A DNA stretch of 64,000 nt from Anaerolineae bacterium (GTDB lineage Bacteria > Chloroflexota > Anaerolineae > 4572-78 > J111), in the NCBI GenBank assembly GCA_022071955.1, contig JAJVIM010000001.1, positions 124,001 through 188,000 of the forward strand, in the 5' to 3' direction. Below the pieces are notes generated by a model, which worked only from the letters and a program-made list of their open reading frames with translations, was not told the origin of the DNA and ran no database searches. This document shows, piece by piece, positions 1 to 64,000 of the stretch; within the stretch, counting starts at the first letter, position 1, and each line of letters starts with the position of its first letter. The position numbers and the translations under genes are program-made.

Positions 1-1
1 T

Positions 2-622
2 TTTCAAAAGTTATCCGATAAACACCTTAAGATATTGGACATAGGGTGCGGCACAGGTCACCGTCTCAGAGGTTTTCGGTTGTTTTATCCGTCATTTGAC
101 TTGTATGGGATTGATATTACCCCTAACATGTTACGATCAGGCCAAGCAACTCAAGCAGGTGGGATTAATCTTATGGTTGGTGATAGCCTTAACATCCCTT
201 TTCCCAATCAAAGTTTCGATGCCATCATTATAAGCGAAGTTCTCCATCATCTTGTTTCCAACGATAGGGTAGAGTCTTGCCGTTTGCGGGAACTAGCTTT
301 GTTAGAAATCTTGCGTCTGGTTAAGCCTGGCGGCCTCATTCTACTGCACGAAGTATGTTTTTATTCGCTGTGGCGATCAATTGCAATTTTTCACCTGAGT
401 TACCTGTTTTCAAGGTTTAATTTCTCCATTCCAATGCTCAACGTTCATAAGAATGTAGTTGTAAATTTTTTTACCTTACAAGAATTGGAACGCACCTTTA
501 AGCAGTTTAATCTGGAGATTCTGGCACGAGATTTTCATTCGTACAAAACAATTGTAAATTGGTTGTCAGGATTATTTGCACATCCGGTTTGGGTCAAGTA
601 TGTTCTGCAACAAACCCATTAA
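2..622 (+). CDS. Class I SAM-dependent methyltransferase, 5' end cut by window
   Basis: The reading frame is open back to the first bases of the window, so the N-terminus is missing; the first candidate start visible (TTG at 35) falls inside the SAM-binding strand and is not a real start. Motif I reads ILDIGCGTG, followed by an acidic strand end (LYGIDI) and a motif IV/post region with FDAIIISEVLHHL and LVKPGGLILLHEV, which is the Methyltransf_11/25 fold. The C-terminal third is aromatic and rich in F and L, without clear motifs. Substrate is unknown. It lies just ahead of a polysaccharide locus on the same strand, so methylation of a glycan or lipid carrier is a reasonable guess only. The DNA here is clearly more AT-rich than the rest of the window. 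Confidence 0.8.
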   Translation, partial: FQKLSDKHLKILDIGCGTGHRLRGFRLFYPSFDLYGIDITPNMLRSGQATQAGGINLMVGDSLNIPFPNQSFDAIIISEVLHHLVSNDRVESCRLRELALLEILRLVKPGGLILLHEVCFYSLWRSIAIFHLSYLFSRFNFSIPMLNVHKNVVVNFFTLQELERTFKQFNLEILARDFHSYKTIVNWLSGLFAHPVWVKYVLQQTH

Positions 623-703
623 CCTGTAATTATTGATCACCTAAAATAACTCGTCTCTTATAACCTTATTATTAGCGTTTTGGAATTACTAAACAGTATT
701 TTG

Positions 704-3508
704 ATGGTTAATTTAAACCATTGGTTAGTAGTTATTACTTTTATAGTTGTTCTTATTGCTCCGGGGTTGCTGTTAATAAGACTCTTACATAATGATACGC
801 ATTCACCTTGGAGAACACTTGTACAGCTGCCCGAAGCTCTCACCATAAGTCTTGGTTTGTTAAGCCCGCTGGCCTTATTAGTTATAGAGCTAGGGCTAAG
901 CCTCTTTGTACTTGGTAGTGTGACTCTGGTTATCACGTTAGCGTTGGTCGGCTTACTTATTTTTAAATTTGTGCGCCAATTAGCGCACGCAAAATTAACC
1001 GCCAATGCTCCTACGGTACGGCTTCATTCCCCAATTAGTCTTTTGTTGGCATGGGCTGCTGTTTTAGCTGCGGTTGCAGTCTTCTATCATTTCTATATGA
1101 CCATCAGTACGTGGACCTCTGGCGACACGTGGTATTTGCAGTACATTCAAGCCTATATTGACACTCCGACGCAAGTCCCCTTTGATTGGCGGGCCAGTTG
1201 GTGGATTTTACAGGCGCTGCTTGATTATCTTAGTGGGATTCAACCACTGGACGCCTTTTCCTTTTACCTGCCGCCGTTGTTAATGATCCTCTCACTGCTG
1301 GCGACTTACGCCTTCGCCGTGGAACTCTTTCAAAATCCCAACTCAGCCCTGCTGGCCACCTTGTTGCAGATGCTTTTTTACGTATCCAGCATCAACTCCC
1401 ACGACTGGTTGGGGCGCGGCTTTTTTGACCGGATTGTGGAGGATAAATTCCTGATCTGGCTGATCATCCTGCCGGTCACCTTGTTGCTGACAGTGCGTTA
1501 TTTCAGAACAGGTAATCAGCGTCTGCTGTTGCCGTTGGCGCTGAGTTTCAGCGCCCTGACTTTTATCCACCCCATAGGCCTGGTACAGGGCGCGCTGGCG
1601 GTTGGCAGCTTTGGTTTGGTTCACCTCGTCTTCAACCGACGGCGGCAGATGTTGTTTCAGGTATTGCTGGTGGGGGTTGTGTTGCCTTTCGTCTTTGTGA
1701 CGGTACCCTGGCTCCAGAGCCGCACTATCTGGGGTCGCCAACCCGGTGAGGCAGTTGAAGAAAGCCGGGCCTTTAATTATGCCTTCGGCAGCAGCCGCAA
1801 CCCGGACCTGCTTGACCTGTTCCAAACTCGTCTGTGGGTTCTCTCCGCCAGCGATGACCACTACGTAGCTCACCCACATCTGATCGCCCACCCGCTAATC
1901 CTGTTGGCCATCCTGCTGATGCCGCTGCTGCTTTTTAATATCCGGCGCAGCCTTGCCGCTCAATTTTTGGTCAGTAATATGGTTGCAACCTTGCTGCTGC
2001 TCTATACACCTGGCCTGACGCCGCTGCTGGGCCGGTTGATCACCCCCTGGCTGCTCTACCGGCTGGTTTGGGCATTGCCGATAGCGCTGGTACTGGCCTA
2101 TGTGACGCAATCAGCCTATGAGCGGCTAAAGCGGATCTTACCCTCGTTACTTCAGCGACAACAGACCGGTTTCGCGCTGTTTTTCCTGCTGCTTGTTGCC
2201 GGGTTGGGTTGGCTGTTGGCCGGTTATATTTATGAAGGCGTGTCCTTTTTGCAGGAACGCCGCATTTTGACGATGACCCCAGCCGAGCGAGATGTACTGG
2301 ATTATTTGCCGGAGATTGTAGACAGCGGGGAAACGATCATCGCCCGGGATGATTGGCTGACCTACACTATTCCCGCCTTTGTGGCAGCCAAAACGCTCTA
2401 TCTTAATGCCACCTACGCCCCACAAGCTCGCGCCGATGTAGCCAGCTTTTACCAGACTCGCCTGCTAACCCCGGCCACGCTCCAGTTATTGGAGCGCTGG
2501 CAGGTAAAGTTTATCATCATTGAACGCGACCGGCCGCTGGCGTTTCAACTGGCCCGGCTGCCGGCTTATTTTGACCGGCGCTACCAGAACCAGACCTACG
2601 CCCTGTATGAAGTGTTGCCGCGCCCGGCCGGTGACCCCATTTTGGCCGGCAATGAGGCGTTGTTGCAGGGCCAATTTGAACGGGCCGAAGCCGCCTACCG
2701 GCAGGCACTGGTCGCTGAGCCGGCCAACAGCGCGGCCGGGTATGGCCTGGGGTTAAGCTTGCAGGCGCAAAATCAAATTGAGGTCGCGCGGGAAGTCTGG
2801 CAGCAATTGCTGGCCGGCCAACCCTCAAACGACGCTCAAAACAGGCCCGATGACCTGCCGGTCTGGTTGGCGCTGGCCCGGCTCTATCAGCAGACCGGCC
2901 AGTTTGACACGGCCCAAACCGAACTGACCCAGGCCCGCGCCCTGTGGCCGGCCAGTCTGGAGGCCGCCGAACTGCTGGGGGATGTTTATCTGGCACGGGG
3001 GCGAACCGATGCGGCCCTTGGTGCTTACAACCAGGCCGTGCTCCAGCCGCCGGCTGTGGCTCCCGGGCAATATCACCTGGCCCTGGCCGAACTGTACCGG
3101 CGTAAAGGGCTGACGGCGCAAGCTGAGGCCGAATATCAAACCGTGATCAAACTCGACAGCCTGCCGGCCATCGGGCTGCGGCCCGACGGGTTACTCGGGG
3201 TGCGCAACACTTTGTTTGATTTTCGGACGGCGCGGCTGGCCCAGGCGCATACGGCGCTGGCCCAATTACAAATACAGGCCGGTAACTCCGCTGCCGCCGA
3301 GGCTGAATACCGGCAGGCTTTAACCGAAGTGACCAACTATCAGCCAGCCTATACCGGGTTGGCCAACCTGTTTCGGGCCGGCGAACACCCGGACAAGGCA
3401 ATTGATCTTTATCGCCTGGCTGGCCGGCGTAACCCCAACCTGGCCTGGCCGCACCTGGAATTGGGCCGATTGTATCTTGACCGCATTAAAGAGGACCTCG
3501 CCCCGTAG
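704..3508 (+). CDS. Polytopic membrane protein with C-terminal TPR repeats
   Basis: The N-terminal ~530 residues contain about 10-12 hydrophobic segments (for example WLVVITFIVVLIAPGLLLI), with a long loop carrying SGDTWYLQYIQAYID after the fourth or so, reminiscent of GT-C type membrane glycosyltransferases; no definite catalytic motif can be assigned. A soluble segment follows, then TPR-like repeats from about residue 655 to the end (AEAAYRQALVAEPANSAAGYGLG, AAEAEYRQALTEVTNYQPAYTGL). I prefer ATG 704; an in-frame TTG at 680 is the alternative, and neither has a clear Shine-Dalgarno. Probably a membrane enzyme or scaffold for surface glycan assembly (inference from position). Base composition changes inside the gene, AT-rich at the 5' end and GC-rich with many GCCGG words in the TPR part. 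Confidence 0.7.
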   Translation: MVNLNHWLVVITFIVVLIAPGLLLIRLLHNDTHSPWRTLVQLPEALTISLGLLSPLALLVIELGLSLFVLGSVTLVITLALVGLLIFKFVRQLAHAKLTANAPTVRLHSPISLLLAWAAVLAAVAVFYHFYMTISTWTSGDTWYLQYIQAYIDTPTQVPFDWRASWWILQALLDYLSGIQPLDAFSFYLPPLLMILSLLATYAFAVELFQNPNSALLATLLQMLFYVSSINSHDWLGRGFFDRIVEDKFLIWLIILPVTLLLTVRYFRTGNQRLLLPLALSFSALTFIHPIGLVQGALAVGSFGLVHLVFNRRRQMLFQVLLVGVVLPFVFVTVPWLQSRTIWGRQPGEAVEESRAFNYAFGSSRNPDLLDLFQTRLWVLSASDDHYVAHPHLIAHPLILLAILLMPLLLFNIRRSLAAQFLVSNMVATLLLLYTPGLTPLLGRLITPWLLYRLVWALPIALVLAYVTQSAYERLKRILPSLLQRQQTGFALFFLLLVAGLGWLLAGYIYEGVSFLQERRILTMTPAERDVLDYLPEIVDSGETIIARDDWLTYTIPAFVAAKTLYLNATYAPQARADVASFYQTRLLTPATLQLLERWQVKFIIIERDRPLAFQLARLPAYFDRRYQNQTYALYEVLPRPAGDPILAGNEALLQGQFERAEAAYRQALVAEPANSAAGYGLGLSLQAQNQIEVAREVWQQLLAGQPSNDAQNRPDDLPVWLALARLYQQTGQFDTAQTELTQARALWPASLEAAELLGDVYLARGRTDAALGAYNQAVLQPPAVAPGQYHLALAELYRRKGLTAQAEAEYQTVIKLDSLPAIGLRPDGLLGVRNTLFDFRTARLAQAHTALAQLQIQAGNSAAAEAEYRQALTEVTNYQPAYTGLANLFRAGEHPDKAIDLYRLAGRRNPNLAWPHLELGRLYLDRIKEDLAP

Positions 3509-3540
3509 GTTTTTTCACCCGTCGAGGTATAATAAGCGGG

Positions 3541-3730
3541 GAGGAGGTCGCTGAGTTGGGTGAGTTGGGTGGTGATGAGTTTTGAGTGATGAGTTCGTGT
3601 TGCGTGTTCCGTTCATTCGCCACACCTGCACTGCGCGCAGGCGCAAGTGTTCGCTGTTCACAATTCGCAATTCGCAATTCGTAACTCCTAATTCCTGATT
3701 CCCGAATCCTGACTCCTGAATCCTGTGATA
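3541..3730. repeat. Low-complexity intergenic tract of short degenerate repeats
   Basis: The 229-base gap between the membrane/TPR gene and the next gene holds simple repeated words: GAGTTGGGTGAGTTGGGTG, GATGAGTTTTGAGTGATGAG, three AATTCGC-type heptamers near 3661-3681, then CCTGATTCCCGAATCC-like octamers. The word GTTCGTGTTGCGTGTTCCGT occurs again around 58965, and the CTCCTAATTCCTG words recur as reverse complement near 26520-26550. No ORF or RNA gene is apparent. Confidence 0.6.
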
Positions 3731-3743
3731 AAAGGAGATGCAC

Positions 3744-5174
3744 ATGGGAACGCATCTAAGATTATCTATTGTAATCCTGTTTATCGCATTGACCGGGCTG
3801 CTGGTTGCGCCCCGACCGGCCCAGGCTCAGTGGCCGCCTTTTGTTTTCCGGCTGACGCCAACCTCCTATACCGAGGGCCGGCTCACCTACGATGTGTTGT
3901 TTGTAAAGCAATTTGAGGGCACGTTGACCGATATTACCATCAAAATCCCGCTGCCGGCCGGTACCCGCTATTTGAACAGCACCACCCAGCCGAATACCAG
4001 CGCCAGTTTTGATGGCCAGGAAGTCACCTTTTTTTCAGCCGTGCTGGATCGTAATGCAATTCGGGTGGCCTCGTTTACAGTTGAACCTACCGACCCGGCC
4101 CAGACTGTGTTTACTACCCAACCCTGGCTAAGCTGGAAGGGCGATATGCCCGGCGATTTTCTGGCCAATGAAGTGACTATCGACATCAGCAAGCCGGTGC
4201 TGGACTGGAGCCGGCCGCTGCAAAGCTGGCTGCGGCTGGAAGCGACCGCCATAACCGGAGGCAATGTGTTAACTTACACCCTCTATCCCACCAATGCCGT
4301 CACCCGCATGTGGGATGCCACCATTAAACTGCCCCTGCCGGCGCAGACAACCTTCATCACTGCTGAGCCATCGCACCCGTTTGTAGCCAGCTTTGACGGC
4401 CGGGAAGTCACCTTTTTTGCCTCTGAACTATCCAAAGATGATATCGAACGCCCCCTGCAGGTGGTGGTTTCAACCCAGGCGGTCACCACGCCACTGGCCG
4501 TAACCCATGCCTGGGCTACCTGGCGCAACGTTGGCCCGGCGGTTGGGCGCACCATCCCCGAACAACAGGACACCCGTACCGGTGACATTGTTGTTCAACC
4601 CGGCGGCGGTCAATGGCTGGTGGCCGATGTGATTGGCGATGTGCCTTTTGCCGGCTACGATGTGACCAGCCTGGCCATTACCAATCGGGCCGAAACGCTG
4701 GATGTTGACTATTTCATTGTTGGCGATATCAGCGGCCTGCCGCTGGTTTTTCTGTTGAATATCAACACCGATTGCGCTGGCCAACCCGAATATCAGGCCA
4801 TTTACAATCAAGACGCCAATAGTTCGCAGTTCCGCGCCTGGGATGCTATCGAAAACAAATGGGGCGGCGCGCTGCCGTTGGGGGTAACTAATTCCGGTCC
4901 GCATTGGGTCACGTTGAGTATTCAAAAAGCCCTCTTTGCCGAGCCGCAGCACAGCCAGGATTTTTGCGTGCAGGGGTTGGTGCAAAACCGGGATACAACG
5001 TACAGCACCCCCCTGCCCGGCGACAACATTCCCAATGCGGCCAACGGAACACCGGCCCGTTACCGGGCGCTCCCCGTACAGCCCCAGGCCACCGGGTCGC
5101 TGGATTTGCCGGAAAACCCGGCTCCGCTTGAGGGAGTGCCGGACTACGCCCAGGCCTACCCGGCCGCCCCATAA
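3744..5174 (+). CDS. Secreted protein with two DUF11-like beta-sandwich repeats
   Basis: A signal peptide is clear (LRLSIVILFIALTGLLVAP, cleavage after AQA). Two homologous modules of about 110 residues follow, each ending with a near-identical stretch (SFDGQEVTFF and SFDGREVTFF) and containing IKIPLPAGT or IKLPLPAQT, typical of DUF11/CARDB-like surface repeats. The remaining ~170 residues carry a different domain with two cysteines and no recognisable active site. AAAGGAG at 3731-3737 sits 6 bases before ATG 3744, so I use that start rather than ATG 3738. Likely an exported surface or adhesive protein lying within the polysaccharide locus; its role is not deducible. Confidence 0.72.
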   Translation: MGTHLRLSIVILFIALTGLLVAPRPAQAQWPPFVFRLTPTSYTEGRLTYDVLFVKQFEGTLTDITIKIPLPAGTRYLNSTTQPNTSASFDGQEVTFFSAVLDRNAIRVASFTVEPTDPAQTVFTTQPWLSWKGDMPGDFLANEVTIDISKPVLDWSRPLQSWLRLEATAITGGNVLTYTLYPTNAVTRMWDATIKLPLPAQTTFITAEPSHPFVASFDGREVTFFASELSKDDIERPLQVVVSTQAVTTPLAVTHAWATWRNVGPAVGRTIPEQQDTRTGDIVVQPGGGQWLVADVIGDVPFAGYDVTSLAITNRAETLDVDYFIVGDISGLPLVFLLNINTDCAGQPEYQAIYNQDANSSQFRAWDAIENKWGGALPLGVTNSGPHWVTLSIQKALFAEPQHSQDFCVQGLVQNRDTTYSTPLPGDNIPNAANGTPARYRALPVQPQATGSLDLPENPAPLEGVPDYAQAYPAAP

Positions 5175-5242
5175 TTTGAAATTGCGGGTTTGATGTATTT
5201 ATGGCAAACTTGCGGGCATCAGCAGTGAGAAAGCTGGAGTAT

Positions 5243-6835
5243 ATGAGCGGAACTAAAAGCGAGCCGCGCTGGCAGGTTGATGACTGGCTGAAGCTGGCCA
5301 GCATCGTGTTGTTTGGCGTGATTGCTGTGGCGCTGGGGTTGACGATTGCCTGGTTCAACGGTGTTGATCTGTGGCCGTGGCCGGAGCCGCCGCAAAGCAA
5401 TTACCAAAAGGCCGTGGCCGAGTTCAAAATAGCTATCGATTTGGAACCGGGTAATCCGGAAGGTTACCGCTGGCTGAGCAAGGCGTATGTGCTGGCCGGC
5501 CAACCAGAAGCGGCTATTGAGGTTTACCGGCAGGCTATCGCTGCCAACCCAAATAAAGGCTGGCCTTATACCGGGTTGGGCCAGATTTACCAGGCACAGA
5601 ACAACAGCGAGCAAGCTGCGGCATTGTATCGGCAGGCTATTGAGTTTGACCCTGAAGATAGCGATAGTTACCAATATCTGGCAGCGTTGCTAGAAGAGCA
5701 GGGCCAAACCAAGGCGGCGATAGAGGTATACCAGCAGGCGATAGATCAGCACCCCGATTGGAGCTGGCTATATCGAGATATGGGTGATGTGTACAAAGAG
5801 ACGGGTGATTCTGAAAAAGCTATTGCGGCTTACCAGCAGGCGGCCCTCTATAATGATGATCAGGCGGAGGCGCTGGCAAGGATTGGTAATATTTACCAGC
5901 TTTCGCTGGGACAACCGGAAGAAGCTATTCCCTACTACCGGCAGGTATTACAGCTGGCGCCAGAAAACTGGACTGTGCGGGGCGCGTTGGCCGCAGCCCT
6001 GGTTGCTGTTGGGCAGTTTGAGGAGGCTAACCAGGAAGTAAACTATGCCCTGGCTATTGAGCCAAACTCAGGCGAATTGCAGCAGTTAAAGGGCGATATT
6101 CTGGCGCAGCAGGGGAATGTAGATGAAGCCGCGGCTTATTATGAAGAAGCTTTGGCCAGCGATCCCGGCAACCTGGCTGCTTATTTGGGGTTGATCCGTT
6201 ATTACAAATCCCGGCAAGATTACGAGACAGCCAGTGCTTATGCTCAAACCGCACTCAATTCAGTGACCAATCCGGATCAACTGGGATCGTTGCAATACGA
6301 GCTGGGATTGCTTTATCTTGCTCAAAACAACACAGAGCCGGCTCTAAAACATTTAATGGCTGCGCTCAAACATAATCCAACTAATCCCTGGTTTCAGGCC
6401 ACAATTGGCGATTATTGGCTGGGTATTGCCGGCCAGCCGCAAAACGCTATTCCGTATTATCAGCATGCCACCCAACTGGCCCCCGATGTGGCGTTATTTC
6501 ATGCCAATTTGGGGACAGCGTTAATCCGGGCCGGGCAACCCTTACCGGGGGTGCTTGAGCTTAGACTGGCGCTGGCCCGCGCCGGGCAGGATGCCCGGAT
6601 TTACAAACTGGTTGGTGCAGCGGCCGAAGAAATTGAACAGTGGAAAACAGCCGTTAACGTTTATAGCCAGGCGTTGTCTAATGGGGTGCAGGATGCCGTG
6701 ATCTACCTGCGCCTGGGCGAGGTTTATCAAACACTGGGCAACTTTGATGCAGCCCGGCAGATTTATCGGCAAGGTATTACCGTTTGGCCAGACAATCCCG
6801 ACCTGAATGATCGGTTAAAAAGTTTAACCCCGTGA
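5243..6835 (+). CDS. Membrane-anchored TPR protein
   Basis: One N-terminal transmembrane helix (LASIVLFGVIAVALGLTIAWF) is followed by about 12 tandem TPR units of 34 residues, nearly filling the protein (for example YRWLSKAYVLAGQPEAAIEVYRQAI, YTGLGQIYQAQNNSEQAAALYRQAI). Topology suggests the TPR superhelix is outside the membrane or facing the cytoplasm as an assembly scaffold. ATG 5243 is preceded by GGAG and removes a basic, non-membrane leader; ATG 5201 is the in-frame alternative. The stop overlaps the GTG start of the ABC ATPase gene (GTGA), so the two are translationally coupled. A role in organising polysaccharide export is inferred from this coupling only. Confidence 0.78.
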   Translation: MSGTKSEPRWQVDDWLKLASIVLFGVIAVALGLTIAWFNGVDLWPWPEPPQSNYQKAVAEFKIAIDLEPGNPEGYRWLSKAYVLAGQPEAAIEVYRQAIAANPNKGWPYTGLGQIYQAQNNSEQAAALYRQAIEFDPEDSDSYQYLAALLEEQGQTKAAIEVYQQAIDQHPDWSWLYRDMGDVYKETGDSEKAIAAYQQAALYNDDQAEALARIGNIYQLSLGQPEEAIPYYRQVLQLAPENWTVRGALAAALVAVGQFEEANQEVNYALAIEPNSGELQQLKGDILAQQGNVDEAAAYYEEALASDPGNLAAYLGLIRYYKSRQDYETASAYAQTALNSVTNPDQLGSLQYELGLLYLAQNNTEPALKHLMAALKHNPTNPWFQATIGDYWLGIAGQPQNAIPYYQHATQLAPDVALFHANLGTALIRAGQPLPGVLELRLALARAGQDARIYKLVGAAAEEIEQWKTAVNVYSQALSNGVQDAVIYLRLGEVYQTLGNFDAARQIYRQGITVWPDNPDLNDRLKSLTP

Positions 6836-8268
6836 ATGTTAGCAGTTCTGCCAGTTCCCAACCCAATCCGGCGGATGTCGCCATTTCCATTTGCAATGTT
6901 AGCAAAATGTACCCGCTTTACGCCGACCCGCGCGATCGGCTGAAGCAATCGCTGTGGTACGCGCTGCCCGGATTTTTGCGCGCCAACCATTCCCCTCGCT
7001 TTTTTAAAGAGTTCTGGGCGTTAACTGATGTGTCTTTTGAGGTTAAAAAAGGCCAGGCTGTCGGCATTATTGGCCGAAATGGCAGCGGTAAAAGCACGCT
7101 GTTACAAATTATTGCCGGTACTCTGTCGCCAACGCAGGGGCAGGTCACGCTGCACGGCCGGGTGGCCGCGTTGCTGGAATTAGGCAGCGGTTTTAATCCG
7201 GATTTTACTGGCAAGGAAAACGTATATCTGAACGGTTCCATCCTGGGATTTTCTCAGGCAGAAATCGACGCTCTGTACGACGATGTTTTGGCGTTTGCCG
7301 ATATTGGCCAGTTTATTGACCAGCCGGTTAAGCTCTACTCAAGCGGTATGGTTATTCGGCTGGCTTTTGCTGTGCAGGTAATGGTACCCAAAGATGTGTT
7401 GATTGTTGACGAAGCTCTGGCCGTGGGTGATGAGGCGTTTCAGCGCAAATGTATGCGGGCGCTGGAAGAATTTAGAAACGCGGGCGGGTCTGTTTTGCTG
7501 GTATCGCATGATTCGCAGGTAATCAACCGTCACTGCGAGGAGGCTGTGCTTTTGAATGAGGGCAAACTGCTGGTAAAGGATAAAGCCAAACTGGTAACAG
7601 ATATTTACCAGCGCCTTTTATATAGCAGCGCTGCTCAAAAGCAGGACTTGTTAACCCGGTTGCAGCAAAATAATTATAGTGATGCCATTGGTCAGCTTGA
7701 GCCGCTGCCGGTAGATGATGACGCCGTTGAAGAATTGATCCAGAAAAGCGTGCCTGTGGTTGGGCAGGCCGGCTTTGACCCGGCACTACATCACGTGATT
7801 GAAAAATCGTATGGCAACGGCAAGGCCGAAATTGTAGACGCCTGCCTGCTCGATGAACAGGGTAATCGGGTAAATGTGGTGATCAGCGGACAGCGTTACG
7901 CGTGGCGGTATCGTGTTATTTTCAAACAAGACGCCCGTTTTGTTCATTTTGGTATGATGTTAAGAACCGTTGATGGAGTGGTAGTCTATGCCGCCTCAAC
8001 TATGCATGACCAAAAAGATATTGAACTTGTAAAACGCGGCGCAGAAGCGGAAGTTTCGTTTCAACTTGATTTGAACATAGCTCCGGGAACCTATTATTTT
8101 AACTGTGGGGTGAGCGCTATTGAGCTGGATGATTTTGTTTTTTTGCACCGGCGGGTAGATGTAATGGCTATCCGGGTGTTGCCCGGTGATGCGCGCAACT
8201 ACGAGGGCATAGCTTTCTTGAACCACCAAATCCAATACCACTTTGGCGTTCCGCAAGGAGATTTTTAG
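6832..8268 (+). CDS. Wzt-type polysaccharide/O-antigen ABC exporter ATPase
   Basis: A 478-residue ATPase with Walker A GRNGSGKST (81-89), signature YSSGMVIRLAFA, Walker B VLIVDEALAVGD and H-loop LLVSHDSQ, giving the TagH/Wzt/RfbB class. The long N-terminal insert YADPRDRLKQSLWYALPG is typical of this class. The C-terminal ~150 residues form a Wzt-C-like beta domain (IVDACLLDEQGNRVNVVISGQRY ... FNCGVSAIE), which in the family reads the glycan before export. No Wzm-type permease is present in the window; it presumably lies upstream. The GTG start overlaps the previous stop by four bases, and the next gene follows one base after the stop, marking an operon. Confidence 0.9.
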   Translation: MNVSSSASSQPNPADVAISICNVSKMYPLYADPRDRLKQSLWYALPGFLRANHSPRFFKEFWALTDVSFEVKKGQAVGIIGRNGSGKSTLLQIIAGTLSPTQGQVTLHGRVAALLELGSGFNPDFTGKENVYLNGSILGFSQAEIDALYDDVLAFADIGQFIDQPVKLYSSGMVIRLAFAVQVMVPKDVLIVDEALAVGDEAFQRKCMRALEEFRNAGGSVLLVSHDSQVINRHCEEAVLLNEGKLLVKDKAKLVTDIYQRLLYSSAAQKQDLLTRLQQNNYSDAIGQLEPLPVDDDAVEELIQKSVPVVGQAGFDPALHHVIEKSYGNGKAEIVDACLLDEQGNRVNVVISGQRYAWRYRVIFKQDARFVHFGMMLRTVDGVVVYAASTMHDQKDIELVKRGAEAEVSFQLDLNIAPGTYYFNCGVSAIELDDFVFLHRRVDVMAIRVLPGDARNYEGIAFLNHQIQYHFGVPQGDF

Positions 8269-11200
8269 ATGCCTATAACTGCTTGTATTACCGGAATGCA
8301 TCGCTCCGGCACATCAATGGTTGCCCACAGCCTCAATCTGGCCGGCGTTTATCTTGGCCCCGATGATGAATTGCTGCCCCCCAGCCACGATAACCCCGAA
8401 GGGTTTATGGAAAACATAAACTTTTTGTTGCTGAATGAAAAAATACTGAGCCAGCTTAATGCCGGTTGGGATTTTTTACCCCCTCTGCTCGATAACTGGC
8501 ATTGCCAACCAGAATTTGATCCATTATACGCCGAAGCGAAGGCCTTGACTGCGCGCTTTAACCACCAACCCGTGTGGGGCTGGAAAGACCCCCGCAATTT
8601 ACCGGCGGCTCCTTTTTGGCAGGCTGTATTGCCTGGGTTGAAATTTATTGTTTGTCTCCGCAACCCGGTTGAAGTGATCCATTCTTTGCAGCGCCGAAAT
8701 TACTTTTCTGGCGCCGCCGGCTGGCAATTATGGACCGTCTATAATCAGCGCGTTTTAGCTATCCCCCCCCATCAGCGAATTATAACTCATTATGATGCCT
8801 GGTTTTTTGACCCAGAACAAGAGTTACAGCGTGTGTTGGACTTTATCGGCATTACGGCCTCTTCCGCAGCCATTGAAGCCGCCTGCGCTGTGGTCAACCC
8901 GAAACTGCGCAATAACACTATCGCCGGAATACCAGATGAAGTCAACGCGCCACCTGCTGCCAGAGAGTTATACACCGATTTGTGCGCTGCTGCCGGGTCT
9001 GTTTATCAGGCATTTGTGGCACAAACCGATTCAATGGCTGCCACGTTGACATTGGATGAGACGCTGCCCGTATTTGAGGGGTTTAACTATCGGCAGCAGA
9101 TTTCGCGTTTGGAGACTGAAAATAGTGAACAACGCCGGCTGATCGAACAACTTTGGCAAACAACTCACGCCTTAGAAGCTGATGTCGCAGCCCGTGATAA
9201 CCAGATTAAACGGCTTGAATTGGAACAGTATGAACGCGACAGCCGTATCGTCCACCTGGAACAAACCCTGCTTCAGGTTCAGTCGCAGCTTGATGGTATC
9301 CTGCAATCGTGGTCGTGGCGGGTGGTCGGGCCTTTGCGCCGGTTGAATTGGATCAAAACCCGGCTAATCAAACCGATATACTGGCTGTTTACCGGCCAGC
9401 TTCAGCAAAAACTTGCGGCACGGAATGAGGCCAAAATTCTCCTCGCCAGTGGATTGTTTGACTCCGAATACTATCTCAAAATCTGTCCCCAGGTTGCCGC
9501 CGCCGGCATCAGCCCGGCCCGGCATTATGTGGAATATGGTATTGCCCAGGGACTTGACCCGCACCCGCTGTTTGACACCTCGTTCTATTTACTGCAAGCG
9601 GCGATGGTTGGCAATCCGCTAAAGCATTATCTTGAGCGCGGTGCGGCTGAGGGACGTAACCCACACCCGCTATTTGATACCTCATATTATCTAAAGCATA
9701 ACCCCGATGTGGCCGCCGCCGGCGTTAACCCGTTAAAGCATTATCTCAATAACGGCGCAGCCGAAGGCCGGAACCCCAACCCCACGTTCAACACCACGGC
9801 CTATCTCCGGGAACACCCGGAGGTGGGGGACACAGGGATGAACCCGCTGGTGCATTATGTGCTGACCCGTACCGACACTCGGGCCGGTTCGCTGCTTAAG
9901 GCTGCGGGGGACCAATCTTACGCGGACTGGGTGATGTTTTACGACACCATGACCGCTGACGATATGCGGCGGATGGGCCAGGAAATTGATGAGTTTGAGG
10001 TTCAACCGCTCATATCAATTATTATGCCGGTATACAATACTCCTGAACCCTATCTGCGCGCGGCCATTGAGTCGGTGCAGAGCCAAATCTATGAGCGGTG
10101 GGAGTTGATCATATCTGATGATGCTTCTGACAAAGCTCACGTTGCGCGTGTGCTGCGAGAGTATGCCGGACAGGAGCCGCGGATTAAGGTTATTTACCGG
10201 CAGCAAAATGGCCACATTGCGGCGGCTACTAACGATGCGCTTAAAATAGCAGCCGGTGAGTGGTTGTCATTTCTGGACCACGATGATGAACTGCGCCCGC
10301 ACACTCTGTTTGAGGTGGTTAAAGCCATCAATGCCCAGGCCAACATTGATGTGATTTACAGCGACAGCGACAAGTTCTCCGCCGACGGTCATCGTTGTGA
10401 ACCGTTTTTTAAGCCTGATTGGTCGCCAGAGTACTTTCGGGGGGTGATGTATGTGGGCCATTTCCTGGTTGTTCGAGCGGCTGTGCTGGTCAAAGCCGGC
10501 CTATGCCGGGCAGAATTTAATGGCGTTCAGGATTATGAACTACTGCTCAGGATATCTGAATTAACCCAGGCTATTTATCATATCCCCAAAATTCTTTATC
10601 ACTGGCGCAAATCACCGGTCAGCGTTGCCCAGTCTGCCGACGCTAAACCCCATCTGCCCCAGTTGCAGGTTGCGGCTGTTAACGCCCATTTGGATCGCCT
10701 AAACCTGCCGGCCTATGCCCAACCCTATGGCGACTCACACCGGGTCAGGATTCGGCCCAAACCCCAAACGCATTACCCCAAAATCTCAATCCTCATTCCT
10801 ACCAAAGATAACGGGGCTTATCTGCAAGCGGCGCTAACTTCAATCTTTGAAAAAACAACCTACCCCGATTTTGAGGTTATTGTTACTGATAACCAATCAA
10901 CACAACCCGAAACCCAGGCTGTGTTGAATGCGTTTCCGGTTGAAGTTATTAAATACGACGCACCGTTTAACTTTTCGGCCATCAATAATCAGATGGTGCA
11001 AGCCAGCCGTGGTGATTTTGTGCTGTTTCTCAATGTTGATACCGAGGTGATTACCCCGTGGTGGCTTGAGGAATTATTGTACTACGCCGCGCAACCTGAT
11101 GTGGGTGCGGTAGGGGCGCTGCTGCTTTACCCGGATAACACGGTGCAGCACGCGGGCGTGGTTTTGGGCTGCCGTGGCACCGCCGATCATTTGATGCGGG

Positions 11201-11583
11201 GTTTCCCGATGGATAGCGACGGATATAATGGGTCGCTGCGGGTAGCTCGTGAGGTCACGGCCGTAACCGCGGCCTGTATGATGGTAGAAAAATCCAGGTT
11301 TAACACTGTTGGCGGGTTTAACGAGCATTACGCCGTTATTTATCAGGATGTTGACCTGTGCCTGTTACTGCGCCGCCACCGTCTACGCAATATCCTTGTT
11401 CCATCGGTTAGCCTGTATCATCATGAGTCAAAAATTCGTGGCTCGGCCTACAATCTACTGGATCGAATGCTCTTTCTGGATCGCTGGGAAGATTGGATCA
11501 AGCGTGGTGATGAGTATTACAACCCCAATTTTGATCCGCAGCACCTGGATTACCGGCTGGAATTGTTAAGGATAAAGCCGTGA
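8269..11583 (+). CDS. Sulfotransferase-like / coiled-coil / repeat / double GT2 fusion
   Basis: A 1104-residue multidomain protein. Residues 1-270: sulfotransferase fold with 5'-phosphosulfate loop GMHRSGTSM (9-17) and a 3'-phosphate site around VCLRNPVEVIHSL (128-140). Residues ~275-350: heptad-rich coiled coil. Residues ~395-530: three to four ~40-residue repeats (HPLFDTSYYLKHNPDVAAAGVNPLKHYL type) known from other surface-glycan proteins. Residues ~580-790: first GT2 domain, IISIIMPVYNTPEPYL-like start with DHDD near 669. Residues ~840-1060: second GT2 domain with NVDTE near 922. It probably adds and sulfates sugars on one exported glycan (inference). AAGGAG lies 9 bases before the ATG. 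The stop overlaps the next GTG start. Confidence 0.85.
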   Translation: MPITACITGMHRSGTSMVAHSLNLAGVYLGPDDELLPPSHDNPEGFMENINFLLLNEKILSQLNAGWDFLPPLLDNWHCQPEFDPLYAEAKALTARFNHQPVWGWKDPRNLPAAPFWQAVLPGLKFIVCLRNPVEVIHSLQRRNYFSGAAGWQLWTVYNQRVLAIPPHQRIITHYDAWFFDPEQELQRVLDFIGITASSAAIEAACAVVNPKLRNNTIAGIPDEVNAPPAARELYTDLCAAAGSVYQAFVAQTDSMAATLTLDETLPVFEGFNYRQQISRLETENSEQRRLIEQLWQTTHALEADVAARDNQIKRLELEQYERDSRIVHLEQTLLQVQSQLDGILQSWSWRVVGPLRRLNWIKTRLIKPIYWLFTGQLQQKLAARNEAKILLASGLFDSEYYLKICPQVAAAGISPARHYVEYGIAQGLDPHPLFDTSFYLLQAAMVGNPLKHYLERGAAEGRNPHPLFDTSYYLKHNPDVAAAGVNPLKHYLNNGAAEGRNPNPTFNTTAYLREHPEVGDTGMNPLVHYVLTRTDTRAGSLLKAAGDQSYADWVMFYDTMTADDMRRMGQEIDEFEVQPLISIIMPVYNTPEPYLRAAIESVQSQIYERWELIISDDASDKAHVARVLREYAGQEPRIKVIYRQQNGHIAAATNDALKIAAGEWLSFLDHDDELRPHTLFEVVKAINAQANIDVIYSDSDKFSADGHRCEPFFKPDWSPEYFRGVMYVGHFLVVRAAVLVKAGLCRAEFNGVQDYELLLRISELTQAIYHIPKILYHWRKSPVSVAQSADAKPHLPQLQVAAVNAHLDRLNLPAYAQPYGDSHRVRIRPKPQTHYPKISILIPTKDNGAYLQAALTSIFEKTTYPDFEVIVTDNQSTQPETQAVLNAFPVEVIKYDAPFNFSAINNQMVQASRGDFVLFLNVDTEVITPWWLEELLYYAAQPDVGAVGALLLYPDNTVQHAGVVLGCRGTADHLMRGFPMDSDGYNGSLRVAREVTAVTAACMMVEKSRFNTVGGFNEHYAVIYQDVDLCLLLRRHRLRNILVPSVSLYHHESKIRGSAYNLLDRMLFLDRWEDWIKRGDEYYNPNFDPQHLDYRLELLRIKP

Positions 11584-12740
11584 ATATTTTGTTTGTAACG
11601 CATAGCTCAATCAACAGTAACAGCGGCTACCATATTCATAATTATGCCAACGAGCTGGTTAAATTGGGGTTTAACTGCATCGTCGCCGTACCGCCAGAAC
11701 AAGAGACTGTCTCTGATTCTTCTGCTGCGGATTATTTGGTGTTGAATTATAACGCTGTATTGCAAAGGAATGCTTTGTTTTCCGGACAGGGCAGCGGTCC
11801 CGATATTGTCCACGTGTGGACTCCCCGAGAAACTGTTCGCCGGTTTACAATGCAACTTGGAGAAAAGTACAGTTTTAAACTGGTTATCCATCTGGAAGAT
11901 AACGAGGAGCATTTGTGTGAGGTGTTTACCCAACGCAGCTTAAAGCAATTGCTGCGCCTTAATCCGGTTCAGTTGGACAACCTAATCCCTCCTACCCTTT
12001 TTCACCCGGTATATGGCCGGCAATTTTTGCAACAGGCCGATGGGGTCAGCATTATCATTGATGCCCTGAGCGAATTTGTGCCAGCTACAACCCCTCATGT
12101 TACACTATGGGCCCTGGCAAATGAGCAGCTTTTTTTTCAGCGCCCCCTCAACATTAAATTGCGGCGAAAATATGATATTCCAGACGAGCAGATGGTGCTG
12201 GTTTACAGCGGTAATGTTCACGTCGCTAACGCCAGAGAAGTGCGAAGTTTATATATTGCTGTAGCTTTGTTAAATAGAGAAGGCCTGCCTACCACCCTGT
12301 TCCGCACCGGCCAGGATTATGTTGATTTTTTGGGCAGCAATCCAGATTGGATTCAAGGGTATGTTAAAAACCTGGGCGTTGTGCGGTATCAGGATATTCC
12401 GCAAATTATGGCGGCGGCCAACATTTTTGTGCAACCGGGATTAGTGGATAACTTTAATAACTATCGGCTGCCTTCAAAATTACCAGAATTTTTTGCCATT
12501 GGCCGTCCGGTAGTTTTGCCGGCTACCAATTTAGGATTGTGTCTTCGGCACCTGAGTGAGGCCTATGTTTTGCCACAGGCGGATGCGGTCCACATTGCCG
12601 ATGCGGTCAAACTAATCAGGCAGGATTTATCACTTTATCAACGGTTGCAGCAAGGAGCCGTGGAGTTTGCCGCAACGCACTTTTCCGGACGGCAGTTAGG
12701 CCATAAGCTGGCCGAATTTTATCGAAGCCTGATGCCATAA
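11580..12740 (+). CDS. GT4-like glycosyltransferase
   Basis: A 386-residue GT-B-fold protein. The N-terminal Rossmann domain starts MNILFVTHSS and has GYHIHNYANELVKLGF; the C-terminal domain has LVYSGNVHVANAREV, the YQDIPQIMAAANIFVQPG block and NNYRLPSKLPEFFAIGRPVVLP, the segment that binds the nucleotide-sugar in GT4 enzymes. The usual EX7E is replaced around this segment by a KLPEF variant, so donor choice cannot be predicted. The GTG start shares four bases with the previous stop, so it belongs to the same transcription unit as the ABC ATPase and the fusion glycosyltransferase. Confidence 0.82.
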   Translation: MNILFVTHSSINSNSGYHIHNYANELVKLGFNCIVAVPPEQETVSDSSAADYLVLNYNAVLQRNALFSGQGSGPDIVHVWTPRETVRRFTMQLGEKYSFKLVIHLEDNEEHLCEVFTQRSLKQLLRLNPVQLDNLIPPTLFHPVYGRQFLQQADGVSIIIDALSEFVPATTPHVTLWALANEQLFFQRPLNIKLRRKYDIPDEQMVLVYSGNVHVANAREVRSLYIAVALLNREGLPTTLFRTGQDYVDFLGSNPDWIQGYVKNLGVVRYQDIPQIMAAANIFVQPGLVDNFNNYRLPSKLPEFFAIGRPVVLPATNLGLCLRHLSEAYVLPQADAVHIADAVKLIRQDLSLYQRLQQGAVEFAATHFSGRQLGHKLAEFYRSLMP

Positions 12741-12761
12741 AATTAATGGGAGTTCTTTAAA

Positions 12762-13622
12762 ATGAGTAAAACACTTCTCACGCGCGCCAATGCGGCGCGA
12801 CACAAATTCAACCGGATTTTGTTCGATGTGCAAAAATTCCTTACCCCCGCCGATACAGCCAAGCTCATCGAACGTTATCAAGAGAGGCGTTTTTCGGAGA
12901 TAAGTTACGCTACAGTGAGGGACTATTGTGATAGCGCCGACCATCTACCCTGGCTCAGCTCGATCCACCATGATTTAAAAGACGTGCAGCGCCCCTGGGT
13001 GGTAAAGGCTATTTTGTCGCATGTGCCCCCTGGCGCGCGTATTTTAGAAATAGGCGGCGGTGAACCATTAGTATCGGGCTTTCTGGCAGAATTAGGTTAT
13101 CAGGTGGTACTGGTAGACCCGTATGATGGGTCTGGTAACGGCCCCACCGAGTACGAACGTTTCAAGCGTGAATATCCGCACGTTTATTTGATTAGAGGCT
13201 TGTTTGGCCGGAATGCGCTGCATTTTAAAGAACACGCGTTTGACGCCATTTTCTCGGTTAGCGTGTTGGAACATGTCCACGAGCCGCAGCTTGGCAGCCT
13301 GTTTGACGGTATCCGGCAATACCTGCGCCCCGGCGGATATTCTGTTCACGCGGTTGACCATGTGCTTGAAGGGAACGGTGATAAATTTCATGAAGCGCAA
13401 TTGCTAAGAATTCTGGAATACCAGGCGCAGTGCGCTGGCAAGGATTCCCGCGCAGCCGCCCCTGAATTTTCGGCACTGCTGAGGGCGGCTCGTCAGGATT
13501 TGGAGACGTACTACCTTTCGGCTGAAGGCCACAATTTGTGGCGCAGGCAGATGCCGTATGATGAATTTCCGTTCCGCAAATGCATCAGCATTCAATTGGT
13601 AGACCAAAAAGCACTGTCCTGA
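12762..13622 (+). CDS. Class I SAM-dependent methyltransferase
   Basis: A 286-residue protein. Motif I is ILEIGGGEPLVSGFL near residue 93, with acidic strand 2 VVLVDPYD, motif FDAIFSVSVLEHVHEP and LRPGGYSVHAVDHV, all characteristic of Methyltransf_11-like enzymes. The unusual GGGEP in motif I and the ~90-residue N-terminal helix-rich extension are shared with methyltransferases found in glycan gene clusters. GGGAG upstream supports ATG 12762. It follows the GT4 gene by 21 bases. Probable O-methylation or capping of the polysaccharide, by context only. Confidence 0.82.
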   Translation: MSKTLLTRANAARHKFNRILFDVQKFLTPADTAKLIERYQERRFSEISYATVRDYCDSADHLPWLSSIHHDLKDVQRPWVVKAILSHVPPGARILEIGGGEPLVSGFLAELGYQVVLVDPYDGSGNGPTEYERFKREYPHVYLIRGLFGRNALHFKEHAFDAIFSVSVLEHVHEPQLGSLFDGIRQYLRPGGYSVHAVDHVLEGNGDKFHEAQLLRILEYQAQCAGKDSRAAAPEFSALLRAARQDLETYYLSAEGHNLWRRQMPYDEFPFRKCISIQLVDQKALS

Positions 13623-13800
13623 AATCGACTATAACCGCTGGCAGGATTGGACGTAAGGCCAGGTATAAGGCACAATCTCATTTGAGGTATATAAAGCTAT
13701 TCTATTAGTTTATTGGTCGATAATCTTAACAGAGAATGTTATAGGTTTTGATCAAAGTTCAGTTTGAAAGGACATGTTGTTTTATCTCTGAGGTTTAATT

Positions 13801-16077
13801 ATGCCTGACTCCAAAATTCGTAGTTTTGCTGTACTCATCCTGTTTTTTCCGTTGTTGGCTGTATCAAACTCAGGGCATCCCATTTCATTTAACCCGTCTT
13901 TCTTGGCGCCGCAAAATTATAGCGGCAGTTTTCTGGTCCAACAGAAGTCGGCTCTCAGCGCCTTTATTCGGGTACCGCAAGATGTCGCCACTTTGCAGAA
14001 CGCCATTTCTCAAGTTAGCGACGGCGGTGTCATAGAAATGGCCAATGGTACCTATTCCGCGCCTGCCGGTGAGGGCTTTCAAATAAAGGACACGGGCAAA
14101 AGCTTCACCATCCGCGCCGCCTCTGGCGCTTCGGTGGTACTAGATGGCGGCGGCACGCATCAAATTGTTACATTTATTAACAGCACTGCGGCTAGCGGCG
14201 GGTTGGTTACTTTTCAGGGGATCACTTTTGCCAACGGCTTCTCCAGTACAACGGCCCGCGCCGGAGGAGTATCTATTTATAACGCCCAGGCCGCGTTTGA
14301 AGATTGCCTGTTTCAGGGGAATATAGGCCAACAGCCTAATACCGGTTTTGATGCCGGCGCAATTTTGGTTTCAAACTCAACCGTCAGTTTTACCCGCTGC
14401 AATTGGACCAACAACCAGGCCAAAAACCAGGGCGCCGGCCTGGTGGTTAGAGATAATACCTCTGCTGCGATTGTTGATTCAAGCTTTACCAATAATTCCA
14501 CCAGTATTGCCAACCACCGGCCCAGTTCGGCCGGTGGGGGGATTATGGTGATTAATGCTCGCCTTAGTGTGACTGGTACCCAATTTACAGGCAATAAAGC
14601 CGGTTATGTCGGCGGGGCCATTTACATTTACGGCGATTACCTGGCGCCTGTTGACAACCCCAGATCGTCGGTTTTGGTCTCTGATTGCACCTTTTCCAAC
14701 AATCAGGCCGTTCGCCATGCCTCGGTTGCGCCCTTTGCTCCAACTGAAGGTGGCGCGGTCCACGTTGAAAATCAGGCCAGCGTCCGCATTTTTAACTCGG
14801 TATTTCAAAACAACAGCGCCGATATTGGCGGCGGCATTAATGCGTATCGGGGCACGGTGTTTGTTGACCGGAGCTACTTTAACGGTAACCGCGCCACGGG
14901 CACCGGCGCCGCTAATGGGCAAGGCGGCGCATTTGCCGTGTCCTCAATCGATGTAAGCGATGCCAGCACTAATTTTGGCGCAACCAACCGCCCCTCAGCT
15001 TCGCTGACCGTGCAAGATACTGTTATCGAAGGGTTGGCCGGGCAGACGGTTGGCCAAAGCGGCGGAGGAATTTACGCCGCGGGTGACGTTAATCGCGTTT
15101 ATGGCGAGGGTGTGCCAAAAAGTGGTACTGTCAGTTTTAACCGGGCCAAAGTAGTAGTTGAAAATGTGATCTTTTTTAATACAGACATTCAAGAAGCCAG
15201 CCCGCCATCTGGTACCGGCATCGGCGGCGGGATGAGCCTGATTATGGCCGACGCTTTGCTACGCAACGTGATGTTTTTACAAACCGATGCCTTTGGGGCC
15301 ACCGCCGGGGGTGGGGCGCTATCCATTTATGACCAGTCGCTGGTAAATATGGATAACGTGACCATTGCCCAAAGCACCGCCGGTAAATACGGCGGCGGTA
15401 TCGTTTTGTACGGTTCCGAGCTACACAGCACCTCGTGTGAAATTATTGAGAGTGAAATCAGTCCTGGCATATCTGAAATCAAATCCGAGTCAACTGGGGC
15501 TTCCATCTTTACGGCGATTGACACCTACCGCCAAACCTCGGTGACCGGGGCTTTGAGCAATTGCCTGCTTAGTCCCAAATATGGTCTGCCAATTATTGAG
15601 GGTGACAGCACCAATGGCCCCATCAATGATTTGCGCTACAATCAGAACCAGATTTATTCTCCTACATTTGCCCCGGATGTTTACAGGAACGATATTGTAT
15701 CGGGCATTTTTAAGAGTGTGGTTGGGTTGAACAATCTGATAGTTACCCGCGTCAGCGGCATCAACACGGTTAAATCGCAGGTAGCGAATACCGCCTTGGG
15801 GACAAAACCATCTAGTGGCAAAATTATGGCCGTTCCCAGTTATTTTACCAAAAAGCCTGGTGATCCACCTGCCAGCTACACCTATTACCTGGGCTACGCC
15901 TGGAGTGGTACATCAGCCAAGCTTGACGGCAGTATCATAAGTTCCAAAACCGGCCTGGTGCAAAAAACTGACCAGGGCCAGGTGCATACACTAACCGTGG
16001 ATGGTACGCCTTACACAGATCAGGTTAACATTTATCTGCTTGATAAAAATGTTTATTTGCCGATAATCTTGCAATGA
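13801..16077 (+). CDS. Secreted right-handed parallel beta-helix protein
   Basis: A 758-residue exported protein with an N-terminal signal (SFAVLILFFPLLAVSNSGHP). From about residue 60 it has a pectate-lyase-like beta-helix: DVATLQNAISQVSDGGVIEMANGTYS, then many rungs of the type FTNNSTS, FQNNSADIGGGINAYRGTVFVDRS and FSNNQA, as in polymorphic outer-membrane-protein or Beta_helix families. The C-terminal ~150 residues are not helix-like and end in VYLPIILQ, a short hydrophobic YLP motif also seen near the N-terminus of the 17402 protein. No catalytic acid cluster could be identified, so it may be a glycan-binding or structural surface protein or a lyase. Preceded by a 178-base gap with no clear feature. 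Confidence 0.78.
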   Translation: MPDSKIRSFAVLILFFPLLAVSNSGHPISFNPSFLAPQNYSGSFLVQQKSALSAFIRVPQDVATLQNAISQVSDGGVIEMANGTYSAPAGEGFQIKDTGKSFTIRAASGASVVLDGGGTHQIVTFINSTAASGGLVTFQGITFANGFSSTTARAGGVSIYNAQAAFEDCLFQGNIGQQPNTGFDAGAILVSNSTVSFTRCNWTNNQAKNQGAGLVVRDNTSAAIVDSSFTNNSTSIANHRPSSAGGGIMVINARLSVTGTQFTGNKAGYVGGAIYIYGDYLAPVDNPRSSVLVSDCTFSNNQAVRHASVAPFAPTEGGAVHVENQASVRIFNSVFQNNSADIGGGINAYRGTVFVDRSYFNGNRATGTGAANGQGGAFAVSSIDVSDASTNFGATNRPSASLTVQDTVIEGLAGQTVGQSGGGIYAAGDVNRVYGEGVPKSGTVSFNRAKVVVENVIFFNTDIQEASPPSGTGIGGGMSLIMADALLRNVMFLQTDAFGATAGGGALSIYDQSLVNMDNVTIAQSTAGKYGGGIVLYGSELHSTSCEIIESEISPGISEIKSESTGASIFTAIDTYRQTSVTGALSNCLLSPKYGLPIIEGDSTNGPINDLRYNQNQIYSPTFAPDVYRNDIVSGIFKSVVGLNNLIVTRVSGINTVKSQVANTALGTKPSSGKIMAVPSYFTKKPGDPPASYTYYLGYAWSGTSAKLDGSIISSKTGLVQKTDQGQVHTLTVDGTPYTDQVNIYLLDKNVYLPIILQ

Positions 16078-16134
16078 TAGGCAAGTACCATGAATGAATA
16101 TTTATGAAAGTGTCTTGTAAATCAGAGCCTTTGC

Positions 16135-17271
16135 ATGTATTCTGAGGTTACTCCCCAGGTTACTATTGTAACTCCTTCCTATAATTCCGCCGATTTTTTA
16201 GCGCAGGCGATCGGTTCGGTGCGGAATCAAAGTTACCCTAATATCCGGCACCTTATCATCGACGGGCAATCTACTGATGGTACGCTGGATATTTTGCGTT
16301 CCACCGGAACATCAGTTGAATGGATTTCTGAGCCGGACAATGGCCAGGCCGATGCCTTGAATAAAGGGTTTGCCCGGGCCACCGGCCAGATCATCGGCTG
16401 GCTCAATGCTGATGATACCTATGCGCCAGGGACAATTTTGGCCGCGGTTGAATATTTACAACGCCACCCGCAGGTTGATCTGGTTTACGGCAATTTCAAT
16501 TTTGTTGATGAACAAGGGCAGGTTATACATACGCACACTGCTGCGTCGTATTCGTTGGAGAAGCTGCTTTACGCGGCCATTATCCCCCAGGCGAGCATGT
16601 TTTTCCGCCGCCGCATACTTGATGAACTTGGCGGCGTTAACCCAACTTTGCACTATGTGTTGGACTGGGAATTTACGTTTAGAATAGCCCGTCGGTATAA
16701 TGTCGCTAATGTACCGCAGACGTGGGGGAATTTTAGGATTGCTCCCGGCACAAAATCGGTGCAGCAGCCGGAGCAGTTTTGGCCGGAAATGATCCCGATT
16801 TTGCAGCAGGCGGTCAGCGAGGATGCCGCTCGCTTTCATCGTTGGGGCGCTGACGCCCTGTTCATGGCCCATTTACTGGCCGGTCTTGAATTTGCCCGCA
16901 GCAACATGTTAAACCCGGCGCAAAAGTATGTAGGGCGGGCTTTTGAAATTGTGCCCGTCCCATCTCGTCACCCGGCGGTGTTGGCTTCGGGGTTGTACCG
17001 GACAGCGATGTTCCCCTGGCACAGCGCTTTTCGGCCGCACCCGTTAGCCCGACAGGCATTGGATAACTTGAGCCAATGTCTCACGGACACTCCCCTCAAA
17101 CGCGATATTGGAGGGTACCTAAATCTGTGCCGGGGACTCAGGTTGGTCAGGCAGGGAAAGTGGGCGGAAACGCATGGCTATGTGACTCAAGCCGGGCATT
17201 TAATTGGTCGAGAATCTTTTTATCACTGGCGTACCGCCAGAATGTTGCTGGGGGCAATAGTAAAACCCTGA
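16135..17271 (+). CDS. GT2 family glycosyltransferase
   Basis: A 378-residue GT-A enzyme. It opens with VTIVTPSYNSADFLAQAIGSV, has the acidic LIIDGQSTDGT element, SEPDNGQADALNKG and the metal-binding GWLNADD, then VDLVYGNFNFVDEQG. A C-terminal ~130-residue helical extension has no recognised motif. It is paralogous to the GT2 proteins at 19570 and 21504 (shared SEPD-GQ-A-NKG block) and is followed by an Asl1-like hydrolase gene, the first of two such pairs in the locus. Acceptor and donor are not predictable. Confidence 0.85.
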   Translation: MYSEVTPQVTIVTPSYNSADFLAQAIGSVRNQSYPNIRHLIIDGQSTDGTLDILRSTGTSVEWISEPDNGQADALNKGFARATGQIIGWLNADDTYAPGTILAAVEYLQRHPQVDLVYGNFNFVDEQGQVIHTHTAASYSLEKLLYAAIIPQASMFFRRRILDELGGVNPTLHYVLDWEFTFRIARRYNVANVPQTWGNFRIAPGTKSVQQPEQFWPEMIPILQQAVSEDAARFHRWGADALFMAHLLAGLEFARSNMLNPAQKYVGRAFEIVPVPSRHPAVLASGLYRTAMFPWHSAFRPHPLARQALDNLSQCLTDTPLKRDIGGYLNLCRGLRLVRQGKWAETHGYVTQAGHLIGRESFYHWRTARMLLGAIVKP

Positions 17272-17284
17272 TGGAAACATAGGC

Positions 17285-17381
17285 AGTTCCAAGATTTAGT
17301 TTCGTCAAACGTGTTGCGCGTTGCGTAGGAAGAATTTGCGCAACACGCAACACATTCGCCGGCTAGTTTTTTCTTGGAACT
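17285..17381. repeat. Nested intergenic inverted repeat (REP-like)
   Basis: Outer arms AGTTCCAAGA (17285-17294) and TCTTGGAACT (17372-17381) enclose an inner stem GTGTTGCGCGTTGCG (17311-17325) against CGCAACACGCAACAC (17339-17353), which pairs with a single G-T mismatch. It fills the gap between a GT2 gene and an Asl1-like gene. No run of T follows the inner stem, so a REP-type element is favoured over a terminator. Confidence 0.6.
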
Positions 17382-17401
17382 ACCATAGTTGGAGGATTTA
17401 A

Positions 17402-18415
17402 GTGAAATTATTCAAATCTTGGTGGTTGATTGTCGCCGTAGTGGCTGTGTTGGTTACTGCGGTTATTGGGGTGGCGCCTCCGGATGTTCAGGCCCAGTAC
17501 CAGGTATTCTTACCTGTGATTATCAAAAGTCCGTATGAGCCGGCCAAGGGCGGCATTGTAATTGAACCTGCTTATCTGAATACCCCAAATGCTTCAAGCT
17601 GTGAAGATTTAACCCTGCTGGGTGAAGGCTGGTACTTTAACAATACACCTTGGCCCTCAACCGGGCCGGGGTGTTTCCCGGGTGATCGGCGTTTTGTGCC
17701 CCGACTTTACAATGATGTTCAGGTCAATGATCCGGCTATTTTAGATCAAGCCATAGAAAATGCTAAAGTCTCGGGCTGGCTGCTGGGATTTGTAGAACCC
17801 AATTTATCCTGGCAGGGTAATGTAACCCCGGCCAATGGCGCGCTGGCTTGGAAAAAGATTGAAGATGCCATTACGGCCAAAGGGCTGGTTTTGGGGGTGG
17901 ATATCAAACTGGTGGCGCCTGCTCCCAACCAGTGGGCGCCTGGATATTGTTACGGTTGTACAGGCAACCAAACCAATGTCTACGGCTATCAATGGGTGTG
18001 GTATATGGTGGATAGGTACAAGGATCAAAATTGTCCCACCTCCCGCACTTGCAAGCCTCATTTTGATGCGATGGCTTGGAACTACTACTACAATTTCCAG
18101 TCGTCAGTTTCAACCGAATTCGTAAATTATTTTACCGCGCGCCGCAATGAAGGGTTAACCCGCGGTTTGACCGGCGATATCTGGATTATGGAATATGCCG
18201 GCGCTTGCTGGAATACTGGAACAAAGTATCCCACTTATGCTAATGAGGTTATGGATAAGGTGACGCCGTGGCTGGTTTCACAGAGTTGGGTGAAGCGCCA
18301 TGCCTGGTTTGGTAACCGATTAAATAATTATACAGCCGAAACTCTGGGAGACTGCTCACTGATTGATGCAAATGGCAATATTAAGTCGCTGGGCATTAAA
18401 TACCGGGGCTACTAA
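17402..18415 (+). CDS. Secreted Asl1-like glycoside hydrolase-type protein
   Basis: A 337-residue exported protein with signal WWLIVAVVAVLVTAVIGV and, right after it, YQVFLPVIIKSP. The core matches the Asl1-like Glyco_hydro_cc (GH128-type TIM barrel): LLGFVEPNLSWQGNVTPA corresponds to the GFNEPD-containing strand 4, so E132 is the predicted acid/base, and WIMEYAGACW gives E264 as predicted nucleophile. The family NEP is VEP here, losing the Asn that normally supports the acid/base. Start is GTG 17402 behind TTGGAGGA. It may trim or modify the exported glucan, or may bind glycan. A paralogue lies at 20559. Confidence 0.75.
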   Translation: MKLFKSWWLIVAVVAVLVTAVIGVAPPDVQAQYQVFLPVIIKSPYEPAKGGIVIEPAYLNTPNASSCEDLTLLGEGWYFNNTPWPSTGPGCFPGDRRFVPRLYNDVQVNDPAILDQAIENAKVSGWLLGFVEPNLSWQGNVTPANGALAWKKIEDAITAKGLVLGVDIKLVAPAPNQWAPGYCYGCTGNQTNVYGYQWVWYMVDRYKDQNCPTSRTCKPHFDAMAWNYYYNFQSSVSTEFVNYFTARRNEGLTRGLTGDIWIMEYAGACWNTGTKYPTYANEVMDKVTPWLVSQSWVKRHAWFGNRLNNYTAETLGDCSLIDANGNIKSLGIKYRGY

Positions 18416-18438
18416 ACTGGCTAAGCCAGGACACAATT

Positions 18439-19560
18439 ATGGAAACTCAACCGCTCGTTTCAGTTTTTATCCCCGCTTATAACGCGGAAAAAACAATCCG
18501 GCAAGCCATCGAGAGTGTTCTGGCGCAAACTTACCCCAATTACCGCCTGTTGATCCTCGATGACGCCTCAACCGACGGCACGGCGGATATTATCAACCGT
18601 TACGCTGCTCACCCGCAGGTTACCATTTATCATCATCCCGAAAATCTGGGGGTTAACCGCAACTGGAATCGCGGCCTTGCCCTGTGCCAGGGGGAGCTGG
18701 TTGCCCGGCTCGATGCCGACGACTATTACGCGCCGGATTATCTGGCGCAGATTGTGGCGTTATTTCAAAAGTTTCCAGATACCAGCCTGGTTTTTACTGG
18801 GGCAAATCTTCTCTCGGATAGGTCAGTGGTTGAACTGCCCTACACCGAATCGTGGGTGAAGCGCGGCCGCGATTTCTTACCCGACCTGCTGCGACGGTGC
18901 CCTATTCGTGCCTCCAGTGTTTGTGTTCGGCAAAGTTGTTACCAACAACTGGGAGGAGTGATCGAAGAAATGCCCAATATCCACGAGGATTGGGAGATGT
19001 GGGTTAGAATTGCGGCCACCGGCAACGTGGGGTATATCGCCAAACCGTTAGTTTATTACCGCCTGTTAAACCCAAGCGGTTGCACCAGTTTGGCCATTAA
19101 AAACGCTCGCAGCCCGGCGGCATGTGCCATTTGGTTAAACCGGCTGGCCGAGGGCAGCCTGCCTTATCAACTCACCAATGCCGAACTGTCTTTTCTCAAA
19201 CAGGGTATGCTTGAGCTGGTGCTGGCCTTTGCCGCGTTCGCTTTGGAGGCCGGCTACGAGGACTCGGTGCAAAAACATTTGGACTTTGCCCGCCAATTGT
19301 TGCCCGCCGGCACAAAGGACAATGTGATGCAGGCCCGACTGTACGCCCGGGCCGCCGAGGTGTTTTTGATGGAAGGTGACCGGCGCCAAAAAGGTTGGCA
19401 GTATCTGCTAAAATCGATGCAGTATCGCTTCCCGCCGGTTGAATTTGGCCGATTTTTGAAACTCTGGGCCAGGGGCTTGCTGGGTAACACCCTCTTTAAT
19501 TTTGTGCGTAACCAAACCGTGGCCCGCAATAATTTTTCTGTTGGGACGCCTGTCCCGTAA
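18439..19560 (+). CDS. GT2 family glycosyltransferase
   Basis: A 373-residue GT-A enzyme beginning with LVSVFIPAYNAEKTIRQAIESVLAQTYPN, with LILDDASTDGT, NLGVNRNWNRGL and the metal site ARLDADDYYAPDY. The IHEDWEMWVRIAATG block corresponds to the ED-type catalytic-base region of GT2 enzymes. The last ~130 residues form helices resembling TPR. It starts 24 bases after the Asl1-like gene, so it is likely co-transcribed with it. This GT2 is less like the 16135/19570/21504 set than these are like each other. Confidence 0.85.
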   Translation: METQPLVSVFIPAYNAEKTIRQAIESVLAQTYPNYRLLILDDASTDGTADIINRYAAHPQVTIYHHPENLGVNRNWNRGLALCQGELVARLDADDYYAPDYLAQIVALFQKFPDTSLVFTGANLLSDRSVVELPYTESWVKRGRDFLPDLLRRCPIRASSVCVRQSCYQQLGGVIEEMPNIHEDWEMWVRIAATGNVGYIAKPLVYYRLLNPSGCTSLAIKNARSPAACAIWLNRLAEGSLPYQLTNAELSFLKQGMLELVLAFAAFALEAGYEDSVQKHLDFARQLLPAGTKDNVMQARLYARAAEVFLMEGDRRQKGWQYLLKSMQYRFPPVEFGRFLKLWARGLLGNTLFNFVRNQTVARNNFSVGTPVP

Positions 19561-19569
19561 CTGATCGCT

Positions 19570-20550
19570 ATGCTCACTCAACCTGCCGCCAATTCGTTAC
19601 CAACAATCACCATAATTACCCCCTCGCTGAATCAGGGCCGATTTCTGGAGCAGTGTATCCAATCGGTGTTGAATCAGGAGTATCCGCGCCTGCAATATAT
19701 CATCATTGATGGCGGGTCCACCGATGACAGCCTCGATATTATTCAAAAATATCAGGCCCACCTGTCAACTTGGCTCAGCGAGCCGGACCAGGGCCAGAGT
19801 GATGCCATCAACAAGGGGATGCGGCTGGCCTCGGGTGAATTGGTGGCCTGGCTCAACGCCGATGACTTTTACCTGCCCAACGCGCTGGCAGTGGCCGCGC
19901 AGGCCTACGTCGGCCAGCCGGGTGCGTCGTTTTATTTTGGCAACGGTTACCGGGTTAACCGGCAGGGTCAGGTCAAACGCCCCCACTTCCGGCGGTGGCC
20001 ATATATCTTCAATCGTAGCGCTCTGATTTTTGGCCTCAATTACATTTTGCAGCCGGCTACTTTTATCAACCGCCGCTGGCTGGAGCAGGCCGGCCACCTG
20101 TCGCTCAAACTACACTACGGGCTGGACACCGACCTGTGGCTGCGCTTGTCGGCATTGGCTGAACCGCAGGCCGTCCCCGCATTTTTGGCCGCCTCACGGG
20201 AATATGATACAACCAAAACGGCAACCGGCTCGTTTGCCCGGATCGAAGAACTGCGCCAGTTGGCTGCCCAATACGCCGACCAACCCATTACACCGGGCCT
20301 GGTTTGTTATTTTCTGGATACTCTCTACCAGCACACCTGGCAAGATAATTCCTGTTTCCCAAAAAGTTACAGGCGCAGCATCCTCCGTTTTTGGGCCGAT
20401 ACCAGCCTGCTGCTGGAGCAATTTGGGGCCGGGCCAGATGGGTTTCCTTTGCTCACCCCTAAAATCAACACGCCGATTCACCGGCTTAAGCGTCGATTGG
20501 GATTTTTTTTGGCCAATCTGATTAAAGGCCACCTGTCTCAATTTAAGTGA
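19570..20550 (+). CDS. GT2 family glycosyltransferase
   Basis: A 326-residue GT-A enzyme with TIITPSLNQGRFLEQCIQSVLNQ, YIIIDGGSTDDSLDII, SEPDQGQSDAINKGM, metal site AWLNADDFYLP and the GLDTDLWLRL block that carries the presumed catalytic acid. Close paralogue of the 21504 protein. Its stop overlaps a GTG at the start region of the downstream lipoprotein gene (GTGA), indicating coupling. Together with 20559 and 21504 it forms a GT2 - Asl1-like - GT2 run. Confidence 0.85.
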   Translation: MLTQPAANSLPTITIITPSLNQGRFLEQCIQSVLNQEYPRLQYIIIDGGSTDDSLDIIQKYQAHLSTWLSEPDQGQSDAINKGMRLASGELVAWLNADDFYLPNALAVAAQAYVGQPGASFYFGNGYRVNRQGQVKRPHFRRWPYIFNRSALIFGLNYILQPATFINRRWLEQAGHLSLKLHYGLDTDLWLRLSALAEPQAVPAFLAASREYDTTKTATGSFARIEELRQLAAQYADQPITPGLVCYFLDTLYQHTWQDNSCFPKSYRRSILRFWADTSLLLEQFGAGPDGFPLLTPKINTPIHRLKRRLGFFLANLIKGHLSQFK

Positions 20551-20558
20551 ATGATCCC

Positions 20559-21500
20559 ATGCGTCAACGGTACCTTTTCATTTTTGCGATTTTACTTTTT
20601 CCGCTGGTCACCGGCTGTGCCGCCGACCAATCTGCCGCCGCGCCACCGGCAAAGATAGCATCACCGGCCAACAACGTCGCCGAATCATCTCCGCTGCCTC
20701 GCAACCCCAAAAAAGGGGTCACTCTGGCTCATCCCAACTGCGAAGATATTGATGCGTTGCAGGCAAGCTGGTATTTCGATAACCAGGCTCAACCGCCATG
20801 CCCATCGGCCAGCGCGGTTTACATCTCTCGTGTTTACAGCGCCCAACAGGCCAATGACCCGGCCTCTCTGAGGGCAATCATCGACACTGCCTCAACCTCC
20901 GGCTGGCTGCTGGGCTTTGTGGAACCTAACCTGCCGTGGCACGGCAATGTTAGCCCGGAAGAGGGGGCTAAAGCCTGGCGGGCCATCGAAGAAGCAGCCC
21001 TGCCGCTCGGCATCAAACTGGTGGCGCCTGCGCCCAGCCAGCACAATCCCGGCACCAAAATTCTGCCGGAGTACGACCCCGACCCCTACGGCTACACCTG
21101 GCTATGGGCAATGATTGAGTCTTACCGCTCACTGTACGGCGAAAAACCCCACTTCGATGCGCTGGCTTGGAATTTTTACGACCGCGACCCGAACACCACT
21201 AAAGCCTTTCTCAGCGCCCGCCATCAGGAGGCTGTGGCATTGGGTTACAACCTCCCCATCTGGGTAACCGAGTACGCCGGGCGCTGCTGGGACACCGACA
21301 AATACCCCACCGGCAACGACCAAATTATGTCCGAGCTGACCCCCTGGTTCAACAGCACCCCCTGGATTGGCCGTTACGCCTGGTTTGCCAACCGTATCCG
21401 GGGCGACGAAGCCTGGGGGCCAAACCATCAAAGCTGCTCCCTCATCAACCCGGATACCGGCCAGCCGACCCCTCTCGGCCAGAGTTACAGGGATTTTTGA
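20559..21500 (+). CDS. Asl1-like glycoside hydrolase-type lipoprotein
   Basis: A ~313-residue lipoprotein: MRQRYLFIFAILLFPLVTGC ends in a lipobox with Cys as the lipidated residue. The rest is an Asl1-like (Glyco_hydro_cc, GH128-type) domain with LLGFVEPNLPWHGNVSPEE (predicted acid/base E122) and WVTEYAGRCW (predicted nucleophile E238). Like its paralogue at 17402 it has VEP instead of NEP, so the change is conserved between the two copies. ATG 20559 starts directly at the signal peptide; GTG 20547 would add four residues. Anchored to the outer face of the membrane, it probably acts on the nascent or exported glycan (inference). Confidence 0.77.
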   Translation: MRQRYLFIFAILLFPLVTGCAADQSAAAPPAKIASPANNVAESSPLPRNPKKGVTLAHPNCEDIDALQASWYFDNQAQPPCPSASAVYISRVYSAQQANDPASLRAIIDTASTSGWLLGFVEPNLPWHGNVSPEEGAKAWRAIEEAALPLGIKLVAPAPSQHNPGTKILPEYDPDPYGYTWLWAMIESYRSLYGEKPHFDALAWNFYDRDPNTTKAFLSARHQEAVALGYNLPIWVTEYAGRCWDTDKYPTGNDQIMSELTPWFNSTPWIGRYAWFANRIRGDEAWGPNHQSCSLINPDTGQPTPLGQSYRDF

Positions 21501-21503
21501 CCG

Positions 21504-22337
21504 GTGACGGCCACCGCCATTTCCATTATTACGCCCTCTTTCAATCAGGGTGGCTACCTGGAAAGCACCATTCAGAGCGTATTGGCCCAAAACTACCCCA
21601 ATACCGAACACATTATCATCGATGGCGGCTCTACCGACGGGACGCTGGCCATTTTGCAGCAATACAGCCAGTGCCTCACCTGGCTCTCCGAGCCGGACGA
21701 GGGGCAGGCGCAGGCCATCAACAAAGGGCTGCGGCAGGCCGGCGGCGAGATTGTGGCCTGGCTCAATTCTGATGACATTTATTGGCCCGGAGCTTTGCCG
21801 GCCGTGGCCGATTTTTTTAACGCCCATCCGGCCATCGATATTATTTACGGTGATTACGATCTGATCGACGAGCAGGGGAAAATTTTGCTGCGCAAGCGGG
21901 AAATCCCGTTTGATTACAACATCCTGTTGTACGGGCTAAATTACATTGGCCAGCCGGCCACGTTTTTTCGCCGCGGGGTGCTGGAGCGATTTGGGTATCT
22001 GGATGAGAATTTGCATTACGGGCTGGATTGGGAGTACTGGCTGCGGGTTGCCAGTGGCGGCGGTCAGTTTGCTCACCTGCCGCGCTATCTGGCCGCCACC
22101 CGCATCCACACCGCCGCCAAAACTATCGTTGCGCCGCCGCAAATGTATGCCGAACACCGGGCCATTCAGTCGCGTTATTGGACTGCGCGCCGCTTTGAGT
22201 CGCCGCGCTGGCAGCGGTTTTACGCGAGCCTGCTCAGAACCGGCTACCGGGCCAAGCGGCAGCTCAAAAAACTGCTCCTGCGCCGCACCATCGATTTTCC
22301 ACCGGCTAATTGGGTCATGAACTCAACCCGGCGGTAA
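21504..22337 (+). CDS. GT2 family glycosyltransferase
   Basis: A 277-residue GT-A enzyme, almost only the catalytic domain: ISIITPSFNQGGYLESTIQSVLAQNYPN, HIIIDGGSTDGTLAIL, SEPDEGQAQAINKGL, metal site AWLNSDDIYWPG, IDIIYGDYDLIDEQGK and YGLDWEYWLRVASGG. It is a paralogue of the proteins at 16135 and 19570. GTG 21504 follows the lipoprotein stop by three bases, so it is coupled. It is the last gene of the plus-strand surface-glycan locus; a convergent operon ends 5 bases away. Confidence 0.85.
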   Translation: MTATAISIITPSFNQGGYLESTIQSVLAQNYPNTEHIIIDGGSTDGTLAILQQYSQCLTWLSEPDEGQAQAINKGLRQAGGEIVAWLNSDDIYWPGALPAVADFFNAHPAIDIIYGDYDLIDEQGKILLRKREIPFDYNILLYGLNYIGQPATFFRRGVLERFGYLDENLHYGLDWEYWLRVASGGGQFAHLPRYLAATRIHTAAKTIVAPPQMYAEHRAIQSRYWTARRFESPRWQRFYASLLRTGYRAKRQLKKLLLRRTIDFPPANWVMNSTRR

Positions 22338-22342
22338 CCGGT

Positions 22343-23266
22343 TTAACGCGAACCTTGCCGGGAGCGCCGGGCATTCTGTCCGTTGTCGTTGTCGTCGGGG
22401 TCATCATCACCGGCAAACGCGGCGGCGATGGCCGTGTGGCTGATGATGGCGTAGGCCGGCCCGAGCAGTTGTTGCACGTCATCGTCTAAAAAATTGGGCT
22501 GGCCCAGCCGTTTGAGAATGGGCAGCGGGGTGGCCGGCGGTTTGATGGCCACGGAAAAACCGGCCAGTGGCTCCGGCGATTGCCAGAAGGCGGCCGGCTC
22601 AACGGGCAGCGGCGCGGTGCGGGGTTCCTCTTCGGCCTCATCTGACTCATCGGGCAGATCGCTGTCGGCGCGGAGAGCGCGCAACCCGGCCAGCACCTGC
22701 TCCTGGCTGCAGCCGCGCAGCCGGAACAGTAAAAAGGGATCTTCGTCAAACTGCTCCCCCAAAATAAAATGGACGGCGGCCACGTGTTTGCAGGGGTTGG
22801 CCGGGTCCGGGCAACTGCACTCGGTGTGCAGGTCGGCGCGCCTGTCCGGGAACAGGCTCACGCCGGCCGTCTGGAACACGCTATCAATTTCCGGCGGCAT
22901 TTCGCCGGCCAGCAGTTGGGCCGTAAACAGCGCCTGCTCGGCCAGTTCTTTGATCACCCCGGCCCACTGCGAGTCGCTGAGCGGGGTTAGTTGGATGGTC
23001 ACCTTGTACGGGGTGCGCCGGCTGCCCTGCACTTTGGCCAGAATGCCGCCCTTTTTCTCTTCGATGGACAGCACCTGCCCGCGCCGGGCGTAGCTGCGCC
23101 CCCGGCTCAACCGCCCGGAATCGAGCAGCCGTTCCAGCGCACCAATCCAGCGAGTGGCCCACCAGTTTTTGCCAAATTGACCGCGTTTGCTGTGGGCCTT
23201 GATGCCCTCATCGGTGTGGAGGGGTTGGCTGGGTTTGAAAAAATCGTAGTAATCGTATCGGCTCAT
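22343..23266 (-). CDS. SWIM zinc-finger protein, partner of SNF2 helicase
   Basis: A 307-residue protein with the SWIM signature CxCx(n)CxH in CSCPDPANPCKHVAAVHFILG near residue 155, which binds zinc and mediates DNA or protein contacts. The N-terminal part (FGKNWWATRWIGALERLLDSGRLSRGRSYARRGQV) is the conserved stretch found in SWIM proteins next to HepA-type helicases. The C-terminal third is acidic and of low complexity. Its ATG overlaps the stop of the upstream helicase gene by four bases, so both are translated from one mRNA. The pair probably acts in nucleoprotein remodelling or repair; exact role unknown. Confidence 0.85.
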   Translation of the reverse strand: MSRYDYYDFFKPSQPLHTDEGIKAHSKRGQFGKNWWATRWIGALERLLDSGRLSRGRSYARRGQVLSIEEKKGGILAKVQGSRRTPYKVTIQLTPLSDSQWAGVIKELAEQALFTAQLLAGEMPPEIDSVFQTAGVSLFPDRRADLHTECSCPDPANPCKHVAAVHFILGEQFDEDPFLLFRLRGCSQEQVLAGLRALRADSDLPDESDEAEEEPRTAPLPVEPAAFWQSPEPLAGFSVAIKPPATPLPILKRLGQPNFLDDDVQQLLGPAYAIISHTAIAAAFAGDDDPDDNDNGQNARRSRQGSR

Positions 23267-26200
23267 GCCACCACCTCCCGGCGCAGCGCCATCAGTTCTC
23301 TCAATTCGGTGGTCGATAGCTCGGTCAGCCAGTTTTCACCCTGGCCCACAATACTATCGGCCAATGCTTTTTTGCTCTCGATCATCTCGTCAATCTTCTC
23401 TTCCAGCGTGCCGGCGCAGACAAATTTGTGAACCTGCACGTTGCGCGTTTGTCCAATCCGAAAAGCCCGGTCGGTGGCCTGATTTTCCACAGCGGGATTC
23501 CACCAGCGGTCAAAATGAAAAACGTGGTTGGCGCGGGTCAGGTTGAGGCCCACCCCGCCGGCCTTGAGCGATAGAATGAAAATCGGCGGGCCGTGCGGGT
23601 CGTCTTGAAAACGCTGCACCATTGCCTGCCGTTTTTTGGCCGGCACGCCGCCGTGCAAAAAGAGCGCCGGTGTGTTGAACTGCTCCTGCAGGCTGTGGCG
23701 CAGCAGCTCGCCCATTTCCGCAAACTGGGTAAAAATCAGCACCCGGTCGCCCACATCGAGCACCTCTTCCAGCATTTCCACCAGCCGGGCCAATTTGCCG
23801 CTGCGGGTCAGGCTGCCGGCGGCGATGGAGCGGCCGTCACCGTTAATCTGGTGCAGGTATTGGGCCGGGTGGTTGCACACCTGCTTGAGCTGCATCAGCA
23901 TACTCAGCACCAGCCCGCGCCGCTGAATGCCATCGGCCTGTTCCACCTCTTTCAACGCCGACTGGACGACCGCTTCGTATAGCGTGGCCTGTTCTTCGGT
24001 GAGATGACAAAATTCTTTGATTTCGATTTTGTCCGGCAAATCCTGAATGACGCTCGGATCGGTTTTGACCCGGCGCAAAATCAGCGGCGAAACCATCTGC
24101 CGCAGCCGGCGGGCGGCCTCGTCGTCGGCGTAGCGCTCAATGGGCAGGCCAAACTGCTGCCGGAAACCGCGCTGCGAGCCGAGGTAGCCGGGGTTGAGAA
24201 AGTGCATAATTGACCACAACTCCGACAGCCGGTTTTCGACGGGCGTGCCGGTGAGCGCCAGCCGGAATTCGGCCGGGAGTTGGCGGATGGCTTTGGTTTG
24301 CTGCGCCTCCGGGTTTTTGATGTTTTGAGCTTCATCGAGCACCACCGCCAGCCAATCGAGGCTTTGCAGCAGCTCGGCATCGCGCCGGGCGATGGCGTAG
24401 CTGGTGAGCACCATCTCAACCCCGGCGGCGGCCTGCCGAAACTCATCGCCGCGCAGCCGCTCTGCCCCCTGATGCATCAGCGTGGTCAGCGCCGGGGCAA
24501 ATCGTTTCACTTCGCGCTCCCAGTTGCTCACCACCGAAGTGGGGCAAATGAGCAGCGCCGGGCCGGGTAGCTTGCCTTCCTGCTCTTTTTGGCGCAGCAA
24601 CAGGGCGATGGTTTGGATGGTTTTGCCCAGCCCCATGTCGTCGGCCAGGCAAGCGCCCAGCCCCCAGCGGCGCAAAAAGGCCAGCCAACTGTAGCCGTAC
24701 TGCTGGTAGGGCCGCAGCGTGGCTTGCAGCGAATTTGGCGGCGGCAGTGGGACCAGCTTTTCCTGGCCGGTAAAACGGGCCTGCCACTCGGCCAGCCAAT
24801 CCTCAAATTCGGTATTGACCACCGGCAGGCCGTTCACTTCGTCGGCTGTGCTCATCTGCATTGCTTCCAGCAGCCCGGCCTCGCCGGCCGATTGCTGCTC
24901 CCAAAAGCGGATGGCCGCTTCAATCTGGTCGGGATCGAGCTGCACCCACTGGCCGCGAATCTGCACCAGCGGTGATTTGAGCGCGGCCAGCGCGGCAAAT
25001 TCCTCTTCAGTCAGCGGCGAGCCGCCCAGCGACAGCTCCCATTGGTAGCGCACAATATTTTCAAAATTGAGCTTGCCCTGGCTGGTTTGAGCCTGTTGTT
25101 TTTGTTGGGGCGATAGCTTGAGCCGCACCCCCAGTTTGGCCCCGGGCCGGTTCCACCACGGCGGGGTCAAAATCCCAAAACCACTCGATTCGAGCAGGGG
25201 CGTGCTTTCGCGTAGAAAGTTGTATATTTCCTGGCTCGACAGGTGAATAGCCTCCGGTTTGGCCGTTTTCAGACTGTCGCGCAGCGCCGGCGCAATTCTG
25301 GCCGCGTACCCCAGCCCGGCCAGCAGTTTTTCCTGCGGCCGTTCAAAACGACGGTCCAGCAGTTTGAGGGTGCTGCCTTTGGTTTGCCACACCTGCCGGG
25401 CCTCAACCAGCAGGCTGGGGTCGTCGCGGGCTTGCAGCAAAAAGTGAAGCCGCCAATCGCGGCTGGCGGCTTCGGTTTGCTGGGCCGGCGCTTCCAGCCG
25501 AAAGGCAATGCGAAAAGTTTTGTCGCCGGCCACGTGGAGCTGGCGCAGCCAGGCGCGATGGCTGTGCTGCAAACGGCGTAGTTGGGCGGCGGGCGCGGCC
25601 ACGTCCGGCCCGGGGGTAAACAGCGCAGCCAGCCAGTGCCGGGCCGCTTCGGCCTGTTTGGGCGGGCGTTTGGGCGCGGTGGGCTGGCTCCAACTGCGGG
25701 CCAGAGCATCGGTCATCGTGTTTAAAAAAGAATCAAGCACCAGCCGCGGCGCGGGCGCTTGTTCCGGGGCCGCGGTTTCGGCGCGGCAGAGGGGCGGCAT
25801 CGCCGCCAGCAGGCGGGCCAGACGGGGCGCGTCGCTGGCTTCATCCAGCACCGGCAACCAGCGGGCGTGAAAGCGCGAGGCGTCGGCGTTGGCCGGGGCC
25901 AGCACCGGCAGCAGTTTGTGCCGGGCCAGTGTTTCCAGCACCAGATTGGCAGCCGTTTGCCAAAACCGAATATCGTCGCCCAGGGCCAGGCCGGGCGGCA
26001 GCAGCTCGCTGGCGGTGAGGCCGTTGAGCAGAGTGAAGCCGGCCAGCGGCGTGGCAATGGCCCCGGTGATGCGCCACGGCGCCAGCGCCAGCGGCGAGTC
26101 GTCCAGCTCCCAATCGTGGATGAGCTGCGGCGAAGGCAGTGGCCCGGTGCGGGTAGTGGGCAGCCACAGTGTCACCACATCGAGCTGTTCCACCCGCGCC

Positions 26201-26394
26201 GCCGCGCCAAAGCGGTGTAGCAGCGCCCAGGCATCCTGCGGCTCGGCGCAGAAAGGATGCGGTTTGGCTTTGGTGCTAATGCGTCCGCGTTGCCGCAGCG
26301 GTGGTGCCGCAGCGGAGCTCTCCAGCCAGAAAAGCAACCCGCCGGGGTCGGCGGGATTGGCGGGTGTATGCCAGTGGGCGTGCAATACTTGCAT
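23263..26394 (-). CDS. SNF2/HepA-type ATP-dependent helicase
   Basis: A 1043-residue protein. The N-terminal ~520 residues are the bacterial SNF2 helicase-associated region, ending with the LKSPLVQIRGQWVQLDPDQIEAA block. The core follows: motif I DDMGLGKTIQT near residue 585, LLICPTSVVSNWEREVKRFAP, DEAQ box near 683 (VVLDEAQNIKNPE), motif III LALTGTPVENRLSELWS, then the C-terminal RecA lobe with SLKAGGVGLNLTRANHVFHFDRWWNPAVENQATDRAFRIGQ split over motifs V and VI. All ATPase residues are intact. Downstream overlap with a SWIM gene is the usual arrangement for this family. Probable DNA translocase acting on DNA-bound proteins. Confidence 0.92.
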   Translation of the reverse strand: MQVLHAHWHTPANPADPGGLLFWLESSAAAPPLRQRGRISTKAKPHPFCAEPQDAWALLHRFGAAARVEQLDVVTLWLPTTRTGPLPSPQLIHDWELDDSPLALAPWRITGAIATPLAGFTLLNGLTASELLPPGLALGDDIRFWQTAANLVLETLARHKLLPVLAPANADASRFHARWLPVLDEASDAPRLARLLAAMPPLCRAETAAPEQAPAPRLVLDSFLNTMTDALARSWSQPTAPKRPPKQAEAARHWLAALFTPGPDVAAPAAQLRRLQHSHRAWLRQLHVAGDKTFRIAFRLEAPAQQTEAASRDWRLHFLLQARDDPSLLVEARQVWQTKGSTLKLLDRRFERPQEKLLAGLGYAARIAPALRDSLKTAKPEAIHLSSQEIYNFLRESTPLLESSGFGILTPPWWNRPGAKLGVRLKLSPQQKQQAQTSQGKLNFENIVRYQWELSLGGSPLTEEEFAALAALKSPLVQIRGQWVQLDPDQIEAAIRFWEQQSAGEAGLLEAMQMSTADEVNGLPVVNTEFEDWLAEWQARFTGQEKLVPLPPPNSLQATLRPYQQYGYSWLAFLRRWGLGACLADDMGLGKTIQTIALLLRQKEQEGKLPGPALLICPTSVVSNWEREVKRFAPALTTLMHQGAERLRGDEFRQAAAGVEMVLTSYAIARRDAELLQSLDWLAVVLDEAQNIKNPEAQQTKAIRQLPAEFRLALTGTPVENRLSELWSIMHFLNPGYLGSQRGFRQQFGLPIERYADDEAARRLRQMVSPLILRRVKTDPSVIQDLPDKIEIKEFCHLTEEQATLYEAVVQSALKEVEQADGIQRRGLVLSMLMQLKQVCNHPAQYLHQINGDGRSIAAGSLTRSGKLARLVEMLEEVLDVGDRVLIFTQFAEMGELLRHSLQEQFNTPALFLHGGVPAKKRQAMVQRFQDDPHGPPIFILSLKAGGVGLNLTRANHVFHFDRWWNPAVENQATDRAFRIGQTRNVQVHKFVCAGTLEEKIDEMIESKKALADSIVGQGENWLTELSTTELRELMALRREVVA

Positions 26395-26509
26395 GATCGT
26401 TCCAAAATAAGAGAGATGGCATTGATTTTAGTGAATTTGGGAGCGTTGTCCAGATTTTCCCGGCGGCAAGTTTGGTGATGGATTTTTTAATGGGCGCGTG
26501 CTATTATCT

Positions 26510-26590
26510 TCCTCTGAAAACAGGAGTCAGGAGTCAGGAATTAGGAGTTAGGGGCAGGAGATTCCTGCTGTCACACTCCTGTGAAAATGA
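26510..26590. repeat. Intergenic repeat words with orphan leader cassette
   Basis: The gap before the bshB-like gene contains CAGGAGTCAGGAGTCAGG, then AATTAGGAGTTAGG, the reverse complement of words near 3676-3720. At 26576-26588 the minus strand reads ATTTTCACAGGAG, the same leader found before pstA, pstB and kdgK, and at 26510-26525 the minus strand reads a TTTTCAGAGGA variant. No minus-strand gene starts close enough to use them, so these look like orphan copies. Confidence 0.5.
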
Positions 26591-26687
26591 AGTGCGATGA
26601 GTTGGTTTCGTCATTTGCCCCCCGCCGAATTTTTACCGTCTGTGCCGACTGCTCGGTCTCATCAAATTATTGGAAAGCGACCCATCT

Positions 26688-27449
26688 ATGAACGAATCAA
26701 TTATCTCTCCCATCGATATTTTGGCCTTTAGCCCCCACCCCGACGACGTGGAATTGGGTTGCGGCGGCAGTTTGATTTTGGCGGTAAACCAGGGACTTCG
26801 TGTTGCCGTGGCCGATTTGACCGCGGCCGAGATGTCGAGCCGGGGCACGCCCGGCCAACGCGCCGCCGAAACCACGGCCGCCGCCGAATTGCTGGGGCTG
26901 TCGGCCCGGGTAAATTTGGGCCTGCCCGATACCCAAATTGGCGCGGACCCGGCCCACCGGCTGGCGGTCATCGAGCTGATCCGGGCCGCCCGGCCGCGGC
27001 TGGTGCTGGCCCCGCACTGGCAGGATCGCCACCCCGACCACGAAGCCGCGGGCGCGTTGATCCGGGACGCCTGTTTTTACGCCGGGGTGGGCAAAGTGGG
27101 CCGCGGAGTGCCCCATCGGCCCCAGCAGGTATTTTATTACATGATCCACACTCCGTTTGAACCCTCGTTTGTAATTGATGTCTCCGCGGTTTGGGAGCAG
27201 CGCATGGCTGCGGTGCGAGCCTACGCCAGCCAGTTTCAACCCGACGCGGCCGGGCCGGCCACTGCCCTCAGCCGAGCCGGTTTTTTGCGTTACGTTGAGG
27301 CGCGGGCCATCACCTACGGTGCGCTAATTGGCGCGGCCTACGGTGAGCCGTTTGCCATGCGCGGCCCGGTTCCGCTGGCGGCGTTTCCGGGGAGCGATGA
27401 TTTGGCCGATGAGTCGGGCCTGTTGCCGGCATATCGCGCGGTGGGGTAA
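26688..27449 (+). CDS. bshB1: BshB1-type LMW-thiol biosynthesis deacetylase (PIG-L/LmbE)
   Basis: A 254-residue LmbE/PIG-L deacetylase. The zinc/catalytic motif is SPHPDDVELGCGGSL (H17, D19, D20) and the third ligand region is RHPDHEAAG (H115, D117, H118). ADLTAAEMSSRGTPGQRAAETTAAAELLGL and VNLGLPDTQI are the blocks that identify BshB1, the enzyme deacetylating GlcNAc-malate in bacillithiol synthesis. ATG 26688 begins just before the first strand; TTG 26670 is an in-frame alternative. bshA- and bshC-like genes lie 9-10 kb downstream on the same strand, supporting the assignment. The organism's final thiol may differ from bacillithiol. Confidence 0.85.
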   Translation: MNESIISPIDILAFSPHPDDVELGCGGSLILAVNQGLRVAVADLTAAEMSSRGTPGQRAAETTAAAELLGLSARVNLGLPDTQIGADPAHRLAVIELIRAARPRLVLAPHWQDRHPDHEAAGALIRDACFYAGVGKVGRGVPHRPQQVFYYMIHTPFEPSFVIDVSAVWEQRMAAVRAYASQFQPDAAGPATALSRAGFLRYVEARAITYGALIGAAYGEPFAMRGPVPLAAFPGSDDLADESGLLPAYRAVG

Positions 27450-27492
27450 GTGCCCACCCAAGAATTTAAGAAAATTTAACCGATTTTCCCCC

Positions 27493-27521
27493 TTGAATCG
27501 GTGGTAAGCCTATGCTATAAT
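27493..27521 (+). promoter_or_regulatory. Sigma70-like promoter for the CBS gene
   Basis: TTGAAT (27493-27498), 17-base spacer, TATAAT (27516-27521). Expected transcription start is near 27528, giving a leader of about 160 bases before the CBS gene start at 27690. No recognised riboswitch fold was seen in that leader. Confidence 0.6.
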
Positions 27522-27689
27522 CTTCTGGCAAGTTCCTTTTAGTTATTATGTATACTTTAGTCCACTGATGATCCTGGGCGGGGGGCCGGGATTAATCCTC
27601 TTTTTTTCCTTTCAATTGTTTCCCCCTGCATTTTGAGATTTAGTACCGTTAACTCATTTCGATTTCATTTTCATCAAGGGGGGACCATT

Positions 27690-28154
27690 ATGGCCGAATC
27701 GCAACAAACCTATGTGAAGGATTTTATGACCGTGCGCACCGCGCGGATTCGTCATAATTCCAACATTCAACACGCCGCCGAAATTGTAGCCCTGTCCGGC
27801 GTTAGCGATTTGATGGTTGTTGACGATAGCGACAATTTTAGAGGCGTGCTGTCAGAAGGTGATATTCTCCGCACCGCGCTGCCAGACATCGACGAAATTC
27901 TGGAAGAAGGTGGCTCGCTGGATGACGCGTTTGAAATTTTTGTGCGCAAAGGGCACGAACTCTCTGATCTCCCCATTGCCCCGCTGATTATTGAAGAACC
28001 CATCAAAGTTGCTCCCAATGACCACGTGGCCAAAGCCGCAACGGTTCTGTTAGACAAGCAAATCCGCTTGCTGCCCGTGGTTGACAGCAACGGCAAACTG
28101 GTGGGTACCGTTTCCCGCGCTGATGTGTGCCGGGCGATTGTTGGCACTTTGTAG
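27690..28154 (+). CDS. Paired CBS-domain protein
   Basis: A 154-residue stand-alone protein consisting of two CBS motifs: VKDFMTVRTARIRHNSNIQHAAEIVALSGVSDLMVVDD-SDNFRGVLSEGDILR is the first, and the second ends LPVVDSNGKLVGTVSRADVCRAIVG. Such proteins bind adenine nucleotides and often sense energy state. AAGGGGGG at 27677-27683 lies six bases before ATG 27690, which is preferred over an upstream in-frame ATG at 27633 that would add a non-CBS leader. It stands 281 bases ahead of the giant redox fusion; a functional link is possible but not shown. A second CBS protein is at 44177. Confidence 0.83.
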   Translation: MAESQQTYVKDFMTVRTARIRHNSNIQHAAEIVALSGVSDLMVVDDSDNFRGVLSEGDILRTALPDIDEILEEGGSLDDAFEIFVRKGHELSDLPIAPLIIEEPIKVAPNDHVAKAATVLLDKQIRLLPVVDSNGKLVGTVSRADVCRAIVGTL

Positions 28155-28207
28155 GCGACGGCCTGTTTCACGAATCCCCTTGATTGAGACAATAACAAAA
28201 AACAACC

Positions 28208-28227
28208 CGGTTTTCTACCGTTTTTTT
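28208..28227 (+). terminator. Weak candidate intrinsic terminator
   Basis: Downstream of the CBS gene, CGGT (28208-28211) and ACCG (28217-28220) can pair around TTTCT, followed at once by seven T (28221-28227) and preceded by an A-rich run. The stem has only four pairs, so this is tentative. Confidence 0.25.
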
Positions 28228-28281
28228 ACGATTGTCGTTATCCATCACTATGGTTGCACTTTTTAAACTTCGCTCAAAATA

Positions 28282-28361
28282 GGACACAGATTTACACAGA
28301 AAACACAGATGAAGCAAAAAATTTTCAAGAAAATCTGTGTAAACCCGCCAAATCTGGGTCC
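28282..28361. repeat. 80-base imperfect palindrome upstream of the redox fusion gene
   Basis: GGACACAGATTT (from 28282) pairs with AAATCTGGGTCC (28350-28361) with one mismatch, and GATTTACACAGA (28289-28300) pairs with TCTGTGTAAACC (28334-28345) with one. The ACACAGATTTACACAGA words look like a dispersed repeat of the kind seen in many bacterial genomes. It ends 74 bases before the fusion gene start. Confidence 0.55.
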
Positions 28362-28435
28362 TGATTCCAAAAGTGCAAAAGTAGTATTATCCATATTCTT
28401 TCGTAATTTCCGGCAAATTGATAAGGAGTTAGTAA

Positions 28436-31400
28436 ATGGCAGGAGCGCACGAAACAGTTTTGGGCACGCCGCCACCCCCGGCCCAGTTGTTCATTGAATC
28501 TGGTGAAGCCGCCGGCAGCAGCATCCCCATCGCCAAACACCAGTTGGTGCTGGGTCGCGATGAAGGCTCGGCGGATGTGGTGTTAAAAGACCCGCTGGTG
28601 TCCCGGCGGCATGTTCGAATCAGTTGGAAAGCCATCGAATATGCCGTTGAAGACCTGGGCAGCAGCAACGGCACGCTGCTCAACGGCGCGCCGCTGACCA
28701 AAATACAAATGTTCAAATCCGGTGACCGGCTCGAACTGGGCAAAACCACCCTCCGTTTTCAGGTGGGCGACGACATCGAGTCGGCCCAGCCCTATTCGGT
28801 TGATGTCGCGTTGGCCGCCGCTCCGCCAACCAAAACTGTTATCACCGCGCCGCCAGCGCCCGCTGCCGAGCCGTTGCCCAAACTGCGCACGCAGGATATG
28901 ATCCCGGCCCGGCTGGTGCTCTCCACCGCGGAACAGGCCAACAAGCGGCTCGGCCACGAAAACCTGGGCTTTTTGTCAGAAACTAACGGGCTGATGCCAA
29001 TGAAGCCGCCGCCTCTCAACCTGCCCGCCGGCTTTGAGGCGTGGGACAATATGGCCGCCAGCCTGCCGGAATTGTACCGCACGCTACGGGTGCGACAGGC
29101 GCTGCGCGAGATGCCGGTGCTCAGCGCCGCCGCAGAAGAGCTGCTCGACGCGTACCTGCTGCGGGCCTCGGTGATTATGAGCATGCTGGCCCACTCCTAC
29201 CATCGCGTTGAGGCCGATCCACCCAGCCAGCCTATGCCCGACAGCGTGCAACTGCCGTGGGAGCAAATTACCCGCCGCCTCAACCGCACCGCGCCGCACC
29301 TGTCCTACATCGACTTGATTATGTACAACTGGCGCATGGTCGATCCCGACCGCAGCCGGCCGATGAGTGTTGACAACCTGCGCTTGCTGGTACCCACCGT
29401 TGACAACAAAGAAGAGCGCATTTTCTACCTGACTCAGGTGGCGATTCTGGCTCAGTGCGCGCCGCTCATCAGCGCGATGGTGCGCGCTCAGGAAGCGCTG
29501 GCTAATGACGATGTTGACGCCCTTAAAAAGGAACTTATCCTCATTACCGATGGGTTGCTCGACGTGACCCACAACACTTTTATGACCATCAACCCCAACC
29601 CCCACAGCGACAGCTACGTTGACCCGGTGGTTTGGGCTAAAACCGTGGCTCCCTTTGCCGTGCCCATCGCGCCCGGCACCGCCGGCCCCAGCGGCACTTC
29701 GGCCCCGGTCTTTCACGTGCTCGATAATTTCTTTAGCCGCAAACGGTACGACAGCCGTTTTGGCGGCGAAATGCAGCATTTACGCGATTGGTATCCCCAG
29801 CACTGGCAAAATTTCATCGAGGCGCTCAACGAAATTTCCGTGGCCGATTACGTGGCCAAACGCGGCGACGCTACCCTGCAGGGTATCTACAAAGACGCTA
29901 CCCAGGCTTACGCCGGCGACAGCGGCTTTTTGTATCGCCACCGGCTGAAAGTGTACGGCTTTTTGGACATCGGTTTTAAAGTGGGCCGCAGCGTGACGAT
30001 TACCGGTTTCACCGGCCTGTTCAAAGACCGCACTTGGGACGCCGTTGATTTTGAGCTGGGCGACTCCAAAGAAGAGCGCATGCTCGATTTTCCGCAGTCC
30101 AGCCATTACGCCCGCATTAAAAGCATCGACATTACCAACGCCGGCGGCGATACCACTAAGTGGGTCAAGCGGGTCGTGTTTGATGTCTCCAACACCGGCG
30201 TGCGCTACCTCCCCGGCGACCGCTGCGCCATTTTGCCGGAAAACAACGATGGGTTGATCGATAAAACGCTGGCGGCGCTCAAAGCCAAAGGCTACGAAAA
30301 AGTCACCCTCACCGCCGAGTGGCGCGAAGCCATGAACCTGCGCGACGGCTACGAAGGCAGTACCACCCTGCCGCTCCGCACCCTGTTGCGCTACGGCCGC
30401 ATCCGCCCGGTGGAGCGAGACGTGGCCAAGGCGCTGTACGCCATCAGCCTTAACGGCACGCTGCGCAAAATCATCGAGGCCCGCGCCGAAGATCAGTGGG
30501 AATTGTGGGATTTACTGGACATGCTGACCAAAGCCGGTTTTGACCCCAAACGGCTGTGGAAGGCCCACCCCGGCGAGCGCGAGCATATTTGCCGCGTGGT
30601 GCCGCCGGAGAAATTCCGCATGTACTCCATTTCATCCACCACGGACCACAGCTCGCTGAACGGGGCCGATGAACTGACGCTAACCATCGGCCGGCTGCTG
30701 TACGATACCCGCGACACCGACGTAACCCGCCAGCAGGACCGCTACGGCACCACCTCGCACTATTTGGGCGACACCTCATTTTTGGGAGCGCAGGAGCGCG
30801 ACCGGGTGTCGATCAAGCTGGTGCACCCGCCGCGCTTTAACCTGCCGGCCGACCCCGGCACGCCGATTGTGATGTTTGCCGGCGGCACCGGCGTGGCCCC
30901 CTTCCGCGGCTTTATCCACGAACGTGTCCGCCAGCCGGGCGGCGGCGACAACTGGCTCTTTTTGGGCACCCGCACCCGCGCCGAATTTTACTACCAGGAA
31001 GAGTTTGAGCCGCTGGCGGCGCAGGGCCGGCTGAATGTTCGCCCGGCCTTTTCCCGCGACGCGGTGGACGTGGTGGTGAAAGACGGCCATTTTGTGTTTG
31101 AGCCGGGCCAGAAAAAGTACATTGGCGATGAAATGCTGCGCGAGGAAAACGCCAAGGCGCTGTGGGACATCATCCGCAGCAAAAAAGATGGCGGCCTCGG
31201 CGGCTGCCTGTACGTTTGCGGACGCACCGGCTTTGCCAACGCCGTGCTGGGCGGTATCAAAGAGATTCTGCGCCGCTACAGCGATGGCTCGCCGGAGGAA
31301 ATTGAGCAGCAGGTCAACCAGACGCTTTACCGGCTGGTGGGCGAAGAACGCTACATGCAGGATATTTTCACCACCTACACCGGTTCGCACATCGACAAAG

Positions 31401-32335
31401 AGCAGGCCTATTGCGCCTCGGAAATTGTGCTGCACAACAACGAGGAAAACGGCTACTGGATGGTGGTTGATGGCCGGGTGTACAACGTGGCCGAATTTGG
31501 CCACCTCCACCCCGGCGGCTTCAAAATTATTCACGCCTACGCCGGCATGGACGCCACCATCGCCTACCGCAAAGTGATGCATCACGTTAACCCGGAAGTC
31601 GACTCAATGCTGGGCATGTACGAGATTGGGGTGGTGCGCCGGCTCAATTTTGGCATGGAATGGGGCGTGGTGGTCGGCCCGGACGGGCTGCGCTTTATGG
31701 CCCTGGCCGATGTTTACCGCAACTGGATTCGCTTTTTGTACAACGTGGTTGAAATGGAGAACGCCCTGTTCAACGATTACAGCCTCAAAGAGCAGGCCAT
31801 GACCGCCGGCGACGCCCCGGACTCCTACCCGCCCATCAAGTTGCAATTCCTGCTGGAAGTCCACGACCGCTTTATGATTAACTACGTCGATGGCACTTGC
31901 GGCAGTATTTTGGCTAATCTGTGGGCTGTGACCAGCGGCATTTGCGCCGAAAATCAGGATGTGCGCTGGATTGAACGCGAAGTTGAGCGCATCCAACACA
32001 GTGAAGAAGCCGATACCGTGCGGCGCGTGAGCCAGGAACTCCAGCGGCGCATCAACGATGTTGTTGCCCGCAACGCCCCGGAAAGCGACCCGGTGGTGGC
32101 GCTGGTTAAACGTTACTGCGCCATGCTGGATCGAGAGGACAAGCGCTATCTGTACGAGATAAAAATGGCTCTGCGCGAGGGCGTGCTTATTTTTGAAAAA
32201 TATGAACACAACACCGCCCGGCTGGGCAACGACGAGCTGTTGGAGGTGGTCAAACGTATCCCGCGCATATTGGAGGGCTACTACGCCCGCGTGCTGTCCG
32301 GCGCGCTGAGCATCATGCTCACCCAACCGGAATAG
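28436..32335 (+). CDS. FHA - IDO-like heme domain - CPR-type reductase - cytochrome b5 fusion
   Basis: A 1299-residue single chain. FHA, ~15-110: GRDEGSADVVL, SRRHVRI and LGSSNGTLLNG, a phosphothreonine-binding fold. IDO-like domain, ~175-525: LPAGFEAWDNMAASLPEL, LSYIDLIMYNW, GTSAPVFHVLDNFF, a YPQHWQNFIEAL block like the IDO YMPPAHRNFL, then ISVADYVAKRGDATLQGIY and LYRHRLKVYGFL, giving H502 as predicted proximal heme ligand. Reductase, ~555-985: FAD motif RMYSISS (728-734), NADPH motifs GGTGVAPFRGF (816-826), LFLGTR and YVCG; no FMN flavodoxin domain. Cytochrome b5, ~985-1070: HPGG, ligands H1025 and H1049. Residues ~1075-1299 are helical and unrecognised. NADPH electrons probably pass via FAD and b5 to the IDO-like heme (inference). 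AAGGAG precedes the ATG. Confidence 0.85.
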   Translation: MAGAHETVLGTPPPPAQLFIESGEAAGSSIPIAKHQLVLGRDEGSADVVLKDPLVSRRHVRISWKAIEYAVEDLGSSNGTLLNGAPLTKIQMFKSGDRLELGKTTLRFQVGDDIESAQPYSVDVALAAAPPTKTVITAPPAPAAEPLPKLRTQDMIPARLVLSTAEQANKRLGHENLGFLSETNGLMPMKPPPLNLPAGFEAWDNMAASLPELYRTLRVRQALREMPVLSAAAEELLDAYLLRASVIMSMLAHSYHRVEADPPSQPMPDSVQLPWEQITRRLNRTAPHLSYIDLIMYNWRMVDPDRSRPMSVDNLRLLVPTVDNKEERIFYLTQVAILAQCAPLISAMVRAQEALANDDVDALKKELILITDGLLDVTHNTFMTINPNPHSDSYVDPVVWAKTVAPFAVPIAPGTAGPSGTSAPVFHVLDNFFSRKRYDSRFGGEMQHLRDWYPQHWQNFIEALNEISVADYVAKRGDATLQGIYKDATQAYAGDSGFLYRHRLKVYGFLDIGFKVGRSVTITGFTGLFKDRTWDAVDFELGDSKEERMLDFPQSSHYARIKSIDITNAGGDTTKWVKRVVFDVSNTGVRYLPGDRCAILPENNDGLIDKTLAALKAKGYEKVTLTAEWREAMNLRDGYEGSTTLPLRTLLRYGRIRPVERDVAKALYAISLNGTLRKIIEARAEDQWELWDLLDMLTKAGFDPKRLWKAHPGEREHICRVVPPEKFRMYSISSTTDHSSLNGADELTLTIGRLLYDTRDTDVTRQQDRYGTTSHYLGDTSFLGAQERDRVSIKLVHPPRFNLPADPGTPIVMFAGGTGVAPFRGFIHERVRQPGGGDNWLFLGTRTRAEFYYQEEFEPLAAQGRLNVRPAFSRDAVDVVVKDGHFVFEPGQKKYIGDEMLREENAKALWDIIRSKKDGGLGGCLYVCGRTGFANAVLGGIKEILRRYSDGSPEEIEQQVNQTLYRLVGEERYMQDIFTTYTGSHIDKEQAYCASEIVLHNNEENGYWMVVDGRVYNVAEFGHLHPGGFKIIHAYAGMDATIAYRKVMHHVNPEVDSMLGMYEIGVVRRLNFGMEWGVVVGPDGLRFMALADVYRNWIRFLYNVVEMENALFNDYSLKEQAMTAGDAPDSYPPIKLQFLLEVHDRFMINYVDGTCGSILANLWAVTSGICAENQDVRWIEREVERIQHSEEADTVRRVSQELQRRINDVVARNAPESDPVVALVKRYCAMLDREDKRYLYEIKMALREGVLIFEKYEHNTARLGNDELLEVVKRIPRILEGYYARVLSGALSIMLTQPE

Positions 32336-32369
32336 CGAATGAGCGGATAACTCCCCCTCATCCCCCCGG

Positions 32370-32397
32370 CCCCCTTCTCCCCCAGGGGAGAAGGGGG
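32370..32397. repeat. GC-rich hairpin
   Basis: CCCCCTTCTCCCC (32370-32382) and GGGGAGAAGGGGG (32385-32397) are perfectly complementary, about 12 pairs with a 4-base loop once the tip is opened. It sits 34 bases after the fusion gene stop. No T run follows, so factor-independent termination is not supported, though it may protect the mRNA end. Confidence 0.6.
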
Positions 32398-32406
32398 AGA
32401 CAGATT

Positions 32407-32451
32407 TTGAGTGTGGTTTTGAGCGGCGAAGCCGCTCAAAACCACACTCAA
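32407..32451. repeat. Perfect 21-bp stem hairpin between two fusion genes
   Basis: The arms 32407-32427 and 32431-32451 are perfectly complementary over 21 bases, with GAA in the loop (core GTGTGGTTTTGAGCGGC). It lies between the redox fusion and the PIG-L/cNMP fusion gene, next to another GC hairpin. It has no downstream T run and no coding potential. Confidence 0.7.
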
Positions 32452-32525
32452 TCAAACGCTCCCCTCCCCCAATTTTGGGGGAGAGGCCGGCGGTGGGGGG
32501 CACAAAAAAACGAAGTTTCTGATTT

Positions 32526-35500
32526 ATGACTACTTACGACACGCCCCAAAAAAATATCGATCTGATTTACCGCCTGCGCGGCCTGGGCATGGCCGGCGCT
32601 ATTCTGCACATCGGCGCGCACCCGGATGACGAAGACGTGGGGTTGATGGCCACTATGGCCCGCAAATTTGGCCAGCGCATTGTCTACTGGTCGGCGACGC
32701 GCGGCGAAGGCGGCCAGAACCGCATTGGCCCGGAACGGAACGAGGCGCTGGGGGTGTATCGCACCTGGGAAAGCCTGGATGCCCGCGCCGTGGATGGCGG
32801 CGAAGCACTGTTCGGCCCATTTTTCGATTTTGGCTTCAGTAAAAGCGGCGAAGAAACGCTGGCCAAATGGGGTGGGGCCGAGCTGGTGACGCAGGAAATT
32901 GTGCGCGCCATCCGCATGGTGCAGCCGCAGATTGTGATTGGCCGTTGGACCGGCGATCCCGCCAGCGACGGCCACGGCCACCATCAGGCTGTCGGCGCGG
33001 TCACGGCCGCTGCTTTTGCCGCTGCCGGCGAACCCGCTCGCTTCCCGGCGTTGGGGCTGGCCGCGTGGCAGCCGCAAAAGCTGTTCTATTCCACCGGCGG
33101 CGACTGGCAGCCCGGCGAGGAGGGCGGCAAATTTGGGGCGCGGAACCCGGAGTTTGAGCGCGATGGCTTTGTGCGCCTTAACAGCGGTGAGTTCGACCCC
33201 ATTGCCAACCGTACCTATCAGGAACAGGCCTGGATTGGCTTTAACAGCCACAAAACGCAGGCAATGGGCTTTGTCCCGGAAAAAGAGCGCTTTTTTTACT
33301 ACTACCGCCGCGCCGAAAGCCGTGTGCCCGTTGGCGAGGGGCTGAAGCCGGATTTTTACGACGGGCTGGATGCCACGCTCACTGCTCTGGCGCACTACCC
33401 CGGCGGTGGTTCGGCGGCGCTGCACAGCCGGCTGGAGGCTGTCAAAGAAAAAGCGCAGGCGGCGCTGGCCCAGTTTCGGGCCGATGACGCCGCCCAGGCC
33501 GGCACGTCGCTGCTGGAAGGCGCGACGCTGCTGCGCTCACTGCGGGCGGAACTGGCCGCCGAGGCGCTCGCTGAAACGGCGCGGCAGGCGCTGGTTGGTT
33601 ATCTGCGCCGCAAACAGCGCGATTTTGAGGAAACCGCCGCCCAATGTCTGGGGTTTGAGCTGGAATGTTTGGCCGATTACGCCCGCGTTACGCCCAGCCA
33701 GCAGTTCCGGGTAACCACCCGCTTCTGGAATCCGCGCAACATTCATCTGCGCCGGGCGGAGTTCACTTTTGATGTGCCGGACGACTGGCAGATTGTGCCG
33801 GTTGACCGCGAAGGGGCCAGCGAGCGCCCCAACCGCCCCGAAGCCGTGTACGACATCACCGTTTCGGCGCAGGCTCCGCTGGACTGCCCCTACTGGCTCA
33901 TTCAACCGCGCGACGGCTTTCGCTACCGCTGGCCACAGGGCGACCCCGCGGGCCTGCCGTTTGGCCAGCCGTTGGTGCAGCTCAAATGCGAGGTGGCGCT
34001 GGGTGAACACGAGTTGACGCTGAGCGCGCCGGCTATCTTCCGCGAGGGTTTTCCCGGCGGCTTCCGTGAACTGCCGGTGGCCGTGGTCCCGCCGATTTCG
34101 CTCCAGCCCAAAGTCAGCCAGGAAATTTTGCAGGTGAGCGCCGAAGCGCAAACTGTGGAGTTGCAGGCAGTGGCCTACAGCAATATGGAATGGCTGGGCG
34201 TGGAGGGCGTGCTGCGGGTAGAAACGCCGCCCGGTTGGCAGGTTGAACCGGCGGAAGTGCGGCTGGTGCTGGGCCAGGTGGGGGATATGCGCACCGTCAA
34301 TTTTAGGGTAACCATCCCCCAGCACACGCCGGCGGGCGTCTATCCGCTGCGGTACGTGGTCCACTGCGGCGGCCGCGAGTACGATGTGGTGCTCAAGCCG
34401 GTGCGGATGGGCGCGCCGGGGCTGCCCCGCCAGCCGGATGAGTCAACCTGTATTCGCGAGCAGTTTATCACTACCCCGGCCGTCAACCAGGTGCATCTGA
34501 TCGATGTGGCGGTGACGCCCGGCCTGAAATACGGCTACATTCAGGGCGCGGCGGAAGATGTGCTGACCGCGCTGCGCCATTTTAAGCTGGACATTTACGT
34601 CATTTCCGATGACGAACTGGGCTACATCGACCTGGAGCAGTTTGACGCCATCATTGTTGGCCCCAACGCTTACCTGATGAACGATGCGCTGCGTAAAAAT
34701 GCCACTCGCCTGCCGCGCTACGTGGAGCAGGGCGGCACGCTGCTGGTGCAGTACCAGGGTTACGGCTATCAGCGCGATGAGTTTGTGCCGTATCCGTTTA
34801 AATACAGCCAGCCGCATGACCGGGTAACATTTGAGGATGCGCCGGTTACGTTTTTGCAGCCGGAGCACTTTCTGTTTCACCAGCCCAATAAAATCACTGC
34901 AGCCGATTTTGAGGGTTGGGTTCACGACCGGGGCATGTACTTTTTTGGCCAGTGGGACAAGCGGTACACGCCGCTGCTGGCCTGCAATGACCCCGGCGAA
35001 TCGCCCAAAGCGGGCGGGTTGATGATCACCAGCTACGGGCGCGGCACCTATATTTACGCGGCCTACTCCTTTTTCCGGCAGATGCCGGCCGGCGTGCCGG
35101 GCGGATTTCGGCTGTTTGCCAACCTGCTGGCCACGCCGATGGCCCTTATTTTGGCCCGCGCCGAATTTTTGAAAAAAGTGTCGCTCTTTGCCTTTATGAA
35201 CGAGGCGCAGTTGCAAACCGTGGCCCGGATTATGGCCGAGCAGTGGGCAAAAAACGGGATGTACTTATGCCATCAGGGTGACGAAGGCGGCGAAATGTTC
35301 ATCATTGTGCAGGGCGAGGTGGAAATCATCAAAGAGACCAAATACAAGCCGGATCAGATTATTTACGTGGCCAAAGCCGGTGAGGCCATTGGCGAAATGG
35401 AGGTACTGGGCAAAGGGTTTCGTACGGCGGCCATGCGGGCCAGAGGCGATATCCAACTGCTCACCATTCAGGGTGTTCATTTTAGAGAGCTGATGCACCA

Positions 35501-35573
35501 ACACCCGGATATGCTGGATCGAGTGATTCAGATGCTGGTGGATAAGTTGGCCGCCGCCGGAATAGCCGGCTAA
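32526..35573 (+). CDS. PIG-L deacetylase fused to C-terminal cyclic-nucleotide-binding domain
   Basis: A 1015-residue protein. Residues ~25-270 form a PIG-L/LmbE hydrolase with AHPDDED (31-37), the GEGGQNRIGPER block and the HGHHQAVG ligand region (150-157). The middle (~375-640) has beta-sandwich segments (FDVPDDWQIVPVDREGAS, VLRVETPPGWQVEPAEVRLV), NPCBM/NEW3-like; ~650-870 resembles a GATase-like/ThuA-like Rossmann region (FDAIIVGPNAYLMND, GGTLLVQYQGYGY). The last ~130 residues are a cNMP-binding domain (EMFIIVQGEVEII, phosphate cassette GEMEVLGKGFRTAAMRA with Glu and Arg retained). No signal peptide is evident. bshA follows by 7 bases, so a role in thiol-conjugate hydrolysis under second-messenger control is an attractive but unproven inference. 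Confidence 0.8.
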   Translation: MTTYDTPQKNIDLIYRLRGLGMAGAILHIGAHPDDEDVGLMATMARKFGQRIVYWSATRGEGGQNRIGPERNEALGVYRTWESLDARAVDGGEALFGPFFDFGFSKSGEETLAKWGGAELVTQEIVRAIRMVQPQIVIGRWTGDPASDGHGHHQAVGAVTAAAFAAAGEPARFPALGLAAWQPQKLFYSTGGDWQPGEEGGKFGARNPEFERDGFVRLNSGEFDPIANRTYQEQAWIGFNSHKTQAMGFVPEKERFFYYYRRAESRVPVGEGLKPDFYDGLDATLTALAHYPGGGSAALHSRLEAVKEKAQAALAQFRADDAAQAGTSLLEGATLLRSLRAELAAEALAETARQALVGYLRRKQRDFEETAAQCLGFELECLADYARVTPSQQFRVTTRFWNPRNIHLRRAEFTFDVPDDWQIVPVDREGASERPNRPEAVYDITVSAQAPLDCPYWLIQPRDGFRYRWPQGDPAGLPFGQPLVQLKCEVALGEHELTLSAPAIFREGFPGGFRELPVAVVPPISLQPKVSQEILQVSAEAQTVELQAVAYSNMEWLGVEGVLRVETPPGWQVEPAEVRLVLGQVGDMRTVNFRVTIPQHTPAGVYPLRYVVHCGGREYDVVLKPVRMGAPGLPRQPDESTCIREQFITTPAVNQVHLIDVAVTPGLKYGYIQGAAEDVLTALRHFKLDIYVISDDELGYIDLEQFDAIIVGPNAYLMNDALRKNATRLPRYVEQGGTLLVQYQGYGYQRDEFVPYPFKYSQPHDRVTFEDAPVTFLQPEHFLFHQPNKITAADFEGWVHDRGMYFFGQWDKRYTPLLACNDPGESPKAGGLMITSYGRGTYIYAAYSFFRQMPAGVPGGFRLFANLLATPMALILARAEFLKKVSLFAFMNEAQLQTVARIMAEQWAKNGMYLCHQGDEGGEMFIIVQGEVEIIKETKYKPDQIIYVAKAGEAIGEMEVLGKGFRTAAMRARGDIQLLTIQGVHFRELMHQHPDMLDRVIQMLVDKLAAAGIAG

Positions 35574-35580
35574 CCTGCCC

Positions 35581-36762
35581 ATGCGAATTGGAATTATGTG
35601 TCTGGCCAGTTTTGGCGGCAGTGCGCGCATCGCCACCGAATTGGCCACCGAACTTTCCCACCGGGGTCACACCGTTCACCTGTTCACCCGTACCCCGCCG
35701 TTTGACAACGAGCGGTATCGCAACAGGCGGCTGATCCTGCACACCGTGTCGTCCAGCCGGGAAACGGACCAGCACCCGGCCAAACTGGATAACGATTGGC
35801 CGGCCGACGTTCAGCGGCGCTATTTATCGCAAATTCTGGATTGTATTGTCACCAACGGGCTGGATGTGCTGCATTTTCACTACGCCTTACCGTTTGCGTT
35901 TGTAGCCGCGCAAATCAAGGATCATTTGGGGTGGGCCGCGCCGCTGCTGGTGGGCACGCTGCACGGCACCGACGTGAGCAACTACGGCCGCAACCCGCTG
36001 GTCGCCCCGCGATTGGCCCGCGCTCTGCGCCGGCTCGATGGCCTGACCACGGTTTCGCATAGCCACGCCCAACTGGCCGCCGACTATTTTCACCTGCCCG
36101 CCCGGCCGCACATCATCCCCAATTTTATCGACCTGTCCAAATTTCAACCGGCTGCCAACGGCAAAACCAACGGTCATGCCGCAATCCGCCGGCCAAGAAT
36201 TGCCCACGTGTCCAACTTTCGGCCGGTGAAAGACACGCCCAGCGTGGCCGATATTTTTGTCCGCCTGCGCCAGCACGTTGATGCCGAATTGTGGCTCATT
36301 GGCGAAGGGCCGGATATGCCCCAGGTACAGGCCGCGCTGCGGGAGGCCGGAGTGGAGCAGCACGTACGCTACTGGGGCTTGCAGCAAGATGTGGGCCACA
36401 TTTTGGCCCAAACTGATTTGCTGCTGATGACCAGCCGGGCCGAAAGTTTTTGCCTGGCGGCGCTGGAAGCGATGGCCTGCGGTGTGCCGGTGCTCTCCAC
36501 GCGTGTGGGTGGCCTGCCGGAAGTGGTGCTCGATGGCGTGACCGGCGCGCTCTTTCCGGTGGGTGATCACGACCTGGCCGCCCGCCTCGGCGCCGATATT
36601 TTGGCCAACCCCTTCCAGTTGCAGGCGATGCGGCTGGCCGCGCTCAGACGCGCCGCCCACTTTAGCAGCCGCCAGGTTGTGCCCCGCTACGAAGCCTACT
36701 ATCGCTCGTTACTCAAAACGCACCGGTCGTTCCCGGTGGCTGTTACTGCGGCGCGGCTTTAA
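35581..36762 (+). CDS. bshA: BshA-type GT4: GlcNAc-malate synthase
   Basis: A 393-residue GT4 enzyme. The N-terminal part, MRIGIMCLASFGGSARIATELATELSHRGHTVHLFT, followed by LDVLHFHYALPFA and GTLHGTDVSNYG, matches the BshA signature (GGSGVVATELG and HYAIPHA in characterised members). HVSNFRPVKDTP and the donor block ESFCLAALEAMACGVPVLSTRVGGLPEVV give a complete EX7E. It joins UDP-GlcNAc to L-malate, the first step in bacillithiol synthesis. It sits 7 bases after the PIG-L/cNMP fusion gene. A bshC-like gene follows after a MITE-like insert. Confidence 0.88.
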   Translation: MRIGIMCLASFGGSARIATELATELSHRGHTVHLFTRTPPFDNERYRNRRLILHTVSSSRETDQHPAKLDNDWPADVQRRYLSQILDCIVTNGLDVLHFHYALPFAFVAAQIKDHLGWAAPLLVGTLHGTDVSNYGRNPLVAPRLARALRRLDGLTTVSHSHAQLAADYFHLPARPHIIPNFIDLSKFQPAANGKTNGHAAIRRPRIAHVSNFRPVKDTPSVADIFVRLRQHVDAELWLIGEGPDMPQVQAALREAGVEQHVRYWGLQQDVGHILAQTDLLLMTSRAESFCLAALEAMACGVPVLSTRVGGLPEVVLDGVTGALFPVGDHDLAARLGADILANPFQLQAMRLAALRRAAHFSSRQVVPRYEAYYRSLLKTHRSFPVAVTAARL

Positions 36763-36823
36763 AGCGCCGCACAATTTACTTTTGCGGTTTTGCAAAGGGT
36801 TCGTAAAAGAATAACTTCCGTTA

Positions 36824-36913
36824 TGTCATTCTGAGCGAAGCGAAGAATCTCTCAAATCGTGGCCCATTTAAGCCGATAACCTGGAGACTCTTCGCCTTCG
36901 GCTCAGAGTGACA
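36824..36913. repeat. MITE-like dispersed palindromic element
   Basis: Begins TGTCATTCTGAGCGAAGCGA and ends in the imperfect inverse TTCGGCTCAGAGTGACA, about 90 bases in all. I recognise the TGTCATTCTGAGCGAAGCGAAG terminal sequence type (given here in parts) as a palindrome that recurs in many bacterial genomes. It is inserted between bshA and the bshC-like gene and encodes nothing. Confidence 0.65.
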
Positions 36914-36954
36914 TTTCGGGGCGCGGGAACTTATATTTTTACGGACCCAAAGCA

Positions 36955-37000
36955 CGTAATGCGCAATGCGTAAGGATTTTTTTACGCATTACGCATTACG
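36955..37000. repeat. Intergenic hairpin of ACGCATT words
   Basis: CGTAATGCGCAATGCGTAA (36955-36973) pairs with TTACGCATTACGCATTACG (36982-37000) with one mismatch and an 8-base loop. Same style as the inner stem at 17311-17353. Immediately downstream the bshC-like gene begins, so effects on its translation are possible. Confidence 0.6.
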
Positions 37001-37043
37001 CGATGTTTGATTGATTTTACACAACATACCAACGGACCCAATT

Positions 37044-38171
37044 ATGCAACCCATCACCGAATTCATTCAATCCCCCGCCGGCCGGCAATTTTTAGAGTCA
37101 AACGGCGTTTACATCGACCGGCCAACATTTGAGGCTCAGTTACGCCTGCCGCTTGAGCCGGATTTGGCCGCGGATTTGGGCCAGCCCGGCAAAAAACTGG
37201 TCTGTTCCGGCCAGCAAATTTACGTTGATTACCGGCAGTCAGTATTGAGCAAAGTGGAAATTTTGCGCGATATGGCCGGCCGCAGCGATCTGTTTGGCTT
37301 CTTTTTGTGGGTCGATACCGACCGTTCCGGCTCCGACAATTTGATCACTAAATTTGCCTGGCCCAACTTCAGCAAAAAAGGGCCGATCACCATTATGCCC
37401 TCGCGCACCCGCGAGGTGGAGGCCCGCTTTGCCGAAATTGAAGACGAGCGCCTCGCCAGCGCCATCGACAAGTTGGAAACCTACCTGCGCCAATACGCCA
37501 AACCGCACAAAGGGGCCAAAGAACGCTTTATGCAGTTGCGTTCAATTTTTATGGGGGAAAATCATCACACTCTGGGCGAGTTCAATTTGCGCCTGACCAA
37601 TTTTTTGCTGGAGCAGGTGTACGATTACGTGCCGCCGGCGCGGTTGCTGTCGCAGATGCTTGGCCAGCCGGCCATCCTCGCCGAAATTGAACAGTTTGTG
37701 AACGCCCTGCCGGAGGCGCGGCAAGTGTTCAACGAGACCATCGAAACCGTGGCCGGTCACGGCCTCGATCCCCAGCTTTCACCGCTGGACGAGCACTATT
37801 TGCCCCTTTTCTTTTCCTGCCAGGCCGATGACCAGCGGCTGCGGCTGTATCGGTACAGTGAAAACGGCGACCATTTTGCCGGCGGGCGCTGTCGCTGCGG
37901 CCAAACCTACAGATTTCACCTGGGCCAGCGCCGGCTTTCGCTGGCCGAAATTGCCCAAACCGGCCGCTGGAGCCCCGATGTTTGCTTTCCCATTTATTTT
38001 AACGACCGGGTGAGCGGTTTTGTGGCCGGCAAAAGTTCCGGCATTTATCTGATGGTGCTGGGGGCGGTGATGCGCCGGGTGCTGGGCAAATCGCCGGTGC
38101 CGGTGCTGCTGCCCACCCGCCTGGCCGCCGCCGAACCGGACAGCCTGCTGTACAAATATATGACTCAGTAA
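37044..38171 (+). CDS. Compact BshC-like putative cysteine ligase
   Basis: A 375-residue protein that I match by hand to BshC, the ligase adding Cys to GlcN-malate. Landmarks: LVCSGQQIYVDYRQSVLSKVEIL resembles the GQQ-x-K nucleotide-site stretch; FGFFLWVDTDRSGSDNL resembles the PVFWVAGEDHD block; PLFFSCQADDQRLRLYRYSENG resembles the LFYEYEDERFLI region; and WSPDVCFPIYFNDR then FVAGKSSGIYLMVLGAVMRRVLG resemble the C-terminal core strand-helix unit. BshC is usually ~540 residues, ending in a long coiled coil that is missing here. A CRCG motif is present and might bind metal. Chosen start ATG 37044; TTG 37011 is the alternative. The family call needs a profile search. Confidence 0.58.
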   Translation: MQPITEFIQSPAGRQFLESNGVYIDRPTFEAQLRLPLEPDLAADLGQPGKKLVCSGQQIYVDYRQSVLSKVEILRDMAGRSDLFGFFLWVDTDRSGSDNLITKFAWPNFSKKGPITIMPSRTREVEARFAEIEDERLASAIDKLETYLRQYAKPHKGAKERFMQLRSIFMGENHHTLGEFNLRLTNFLLEQVYDYVPPARLLSQMLGQPAILAEIEQFVNALPEARQVFNETIETVAGHGLDPQLSPLDEHYLPLFFSCQADDQRLRLYRYSENGDHFAGGRCRCGQTYRFHLGQRRLSLAEIAQTGRWSPDVCFPIYFNDRVSGFVAGKSSGIYLMVLGAVMRRVLGKSPVPVLLPTRLAAAEPDSLLYKYMTQ

Positions 38172-38269
38172 TGTGTTGTTCCGCTGAAACCGGTTCCCCG
38201 TGTTTGCCGATTTTCGTTCTCGAGGTATGATTTCGGCTTGTGAAATTTTTCAATTTGCCTCGGGAACCG

Positions 38270-39436
38270 ATGACTAAATTCACAACAATCTGGAGCAGTT
38301 TGGTCTTGTTTTTTGGGGTGATATTGGCCGGCTGTGGCGCGGTTGAACAACCCGCTCAAAGCGCCGGGGTGATCGCAACAAAGCCGCTGGCCACCGCTCC
38401 CAGCCGCACCGCCACGCCGACTCCCACCGCCTCTCCCACACCGACGGTCACTCCAACGCCAACGACCACCGGCACCCCCACCCCAACACCCACGCCCACG
38501 CTCGATCTGGCCAGTTGCAATGCGGCCGGCTGCGGCGCGGCGGCGGTTCCGCTGCCAACGGTTGAGTACAACGACAACATGCTGCTTACCCTGCAAACAC
38601 CCCAGCGGCGCAAATGCCCGGAATGCCCCGCCAACGAGAAAATGTCGGCCAAAGAGCTGGATGCGCTGGTGCACGCCGACCCGGCCACGCTGGAGCAACT
38701 GCTAACCATCGCTACCTCGCAGCAGCCGTACCAGATTGCGCCGGGCATTGTGTACATCGTCGTTGACGCGGTGCACTACGTGGTCATCGATTTGAAAGAG
38801 GCCGGTTACGTGCTGCGCAACATCATCCCGCCCATCCCCGACCCGGAAACGCAGGCCAACATCAGAATCACGCCGTCGTACTGTTTCCGGCCAGAGTCGC
38901 TGGTAGTGATGACCGCCGATTACCACGGGCTGGTCAGCTCAAACAAAACCGAAACCGGCCGTGAGATGTTCTTTCACCTGGGGCGCTCGGCTCTGTTTCA
39001 ACTGGACGGCCGCTTTGACATCGATGTAATCCGCGAGCACAAAGATTTTAAACGCACCGCTATTTCCTGGGGGGCCGGGCCGATTTTTATGTGGAACGGT
39101 AAATTTGATTACAACCCGGAACAGGAGTGGTTTACCAGCGATAACCTGGAACATTACCGCGATACGCGCTGGGGCAAAACCATCGCCGCTTTATCCGACG
39201 ACCGGCGTTACCTGTTTTTGAGCGTAACTTACGGCATTACCCTGCGCCAGTACGCCACCAAAATCACCAAATTTGCCGAAAAATGGGGTATTAAAATTGA
39301 CCGGGCCATGATCTTTGACGGCAACGAAAACGCCTACATGGCCATTCGGCTGGGCGATTATATGGTGCCGCTGCTGGGCATTGAAGAACCGTTGATTGTC
39401 AACTGCCTGGCCGTGGAAAAGGCCGTCAGGCGCTGA
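38270..39436 (+). CDS. Lipoprotein with phosphodiester-glycosidase-like (NAGPA) domain
   Basis: The 388-residue protein begins with MTKFTTIWSSLVLFFGVILAGC, a lipoprotein signal with lipobox LAGC, then a Thr/Pro-rich linker of about 45 residues (TPTPTASPTPTVTPTPTT and similar). The C-terminal ~250 residues look like the NAGPA/DUF2233 fold: AISWGAGPIFMWNGK, a LSDDRRYLFLSVTYGITLRQYATKI unit and DRAMIFDGNENAYMAI in place of the typical LDGGGSS. The Gly-rich acidic site is altered to DGNEN, so activity is uncertain. ATG 38270 is chosen over GTG 38240 because it starts directly at the signal. The gene converges with cofD and overlaps it by 11 bases. Confidence 0.65.
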   Translation: MTKFTTIWSSLVLFFGVILAGCGAVEQPAQSAGVIATKPLATAPSRTATPTPTASPTPTVTPTPTTTGTPTPTPTPTLDLASCNAAGCGAAAVPLPTVEYNDNMLLTLQTPQRRKCPECPANEKMSAKELDALVHADPATLEQLLTIATSQQPYQIAPGIVYIVVDAVHYVVIDLKEAGYVLRNIIPPIPDPETQANIRITPSYCFRPESLVVMTADYHGLVSSNKTETGREMFFHLGRSALFQLDGRFDIDVIREHKDFKRTAISWGAGPIFMWNGKFDYNPEQEWFTSDNLEHYRDTRWGKTIAALSDDRRYLFLSVTYGITLRQYATKITKFAEKWGIKIDRAMIFDGNENAYMAIRLGDYMVPLLGIEEPLIVNCLAVEKAVRR

Positions 39437-40370
39437 CCCCGGCAAAATCCAGCACTTCACGGGCCAGCGTTACCCGCCCTTCATTGCTGGTCATTATAGT
39501 GCCGGTAACCAGCGCCCGCAGCCCCAGATCGGTGATGGCGTCCTGGTGCGTTTCGTCCAGGTGGTCCAGCACAAAGCCGGAGAGCACCTCGCGCAGGTAA
39601 CGCGCCACCCCCACCGGCGACACCTCCATACCGAGTTCGGTCATAATTTTGGCCGCCGGTCCTTTGAGCGCCTCGCCTTTAACAATGGGCGAAACCGCAA
39701 TTTTGGGCGCGCGGCTGGCCGCGATAATCCGGCGCAGGCTGGGCATGGCCAAAATAGGGGCAATGCTGAGCAGCGGGTTGCTGGGGCAAAAAATAATGGC
39801 GTCGGCGCTGCGCACCGCGGCAATTACCTCGCGGCCGGGCTGGGCCGTGTCCGCCCCATCGTAACGGATGGCTTTGACCACCGGCTCGCAGCGCAGTTTG
39901 ACAAAGTACTCCTGAAACGGCAGTTCTTCGCGGGCTGTTTCCACTACGGTGCGCACCGGCTCCTCGCTCATCGGCAAAATGGGGTGACGCACCCCCAACC
40001 GGCGGCACAATTCTCTGGCCACCCAATTGTAGGGATAGCCCTCGCGCAGCCATTGGCTGCGCAGCAGGTGCGTGGCCAAATCCCTGTCGCCAAGTTGAAA
40101 CCAGGTTGGCCCGCCGTAGCGCGCCACGCCGGCCAGCACGTTCCAGCTTTCGTCCTTTAGCCCCCAACCGGTGGCCGGGTTAGCCAGATTAGCCAGCGTG
40201 TACATCACTGTGTCCATATCCGGCGAAATGTGCAGCCCCAGATGCTCAAAATCGTCGCCGGTGTTAACAATGATGGTCAACCGCTCCGGCGGCAGCAGTT
40301 GGGCCAGGCCGTAAGCCAGTTTTGCACCACCCACGCCGCCCGCCAGCGCGACAACATTTGCAGCCGTCAT
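39426..40370 (-). CDS. cofD: 2-phospho-L-lactate transferase (F420 synthesis)
   Basis: A 314-residue protein opening with [21 protein letters not shown], the CofD nucleotide loop, followed by [36 protein letters not shown] and [15 protein letters not shown], all diagnostic of CofD rather than YvcK. CofD joins the 2-phospholactyl group to FO in coenzyme F420 synthesis. No other cof or fbi gene is in the window. It is the last gene of a minus-strand operon and lies 9 bases after the DUF1028 gene. It overlaps the end of the convergent lipoprotein gene. Confidence 0.93.
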
Positions 40371-40379
40371 AATTTCCTC

Positions 40380-41255
40380 CTACCCGCCAAACTTGTTAAA
40401 CAGAAAATCGACTACCTGCCGGTCAATCATGTCACCGTCGCCGGGCCAGCGCTCTTCCAGATTTTCCATGCCGACCAGTTTGCGCAGCGCCTTGCGCGCC
40501 GGTTCGTCAAACGAGTTGGCCGGCGGGCCGGCCAGATGGCCGGTTTTAACCAGCAACTCCTGCACCTCGCGGTTAATACTGGCCAGTGGGATGAGATCAT
40601 TGGGGTCGGGCTGGCCAAAATAAAGGTGGTGCAGCGCCACCAGTTCGGTCAATTTGTCAATGGGCGTGGGGTGGTCGTCAACCCGCAAATCTAAATATCG
40701 ATCTGTGTTGCCGCCGTAACCGCCGTTGGGCCGCACCACCAGCACCCCGGCCGCCTGCCGCCCGCGCTGGTCGCCGCCCGCGGCCTGGCCTGCCGCCAAC
40801 GCCGCCACCAGCCAATCGGCCAGTTCGCCCGGCCCGCGCCGCGCTGCGGTAAAAGTTTGGGCCATCGCCTCAATGGTGCCGGGGTGCAAAATATTACCCT
40901 GGCAGGCAAAGCCATCGCCCACAATGTGGCCGGCCCACTCAAAGCACTCCGCGCCGGTAAACGCCGCCGCATTGCCAAAGCGGTCAACCACACCCACCTG
41001 CCGCGATTCGCGTTGCGGGTCATCGCGGGTGAGCGCCGCGATAACTTCAGCGGCGGGCATGCCCCCGGCCATCAGCGACAGCCCCTGCGGGCCATAAGCC
41101 AGGTTGGCAAACGATTGGGTGGCCACTGCGCCGGCATCGGCCTGTGCCCATGAGACCACCGCCGCGCAAGCCAGAAATTTGGATTGGACGGCCACGCCCC
41201 ATTCCTGCCGGGCGGGGTCAAATGCTACAATTGAAAAGGTTGCAATCGGTTGCAT
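40380..41255 (-). CDS. DUF1028 family putative Ntn-hydrolase
   Basis: A 291-residue protein with the DUF1028 hallmarks: TFSIVAFDPARQEWGVAVQSKFLACAAVVSWAQADAGAVATQSFANLAYGPQGL, of which the S-K-F-x-A and WAQADAGAVATQS segments are conserved, and VVDRFGNAAAFTGAECFEWAGH with GDGFACQGNIL. Members are thought to be Ntn-type hydrolases or amidases, with no firmly fixed substrate. A C-terminal peptidoglycan-binding-like extension is possible (residues ~220-290). Its neighbours, a gamma-glutamyltransferase and an amino-acid exporter, suggest work on peptide or gamma-glutamyl compounds; this is inference. Confidence 0.85.
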   Translation of the reverse strand: MQPIATFSIVAFDPARQEWGVAVQSKFLACAAVVSWAQADAGAVATQSFANLAYGPQGLSLMAGGMPAAEVIAALTRDDPQRESRQVGVVDRFGNAAAFTGAECFEWAGHIVGDGFACQGNILHPGTIEAMAQTFTAARRGPGELADWLVAALAAGQAAGGDQRGRQAAGVLVVRPNGGYGGNTDRYLDLRVDDHPTPIDKLTELVALHHLYFGQPDPNDLIPLASINREVQELLVKTGHLAGPPANSFDEPARKALRKLVGMENLEERWPGDGDMIDRQVVDFLFNKFGG

Positions 41256-41265
41256 TGTTGTCTCT

Positions 41266-41727
41266 TTAAATCACCGGCCGCTGCCGCCGGAAGAGCAGGT
41301 TTGGCACCGCAATACCAATGGCGATGCCGCCCAAAATCAGGGCCGCTTTGGTAGCAAAAACTACCGTTTCAATCAATAACGGGCTGCCGGTGCCAAGGTG
41401 GGCCAGTTCAACCACGCCCATCATCGCCTTAAACGCAAAACTGCCCGGCACCATCGAAATGACGCCCGGCACGGTGAACACCGGGGTCGGCGCTTTCCAG
41501 ATGCGGGCAAACAAAATCCCCAAAAAGCCGACCACTGTTGCGCCGGCCAGCACCGCCACCTCAATTTGAGCGCCCATTTCCAGGCAAAAGGCGCGCACCA
41601 GATAGCCCACGGCCGCACCGAGCGCGCAGGCGGCCAGCGTGCGGGTTGGCACGTTGAACAGCATCGCAAAACCCAGCGCCGCGATGGCCGGCCAGACTGT
41701 GTACTGCAAAAACCACCAGATTGTCAT
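41266..41727 (-). CDS. Threonine/serine exporter small subunit (ThrE C-terminal type, DUF3815)
   Basis: A 153-residue protein with four to five hydrophobic helices (FLQYTVWPAIAALGFAMLFNV, LAACALGAAVGYLVRAF, VAVLAGATVVGFLGILFA). VPGVISMVPGSFAFKAMMGV is the conserved DUF3815 motif, and the order of genes matches the split ThrE/YjjP-YjjB arrangement. Its ATG overlaps the stop of the large subunit gene by four bases (ATGA). The two probably assemble into an inner-membrane exporter for threonine, serine or small dicarboxylates. Confidence 0.85.
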   Translation of the reverse strand: MTIWWFLQYTVWPAIAALGFAMLFNVPTRTLAACALGAAVGYLVRAFCLEMGAQIEVAVLAGATVVGFLGILFARIWKAPTPVFTVPGVISMVPGSFAFKAMMGVVELAHLGTGSPLLIETVVFATKAALILGGIAIGIAVPNLLFRRQRPVI

Positions 41728-42524
41728 AGGCTGCTAATTCCCGTTAACGCCATTGCCATCAGTAACCCCAGGGCAATGGCCAGCGAAATGATCGCCCCGA
41801 TCAGGCCGCGGGCAATCCCAACCACCACGTATCCTTCAACAATGTCGTTGACTGCGTTGATCAGCGGCACGCCCGGCACCAGCAGCAGCACCGACGACAC
41901 CAGCGCCGTTTCCGGCTCGGCAATGCCGGGGATGCGGGTGGCGCTGCTGGCCAGTATGCCGCCCACAAACGCGGTAGCCACCACCACCAGCAGCGCGTTA
42001 AAATGACGGCGCGCCAGTTCCTGCCGGGCCACCATCGCTGTGCCCGCCGATAGCCAGGTAATGGCAAACACCGTCCAGTCGCCGCCAAACAGGCGGCTAA
42101 ACGCGGCGCAGGCCAGCCCAACCATCAGCGCCACCAGCCAGCGGTTGTAATGATGCGGCGTGGTGCTGATTCTGTGCAGTTCCGACCGCACCTGAAAGCG
42201 GTCCAGTTCGCCGCTTTCTACCCGCCGGCTGAGGCGGCTGATGGCCGAAACAATGGTCATATTGACCCCAATCCGCACCACCCGCCGGATTTTGGTCCGA
42301 AAGCCTTCGCCGCTGATGGCCGAAACGCCGATGTCACTGTACGAGACAAATACGTCCATCCAGTTGCAGCCGAGGGCAGTGCCCAGCCGGTGTACGGTTT
42401 CTTCAACTCGCTGGCTGTCTGCGCCGTGTTGCAGTAACAACTGGCCGCTCCACAGGGTCAGATCGATAATATCGGTGAGTTCAGTGTAACTTAACGTTGG
42501 TTTTTGTGTGTCTTGCTCTTCCAT
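41724..42524 (-). CDS. Threonine/serine exporter large subunit (DUF1212/ThrE N-terminal type)
   Basis: A 266-residue protein. The N-terminal cytoplasmic part has LWSGQLLLQHGADSQRVEETVHRLG, the conserved G-A-x-R/V-E-T-x-x-R-L element of DUF1212, then five transmembrane helices after residue ~125. The start ATG 42524 is two bases after the stop of the upstream gamma-glutamyltransferase gene; a longer frame begins at 42650 but would overlap that gene and adds an unrelated leader. Works with the small subunit encoded next as a proton-driven exporter (family knowledge). Confidence 0.85.
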   Translation of the reverse strand: MEEQDTQKPTLSYTELTDIIDLTLWSGQLLLQHGADSQRVEETVHRLGTALGCNWMDVFVSYSDIGVSAISGEGFRTKIRRVVRIGVNMTIVSAISRLSRRVESGELDRFQVRSELHRISTTPHHYNRWLVALMVGLACAAFSRLFGGDWTVFAITWLSAGTAMVARQELARRHFNALLVVVATAFVGGILASSATRIPGIAEPETALVSSVLLLVPGVPLINAVNDIVEGYVVVGIARGLIGAIISLAIALGLLMAMALTGISSL

Positions 42525-42526
42525 AA

Positions 42527-44134
42527 TCACGTAACTGCAATTGTTGAGCCACCGCGGCGGCGATCGCCCGCGGCAACCCAGTGCGATTGATTTAAATTGG
42601 CGCGGGCCACCGCGTGCGCGCCGCCAAAAAACATATTTTTCGCCGGCCAACGGTTAACAATGTACCCGGCGGCCTCCATTTTGGTGGCGGCTTCCGGCGC
42701 AATGCCGCCTTCGAGCTGCACTTCGTTATCTTCAAAATGAAGGCGGGACGCGTCAACGGCCTGCTCCAGCGGCAGGTTAAAGTCGATGAAATTGCTGATC
42801 ACCTGCAAAATTGCCGAGCGCAGCCGGTTGCTGCCGCCGCTGCCCACAGCCAAAACCGGCTGGCCCTGATACAGCACAATCGCCGGACTCATCATCGTCA
42901 TCAGCCGCTGGCCCGGTGGCAGTTGGTGAAAGCCGTTGCGGTGCAGGTCAATTTCACCGAGCATATTGTTCAACTGAATGCCGGTGTCGTCCACCATAAA
43001 GCCGGCACATTCGCCCGCCGAAGTGGTAATGCTGACCAGCATGCCATTGGCGTCGGCCACGCTCAGATGGGTAGTGTTGGCCGGGCCGCGCCGGGCCGGC
43101 GGTTCGGCCTGGGCGGTTTTGCCGGCCAGCACCGCCGCCAGTTGAGTCTGGTAGCGGGCCACGTTGTCATCGGCCAGCAGTTCAGCCACATGCTCGGCGG
43201 CCGGGCCGTGCGAGTCGATTTTTTCTTCCCAGCGGGCGCGGGCAAAGTTGGTCAGGCGCATTACTTCGGCCAATATTTGCAAATGTTCAAAGCTGTTGTG
43301 CGCCACGTTTGCCAGCGAGACTCCGGCCAGCAGTTTGAGGGCAAAAGCAATCAACACCCCGCCCCCCGATGACGGCGGCGGCAGCAGGATGGTGTAGCCC
43401 CGGTAGGTCACGGGGATGGGGGCAAGATCAAATACCTGATAGGCCGCCAGATCGGTTTGGGTGATCAGGCCGCCGCTCTGCTGCTGGTCGGCCAAAATTT
43501 TGCGGGCGACCTCTCCGCTGTAAAACAGCGCCGCACCCTGACCGGCCAATTGCTCCAGCGTGCCGGCCAATTGCGGAAAGCACAGGGTTTCGCCGGGGCT
43601 GGTTATGCGGCCGTTGGGTGCGTACACAGCGGCAATGCCGGGCGTATCGGTGAGGATGGGGGTGAGCAGGTGCATTACATAATGTTGCGCTTCGGTGACC
43701 AGCACCCCTTCTCTGGCCAGCCGAATGGCCGGCTCAAGTACCCGGTTCAGCGGCAGGGTGCCGGCCGATTCCAGCATGTGGCACAGGCCGGCAACCACGC
43801 CCGGCACCGCCACGCTGCCCCGGCCAATGTAAAACGGCTGCACGGCCGCGCCAAAATCGACCAGTATTTTGCGAAAATCCAGGTTGATGGCGTGGCTCGG
43901 GCCGTTGGGCAGGCCGGGCATGGTGCTGAAAAAATCGTACACGGTGGCCTGCCGGCTGGCCGGGTTGTAAATTTGAGCCATGCCGCCGCCGCCAATGTTC
44001 ACCAGCGCCGATTCGGCGATAAACGAAGTGAACGCCGCAGCAACGGCGGCGTCCACGGCATTTCCTCCAGCTTGTAACATTTCAGCGCCGGCAGTGGCGG
44101 TTTGCGGATGTCCGGCGGCAATAACTCCCTGCAT
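42527..44134 (-). CDS. Gamma-glutamyltransferase
   Basis: A 535-residue Ntn-hydrolase. GHPQTATAGAEMLQAGGNAVDAAVAAAF near the N-terminus and the autocleavage site in NTTHLSVADANG identify GGT; T354 is the predicted nucleophile exposed after cleavage to a large subunit of ~353 and small one of ~182 residues. The GSGGSNRLRSAILQVI block is the oxyanion region. No signal peptide can be seen, which is unlike most periplasmic GGTs and suggests cytoplasmic action. It could release glutamate or process gamma-glutamyl or thiol compounds. It heads the exporter/DUF1028/CofD genes. Confidence 0.9.
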   Translation of the reverse strand: MQGVIAAGHPQTATAGAEMLQAGGNAVDAAVAAAFTSFIAESALVNIGGGGMAQIYNPASRQATVYDFFSTMPGLPNGPSHAINLDFRKILVDFGAAVQPFYIGRGSVAVPGVVAGLCHMLESAGTLPLNRVLEPAIRLAREGVLVTEAQHYVMHLLTPILTDTPGIAAVYAPNGRITSPGETLCFPQLAGTLEQLAGQGAALFYSGEVARKILADQQQSGGLITQTDLAAYQVFDLAPIPVTYRGYTILLPPPSSGGGVLIAFALKLLAGVSLANVAHNSFEHLQILAEVMRLTNFARARWEEKIDSHGPAAEHVAELLADDNVARYQTQLAAVLAGKTAQAEPPARRGPANTTHLSVADANGMLVSITTSAGECAGFMVDDTGIQLNNMLGEIDLHRNGFHQLPPGQRLMTMMSPAIVLYQGQPVLAVGSGGSNRLRSAILQVISNFIDFNLPLEQAVDASRLHFEDNEVQLEGGIAPEAATKMEAAGYIVNRWPAKNMFFGGAHAVARANLNQSHWVAAGDRRRGGSTIAVT

Positions 44135-44176
44135 CTCGTACTCGCTATGTGGTCTGACGGCGCAATTTTACCACAG

Positions 44177-44668
44177 CTATTCCTCTGGCTCAAACTCTCT
44201 GGCCATCAATCGCACAATGTCGGAGCGACTGACAATGCCCACCAGCCGGCCGTTATCAACCACCGGGATAGGGTTCATGCGGCGCTCCACCATCAATTCG
44301 GCCAGATCTTCGATGGTTGCGCCGGGGGCGACGGTTCTGGCCGGTTTAGACATAATCTCTTTGGCGGTAGTGCCCAAAATGTGCTGCAAGCGTTCTTCGT
44401 AGTGCTGCGGCGTTTCCAGATAAAAAATCATGTCGAGGATGGTGAAAAACGCCGGCATTTTAAAGCGGGTGTTCCGCACAATCAAATCCAGTTCGGTGAC
44501 AACGCCGACAATCTCGTCATTGTCAACCACCGGCACGCCGCCAATATTGTTTTCCGACATCAATTTGGCAATCTGGCTGACCGGCGTGTCCGGGCCAACG
44601 GTGATGACGGTTGTCGTCATAATATCTCCAACGCGTTTCTGAGCGTTTTCAGGCAATGTCTGGCTCAT
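44177..44668 (-). CDS. Paired CBS-domain protein
   Basis: A 163-residue protein of two CBS motifs: VGDIMTTTVITVGPDTPVSQIAKLMSENNIGGVPVVDNDEIVGVVTELDL and, after a ~40-residue helical insert with Tyr/His residues (ILDMIFYLETPQHYEERL), MSKPARTVAPGATIEDLAELMVERRMNPIPVVDNGRLVGIVSRSDIV. ATG 44668 lies 8 bases downstream of AAAGGAG on the minus strand; the in-frame GTG 44677 overlaps that Shine-Dalgarno and is rejected. Probably an adenine-nucleotide sensor; its upstream leader has the TATTTTCAAAGGAG cassette. Confidence 0.85.
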   Translation of the reverse strand: MSQTLPENAQKRVGDIMTTTVITVGPDTPVSQIAKLMSENNIGGVPVVDNDEIVGVVTELDLIVRNTRFKMPAFFTILDMIFYLETPQHYEERLQHILGTTAKEIMSKPARTVAPGATIEDLAELMVERRMNPIPVVDNGRLVGIVSRSDIVRLMAREFEPEE

Positions 44669-44735
44669 TTGACACACTCCTTTGAAAATAGGAATCAGGG
44701 TGCGTTCCTGCCCCGGCTTCTAAAAGTTTGCGGCA

Positions 44736-44763
44736 GGAGTCCAAAACTACAGTTTTGGACTCC
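44736..44763. repeat. 13-bp inverted repeat hairpin
   Basis: GGAGTCCAAAACT (44736-44748) and AGTTTTGGACTCC (44751-44763) are perfectly complementary, separated by AC. It lies ~70 bases upstream of the minus-strand CBS gene start and could be a regulator site or a short palindromic element. Confidence 0.55.
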
Positions 44764-45006
44764 ATTTTCATTCCTGTTGTTATTCCGGTTGAAACTGCCG
44801 CACTCCTGTGTGAGACGAGGTAAGTATAGCACACTCCGGATTTATAGGCTATCACCATTATCAAACGGTAACTCTGGCAACCTGTTCGATATTATGTCAA
44901 AAAAAGCGCTGAATGTAGTAGGGAAATTTTTACTACCCCCTAAATATGTAAACGACTTTATAAAATCGAAAATAAACCGGCGGCGATGATAAACCGGTGA
45001 GGCTTC

Positions 45007-45046
45007 TGTTACAGGCTTGTTACGGGTTTATCACAGCGTTTGTCAC
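45007..45046 (+). promoter_or_regulatory. Pho-box-like direct repeats upstream of pstS
   Basis: TGTTAC at 45007 and 45018, TATCAC at 45029 and TGTCAC at 45041 are spaced 11, 11 and 12 bases, the architecture of PhoB/PhoP binding sites (hexa- or heptamers every 11 bases). They lie ~115-155 bases before ATG 45161, upstream of the phosphate-uptake operon. The repeat pattern is seen directly; the regulator is inferred. Confidence 0.6.
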
Positions 45047-45160
45047 GCAGTTACCTTATCGTAATTAAACCAAGTCGCAGAGTCGCAGAGTTGCAAAGTC
45101 CTAAATTCGCCGATTCGTTTATTCTCCATTCGCAATTCGCTGTTTTCAGAGGAGGTGCAT

Positions 45161-46141
45161 ATGCTGGCTGTAAAAAACCATCAATTAAAGTTGTGGGCAG
45201 TGTTACTTTTTGTGCTGACCGTATCGGCCTGTGGTGGTTCGCTCCAAACCGGGGGAGCCAGCGCGGCCGGGTCGCAGCAATCGATCAGCGTTTCCGGGGC
45301 GTTTGCCCTATTTCCCATGATGACCGTGTGGACCGAGGCATACCACAAAACACACCCCAACGTCACCTTTGATGTTCAGGCCGGCGGCGCGGGCAAGGGG
45401 ATGACCGACATGCTCACCGGCGCGGCCGACATTGCCATGCTCTCCCGCGATGCCCGCCAGGCCGAATTGGATCAGGGCGCGTTTCTGGTGCCCGTAACGG
45501 TTGATGCGGTGGTGGGCACGGTCAATGCCAATAATCCGTACCTGGCCCAATTGCAGGCCCGCGGCATTACACCCGCCGAAGCGAACGCCATTTGGATTGG
45601 CCGGGGAATTACCACCTGGGGCCAACTGCTCAACTCCGGCGCTGCCGACAGGATCAACGTCTACACCCGCTCCGATTCGGCCGGCGCGGCTGAAATGTGG
45701 GCGCTGTTTCTGGGGGGCAAGGCGCAGGAAGATTTGCAGGGTACGGCGGTTAACGGCGATCCCGGCGTGGCCGAAGCTGTGCGACAGGACTCGTTTGGCG
45801 TGGGGTTCAACAACATCGGTTTTGCCTACGATTTAAAAACCGGCCAGCCGGTTGACGGCCTGCGGGTTATCCCCATCGACCTGAATGGCGACGGCAAAAT
45901 TTCGCCGGATGAAGATTTCTACGGCACTCGCAGCCAGATTACGCATGCCATCGCCACCGAAACCTATCCCTTTCCACCGGCCCGGGTGCTGTATTTGGTA
46001 ACCAAAGGCAAACCCAGCCCGGCGATTGCTGATTTTTATCGCTGGGTGCTCACCGATGGCCAGACTTTTGTGGCTGATGCCGGGTATGTCAGCCTGAACG
46101 ATGCCCGGCTCAAGGAGGCGCTGGCGCTGCTGCCAGAATAG
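45161..46141 (+). CDS. pstS: Phosphate ABC transporter substrate-binding lipoprotein
   Basis: A 326-residue lipoprotein: signal [16 protein letters not shown] ends in a VSAC lipobox. The mature part begins with [21 protein letters not shown] (usual SGSTSV/PL replaced by SGAFALFP), has [33 protein letters not shown] and [17 protein letters not shown], matching the PstS/PBP-like fold. AGGAGG at 45150-45155 is five bases before ATG 45161, so the longer GTG start at 45155 is rejected. First gene of pstSCAB. It captures phosphate outside the membrane for the PstCAB channel. The altered phosphate loop is a mild oddity. Confidence 0.88.
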
Positions 46142-46160
46142 CGAAAGCGGGGGACGGCTT

Positions 46161-47147
46161 ATGGAATCAACCCAAAAGAACACGGCGCTGCGGATAGGGA
46201 CAACCCTGCCGGTTAAAGCTTTTCGCAGTTGGCGCTACTGGAAAGACCAGTTGGCCAACGGCTCAATGAAACTGGCCGCGCTGTTGGCTGCGCTGCTGCC
46301 GCTGACCATTGGGCTGTTGCTGCTGGCCCGCTCGTGGCCGCTGCTGGCCGCCCAACCCGTAAGCCAGTTGTTTGGCTCAACGGTGTGGCAGCCGGCCGGC
46401 GGCCATTTTGGCATGGCCTCGTTTATTGTGGGCAGTTTGGTGGTGACGCTGCTGGCCGGCATCATTGCGGTGCCGCCGGCCATTTTCAGCGGGATTTACC
46501 TGGCAGAGTACACCTCAACCCGCACCCGCGCCATTTTAAAGCCGCTGCTCGATTTGCTGGTGGGCGTGCCCTCGGTGGTGTACGGGTTGTGGGGCATTTT
46601 GTTTATTGTGCCCTTTATCCGCGATCACCTGGGGCCGGGGGTTGACCGCACGATTGGGCAGTGGCTGCCTTTTTTGGCGCAGACCAACCCCAGCGGTTAC
46701 GGCGTGCTGGCCGGCGGTTTTGTGCTGGCGGTGATGATTTTCCCCATTATTGTTTCAGTGATGGAAGAAGTGCTGCACAGCGTGCCGCGGGCCATGCGCG
46801 AGGCGTTGCTGTCGTTGGGGGCTACGCCGTGGGAAGCCACCAAGTGCATTGTGTTGCGGCGCGGGCTGGCCGGCACGCTGGCCGCCGTGGTGCTGGGCTT
46901 TTCGCGAGCGTTTGGCGAAACGCTGGCCGTGATGATGGTGGTGGGTAACGCCATCCAGATTCCGCGCTCGCTGTTTGATACGGCTTACCCGCTGCCGGCG
47001 CTGATTGCCAACAACTACGGTGAAATGATGTCGGTGCCCATGTACGATGCGGCGCTGATGAACGCCGCGCTGGTGCTGCTGCTGGTGGTGGTATTTTTTA
47101 ACCTGCTGGCTCGCTTTATTATTTTACGCGTAGTCACAAGGGTGTGA
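46161..47147 (+). CDS. pstC: Phosphate ABC transporter permease
   Basis: A 328-residue permease with six hydrophobic segments. [36 protein letters not shown] is the PstC loop and [46 protein letters not shown] holds the EAA-like ATPase coupling segment. ATG 46161 is used; the longer frame from 46101 overlaps the pstS end by 41 bases and adds an Arg-rich leader. Forms the membrane pore together with PstA. Confidence 0.9.
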
Positions 47148-47224
47148 CAGTTCCTGCGGCACAGCAACGATGAGCGCCTGTCCCCGACAGAGCAAAACCT
47201 CCCTGTGGGACGGGTGAAAATCAG

Positions 47225-47252
47225 GTAAGGGCGGTTCGCGAACCGCCCCTGC
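47225..47252. repeat. Copy of GGGCGGTTCGCGAACCGCCC palindrome
   Basis: The 20-base core at 47229-47248 is a perfect palindrome. Its flanks differ by one base from the 28-base copy at 49991-50018. It stands in the pstC-pstA gap, followed by three octamers and the leader cassette. Confidence 0.65.
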
Positions 47253-47259
47253 CTTCGCA

Positions 47260-47297
47260 GACTCGCTGATTCGCAGATTCGTTTATTTTCACAGGAG
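47260..47297 (+). promoter_or_regulatory. Octamer tract plus TATTTTCACAGGAG leader before pstA
   Basis: GACTCGCT, GATTCGCA and GATTCGTT run in 8-base register from 47260, followed directly by TATTTTCACAGGAG (47284-47297), the Shine-Dalgarno lying 7 bases before ATG 47305. The same arrangement precedes pstB and kdgK. Confidence 0.6.
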
Positions 47298-47304
47298 GGG
47301 CAAA

Positions 47305-48159
47305 ATGACTCACAATCGCCGCCGAAAAGTGGAGGAATTTGTGTTTACCTGGCTGATGCGGCTGTCGGTGGCCGCGCCGGCGGTGGTGCTGGGGCTGATT
47401 CTCATTGTGGTCGCTCGTCGCGGAGTAGCCGCGCTGAGCTGGGAAATGCTGACCCGGCCGCCGGAAGCGGCTTTTTACCTGGGCGGCGGCGGCGGTATCC
47501 TCAACGCCATTGTCGGCTCGCTGTACTTGGCGCTGGGCGCAACCGCGCTGGCGCTGCTGATTGCCGTGCCGGTGGTGTTGTATCTGCACAGTTACGGCCG
47601 GCGCGGCTCGCTGGCCGGGCGGGTGCGGCTGGCGCTGGACGTAATGTGGGGTATCCCCAGCATTGTGTACGGCGCGTTTGGTTTTTCGTTAATGGTGATG
47701 CTGGGGCTGCGCGCCTCGTTGCTGGCCGGCATCCTCACCCTGACCTTTGTGATTTTGCCCATTCTGGCCCGCACCTTTGACGAAGTGTTGCAGCTTGCCC
47801 CCCACGAACTGCCCGAAATCACGCTGTCGCTGGGCGCAACCCGGCTGGAATTGCTGGGCGTGCTGCTGCGCCAAACCCTGCCGGGCTTGCTCACCGCCAC
47901 GCTGCTGGCCTTTGGCCGCGGCATCGGCGATGCCGCCTCGGTGTTGTTTACGGCCGGCTACACCGACAAAATGCCCGACTCGCTGCTGCGGCCGGTGGCG
48001 TCGTTGCCGCTGGCCATCTTTTTCCAGCTCAGCACGCCCTACCCGGAGGTGCAGGCGCGAGCCTACGCCTCGGCGCTGGTGCTGACCATCCTTATTTTGG
48101 CGGTGAGCCTGCTGGCGCATTTTTCGCTCACCCGGCTGGGCCGCAACGTGATTCGATAG
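47305..48159 (+). CDS. pstA: Phosphate ABC transporter permease
   Basis: A 284-residue permease with six hydrophobic segments: [23 protein letters not shown] is the first. [32 protein letters not shown] and [22 protein letters not shown] match PstA, with the coupling loop [46 protein letters not shown] upstream sets the ATG. PstC's partner in the membrane channel. Confidence 0.9.
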
Positions 48160-48198
48160 GCAGGGGGAGTGAAGGATGAAGAACGAAGGACGAAGGGC

Positions 48199-48274
48199 GA
48201 CTCGCTGATTCGCTGACTCGCTTATTCGTTCATTCGTTGACTCGTTTACTCGCAATTCGCTATTTTCACAGGAG
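48199..48274 (+). repeat. Eight-unit octamer tract and leader cassette before pstB
   Basis: From 48199, GACTCGCT GATTCGCT GACTCGCT then TATTCGTT CATTCGTT GACTCGTT TACTCGCA run in strict 8-base steps, ending ATTCGC just before TATTTTCACAGGAG (48261-48274). ATG 48281 follows 6 bases later. It is a plain tandem repeat within an operon gap, so it must be transcribed. Confidence 0.7.
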
Positions 48275-48280
48275 ACGCCG

Positions 48281-49033
48281 ATGGTTGCTTTAGCCGTAAA
48301 ATCGCTCAATGTTTGGTACGGGCCAACGCACGCCCTCAAAAATATAACTGTTGATATTCCGGTACGGCAGATCACCGCCATTATTGGGCCGTCCGGCTGC
48401 GGCAAATCGACGCTGCTCAAAAGCTTCAACCGGCTGCTGGAACTCAATGAGCAGGTGCGGGTCACCGGGCAGGTGCTGCTCGACGGCCGGGAAGACATTT
48501 ACGGCCCCGGCGTTGATGTAACCGAAATCCGCACCCGAATTGGGTTGCTGGCCCAAAAACCGTTCCCGCTGCCGATGTCCATTTTTGACAACGTGGCCTA
48601 CGGCCCGCGCATCCACGGCATTACCAACGGTGGGCTGGATAAAGTTGTCACCTCGCATTTGCAGGCGGTGGGGCTGTGGGACGAAGTGCGCGACCGGCTC
48701 AAAGCACCGGCCACCGGCCTGTCGGTGGGACAGCAGCAGCGGCTGTGTCTGGCCCGCTCGCTGGCGGTGGAGCCAGAGATTTTGCTGTGCGACGAGTCGA
48801 CGGCCTCGCTGGACCCCATTTCGGCGCGCGGTATTGAGGCGCTCCTGCGCAAGCTCAAAGAAAAATACACGCTGGTAACGGTGACTCACGATATTGACCA
48901 GGCTCGCCGCCTGGCCGATTACGTGATTTTTATGTGGCTGGGTGAATTGGTGGAGCATGGCCCGGCCCGTCCCTTTTTTGAACAACCGGGCCACACGCTG
49001 ACGCAAGCCTATCTGGCCCGCGAAATTGGCTGA
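48281..49033 (+). CDS. pstB: Phosphate ABC transporter ATPase
   Basis: A 250-residue ATPase. Walker [10 protein letters not shown] (36-44), the PstB-specific [11 protein letters not shown] and the Q-loop [23 protein letters not shown] are present. The signature is LSVGQQQR, with Val for the usual first Gly of LSGGQ, and Walker B reads [13 protein letters not shown]. These small variations occur within PstB proteins and ATPase function should be kept. It energises phosphate uptake through PstCA. It ends 4 bases from the convergent FadR-type gene. Confidence 0.93.
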
Positions 49034-49037
49034 TTAA

Positions 49038-49769
49038 TTATTTATCCTCTGCTGTTTCCTGAGTATCGTATTCTCGGACCAACGCCACCACTGCTTCATC
49101 AAAGTGAGTGGTCATCATTTCTGCGGCCAGTTCGGGCTTGCCGGATAGGATGCCCCGGTACACCATTTCGTGAGTTTGCTGCACTCGCTCCAACTCCGCC
49201 TGTGAGCGACGGCTCTGCAGCCCGCGCAGGATGGACTCTTTAAGCGACTCCCGGATTGAGCCGATGAGATAGACCATCATTGTATTGCCCGTCGCCGAAG
49301 CAATGGCCAGGTGAAATTCAACATCGAGCCTGGCGTAAGTGTCCAGATTACCCAAACTCTGGGCCATTGCCTGCACCAACGCTTCCATTTTTGCCAAATC
49401 TGTGGGGGTACAGCGTTGCGTTGCCAGAAAGGCGCTCTGAACCTCAAGCGGCTTTCTAACCTCCATCAATTCAATCACAGATTTGTGCCTGAGCTGAACA
49501 GCCCGGTCAAAAAAAACCTGGAGCAGCGTGTCATCGAGCGGTTTGATAACCGCTCCTTTGCCGTTGACAATTTCAATAATTCCCCAACTGGCCAACGAGC
49601 GCAGCCCCTCTCTGACCACGGGGCGGCTAACGCCGAAACTTTCAGAAAGTTTGGCCGTTGACGGCAACAAATCGCCGGGCTTTAAACTTTCGGCGGCAAT
49701 GTAATCAAACAGTTGGTCGGCAATTTGATCCGGCAATGTTTGGCGGGTAACTTCGGTTAGCATCATCAT
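49038..49769 (-). CDS. FadR-subfamily GntR transcriptional regulator
   Basis: A 243-residue regulator. The N-terminal winged helix spans ~10-75 (DQIADQLFDYIAAESLKPGDLLPSTAKLSESFGVSRPVVREGLRSLASWGIIE, read in parts), and the C-terminal FCD domain has VEFHLAIASATGN and an H-E-M-V-Y region with conserved acid and His residues for metal or ligand binding. It is divergent from kdgK, and a 15-bp-arm inverted repeat between them overlaps the kdgK promoter, so it probably represses the KDG/KDPG genes and responds to a sugar acid. Three ATGs (49769, 49766, 49763) follow AGAGGA; any may be used. Confidence 0.87.
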   Translation of the reverse strand: MMMLTEVTRQTLPDQIADQLFDYIAAESLKPGDLLPSTAKLSESFGVSRPVVREGLRSLASWGIIEIVNGKGAVIKPLDDTLLQVFFDRAVQLRHKSVIELMEVRKPLEVQSAFLATQRCTPTDLAKMEALVQAMAQSLGNLDTYARLDVEFHLAIASATGNTMMVYLIGSIRESLKESILRGLQSRRSQAELERVQQTHEMVYRGILSGKPELAAEMMTTHFDEAVVALVREYDTQETAEDK

Positions 49770-49796
49770 TCCTCTGGTCTGCTTGTTATCATTTCT

Positions 49797-49824
49797 ATTG
49801 TAGGCAAGGCGAACAGACTGTCAA
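49797..49824 (-). promoter_or_regulatory. Promoter of the FadR-type regulator gene
   Basis: On the minus strand, TTGACA (49824-49819), 16-base spacer, TACAAT (49802-49797), leading to the ATG at 49769. It lies next to the operator at 49829-49865, allowing autoregulation. Confidence 0.55.
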
Positions 49825-49828
49825 GCTT

Positions 49829-49865
49829 CCAAGCTGTAAACCTATTTGACAGGTTTACAGCTTGG
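49829..49865. promoter_or_regulatory. Inverted-repeat operator for the FadR-type regulator
   Basis: CCAAGCTGTAAACCT (49829-49843) and AGGTTTACAGCTTGG (49851-49865) are perfect inverse repeats with 7 bases between. The right arm fills the spacer of the kdgK promoter and the -35 hexamer TTGACA lies between the arms, so bound protein would block RNA polymerase. Confidence 0.6.
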
Positions 49866-49874
49866 TGTTACAAT
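49846..49874 (+). promoter_or_regulatory. Consensus promoter for kdgK operon
   Basis: TTGACA (49846-49851), 17-base spacer, TACAAT (49869-49874). This is a near-perfect sigma70-type pair. Transcription would start near 49881, leaving a ~210-base leader to ATG 50094 that carries the 28-base palindrome and heptamer array. Confidence 0.7.
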
Positions 49875-49990
49875 CCCGGCATCTGTCACAATTTTTAAGA
49901 GCTTGGTCAGGAGATTCCGAATTCGTGGCTCCTGTTTTCAAGGGAGACAAACCGAATCTGCGATACTGCAACGACCAATGAAAATTTGGG

Positions 49991-50018
49991 GTAGGGGCGG
50001 TTCGCGAACCGCCCCTAC
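49991..50018. repeat. 28-base perfect palindrome
   Basis: GTAGGGGCGGTTCG (49991-50004) is followed at once by its exact inverse CGAACCGCCCCTAC (50005-50018). The core also occurs at 47229-47248. Being perfectly symmetric it can form a hairpin in RNA or bind a dimer; it is probably a dispersed element. Confidence 0.7.
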
Positions 50019-50073
50019 ATTCGCAATTCGCAATTCGCAATTCGCAATTCGCAATTCGCAATTCGCAATTCGC
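50019..50073 (+). repeat. Heptamer tandem array in kdgK leader
   Basis: About eight perfect units of the heptamer ATTCGCA in direct 7-base steps, directly following a palindrome and directly preceding TATTTTCACAGGAG. Array length may vary between strains by slippage, since it is a simple tandem repeat. Confidence 0.75.
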
Positions 50074-50093
50074 TATTTTCACAGGAGTGATAT

Positions 50094-51131
50094 ATGACAA
50101 AAAAAGTAGTGACCTTTGGTGAAATTATGATGCGCCTGTCGCCGCCCGGCTTTTTGCGATTTGGCCAGGCGCGCTCGTTTGACGTGATCTACGGCGGCGG
50201 CGAATCAAATGTGGCGGTGTCGCTGGCCAATTACGGCATTCCCACCGATTTTGTTACTCGCCTGCCCAAAAATGACCTCGGCGAAGCCTGCCTTCAGTTT
50301 TTGCGCCAGTACGGCGTTGGCGTGGATAAAATTGTTCGCGGCGGCGAGCGGCTGGGCCTCTATTTTTTGGAAATGGGCGCCATGCAGCGTGGCAGCAAAG
50401 TGGTGTACGACCGGGCCAACTCGGCCATTGCCACCATCGAGCGCGGCATGATCGACTGGCGGCAGGTGTTTGCCGACGCCGGCTGGTTCCACTGGACCGG
50501 CATCACCCCGGCTATTTCTGCCGGCGCCGCCGATGTTTGCCTGGAGGCGCTGCAAGCGGCCAAAGAGTTGGGCCTCACCGTCTCGTGTGATTTGAACTAT
50601 CGCAAAAATTTGTGGAAATGGGGCAAACACCCCAAAGACGTTATGCCCGAGCTGGTTAGCTACTGCGATGTGGCCATCGGCAACGAAGAAGACGCCGAAA
50701 AAGTGTTTGGCATTCACGCCCCGGATACCGATGTGACCAGCGGCAAAATTGAAGCCGACCGTTACCAATACGTGTGCCAGGCGTTGAACAAGCGCTTCCC
50801 GGCCTTAAAAACCATCGCCATTACCCTGCGCGGCTCAATTTCGGCCAGCCACAACACGTGGTCCGGCGTGCTGTGGCAAAACGGGGGGTTTTTTGTGGCC
50901 CCCGCTTACGATGTCACTCATATGGTTGACCGCGTCGGCGGCGGCGATTCATTTATGGGCGGCCTGATTTACGGGCTGTTAACCTCTGGCGACCAACCGC
51001 AAAAGGCGCTGGATTTCGCCGTGGCGGCATCGTGCCTGAAGCATTCCATCTTTGGCGATTTTAACCTGGTAACCGTGACCGAAGTGGAAAAATTGATGAC
51101 CGGTGATGCCTCTGGCCGGGTGTCCCGCTAA
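50094..51131 (+). CDS. kdgK: 2-dehydro-3-deoxygluconokinase (PfkB family)
   Basis: A 345-residue sugar kinase. TFGEIMMRLSPPGFLRFGQARSFDVIYGGGESNVAVSLANYG is the KdgK N-terminal signature (GGxExN), VSCDLNYRKNLWKWGK is the conserved block, and DRVGGGDSFMGGLIYGL contains the catalytic Asp in GGGD. It phosphorylates KDG to KDPG with ATP. Its neighbours, an oxidoreductase and the KDPG aldolase, complete the route. Expressed from the promoter at 49846-49874. The stop is 28 bases before the next start. Confidence 0.9.
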   Translation: MTKKVVTFGEIMMRLSPPGFLRFGQARSFDVIYGGGESNVAVSLANYGIPTDFVTRLPKNDLGEACLQFLRQYGVGVDKIVRGGERLGLYFLEMGAMQRGSKVVYDRANSAIATIERGMIDWRQVFADAGWFHWTGITPAISAGAADVCLEALQAAKELGLTVSCDLNYRKNLWKWGKHPKDVMPELVSYCDVAIGNEEDAEKVFGIHAPDTDVTSGKIEADRYQYVCQALNKRFPALKTIAITLRGSISASHNTWSGVLWQNGGFFVAPAYDVTHMVDRVGGGDSFMGGLIYGLLTSGDQPQKALDFAVAASCLKHSIFGDFNLVTVTEVEKLMTGDASGRVSR

Positions 51132-51159
51132 AACCAAAAACTGGAGCAAAACAATATCG

Positions 51160-52170
51160 ATGAAAACGATTCGCTGGGGGATTATTGGTTGCGGTGATGT
51201 AACCGAGGTGAAAAGCGGCCCCGGTTTTCAAAAAGCGACGCATTCCAGTTTGGTAATGGTGATGCGACGCAACGGCGATCTGGCCCGCGATTACGCTTTG
51301 CGGCACGGTGTCCCCAAATGGACCGATAACGCCGAGGCCGTAATTGACGATCCCGACGTGGACGCGGTTTACATTGCCACGCCGCCAAACTCACACAAGG
51401 AGTATACGCTCAGATGCGCCCAGGCCGGCAAACCAGTTTTTGTGGAAAAGCCGATGGCGCTGAATTTTGCCGAATGCCAGGAGATGCTGGCTGCATGCCG
51501 GGCGGCCGGGGTACCGCTGTTTGTGGCCTACTACCGGCGCAGCCTGCCCCGGTTTGTAAAAATCAAAGAATTGGTTGATGCCGGAGTCATTGGCCAGGTG
51601 CGAGCCGTGTCGATGACGCTCTTTTTGCCACCGCCTTCAGCGAAAGCGAGCCAGCTTCACTGGCATTACACCCCGGAGGTCGGCGGCGGCGGCAAGTTTG
51701 TCGATATGGGCTGTCACATGCTGGATTTTTTGGATGATGTGCTGGGGCCAATTGTCGCGGTGCGAGGGTTTGCCGCTAATTTGGCCGGCCTCTATCCCGC
51801 GGAAGATGTGGTAACCGGTGCATTTGAGTTCGCGTCTGGTGTGCAAGGTGTGGGCCTGTGGAATTTTGCCACCCGGCATCAAACCGACCAGACCGAAATT
51901 GTGGGTACTATTGGCAAAATCAGTTTTTCGTCGTTTGACACCCGGCCGGTGGTGCTCACCAACTCGGCGGGCGTTACGGAGTTTGCCATTGATAACCCGC
52001 CCCACGTGCACCAGCCGCTCATCCAAACCATTGTCAATCAATTGAACGGCGCGGGCCAATGCCCCAGTACCGGCGAAAGCGGCGCGCGCACCAGTTGGGT
52101 AATGGATCAGCTTTTACAGGATTATCGAGCCAAGAAAGGGTACAATTATGGCAAGTCATTCCAGGCTTGA
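51160..52170 (+). CDS. Gfo/Idh/MocA family oxidoreductase
   Basis: A 336-residue protein. WGIIGCGDVTEVKSGPGFQ gives the Rossmann GxGxxx motif, PDVDAVYIATPPNSHKEYTLRCAQAGKPVFVEKPMALN has the typical EKP motif (Lys catalytic), and GGGKFVDMGCHMLDFLDDVLG carries the conserved D-x-G-x-H-x-x-D. ATG 51160 begins at the nucleotide fold; an in-frame ATG 51103 would overlap kdgK. It probably oxidises a sugar or sugar acid feeding KDG, with substrate unknown. It overlaps eda by 23 bases. Confidence 0.87.
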   Translation: MKTIRWGIIGCGDVTEVKSGPGFQKATHSSLVMVMRRNGDLARDYALRHGVPKWTDNAEAVIDDPDVDAVYIATPPNSHKEYTLRCAQAGKPVFVEKPMALNFAECQEMLAACRAAGVPLFVAYYRRSLPRFVKIKELVDAGVIGQVRAVSMTLFLPPPSAKASQLHWHYTPEVGGGGKFVDMGCHMLDFLDDVLGPIVAVRGFAANLAGLYPAEDVVTGAFEFASGVQGVGLWNFATRHQTDQTEIVGTIGKISFSSFDTRPVVLTNSAGVTEFAIDNPPHVHQPLIQTIVNQLNGAGQCPSTGESGARTSWVMDQLLQDYRAKKGYNYGKSFQA

Positions 52171-52822
52171 GGTATTGAATAGCACTATTGACCTGGGGTT
52201 GGTGCCGCTGTTTTATCACAAAGATGTGGAGACAGCCAAAAAAATTGTGGCGGCTTGCGCGGCCGGCGGGGCCAGAGTCATCGAATTTACCAACCGCGGC
52301 GATTTTGCCTGCCAGGTTTTTACCGAGCTGTCCCGTTACGCGGTGCAGGCACACCCGGAGGTGATGCTCGGGGTCGGCTCGGTGGTGGATGCGCCCACGG
52401 CGGCTATGTACATTGCCAGCGGCGCAAATTTTATTGTGGGGCCAATGTTAAATCCGGACGTAGCCAAAGTGTGCAACCGGCGTAAAATTGCCTACATGCC
52501 GGGCTGCGGCAGCCTCACCGAAATTTCTCAGGCCGAGGAACTGGGCGTTGAAATTGTTAAGGTTTTCCCGGGCAGTTCCGTTGGCGGGCCGGGCTTTGTT
52601 AAAGCCGTGCTGGGGCCGTGCCCCTGGAGCCGGCTGATGCCCACCGGCGGCGTCGATGCCAGCCGGGAAAATCTGGAAGGTTGGTTTAAGGCCGGCGTGG
52701 CCTGCGTGGGGATGGGGTCAAACCTGATTGTCAAAGAGCTGGTGGCGGCCGGCGATTTTGCGGCTATTACGGCCAAGGTTGTGCAGGTATTGGCCTGGAT
52801 CAAAGAAATCCGGGGGCGATAA
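52148..52822 (+). CDS. eda: KDPG (2-dehydro-3-deoxy-phosphogluconate) aldolase
   Basis: A 224-residue class I aldolase. Catalytic residues can be placed: E46 in RVIEFTNRGDF and Schiff-base K138 in IVKVFPGSSVGGPGFVKAVLGP, with MPTGGVD as the phosphate-binding loop. It splits KDPG to pyruvate and glyceraldehyde-3-phosphate (and may act on KHG). ATG 52148 lies within the end of the oxidoreductase gene (23-base overlap). The gene ends with no gap before the convergent ClC gene. Confidence 0.92.
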   Translation: MASHSRLEVLNSTIDLGLVPLFYHKDVETAKKIVAACAAGGARVIEFTNRGDFACQVFTELSRYAVQAHPEVMLGVGSVVDAPTAAMYIASGANFIVGPMLNPDVAKVCNRRKIAYMPGCGSLTEISQAEELGVEIVKVFPGSSVGGPGFVKAVLGPCPWSRLMPTGGVDASRENLEGWFKAGVACVGMGSNLIVKELVAAGDFAAITAKVVQVLAWIKEIRGR

Positions 52823-54565
52823 CTACCCTGCCTGCTCCGGCAGCCAATCGTTTTGAGCTTTTGATAGCTGGCCCATCGCCCGCACCGCTTCCGTAGCGCC
52901 GACAATGATCAGTTCATCTCTGGTTGAGAGGACCGCGTCCGGCTCCGGGGCAATTTCCCGCCGGTCACCGGGGTGAACCACGCCGACCACATTCACGTGG
53001 TAGTTGGATTGAATATTGAGCTGGCGGATAGTTTTGCCGGCAAAAATGCCGGGCACCGGGATTCGCTGCAAGCTGTAACCCCGCACCAGTTCGCGCCTTC
53101 GGGCTGCATCGCGCTGCGTTCGGTAAATGGAATTGTCGTATGTAATCAATGAGCTGACAATGAGCGCTACCACCGCCGGCCCAATGTAGCCCGCACCAAA
53201 GGCCTCGCCCACAAAAACCAGGCTGGAAATAGGCACTTTGATGAGTGTAACCAGGCTGGCGGTAATGGCCGCCGCCGCCAGCGGCACCACCGGCATTTGA
53301 AAAGCAGTGGCAAAAATGTTGGCCACCATCGTGCCCAGCAGGAGCGACGGCACCAACAGCCCGGCCGAACCGCCGGAACTGATGGTGGTAGAGGTGGTCA
53401 GCATTTTGCCAATCAGGGCAATCAGCGTTACCGAAACCAGCACGTTTTGGTTGAGCATCTGGTTGAGCGCGGTTTCGCCGGTGCCCAGCACCATCCACAG
53501 GTCAAAACCACCGGCCCACGCTGCGGCGATGGCAATCAATCCCGTAAAAATTGCGCCCATCACAAATCGCTGCCAGATGTTTTTAACCTGGCCAAAGGCC
53601 CGGTTAAAGGCGTGAGTCACGCCCGTGTAAAACAATCCCACCAACGATACAGCCACGCTCACCCCAATTACCACCAAAGAAAATTGAAAGGTGGCCGGCG
53701 GCAGAATGCGCTGTTCAATTTCAAACGGCTGCTGGTAAATCCCCAACCCCGTCGATACCGCGTGCGCGGTAACCGAAGCAGCCAGCGCGTAAATAAATTT
53801 TTGGTAGATGGTAGTGCGGCGGTACATTACCTCGGTGGCAAAAAAGGCGGCCATCAGCGGTGTGCCGACCAGCGTGGAAATGGCGGCCGCCACGCCGCAC
53901 AGTTGCATGGTTTGCAAAGCTTCCGGCGCTTCCAATTGCCACCACTTTTTCCACCTGCGCGCCGCCCCCCAATTGGGCAGTAGCCGCCACTGGCGCGGTT
54001 TGAACAGGCCGGCGGCCAGCGTTTCGCCCAGCAGCACCGCCGAGGCCTCCAGCCCACCGCTGCCGCCCAGCCCAATGGTACTGGCCGATGCCAGCATTTT
54101 GCGCCCCAGCAGTGAAACGCTGTTGTATCGCCAGCGGTTCTCCAGCCCCTCTTCGGCCCGGAGCGCGTTGGCCAGCGAGGGCCGGGTGCTGTAATAAAGC
54201 GCGATGGCCCGTTCAACGCCATCGCCTTCAATATCGGCCAGGTCGTGCACGTGGCCCAGGTCGTCGGTGTAGGGAATGCGCTGCGCGGTGTAGTTAGACA
54301 GGGCCGCCACGATCAGCGCGCCAAGCAATAACGGTAAAAAGATGACCACGTTGCTGCCGGCCCAGGCCGGTAACTCAAACGTCCATGCCAGCATGTGGTG
54401 GATAACCTGCTTGAGTAACAAAATGATAATTGCGGCAACAGCGCCAACAATCATGGCTTTGGTGATGAGAGACAATTCGTTTTCTTTGAGATACCTTTTC
54501 AGATTGGCAATAATATAGAATTGCTGGATCAGGTCTCCCCAGAAATACCGAAAAAACCGCCGCAT
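52823..54565 (-). CDS. ClC-type chloride channel/antiporter with RCK-C tail
   Basis: A 580-residue membrane protein. Motifs: GLGGSGGLEASAVLLGE (equivalent of the G(K/R)EGP loop, with Glu retained), TISSGGSAGLLVPSLLLG (equivalent of GxFxP selectivity region, changed) and GEAFGAGYIGPAVVAL. About ten to twelve hydrophobic segments span ~30-480. Residues ~495-570 form a TrkA-C/RCK-C-like domain (VPGIFAGKTIRQLNIQSNYHVNVVGVVHPG ... DELIIVGATEAV), which replaces the usual CBS pair. Chloride and proton transport is family knowledge. A 121-base gap separates it from the sensor kinase upstream. Confidence 0.83.
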   Translation of the reverse strand: MRRFFRYFWGDLIQQFYIIANLKRYLKENELSLITKAMIVGAVAAIIILLLKQVIHHMLAWTFELPAWAGSNVVIFLPLLLGALIVAALSNYTAQRIPYTDDLGHVHDLADIEGDGVERAIALYYSTRPSLANALRAEEGLENRWRYNSVSLLGRKMLASASTIGLGGSGGLEASAVLLGETLAAGLFKPRQWRLLPNWGAARRWKKWWQLEAPEALQTMQLCGVAAAISTLVGTPLMAAFFATEVMYRRTTIYQKFIYALAASVTAHAVSTGLGIYQQPFEIEQRILPPATFQFSLVVIGVSVAVSLVGLFYTGVTHAFNRAFGQVKNIWQRFVMGAIFTGLIAIAAAWAGGFDLWMVLGTGETALNQMLNQNVLVSVTLIALIGKMLTTSTTISSGGSAGLLVPSLLLGTMVANIFATAFQMPVVPLAAAAITASLVTLIKVPISSLVFVGEAFGAGYIGPAVVALIVSSLITYDNSIYRTQRDAARRRELVRGYSLQRIPVPGIFAGKTIRQLNIQSNYHVNVVGVVHPGDRREIAPEPDAVLSTRDELIIVGATEAVRAMGQLSKAQNDWLPEQAG

Positions 54566-54686
54566 AAAAAACTGTTCCTTCCCCGTGGGTTCAAATTACA
54601 ACGCTATAGTTTATCGCAAAAACTGGGAGCCTTCAAATTGCGAGGATAGTCGCTTGAACGGGATTTTCGCCGCGCCCCGGCTCAAA

Positions 54687-56063
54687 TTACTGCGGTCGTT
54701 TGGCCGGCAGAGTTACAGAAAAAGTGGCGCCTTGCTGCGGCTGGCTGGTCACGCTGATCTGCCCGCCGAGCAGTTGCACCAGTTCGTGGGTGAGGGCCAA
54801 CCCCAGCCCAACGTGGCCGTGGCTGTGGCTGCGCGAGGGGTCAACCCGGTAAAAAGGCTGGAACAGGTCGGGCAAATGTTCGGCGGGGATGCCGGGGCCG
54901 GTATCGCTGACGGTGAGGCAAAGCTGACCGGCGGACTCGGCGGCGGTGATGGTCACGTGTCCCTGCTCGGTGTAGTGGATGGCGTTTTCCAGCAGGTTGA
55001 GCAAAATCTGGGTCAGGCTGTCGGCATCGGTGGCGATGACCAGCCCGGTGGGGGCATCAACGTTGAGGGCCAGCCCTTTGGCCGCGGCCTGCGGCTGGAG
55101 CGGGTTAACCAGCGTGCGGATCAAGTCCCCAATATCGGTGGGGGCGATGCTGAGTGGGTGGCGGCCGGTTTCTACCCGGGCCAGCGCCAGCATGCGGCCA
55201 ATCAGGCGCTGCATCCGTTCGGCTTCGTGCTGGATGCGGCTTAAAATCGATTGGTAGGCTTCGGGCGAGCGCGCCCGGTTGAGGGCGTATTCGGCCTGGC
55301 CCAAAATGGCCGTGACCGGCGTGCGCAGCTCGTGCGAGGCATCGGCGGTAAAACGGCGCTGCCGCAGAAACGCCGCCGCCAGCCGGTCGAGGGTGGCGTT
55401 AAAGGCCAGCGCCAGCTCCTGCACTTCGTCTTTGGCTTTTGGCACGGGCAGCCGCTCCGATAAATCATCGGCGGTGATGGCCGCCGCGCTGTGAGTCATT
55501 TGGGTGAGCGGCTGCAAGGCTTGTCGCGCCGCCAGCAGGCTGATGGCTCCGGTAATGAGCAGGGTGAGCGGCACGCCAATCAAAAGGCCGCGCCGAATTG
55601 TGTCGAGCGTTTCCTGAATTTCTTCTCGCGCAACCGCCACCTGCAAATAGCCCACAACCCGGTTGCCGGCTAAAATTGGCCGGGTGTACACGCGTAGCGG
55701 CAGGCCGTTGGGGCTGGTCTGGTTTGTGATTAAACCTTGCGGCGGGGTTTGGAGCGATTGAGGCAGAACCGGGATGGTTCTGAAATGGCCGGCGCCATCG
55801 GTGACGCGGCCGCGGGTATCCAGCAGCCGGGCAAAACCCTCCGGTTTGAGTTGTTGTGTGGCTGGGGCATTGGCCGTAAACAGCGGCGTATTGCTGACGA
55901 TCTCCACGCGGGATAATTCATTGGCGCTCAGCAGCGCCAGTTCCTGATCAAGTTGTTCGTAAAGATCACGGCTGAGCTGATTAAACACAATTGCCGCCAG
56001 CAAAAGCAGCGCAATCAGCAGGATGCTCACGTTAACCAGGGCCAGCCGGCCACGCAGGGTCAT
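54687..56063 (-). CDS. HAMP-domain sensor histidine kinase
   Basis: A 458-residue two-helix sensor. TM1 is near 8-29, an extracytoplasmic domain covers ~30-158, TM2 is ~160-178 and HAMP follows. The H box is FTADASHELRTPVTAIL with H244 predicted to be phosphorylated; the ATPase domain has LLENAIHYTEQG (N box), SDTGPGIPAEHLPDLFQPFYR (G1/F) and HGHVGLGLALTHELVQLLGG (G2). It pairs with the response regulator gene 3 bases upstream. Signal unknown. Confidence 0.93.
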   Translation of the reverse strand: MTLRGRLALVNVSILLIALLLLAAIVFNQLSRDLYEQLDQELALLSANELSRVEIVSNTPLFTANAPATQQLKPEGFARLLDTRGRVTDGAGHFRTIPVLPQSLQTPPQGLITNQTSPNGLPLRVYTRPILAGNRVVGYLQVAVAREEIQETLDTIRRGLLIGVPLTLLITGAISLLAARQALQPLTQMTHSAAAITADDLSERLPVPKAKDEVQELALAFNATLDRLAAAFLRQRRFTADASHELRTPVTAILGQAEYALNRARSPEAYQSILSRIQHEAERMQRLIGRMLALARVETGRHPLSIAPTDIGDLIRTLVNPLQPQAAAKGLALNVDAPTGLVIATDADSLTQILLNLLENAIHYTEQGHVTITAAESAGQLCLTVSDTGPGIPAEHLPDLFQPFYRVDPSRSHSHGHVGLGLALTHELVQLLGGQISVTSQPQQGATFSVTLPAKRPQ

Positions 56064-56066
56064 CGT

Positions 56067-56747
56067 TTAACCCTCGGCAGACAGTTTGTAGCCCACCCCG
56101 CGCACAGTGTGCAGCAGCGGCGCGGCCCGGCCATCATCAATTTTGCGGCGCAGATAGCCCACGTACACGTCAACCACGTTGGATTGGTTGTAATAATCCT
56201 GGCCCCACACGTGCTCGCCCAGTTGAGTGCGGCTTAATGCCTGGTTGGGGTGCAGCATAAAAAATTCCAACAAAGCGAATTCCTTGGCCGTGAGTGTGAT
56301 TTCCTGCTGGCCCCGCTCGACCTGGCGGGTGAGCCGGTTGAGACTCAAGTCGGCCAGTTTTAATTCGTTGGCAGCGATGGTTTCGCCGGCGTAAGTTCGG
56401 GTTCGGGCGCGAATGCGGGCTAACAATTCGCGGTAGGCAAACGGTTTGATGAGATAATCGTCCGCGCCGCTGTCCAGCCCGGCTACCCGGTCATCGACCT
56501 GATCCAGCGCGGTGAGCATGAGAATTGGCGTGGTCAGCCCCCGCGTGCGCAGAGTGCGGGCCACCTGCCGGCCATCGAGCCGGGGCAGCATAATATCCAA
56601 AATGATCAAATCGTAGGGGTAGGTTTGGGCAAAGCTCAGGGCCAGCTCACCGTCGGTGGCCACATCTACGGCGTAGCCCTCTTCCTTTAGCCCCTGTTCG
56701 ATAAAATCGACAACGTTCGGCTCGTCTTCTACAACTAATATGCGCAT
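56067..56747 (-). CDS. OmpR/PhoB-family response regulator
   Basis: A 226-residue regulator. The receiver has acid pocket VVEDEP and phosphoacceptor D51 (LIILDIMLPRLDGR), T in LMLTALDQ and K in YLIKPFAYRELLARI. Residues ~125-226 are the winged helix, with LSLNRLTRQVERGQQEITLTAKEFALLEFFM and VDVYVGYLRRKIDDG. ATG 56747 begins at strand 1; the upstream GTG 56753 adds two residues. It sits 71 bases downstream of the ferric-reductase-like gene, so both could share a transcript. It might be the phosphate regulator, but nothing here shows this. Confidence 0.92.
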   Translation of the reverse strand: MRILVVEDEPNVVDFIEQGLKEEGYAVDVATDGELALSFAQTYPYDLIILDIMLPRLDGRQVARTLRTRGLTTPILMLTALDQVDDRVAGLDSGADDYLIKPFAYRELLARIRARTRTYAGETIAANELKLADLSLNRLTRQVERGQQEITLTAKEFALLEFFMLHPNQALSRTQLGEHVWGQDYYNQSNVVDVYVGYLRRKIDDGRAAPLLHTVRGVGYKLSAEG

Positions 56748-56824
56748 GGTCACCAGTCACAGCCGGGTGGGAATCAAAGCGGGATGCTCATTTGCCCTAT
56801 TATACACGCGGCCGTGCTATCTCA

Positions 56825-57511
56825 TCAAGGTTGGCCCGCCGGCAGCGAGTTTAGCGCAGCAATGCTTACCCGCCAGATTGTCAGCAGCAGCACCGCCACG
56901 GTACTCAGCAGCGCCAGCGGCCACATGAGGCCGCTATCGGTGCCAAGCCCCACACTGTGCAGGGTGACCAGCAGAAACGTGGCGTAACTGGCGTAATGAA
57001 TGGTTTTAAAGTTTTTGTGGCCCAGCCATTTGCGGGCATAAAAGCTGGAACTGAGCAGCAGCATCAGGTAGCCGCTCAAAATGCCCACTCCCATCAACAG
57101 CGGTGAAAAGGTGCTGTTGAACGGGATCAGCACATCGGCCAGGCTCAGTTTGATGAAATTGTCGCCGAGCAAAATCAGCCCGTGCAGGGCGGTCATCACC
57201 AGGGCGCTCCAGTTGAGAAAACTGTGCAGCCCCAGCGCCAGCAGTGGCGGAATGGTTGGGCGCAAAATACCGCCGCTCTGCACCAGCCCCCACAACATGC
57301 CAAAAGTGAGCAGCACATAAGCCAGCACGCCGCTGCTGCGCGAGATAAACCAGTAGGCTTTGTCGCTGGTGGCCGGCAAAGCCTGGCCGAGCGCCGTCAG
57401 GGCGACCAACGTGATTCCGCCAAAAGCGATAATCGCGCCGCCGATCAGTAGAAAATTGATAACTTTAACCCAGGTTGACAAATGCGTCTGTGAAGTCGTT
57501 TGAGTAGACAT
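56825..57511 (-). CDS. Ferric-reductase-like transmembrane heme protein
   Basis: A 228-residue membrane protein with six hydrophobic helices. Histidines at GLHSFLNWSALVMTALHGLIL and GHKNFKTIHYASYATFLLVTLHSVG can bind two b-type hemes, as in the Ferric_reduct/MsrQ fold. ATG 57511 gives a sensible cytoplasmic leader; an upstream ATG 57580 would lie deeper in apbE. It overlaps apbE by 47 bases, so the two are coupled. It probably accepts or passes electrons across the membrane; the partner is unknown. Confidence 0.8.
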   Translation of the reverse strand: MSTQTTSQTHLSTWVKVINFLLIGGAIIAFGGITLVALTALGQALPATSDKAYWFISRSSGVLAYVLLTFGMLWGLVQSGGILRPTIPPLLALGLHSFLNWSALVMTALHGLILLGDNFIKLSLADVLIPFNSTFSPLLMGVGILSGYLMLLLSSSFYARKWLGHKNFKTIHYASYATFLLVTLHSVGLGTDSGLMWPLALLSTVAVLLLTIWRVSIAALNSLPAGQP

Positions 57512-58433
57512 AGGTTTGTTCCTTAAATCGTCCGTGGAATATGGGGTGGCCGGTTTGGGGAACCAGCAGCGCCGAAACATCGGGCCAGCCGGCCAGATAA
57601 GCCAACCCCGCCTGCCGGCCCAGAATCAGAGTCACTTTGGCGTGGATTTCGGCATCGGGCAGGCGTGGCGCGATGACCGTAACGCTGACCAGATCGGTGT
57701 CGGCCGGTGCGCCGGTGCGCGGGTCGATGAGGTGATGAACTGCTGAGCCGTTTTGCTGCCAGCGGCGGCGGGCCACGCTCGATGTGGCTACGGCCATATT
57801 TTTTAGCCGCAGGATGGCCAGGTCCGTGCCGGATTCAAGCGGGTTGTCGACGCCCACCAGCCAGGCCGAACCCGAGGGCGGCGCGCCCACACAAACAATA
57901 TCGCCGCCGGCGTCAACCAGCGTAGGCCCAAAGTGGCCCAATATTTGCCCGGCCTGCTGCACCGCCCAACCCTTGGCGATGCCGCCCAAATCTATTCCGG
58001 CCCGCAGCGGCAGGGTGATTTTGCGCCGCGCCCGGTCCAACTTGATCTCATTGGCCGGCGGCGGCGATTCGGGGTGCGGCGGGCTGGGGTGAGTGGTTGC
58101 CGGGGCGATCAATTCAAACGAACGGTCGTAGCCGTAAGCCAGCAGCGCGTTCAACACGGTTGGGTCAAAAATGCCGCCGGTGCGTTTTCGCCAGCGCAGC
58201 GCCTGCTCAACCAGATCAAACAGCAGCGGCGAAACCGTTACCGGCTGCCCGGCGGCCCGGTTGAGCCGGGATAATTCGCTGGTTGGTTGAAAGCGGCTCA
58301 GTCGCGCTTCCAATTGAATAAAATTCTGTTCGATGTTGGCCAGCGCCTGACGGGCAAGCGACTCGTTGGTGTGCCACAGCCACAGGCCAACATGAGTGCC
58401 CATTGCCCGGAACTGATGTGAAAATTCTGGCAT
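57465..58433 (-). CDS. apbE: FAD:protein FMN transferase (ApbE)
   Basis: A 322-residue ApbE. Recognised parts: FRAMGTHVGLWLWH near the start, LEARLSRFQPTSELSRLNRAAGQPVTVSPLLFDLVEQALRW (in pieces), GGIFDPTVLNALLAYGYD, GIDLGGIAKGWAVQQAGQ with the metal- and FAD-binding residues, and HHLIDPRTGAPADTD. ApbE normally attaches FMN to a Thr of target proteins outside the cytoplasm. No signal peptide or lipobox is visible in this copy, which is unusual, since it lacks the usual N-terminal export signal. No clear flavinylation target is found nearby. Confidence 0.9.
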   Translation of the reverse strand: MPEFSHQFRAMGTHVGLWLWHTNESLARQALANIEQNFIQLEARLSRFQPTSELSRLNRAAGQPVTVSPLLFDLVEQALRWRKRTGGIFDPTVLNALLAYGYDRSFELIAPATTHPSPPHPESPPPANEIKLDRARRKITLPLRAGIDLGGIAKGWAVQQAGQILGHFGPTLVDAGGDIVCVGAPPSGSAWLVGVDNPLESGTDLAILRLKNMAVATSSVARRRWQQNGSAVHHLIDPRTGAPADTDLVSVTVIAPRLPDAEIHAKVTLILGRQAGLAYLAGWPDVSALLVPQTGHPIFHGRFKEQTYVYSNDFTDAFVNLG

Positions 58434-58446
58434 GTTTTGTTGTCCT

Positions 58447-58905
58447 TTATGAAGCGCGGGTGCGCGTGGTCATCTGCACCAGTTGTGGCTGCACCTGCGG
58501 GGATAAGCCCTGCTCCAATCGAGTCACATCGCTGCCCAGCACAAACCACAGCGACCCCCGGTTGTCGCGGACAACCGCTACCGGATTCCCCTGCACATCC
58601 TGCACCCACTGCACCACATCCAGCGTGCGTACCTTGCGGGGGGCCGGAGTTGGTGACGGTTGGGGCGGCGGGGCCGATGCTAATTTGGTGATTGGGGCCG
58701 GTTGGTCAGATTCGGCCGGCGCGGCGACCATCGCCACCGGCTGGCTGGTATCAACTTGCGCCGTTCTGGCTTCTACCTGGGCCAGCATGCCCCAACCGGC
58801 CAGGGTCAGGCTCAGCACCCCGGCGGTCGAGGTCAATTTTAAAGTTTTTAGGAGAGATTGGGTTTCCTTCCGGTTGAGAAGGGGTTTTGATTTTTTTGAG
58901 CTCAT
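58447..58905 (-). CDS. Small membrane-anchored protein, function unknown
   Basis: A 152-residue protein with a basic N-terminus (MSSKKSKPLLNRKE), one hydrophobic helix ~28-46 (TAGVLSLTLAGWGMLAQVEA), a Pro/Ala-rich linker (~65-90) and a short C-terminal domain with RTLDVVQWVQDVQGNPVAVVRDNRGSLWFVLG. I do not recognise the family. No D-x-x-T flavinylation motif of the type used by ApbE was seen. The ATG at 58905 sits 14 bases before the apbE start in the same operon, suggesting a linked function, perhaps as a membrane partner. Confidence 0.7.
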   Translation of the reverse strand: MSSKKSKPLLNRKETQSLLKTLKLTSTAGVLSLTLAGWGMLAQVEARTAQVDTSQPVAMVAAPAESDQPAPITKLASAPPPQPSPTPAPRKVRTLDVVQWVQDVQGNPVAVVRDNRGSLWFVLGSDVTRLEQGLSPQVQPQLVQMTTRTRAS

Positions 58906-59207
58906 AGCTGCCTCAATGGTAGTTACAAATTCAGATGAGTGATGAGAGAAGTTGGGTGAGTTTTAAGTTCGTGTTGCGTGTTCCGTCACACGTCATTCGT
59001 TGTCCGTCGTTCGTAAATCCAAAATCGTAGCCGGATATGTTTGGAGTATAGGGCACGATCATGAAAATGAATTAAGGAGAGTCTAAGAATTTTCTCATGT
59101 TTGAATTTGCGCTGCCGCTGTAACTTTGCCTTCCCGGTGCAAAGCGTTTAAGATGTTGGCCGTTGCAGAAACCAATGCCCCACAGATCAACACATAAGGA
59201 ATTGGGT
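58906..59207. other. Divergent gap, 302 bases
   Basis: Between the small membrane protein (minus) and the SLC13 permease (plus). It repeats words of the 3541-3730 tract, including GATGAGTGATGAGAG, GTTGGGTGAGTTTTAAG and GTTCGTGTTGCGTGTTCCGT. The part 59030-59200 has no recognisable gene; AAGGA before 59208 is the Shine-Dalgarno. Confidence 0.55.
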
Positions 59208-61025
59208 ATGATTTTATCGCAAGCCGGATTTACAATTATTTTGCTGATTGTTACGCTGGTAGTTTTGGCCGGCCAGTGGTTGCGCTCCGACCTGGCGGCG
59301 CTGCTGGTGATGCTGGTGCTCATTGCCGGCCGCATCCTCTCGCCCGCCGAAGCTTTCAGCGCCTTTGGACAGCCGGTCATTTTAATTGTGGCCAGCGTTT
59401 TTATCATCGGCGCGGCCCTGCTGGATACCGGCGTCGCCACGTTGATTGCCAACCAGATTTTGCGTTTTGGCCAGCGCGGCGAGGCCGTTTTGATGGCCAT
59501 TGTTATGCTCACCGCGGCCATTTTAACCGCTTTTCTGGATGGATTGCTGGTGGTGGCGTTACTGCTGCCGGCGGTGCTGAGGGTAGCGCGCCGGGCGCAG
59601 TTGGCCCCTTCGCGGCTGTTGCTGCCGCTGGCCACCACGGCCACCATTGGCAACCAGCTTACCCTGGTGGGTACAACCTCAAACCTGGTGGTCAGCGATA
59701 TTTTAACCAGCAGCGGCTACTCAGGGTTGGGGCTGCTGAGTTTAACGCCGTATGCGCTGGTATCGGTGGGGGTGATGATGGCCTGGTATCTCACCGGCGG
59801 CCGCCGTTTGCTGCGCCGGGAACTGCCCGCCGAACCGCACCGTCCCTCGTTAACCGAGGTTGAGCAGAGCTACCAGCTACACAATTTGCTGTACCGGTTG
59901 CGGGTTCGGTCATCATCAGATTTAATTGCCCATTCACTGGAGGCCAGCGGCAAGCTGCGCACCGCTTTTAAACTGAACGTTATCGCCGTTCAGCCGCAGG
60001 GCGGCTCGCTGCAGCCGGCCAGCGCCGACCAGATTTTGGAACGCGATGATCTGTTGATTGTTGAGGGGGATACCGGCCACATTTTGCAGGCGGCCCGGGC
60101 GCACAACCTTGAGCCAAAAGGCACGGTCAGCCTCGATGAGTTTAACCGGCACGAACTGGCCACATTACGGCTGGCCGAATTGATGGTTCCGGTTCGGTCA
60201 CCGATTATTGGCCGCAGTCTGACCGAAATTGGGTTTCGCCGCCGCTACGGGTTGAATGTGCTGGCTGTGCATCGGCAGGGCCAAACCATTCGTACCGACC
60301 TGCCCAACCTGGCATTGGCCGTTGGCGACAGTTTGCTGGTACAGGGGCCGCCGGCCAGTTTGCGCGATGTTGGCCGCGATTTGAGCCTGGTGCCGGCCAC
60401 AGATTTGGGCCCGCAGCCGGGCGACATCATCACTGCCAAAGCCAACTGGACATTGGTGGTGCTGGCGGCGATGCTGGCGCTGGTAATGCTCGATATTGCC
60501 TCGCTGGCAACGGCCAGTGTGGCGGCGGCGGTCGCGCTGATTTTGCTGAAATGCCTCAGCCCGGAGCGAGCCTACCAGAGTATCAACGGTGGCCTGCTGG
60601 TATTGATCGGCGGCATGCTATCGCTGAGCTTTGCCCTGCAAAATACCGGCGCGGCTGAACTGATTGCCCAGCTCATTGCCTCTGCCAGCCAGGGTGTCGG
60701 TGTGGCCGGCTCGCTGGTGGTGGTGTTTTTGCTTACAAGTCTCGTCTCGCAGGTGATTGGCGGGGCGGTGGGCGCGGCGTTGTTTACGCCCATCGCCATC
60801 AGCCTGGCCGTGACTCAGGGCGCGCCGCCGCAGCCGTTTGCCATCGCCATTGCCTTTGCGGTGATGGCCGGTTACATCACCCCCCTCACGGATGGCGACA
60901 ATTTGCTGGTGCGTGAACCCGGCCAATACACCATGCGCGATTACGTGAGCAATACCATCCCCATTTTCCTGCTCCAGACCGCGGCGCTGATGACATTGTT
61001 AACCGTGGTGTACGGTTTGTTTTGA
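59208..61025 (+). CDS. SLC13/DASS-type permease with two RCK-C domains
   Basis: A 605-residue transporter. An N-terminal membrane half (~5-200) and C-terminal half (~415-600) carry about 12 hydrophobic segments; the TTATIGNQLTLVGTTSNLVVSDIL motif is like the SNT substrate motif of the SLC13/ArsB fold, and the second half has MAGYITPLTDGDNLLVREPGQY. Between these, two TrkA-C/RCK-C-like domains (~220-300 and ~315-400; IIGRSLTEIGFRRRYGLNVLAVHRQGQ). Substrate could be sulfate, dicarboxylate or another anion. AAGGA at 59196-59200 before ATG 59208 decides the start over ATG 59163. Confidence 0.85.
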   Translation: MILSQAGFTIILLIVTLVVLAGQWLRSDLAALLVMLVLIAGRILSPAEAFSAFGQPVILIVASVFIIGAALLDTGVATLIANQILRFGQRGEAVLMAIVMLTAAILTAFLDGLLVVALLLPAVLRVARRAQLAPSRLLLPLATTATIGNQLTLVGTTSNLVVSDILTSSGYSGLGLLSLTPYALVSVGVMMAWYLTGGRRLLRRELPAEPHRPSLTEVEQSYQLHNLLYRLRVRSSSDLIAHSLEASGKLRTAFKLNVIAVQPQGGSLQPASADQILERDDLLIVEGDTGHILQAARAHNLEPKGTVSLDEFNRHELATLRLAELMVPVRSPIIGRSLTEIGFRRRYGLNVLAVHRQGQTIRTDLPNLALAVGDSLLVQGPPASLRDVGRDLSLVPATDLGPQPGDIITAKANWTLVVLAAMLALVMLDIASLATASVAAAVALILLKCLSPERAYQSINGGLLVLIGGMLSLSFALQNTGAAELIAQLIASASQGVGVAGSLVVVFLLTSLVSQVIGGAVGAALFTPIAISLAVTQGAPPQPFAIAIAFAVMAGYITPLTDGDNLLVREPGQYTMRDYVSNTIPIFLLQTAALMTLLTVVYGLF

Positions 61026-61049
61026 GCAAAGAGCAAAACTGGAGGTAGT

Positions 61050-64000
61050 ATGACGGTCCCGTTTGCCAAATCGGTTATCTGCCCGGTGTTGATCGGCCGG
61101 GCGCCCCACCTGGAAACCATCACCAAACTGATTGACCAGACCCGGCAGAGCCGCAGCCGCGCGTTGCTGGTCTCTGGTGAGGCCGGCCTGGGCAAGTCGC
61201 GCCTGCTGGCCGAAGTAAAATCACACCCCGCGGTGCAGGGCTGGCAGGTGTTGCAGGGCCACTGTTTTGAAACAGACCGGGGCCTGCCCTACGCCCCCAT
61301 CGTCGATATGCTGCGCAGTTTTGCCGCCGGGCAATCCGGCCCGGAACTGGTTGAGGTTTTTGGCCCGGCCGCCGCCGAACTCGGCCCGCTGCTGCCGGAG
61401 CTGGCCGCCCGGCTTCCCACCCAGCCGGCCACCGAACCAGATCGGCACCGCCTCTTTTTTGCCCTGGCTCAATTTTGCATCGGCCTCACGGCCAGCCGCC
61501 CGCTGTTGCTGCTGATTGAAGATTTGCACTGGAGCGATGAGAGCAGTTTTGACCTGCTGCTGTACCTCATCCGCCACCTGGCTGCCCGGCCGGTGCTGTT
61601 TGTGTTCACCTTTCGCAGCGATGAAACCGGCCCGGAACTCACCCATTTTTTGGCCCAGTTAGACCGCAGCCGTATGGCAGTTGAGGTCTCGCTGTCGCCG
61701 TTCAACCGGGAGCAGGTTGAACGCATGGTGCAGGCCATTTTTGAACAGCCGCGCCCCATCCGCGCCGAGTTTCTGGAAACGCTGGTCACCCTCACCGAAG
61801 GCAACCCCTTTTTCATTGAAGAAACGCTCAAATCGATGCTTATGGCCGGCGACATTTTTTTTGCCGAGGACGGCATTTGGGATCGCAAATCGTTGTCCGA
61901 TTTGCAGATTCCGCGCAGCATTCACGATGCCGTCCAGCGGCGCAGCCGCCAGTTAAGCCCGCAGGCCGGCCATCTGCTCAATTTGGCGGCGGTTGCCGGC
62001 CGTCGTTTTGATTTTGGCCTGCTCCAGCGGCTCACCCACATGGACGATGCCAGCCTGCTGGACTGCCTCAAAGAATTGATGGCCGCTCAATTGGTGGTCG
62101 AGGACTCGGCGGACGTGTTCAGTTTTCGGCATGCGCTCACCCGTGCCGCGGTTTATGCCACGCTGCTGGCCCGCGAGCGTCGCCAGTACCACCGCGACAT
62201 CGGCCAGATTTTGGAGCAGCGATCCGCCGCCCGGCTGGCCGATCTGGCCGATCACTTTTATCAGGGCGAAGTGTGGGACAAGGCCCTCGAATATTCGCAG
62301 CGGGCCGGCGAAAAGGCGCAGTCATTGTACGCGCCGCAGGCGGCGCTGGCCCACTTTAACCACGCCATCGAAGCGGCGCACCGGTTGGAGCAGCCACCGC
62401 AGGCCCAACTACTCTACCGGCGCGGCCTGGCCTATGCCACGCTGAACAATTTTGAAGCCGCCCGGGCCGATTACCAGTTGGCGCTGGAACTGGCTTGCAC
62501 CCAAACCGACCGGCTGACCGAGTGGCAGGTGCTGCTGGCGCTGGGTAATTTGTGGACAGCCCGCGATTTTGCCAAACCCGGCGACTATTTCCGACAGGCG
62601 CACGATCTGGCCCGCACTCTGGCCGACCCGGCGCTGATTGCCCGCAGCCTCAACAGCATTGGCAATTGGCACATGAATCAGGACCAACCTTTTGCCGCGC
62701 TGCGCGATCACCGGGAGGCGCTGGCCGTTTTTCAAACCATTTCTGACCCGGCCGGGATCGCTCAAACGCTGGATTTACTGGCCATCACCAGCTTTAACTG
62801 CGGCGATCTGCTCTCCGGGCGGCGCTATTATCGCGAAGCGCTGCCCCTGTGGCGGCAGCTCGATGACCGGCAGGGGTTGCTGCACACGCTGTCGGGGATT
62901 GGGCTGGCCGTCGATTTTGAATTTGAGTTTGACGACGCCCCGGTTGCCGAATGCCTGCCGTGGGCCGAACAGGCCGTGCAGGTTAGCCGCGATATTGGCT
63001 GGCGTTCCGGCGAATCACTGTCGCTTGTCACTCTGGGACTGGTTTTGTATCAGGGCGGCCAATATGGCCCGGCGCTCGAGGCGTTAAACCACGCTCTGGC
63101 TTTGGCCGAGGAAATTGAGCATCACGGCTGGACCGCCGACGCGCTGCGGGCGCTCGGTGCGGTATATTTGGATATTCTGGCGTTACCGCAGGCGCAGCAG
63201 CATCTTGAGCGGGCGCTCACCCTGGCCTACGAGATAAATTCGTGGATTTGGATTCACCAGTCGGCCTGGACGCTGGCCATTGTTTACGCGGCTCAAAATG
63301 AACTCGAGCAGGCGCGCCGGCTGCTCGACAAAACCCTGCCGGCCGACACGCCTATGCAGGCGCTCCAACCCCGTTTTTTGTGGGGCAGCCGGATTGAACT
63401 AACCCTGGCCGAGGGCAACTTTGCCGAGGCGCTGCGGCTGGCGGATCGGCTGATTGCCGGCACGGCCAATCTGTCGCCGGGCGATGGCCGGGTTGTGCCG
63501 CGAGTGTGGCAGTTGCGCGGCCAGGCGCTGGCCGGCCTGCGCCGTTTTCCCGAGGCCGAAGCTGTATTCCGGGCGGCGCTGGCGGCGGCATCGGCGCAGG
63601 GACGACGTGGCCGGCACTGGCGGCTGCACCGGGCGCTGGCCGGCGTTTATCTGGCGCAGGGGCGCAGCGAGGCCGCCGTGGATGAGCTGGCCGCGGCCAA
63701 TGATGTGATCCGCGCCGTGGCCGATACGTTTGGTGAATTTGATTCGCTGCGCGATGATTTTCTGCGACAGGCCCTCGCCAGCTTGCCCACGGCTCCGCCG
63801 CTATCGCCCCAGCAGCAGGCCAAGCTGGAATTCGCTGGGCTGACCCGGCGCGAGCGGGAAGTGGCCGCGCTGGTGGCGCAGGGCAAAACCAACCGCGACA
63901 TCGCCGACGAACTCATCCTCAGCGAGCGCACCGCCGAGCGCCACATTGCCAATATTATGAGCAAGCTCGGATTTAACAGCCGCGCCCAAATTGCCGCCTG
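61050..64000 (+). CDS. LuxR-family AAA/TPR transcriptional regulator, 3' end cut by window
   Basis: An open frame from ATG 61050 to the window end, ~983 codons. It starts GGAGG five bases upstream (61041-61045). The N-terminal ATPase has SGEAGLGKSRLLAEV (P-loop) and LLLIEDLHWSDESSFDLLLYLIRHL (Walker B), as in MalT/LAL STAND regulators. A long TPR array of ~500 residues follows. At the C-terminus LTRREREVAALVAQGKTNRDIADELILSERTAERHIANIMSKLGFNSRAQIAA is a full LuxR/GerE helix-turn-helix (shown here in one motif; DNA-reading helix around RTAERHIANIMSKLG). The end is only a few residues beyond the window. Inducer unknown. Confidence 0.9.
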   Translation, partial: MTVPFAKSVICPVLIGRAPHLETITKLIDQTRQSRSRALLVSGEAGLGKSRLLAEVKSHPAVQGWQVLQGHCFETDRGLPYAPIVDMLRSFAAGQSGPELVEVFGPAAAELGPLLPELAARLPTQPATEPDRHRLFFALAQFCIGLTASRPLLLLIEDLHWSDESSFDLLLYLIRHLAARPVLFVFTFRSDETGPELTHFLAQLDRSRMAVEVSLSPFNREQVERMVQAIFEQPRPIRAEFLETLVTLTEGNPFFIEETLKSMLMAGDIFFAEDGIWDRKSLSDLQIPRSIHDAVQRRSRQLSPQAGHLLNLAAVAGRRFDFGLLQRLTHMDDASLLDCLKELMAAQLVVEDSADVFSFRHALTRAAVYATLLARERRQYHRDIGQILEQRSAARLADLADHFYQGEVWDKALEYSQRAGEKAQSLYAPQAALAHFNHAIEAAHRLEQPPQAQLLYRRGLAYATLNNFEAARADYQLALELACTQTDRLTEWQVLLALGNLWTARDFAKPGDYFRQAHDLARTLADPALIARSLNSIGNWHMNQDQPFAALRDHREALAVFQTISDPAGIAQTLDLLAITSFNCGDLLSGRRYYREALPLWRQLDDRQGLLHTLSGIGLAVDFEFEFDDAPVAECLPWAEQAVQVSRDIGWRSGESLSLVTLGLVLYQGGQYGPALEALNHALALAEEIEHHGWTADALRALGAVYLDILALPQAQQHLERALTLAYEINSWIWIHQSAWTLAIVYAAQNELEQARRLLDKTLPADTPMQALQPRFLWGSRIELTLAEGNFAEALRLADRLIAGTANLSPGDGRVVPRVWQLRGQALAGLRRFPEAEAVFRAALAAASAQGRRGRHWRLHRALAGVYLAQGRSEAAVDELAAANDVIRAVADTFGEFDSLRDDFLRQALASLPTAPPLSPQQQAKLEFAGLTRREREVAALVAQGKTNRDIADELILSERTAERHIANIMSKLGFNSRAQIAA

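What the first reader, a model, noticed from the sequence alone, without database searches (positions are those of the whole stretch)
28436..32335. Self-contained IDO-like heme enzyme with its own P450-reductase and cytochrome b5 modules
One 1299-residue chain contains FHA, an indoleamine-2,3-dioxygenase-like heme domain, a CPR-type FAD/NADPH reductase without flavodoxin, cytochrome b5 and an unknown helical domain. Hand alignment to human IDO1 gives matching landmarks over the whole IDO domain, including LSYIDLIMYNW versus LVYADCVLANW and SVADYVAKRGDATL versus SVREFVLSKGDAGL, and a proximal His candidate H502. In human cells ferric IDO1 is known to be reduced by cytochrome b5 with cytochrome P450 reductase; here these elements are linked in one gene. 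I am not aware of this architecture being described. The electron path NADPH-FAD-b5-heme is inference.
Basis: partly seen in the sequence, partly recalled or inferred. Interest (0 to 1): 0.95.

Follow-up and report, generated by a model that had tools for sequence, protein, structure and literature searches.

The report
NADPH-wired IDO-fold heme enzyme
One bacterial gene joins a relative of the human tryptophan-breaking heme enzyme IDO to an NADPH-reductase-type module and a cytochrome b5 domain, so the protein is predicted to feed electrons to its own heme; because the residue that grips tryptophan in IDO is gone in every fused relative compared, it likely oxidises something else.

The parts
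27690..28154 (+). CBS-domain-pair gene (154 aa from ATG; the mechanical ORF starts at 27633), upstream partner of the fused enzyme
   Evidence: Pfam CBS 2.6e-21, two stretches; listed homologues are mostly 149-155 aa, which points to ATG 27690; a CBS match lies under 500 bp upstream, same strand, in 52 of 59 loci
28436..32335 (+). fused enzyme, 1299 aa
28478..28765 (+). FHA domain, residues about 15-110, with GR (40-41), SRRH (56-59), NGT (78-80) and NG (83-84)
   Evidence: Pfam FHA 1.5e-15; motif positions; the roles of these residues are recalled
28889..30097 (+). IDO-fold domain, residues 152-554
29633..29650 (+). W400-A405: W400 at IDO1 F226, A401 at F227, A405 at Arg231
   Evidence: W400 94/94; position 405 Ala 66, Gly 28 of 94; stand-alone IDOs Arg 11/11; same register in hhalign
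29939..29941 (+). H502, proximal heme ligand candidate (IDO1 H346)
   Evidence: His in 94/94 long forms and 53/53 short forms
30128..31369 (+). CysJ/CPR-type FAD-NADPH module, residues 565-978, no flavodoxin; RMYSISS 728-734, GGTG 816-819, SRD 873-875, CG 928-929, F978
   Evidence: conservation
31403..31645 (+). cytochrome b5 domain, residues 990-1070; ligand candidates H1025 (HPGG) and H1049
   Evidence: Pfam Cyt-b5 1e-14; PDB b5 chains; both His 94/94
31649..32332 (+). C-terminal helical domain, residues 1072-1299, no clear known fold

Best explanation
This gene encodes in one chain an IDO-type domain, an FAD/NADPH-reductase-type module and a cytochrome b5 domain, and the protein likely works as a self-sufficient heme oxygenase in which NADPH electrons would pass through FAD and b5 to the IDO-type heme and would be spent on a substrate that is probably not tryptophan. 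Shown: the domains, the fold match by predicted structure, the conserved ligand histidines, the loss of the tryptophan-carboxylate arginine and of the GTGGT loop, the CBS partner gene, and a sister form without the reductase that keeps b5. Inferred: that heme and FAD are bound; that NADPH reduces FAD, FAD reduces b5 and b5 reduces the heme; that reduction recurs on each turnover (monooxygenase-like) and is not only a priming step; that the substrate lacks an alpha-amino-acid group; that the FHA domain (phosphothreonine) and the CBS partner (adenine nucleotide or similar ligand) switch the enzyme on or off.
For: IDO fold. Proximal His 94/94 and Asp at IDO1 D274 94/94. Pocket rebuilt: Arg231 to Ala/Gly 94/94, F226 to Trp 94/94, T379 to Phe 90/94, S167 (His in 11/11 stand-alone IDOs) to Gln 75/94; the same Trp, Ala, Gln and Phe in 53/53 short forms. 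Reductase: R728 94/94, S873 94/94, C928 94/94, best matches CysJ and BM3 FAD domains. b5 ligands 94/94. Fused clade on one side of a 100/100 branch. Short clade without reductase keeps b5 (46 IDO-b5-CT and 7 IDO-b5 of the 240 proteins listed; tree), which speaks for b5 as the heme's electron donor. Human IDO1 is supported in vitro by CPR with or without b5 (PMC13142367, passages); human IDO has monooxygenase activity beside dioxygenase activity (PMC12921851, passages). A TDO-family protein in 10 and a stand-alone IDO in 2 of 14 other genomes that carry it. CBS gene upstream in 52 of 59 loci; 32 of 59 with FHA, 12 with a receiver domain before the CBS domains, none with both (by tblastn).
Against: No biochemistry. 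The AF2 model holds no cofactors and I had no coordinates, so heme-b5-FAD distances are not measured. PrnB, an IDO relative, holds the tryptophan carboxylate through glycines, a serine and a heme propionate (PMC11791213, passages), so losing Arg231 does not exclude an amino-acid substrate; the fused family keeps Ser-Gly at IDO1 S263-A264 (S419 90/94, G420 94/94). The window's own genome shows no other IDO and no TDO but has a kynureninase above cut-off, though not among tryptophan genes. In one cyanobacterium an ordinary IDO gene follows the fused gene after 20 bp, a possible tie to tryptophan metabolism. NADPH preference is uneven: R874 only 65/94. b5 H1049 was seen in only 34 of 53 short forms, with 16 gaps and 3 other residues. 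The inference that the reductase was lost rests on a branch of moderate support: in 12% of 200 bootstrap trees the long forms are one group.
Confidence: 0.55

Rival explanations
1. It is a genuine tryptophan or indoleamine 2,3-dioxygenase that carries its own reactivating reductase and b5, and binds the amino-acid part in a new way.
For: IDO fold, proximal His and the counterparts of Y126 (Tyr 81/94), F163 (Phe 76/94), S263 (Ser 90/94) and D274 (94/94) kept; PrnB binds tryptophan without arginine; own genome has a kynureninase and no other IDO/TDO match; ordinary IDO gene next door in L058.
Against: Arg231 and F226 replaced in 94 of 94, R343 in 94 of 94, T379 in 93 of 93 without a gap; 12 of 14 other genomes also have a TDO-family protein or an IDO; the kynureninase neighbourhood reads as heme synthesis, not tryptophan breakdown (by eye).
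Confidence: 0.15
2. It is an NO dioxygenase or O2/NO-scavenging enzyme, an IDO-fold counterpart of flavohemoglobin.
For: Heme domain plus FNR-type reductase is the flavohemoglobin plan, and a truncated globin linked to nitrate reductase acts so too (PMC3820574, passages); an Arg-free pocket could suit a small ligand (inference).
Against: The same review says the IDO-like Turbo myoglobin cannot perform high-fidelity NO dioxygenation; I recognised no NO-response gene among the recurring neighbours, most of which were not annotated.
Confidence: 0.12
3. It is a redox- or gas-sensing signalling hub: the reductase sets the heme state and the FHA, CBS and receiver modules pass the signal on; no product is made.
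For: FHA, CBS, receiver and, in one relative, two cNMP-binding domains (L036) surround a heme-type domain.
Against: No output domain (kinase, cyclase, DNA-binding) in the precomputed Pfam column of the 120 rows and the 120 rows; a full NADPH chain seems costly for a sensor (inference).
Confidence: 0.12

Closest known systems
Indoleamine 2,3-dioxygenase 1/2 (PF01231)
   Different: Arg231 and GTGGT lost, F226 to Trp, fused to reductase and b5; separate clade
PrnB, MarE, TyrH, SfmD and other His-ligated heme-dependent aromatic oxygenases
   Same: His-ligated heme oxygenases related to IDO/TDO, some of them monooxygenases (PMC11791213, PMC12921851, passages)
   Different: The passages place them in natural-product biosynthesis and do not describe a reductase or b5 in the chain; how each binds its substrate I checked only for PrnB
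CysJ / cytochrome P450 reductase FAD-NADPH half, P450 BM3 (CYP102A1)
   Same: As in BM3, heme-type domain and CPR-type reductase in one chain; FAD/NADPH module best matches 1ddg and 4dqk
   Different: No flavodoxin (FMN) domain; b5 in its stead; heme domain is IDO-fold with a His ligand candidate, not P450
Flavohemoglobin and truncated globin linked to nitrate reductase
   Same: O2-binding heme with an in-chain FNR-type reductase (PMC3820574, passages); b5 in the nitrate reductase fusion is recalled
   Different: Globin, not IDO fold
Ncb5or / cytochrome b5 reductase 4 (recalled; its b5 chain 3lf5 is matched)
   Same: b5 and FNR-type reductase in one chain
   Different: No IDO domain; different order

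Membership tests
IDO (tryptophan 2,3-dioxygenating enzyme) | IDO fold | tested here: met
IDO (tryptophan 2,3-dioxygenating enzyme) | proximal heme histidine (H346) | tested here: met
   H502, 94/94
IDO (tryptophan 2,3-dioxygenating enzyme) | Arg231 for the substrate carboxylate | tested here: not met
   Ala/Gly 94/94; stand-alone IDOs 11/11 Arg
IDO (tryptophan 2,3-dioxygenating enzyme) | JK-loop GTGGT with T379 | tested here: not met
   T379 position Phe in 90/94 (others Ile, Tyr, Val, one gap); stand-alone IDOs Thr 10/11, one gap
IDO (tryptophan 2,3-dioxygenating enzyme) | N-formylkynurenine formation | not testable with these tools
   needs protein
[quoted passage not shown]
   fold and His met by prediction and alignment; heme itself not tested
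Diflavin reductase (CPR, CysJ) | FAD/NADPH half with RxYSxxS, NADP Ser, Cys-Gly and terminal aromatic | tested here: met
   R728 94/94, S873 94/94, C928-G929 94/94, F978 92/94; 1ddg 1.8e-23; motif roles recalled
Diflavin reductase (CPR, CysJ) | FMN-binding flavodoxin domain | tested here: not met
   no flavodoxin hit in Pfam or NCBIfam with the limit at E 10; the residues are taken up by other domains
Cytochrome b5 | HPGG and two axial histidines | tested here: met
   H1025 94/94, H1049 94/94, P1026 75/94, G1027 and G1028 94/94
FHA phosphothreonine reader | GR, S..H and NG motif residues | tested here: met
   present at 40-84; roles recalled; binding not tested
Flavohemoglobin | globin domain | tested here: not met
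   no globin in the Pfam scan to E 10; the segment is IDO fold

The most novel reading that the evidence does not exclude
A widespread, undescribed branch of heme oxygenases: an IDO-fold catalyst, stripped of its tryptophan grip and wired in-chain to NADPH through FAD and cytochrome b5, gated by phosphothreonine (FHA) and nucleotide (CBS) signals, with b5 as its dedicated natural reductant, and with a substrate and chemistry not yet known for any IDO relative.
Probability: 0.4. Interest if true: 0.92.

Novelty: new variant of a known kind. Interest (0 to 1): 0.82.

Why it matters
How IDO is reduced in cells is unsettled: CPR with or without b5 supports it in vitro, but a 2026 preprint still calls its role in vivo unclear (PMC13142367, passages). 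Here an IDO-fold domain, a CPR-type NADPH module and b5 are tied into one chain, and the sister lineage without the reductase keeps b5, so the electron path can be tested in a single purified protein. The rebuilt pocket points to new chemistry in a superfamily of drug targets and biosynthetic enzymes, and would give a His-ligated counterpart of the self-sufficient P450 BM3. The family is misnamed in public data: many listed members are called sulfite reductase flavoprotein.

Tried and rejected

In my note I called the reductase an added module; the later tree speaks for loss in the short clade, with moderate support (88/99), and the report follows the tree.

Full report
1. The observation. The ORF at 28436-32335 encodes 1299 residues. 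Pfam finds FHA, IDO (1.5e-35), FAD_binding_1, NAD_binding_1 and Cyt-b5 in that order. No flavodoxin appears in Pfam or NCBIfam with the limit set at E 10. The chain is not a chimera of assembly: 687 proteins were matched at E <= 1e-3 among 7997 scored candidates; in the 120 listed, relatives run from 81% down to about 49% identity, after P0002 (99%), which is shown as the window's own.

3. The heme ligand is kept, the tryptophan grip is not. Arg231, Arg in 11 of 11 stand-alone IDOs, is Ala (66) or Gly (28). F226 is Trp 94 of 94, F227 is Ala 81, Gly 11, Ser 2, R343 is Leu 89, Met 5, T379 is Phe in 90. The hhalign register agrees at both H346 and Arg231. The residue roles are recalled knowledge; PMC12921851 states the Arg231-carboxylate contact (passage). 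A caution: PrnB binds the carboxylate without arginine (PMC11791213, passages).

4. The electron chain. The reductase segment matches CysJ (1ddg, 1.8e-23; Foldseek top). R728 94/94, S734 92/94, G817 94/94, S873 94/94, C928 94/94, F978 92/94; the second NADPH-phosphate residue R874 only 65/94. b5 keeps H1025 and H1049 in 94 of 94. FAD directly to b5, without FMN, is how cytochrome b5 reductases work (recalled). Electron transfer to the IDO heme is inferred.

5. A sister form supports b5 as the donor. A search with the IDO domain alone (173 proteins at E <= 1e-3 among 6897 candidates, 120 listed) showed proteins with IDO and b5 but no reductase, among them ones named Geodermatophilus, Aquimarina and Pyrenophora. 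A domain census of the 240 proteins listed, with profiles built here, gives: FHA-IDO-FNR-b5-CT complete 81; IDO-FNR-b5-CT complete 28 and partial 10; IDO-b5-CT complete 14 and partial 32; IDO-b5 7; and 68 other partial chains (FHA-IDO-FNR-b5 1, FHA-IDO-FNR 7, IDO-FNR 13, FHA-IDO 10, IDO alone 37). accept different length ranges, so these counts are not frequencies. The 53 short forms are 628-718 aa, one 491; W400, A405, H502, Q334, F525 and H1025 are kept 53 of 53; H1049 was seen in 34, with 16 gaps and 3 other residues. A tree of 70 IDO domains (29 long, 29 of the 53 short, 12 ordinary) puts the short forms in one group (88/99) nested among the long forms and apart from ordinary IDOs (100/100); rooted on ordinary IDOs, the reductase was lost while b5 stayed. 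In 12% of 200 bootstrap trees the long forms are one group instead. An earlier tree of 52 sets 40 long forms against 12 ordinary IDOs at 100/100. Both trees carry long branches, human IDO1 among them.

6. Genomic setting. One scan of genome contigs gave 59 loci, whose titles name Chloroflexota, Actinomycetota (Herbidospora, Catellatospora, Dactylosporangium, Streptosporangium and others), Armatimonadota, Sandaracinaceae and Polyangia (Myxococcota), Proteobacteria and the cyanobacterium Limnofasciculus (MAG labels may be wrong). 54 of the 59 show all four of IDO, FNR, b5 and CT by tblastn. A CBS match lies under 500 bp upstream on the same strand in 52 of 59, most often with 53 bp between the match ends. 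Of the 7 without: L015, L046 and L058 are cut by contig ends, L059 shows only a reductase stretch, L057 is the short form, L023 and L034 lack it. 32 of 59 have FHA; 12 have a receiver-like domain in front of the CBS domains; none has both; 10, all among those 12, also have RidA upstream; 12 complete loci have neither FHA nor receiver. The receiver and RidA assignments rest on Pfam for L011 (receiver 31.3 bits, cut-off 30.2) and on tblastn for the rest. In the window the CBS gene is 27690-28154, 281 bp before the enzyme.

7. Is it the tryptophan dioxygenase of its hosts? I took 14 other genomes with a fused protein: 12 that I picked from the 59 loci, and G240 and G340. A TDO-family (PF03301) match over the cut-off is present in 10 and a stand-alone IDO in two more, G240 and G400; G407 and G409 show neither. 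Kynureninase over the cut-off is present in 5 of the 14. The window's own genome (90% complete) shows no other IDO and no TDO but has a kynureninase (276.8 bits, cut-off 246.4). In L058 an ordinary IDO with Arg231, H346, R343 and T379 follows the fused gene after 20 bp: two IDO domains side by side, one ordinary and one changed, argue for two functions, though perhaps on related molecules.

8. Verdict. IDO-fold membership: met. Tryptophan-IDO membership: two defining features tested and not met. It works, most likely, like a self-sufficient oxygenase (the logic of P450 BM3 or flavohemoglobin) on an IDO fold. Substrate unknown. The listings of my open-paper searches showed no description of this architecture.

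Noticed in passing
L058:48-4603: Cyanobacterial fused gene followed after 20 bp by an ordinary IDO gene (375 aa, Pfam 3e-102) with Arg231 and GTSGT.
   Followed up: partly
L057:6464-8575 and P0315, P0339, P0357: Reductase-less IDO-b5 form in records named Modestobacter, Geodermatophilus, Aquimarina and Pyrenophora (the last on a 7.3 Mb contig).
   Followed up: partly
L018:1330-6048: Chromatiaceae member continues into a saccharopine-dehydrogenase-like NADP-binding part at its C-terminus; fusion or misread stop not checked.
   Followed up: no
L036:1761-6146; L023:8963-13831: Members with two C-terminal cNMP-binding stretches (L036) and an N-terminal gamma-glutamyl-cyclotransferase-like domain (L023) in the same ORF.
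   Followed up: no
L014 and L017 (genome G408): Two fused copies, neither with an FHA match, in one Chloroflexi genome.
   Followed up: no
window 32526-35573: Next gene downstream, same strand: PIG-L deacetylase with NEW3-type and cyclic-nucleotide-binding domains.
   Followed up: no
L006, L008-L009, L011-L013, L035, L039, L054, L060: RidA-family (Endoribonuclease L-PSP) gene upstream of the receiver-CBS gene in 10 loci, which may hint at a reactive nitrogen intermediate.
   Followed up: partly
P0006, P0010 and others: Public annotation calls these proteins sulfite reductase flavoprotein alpha-component; the IDO and b5 domains are passed over.
   Followed up: yes
window 37011-38171: 386-aa protein without a Pfam match at E <= 0.001.
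   Followed up: no
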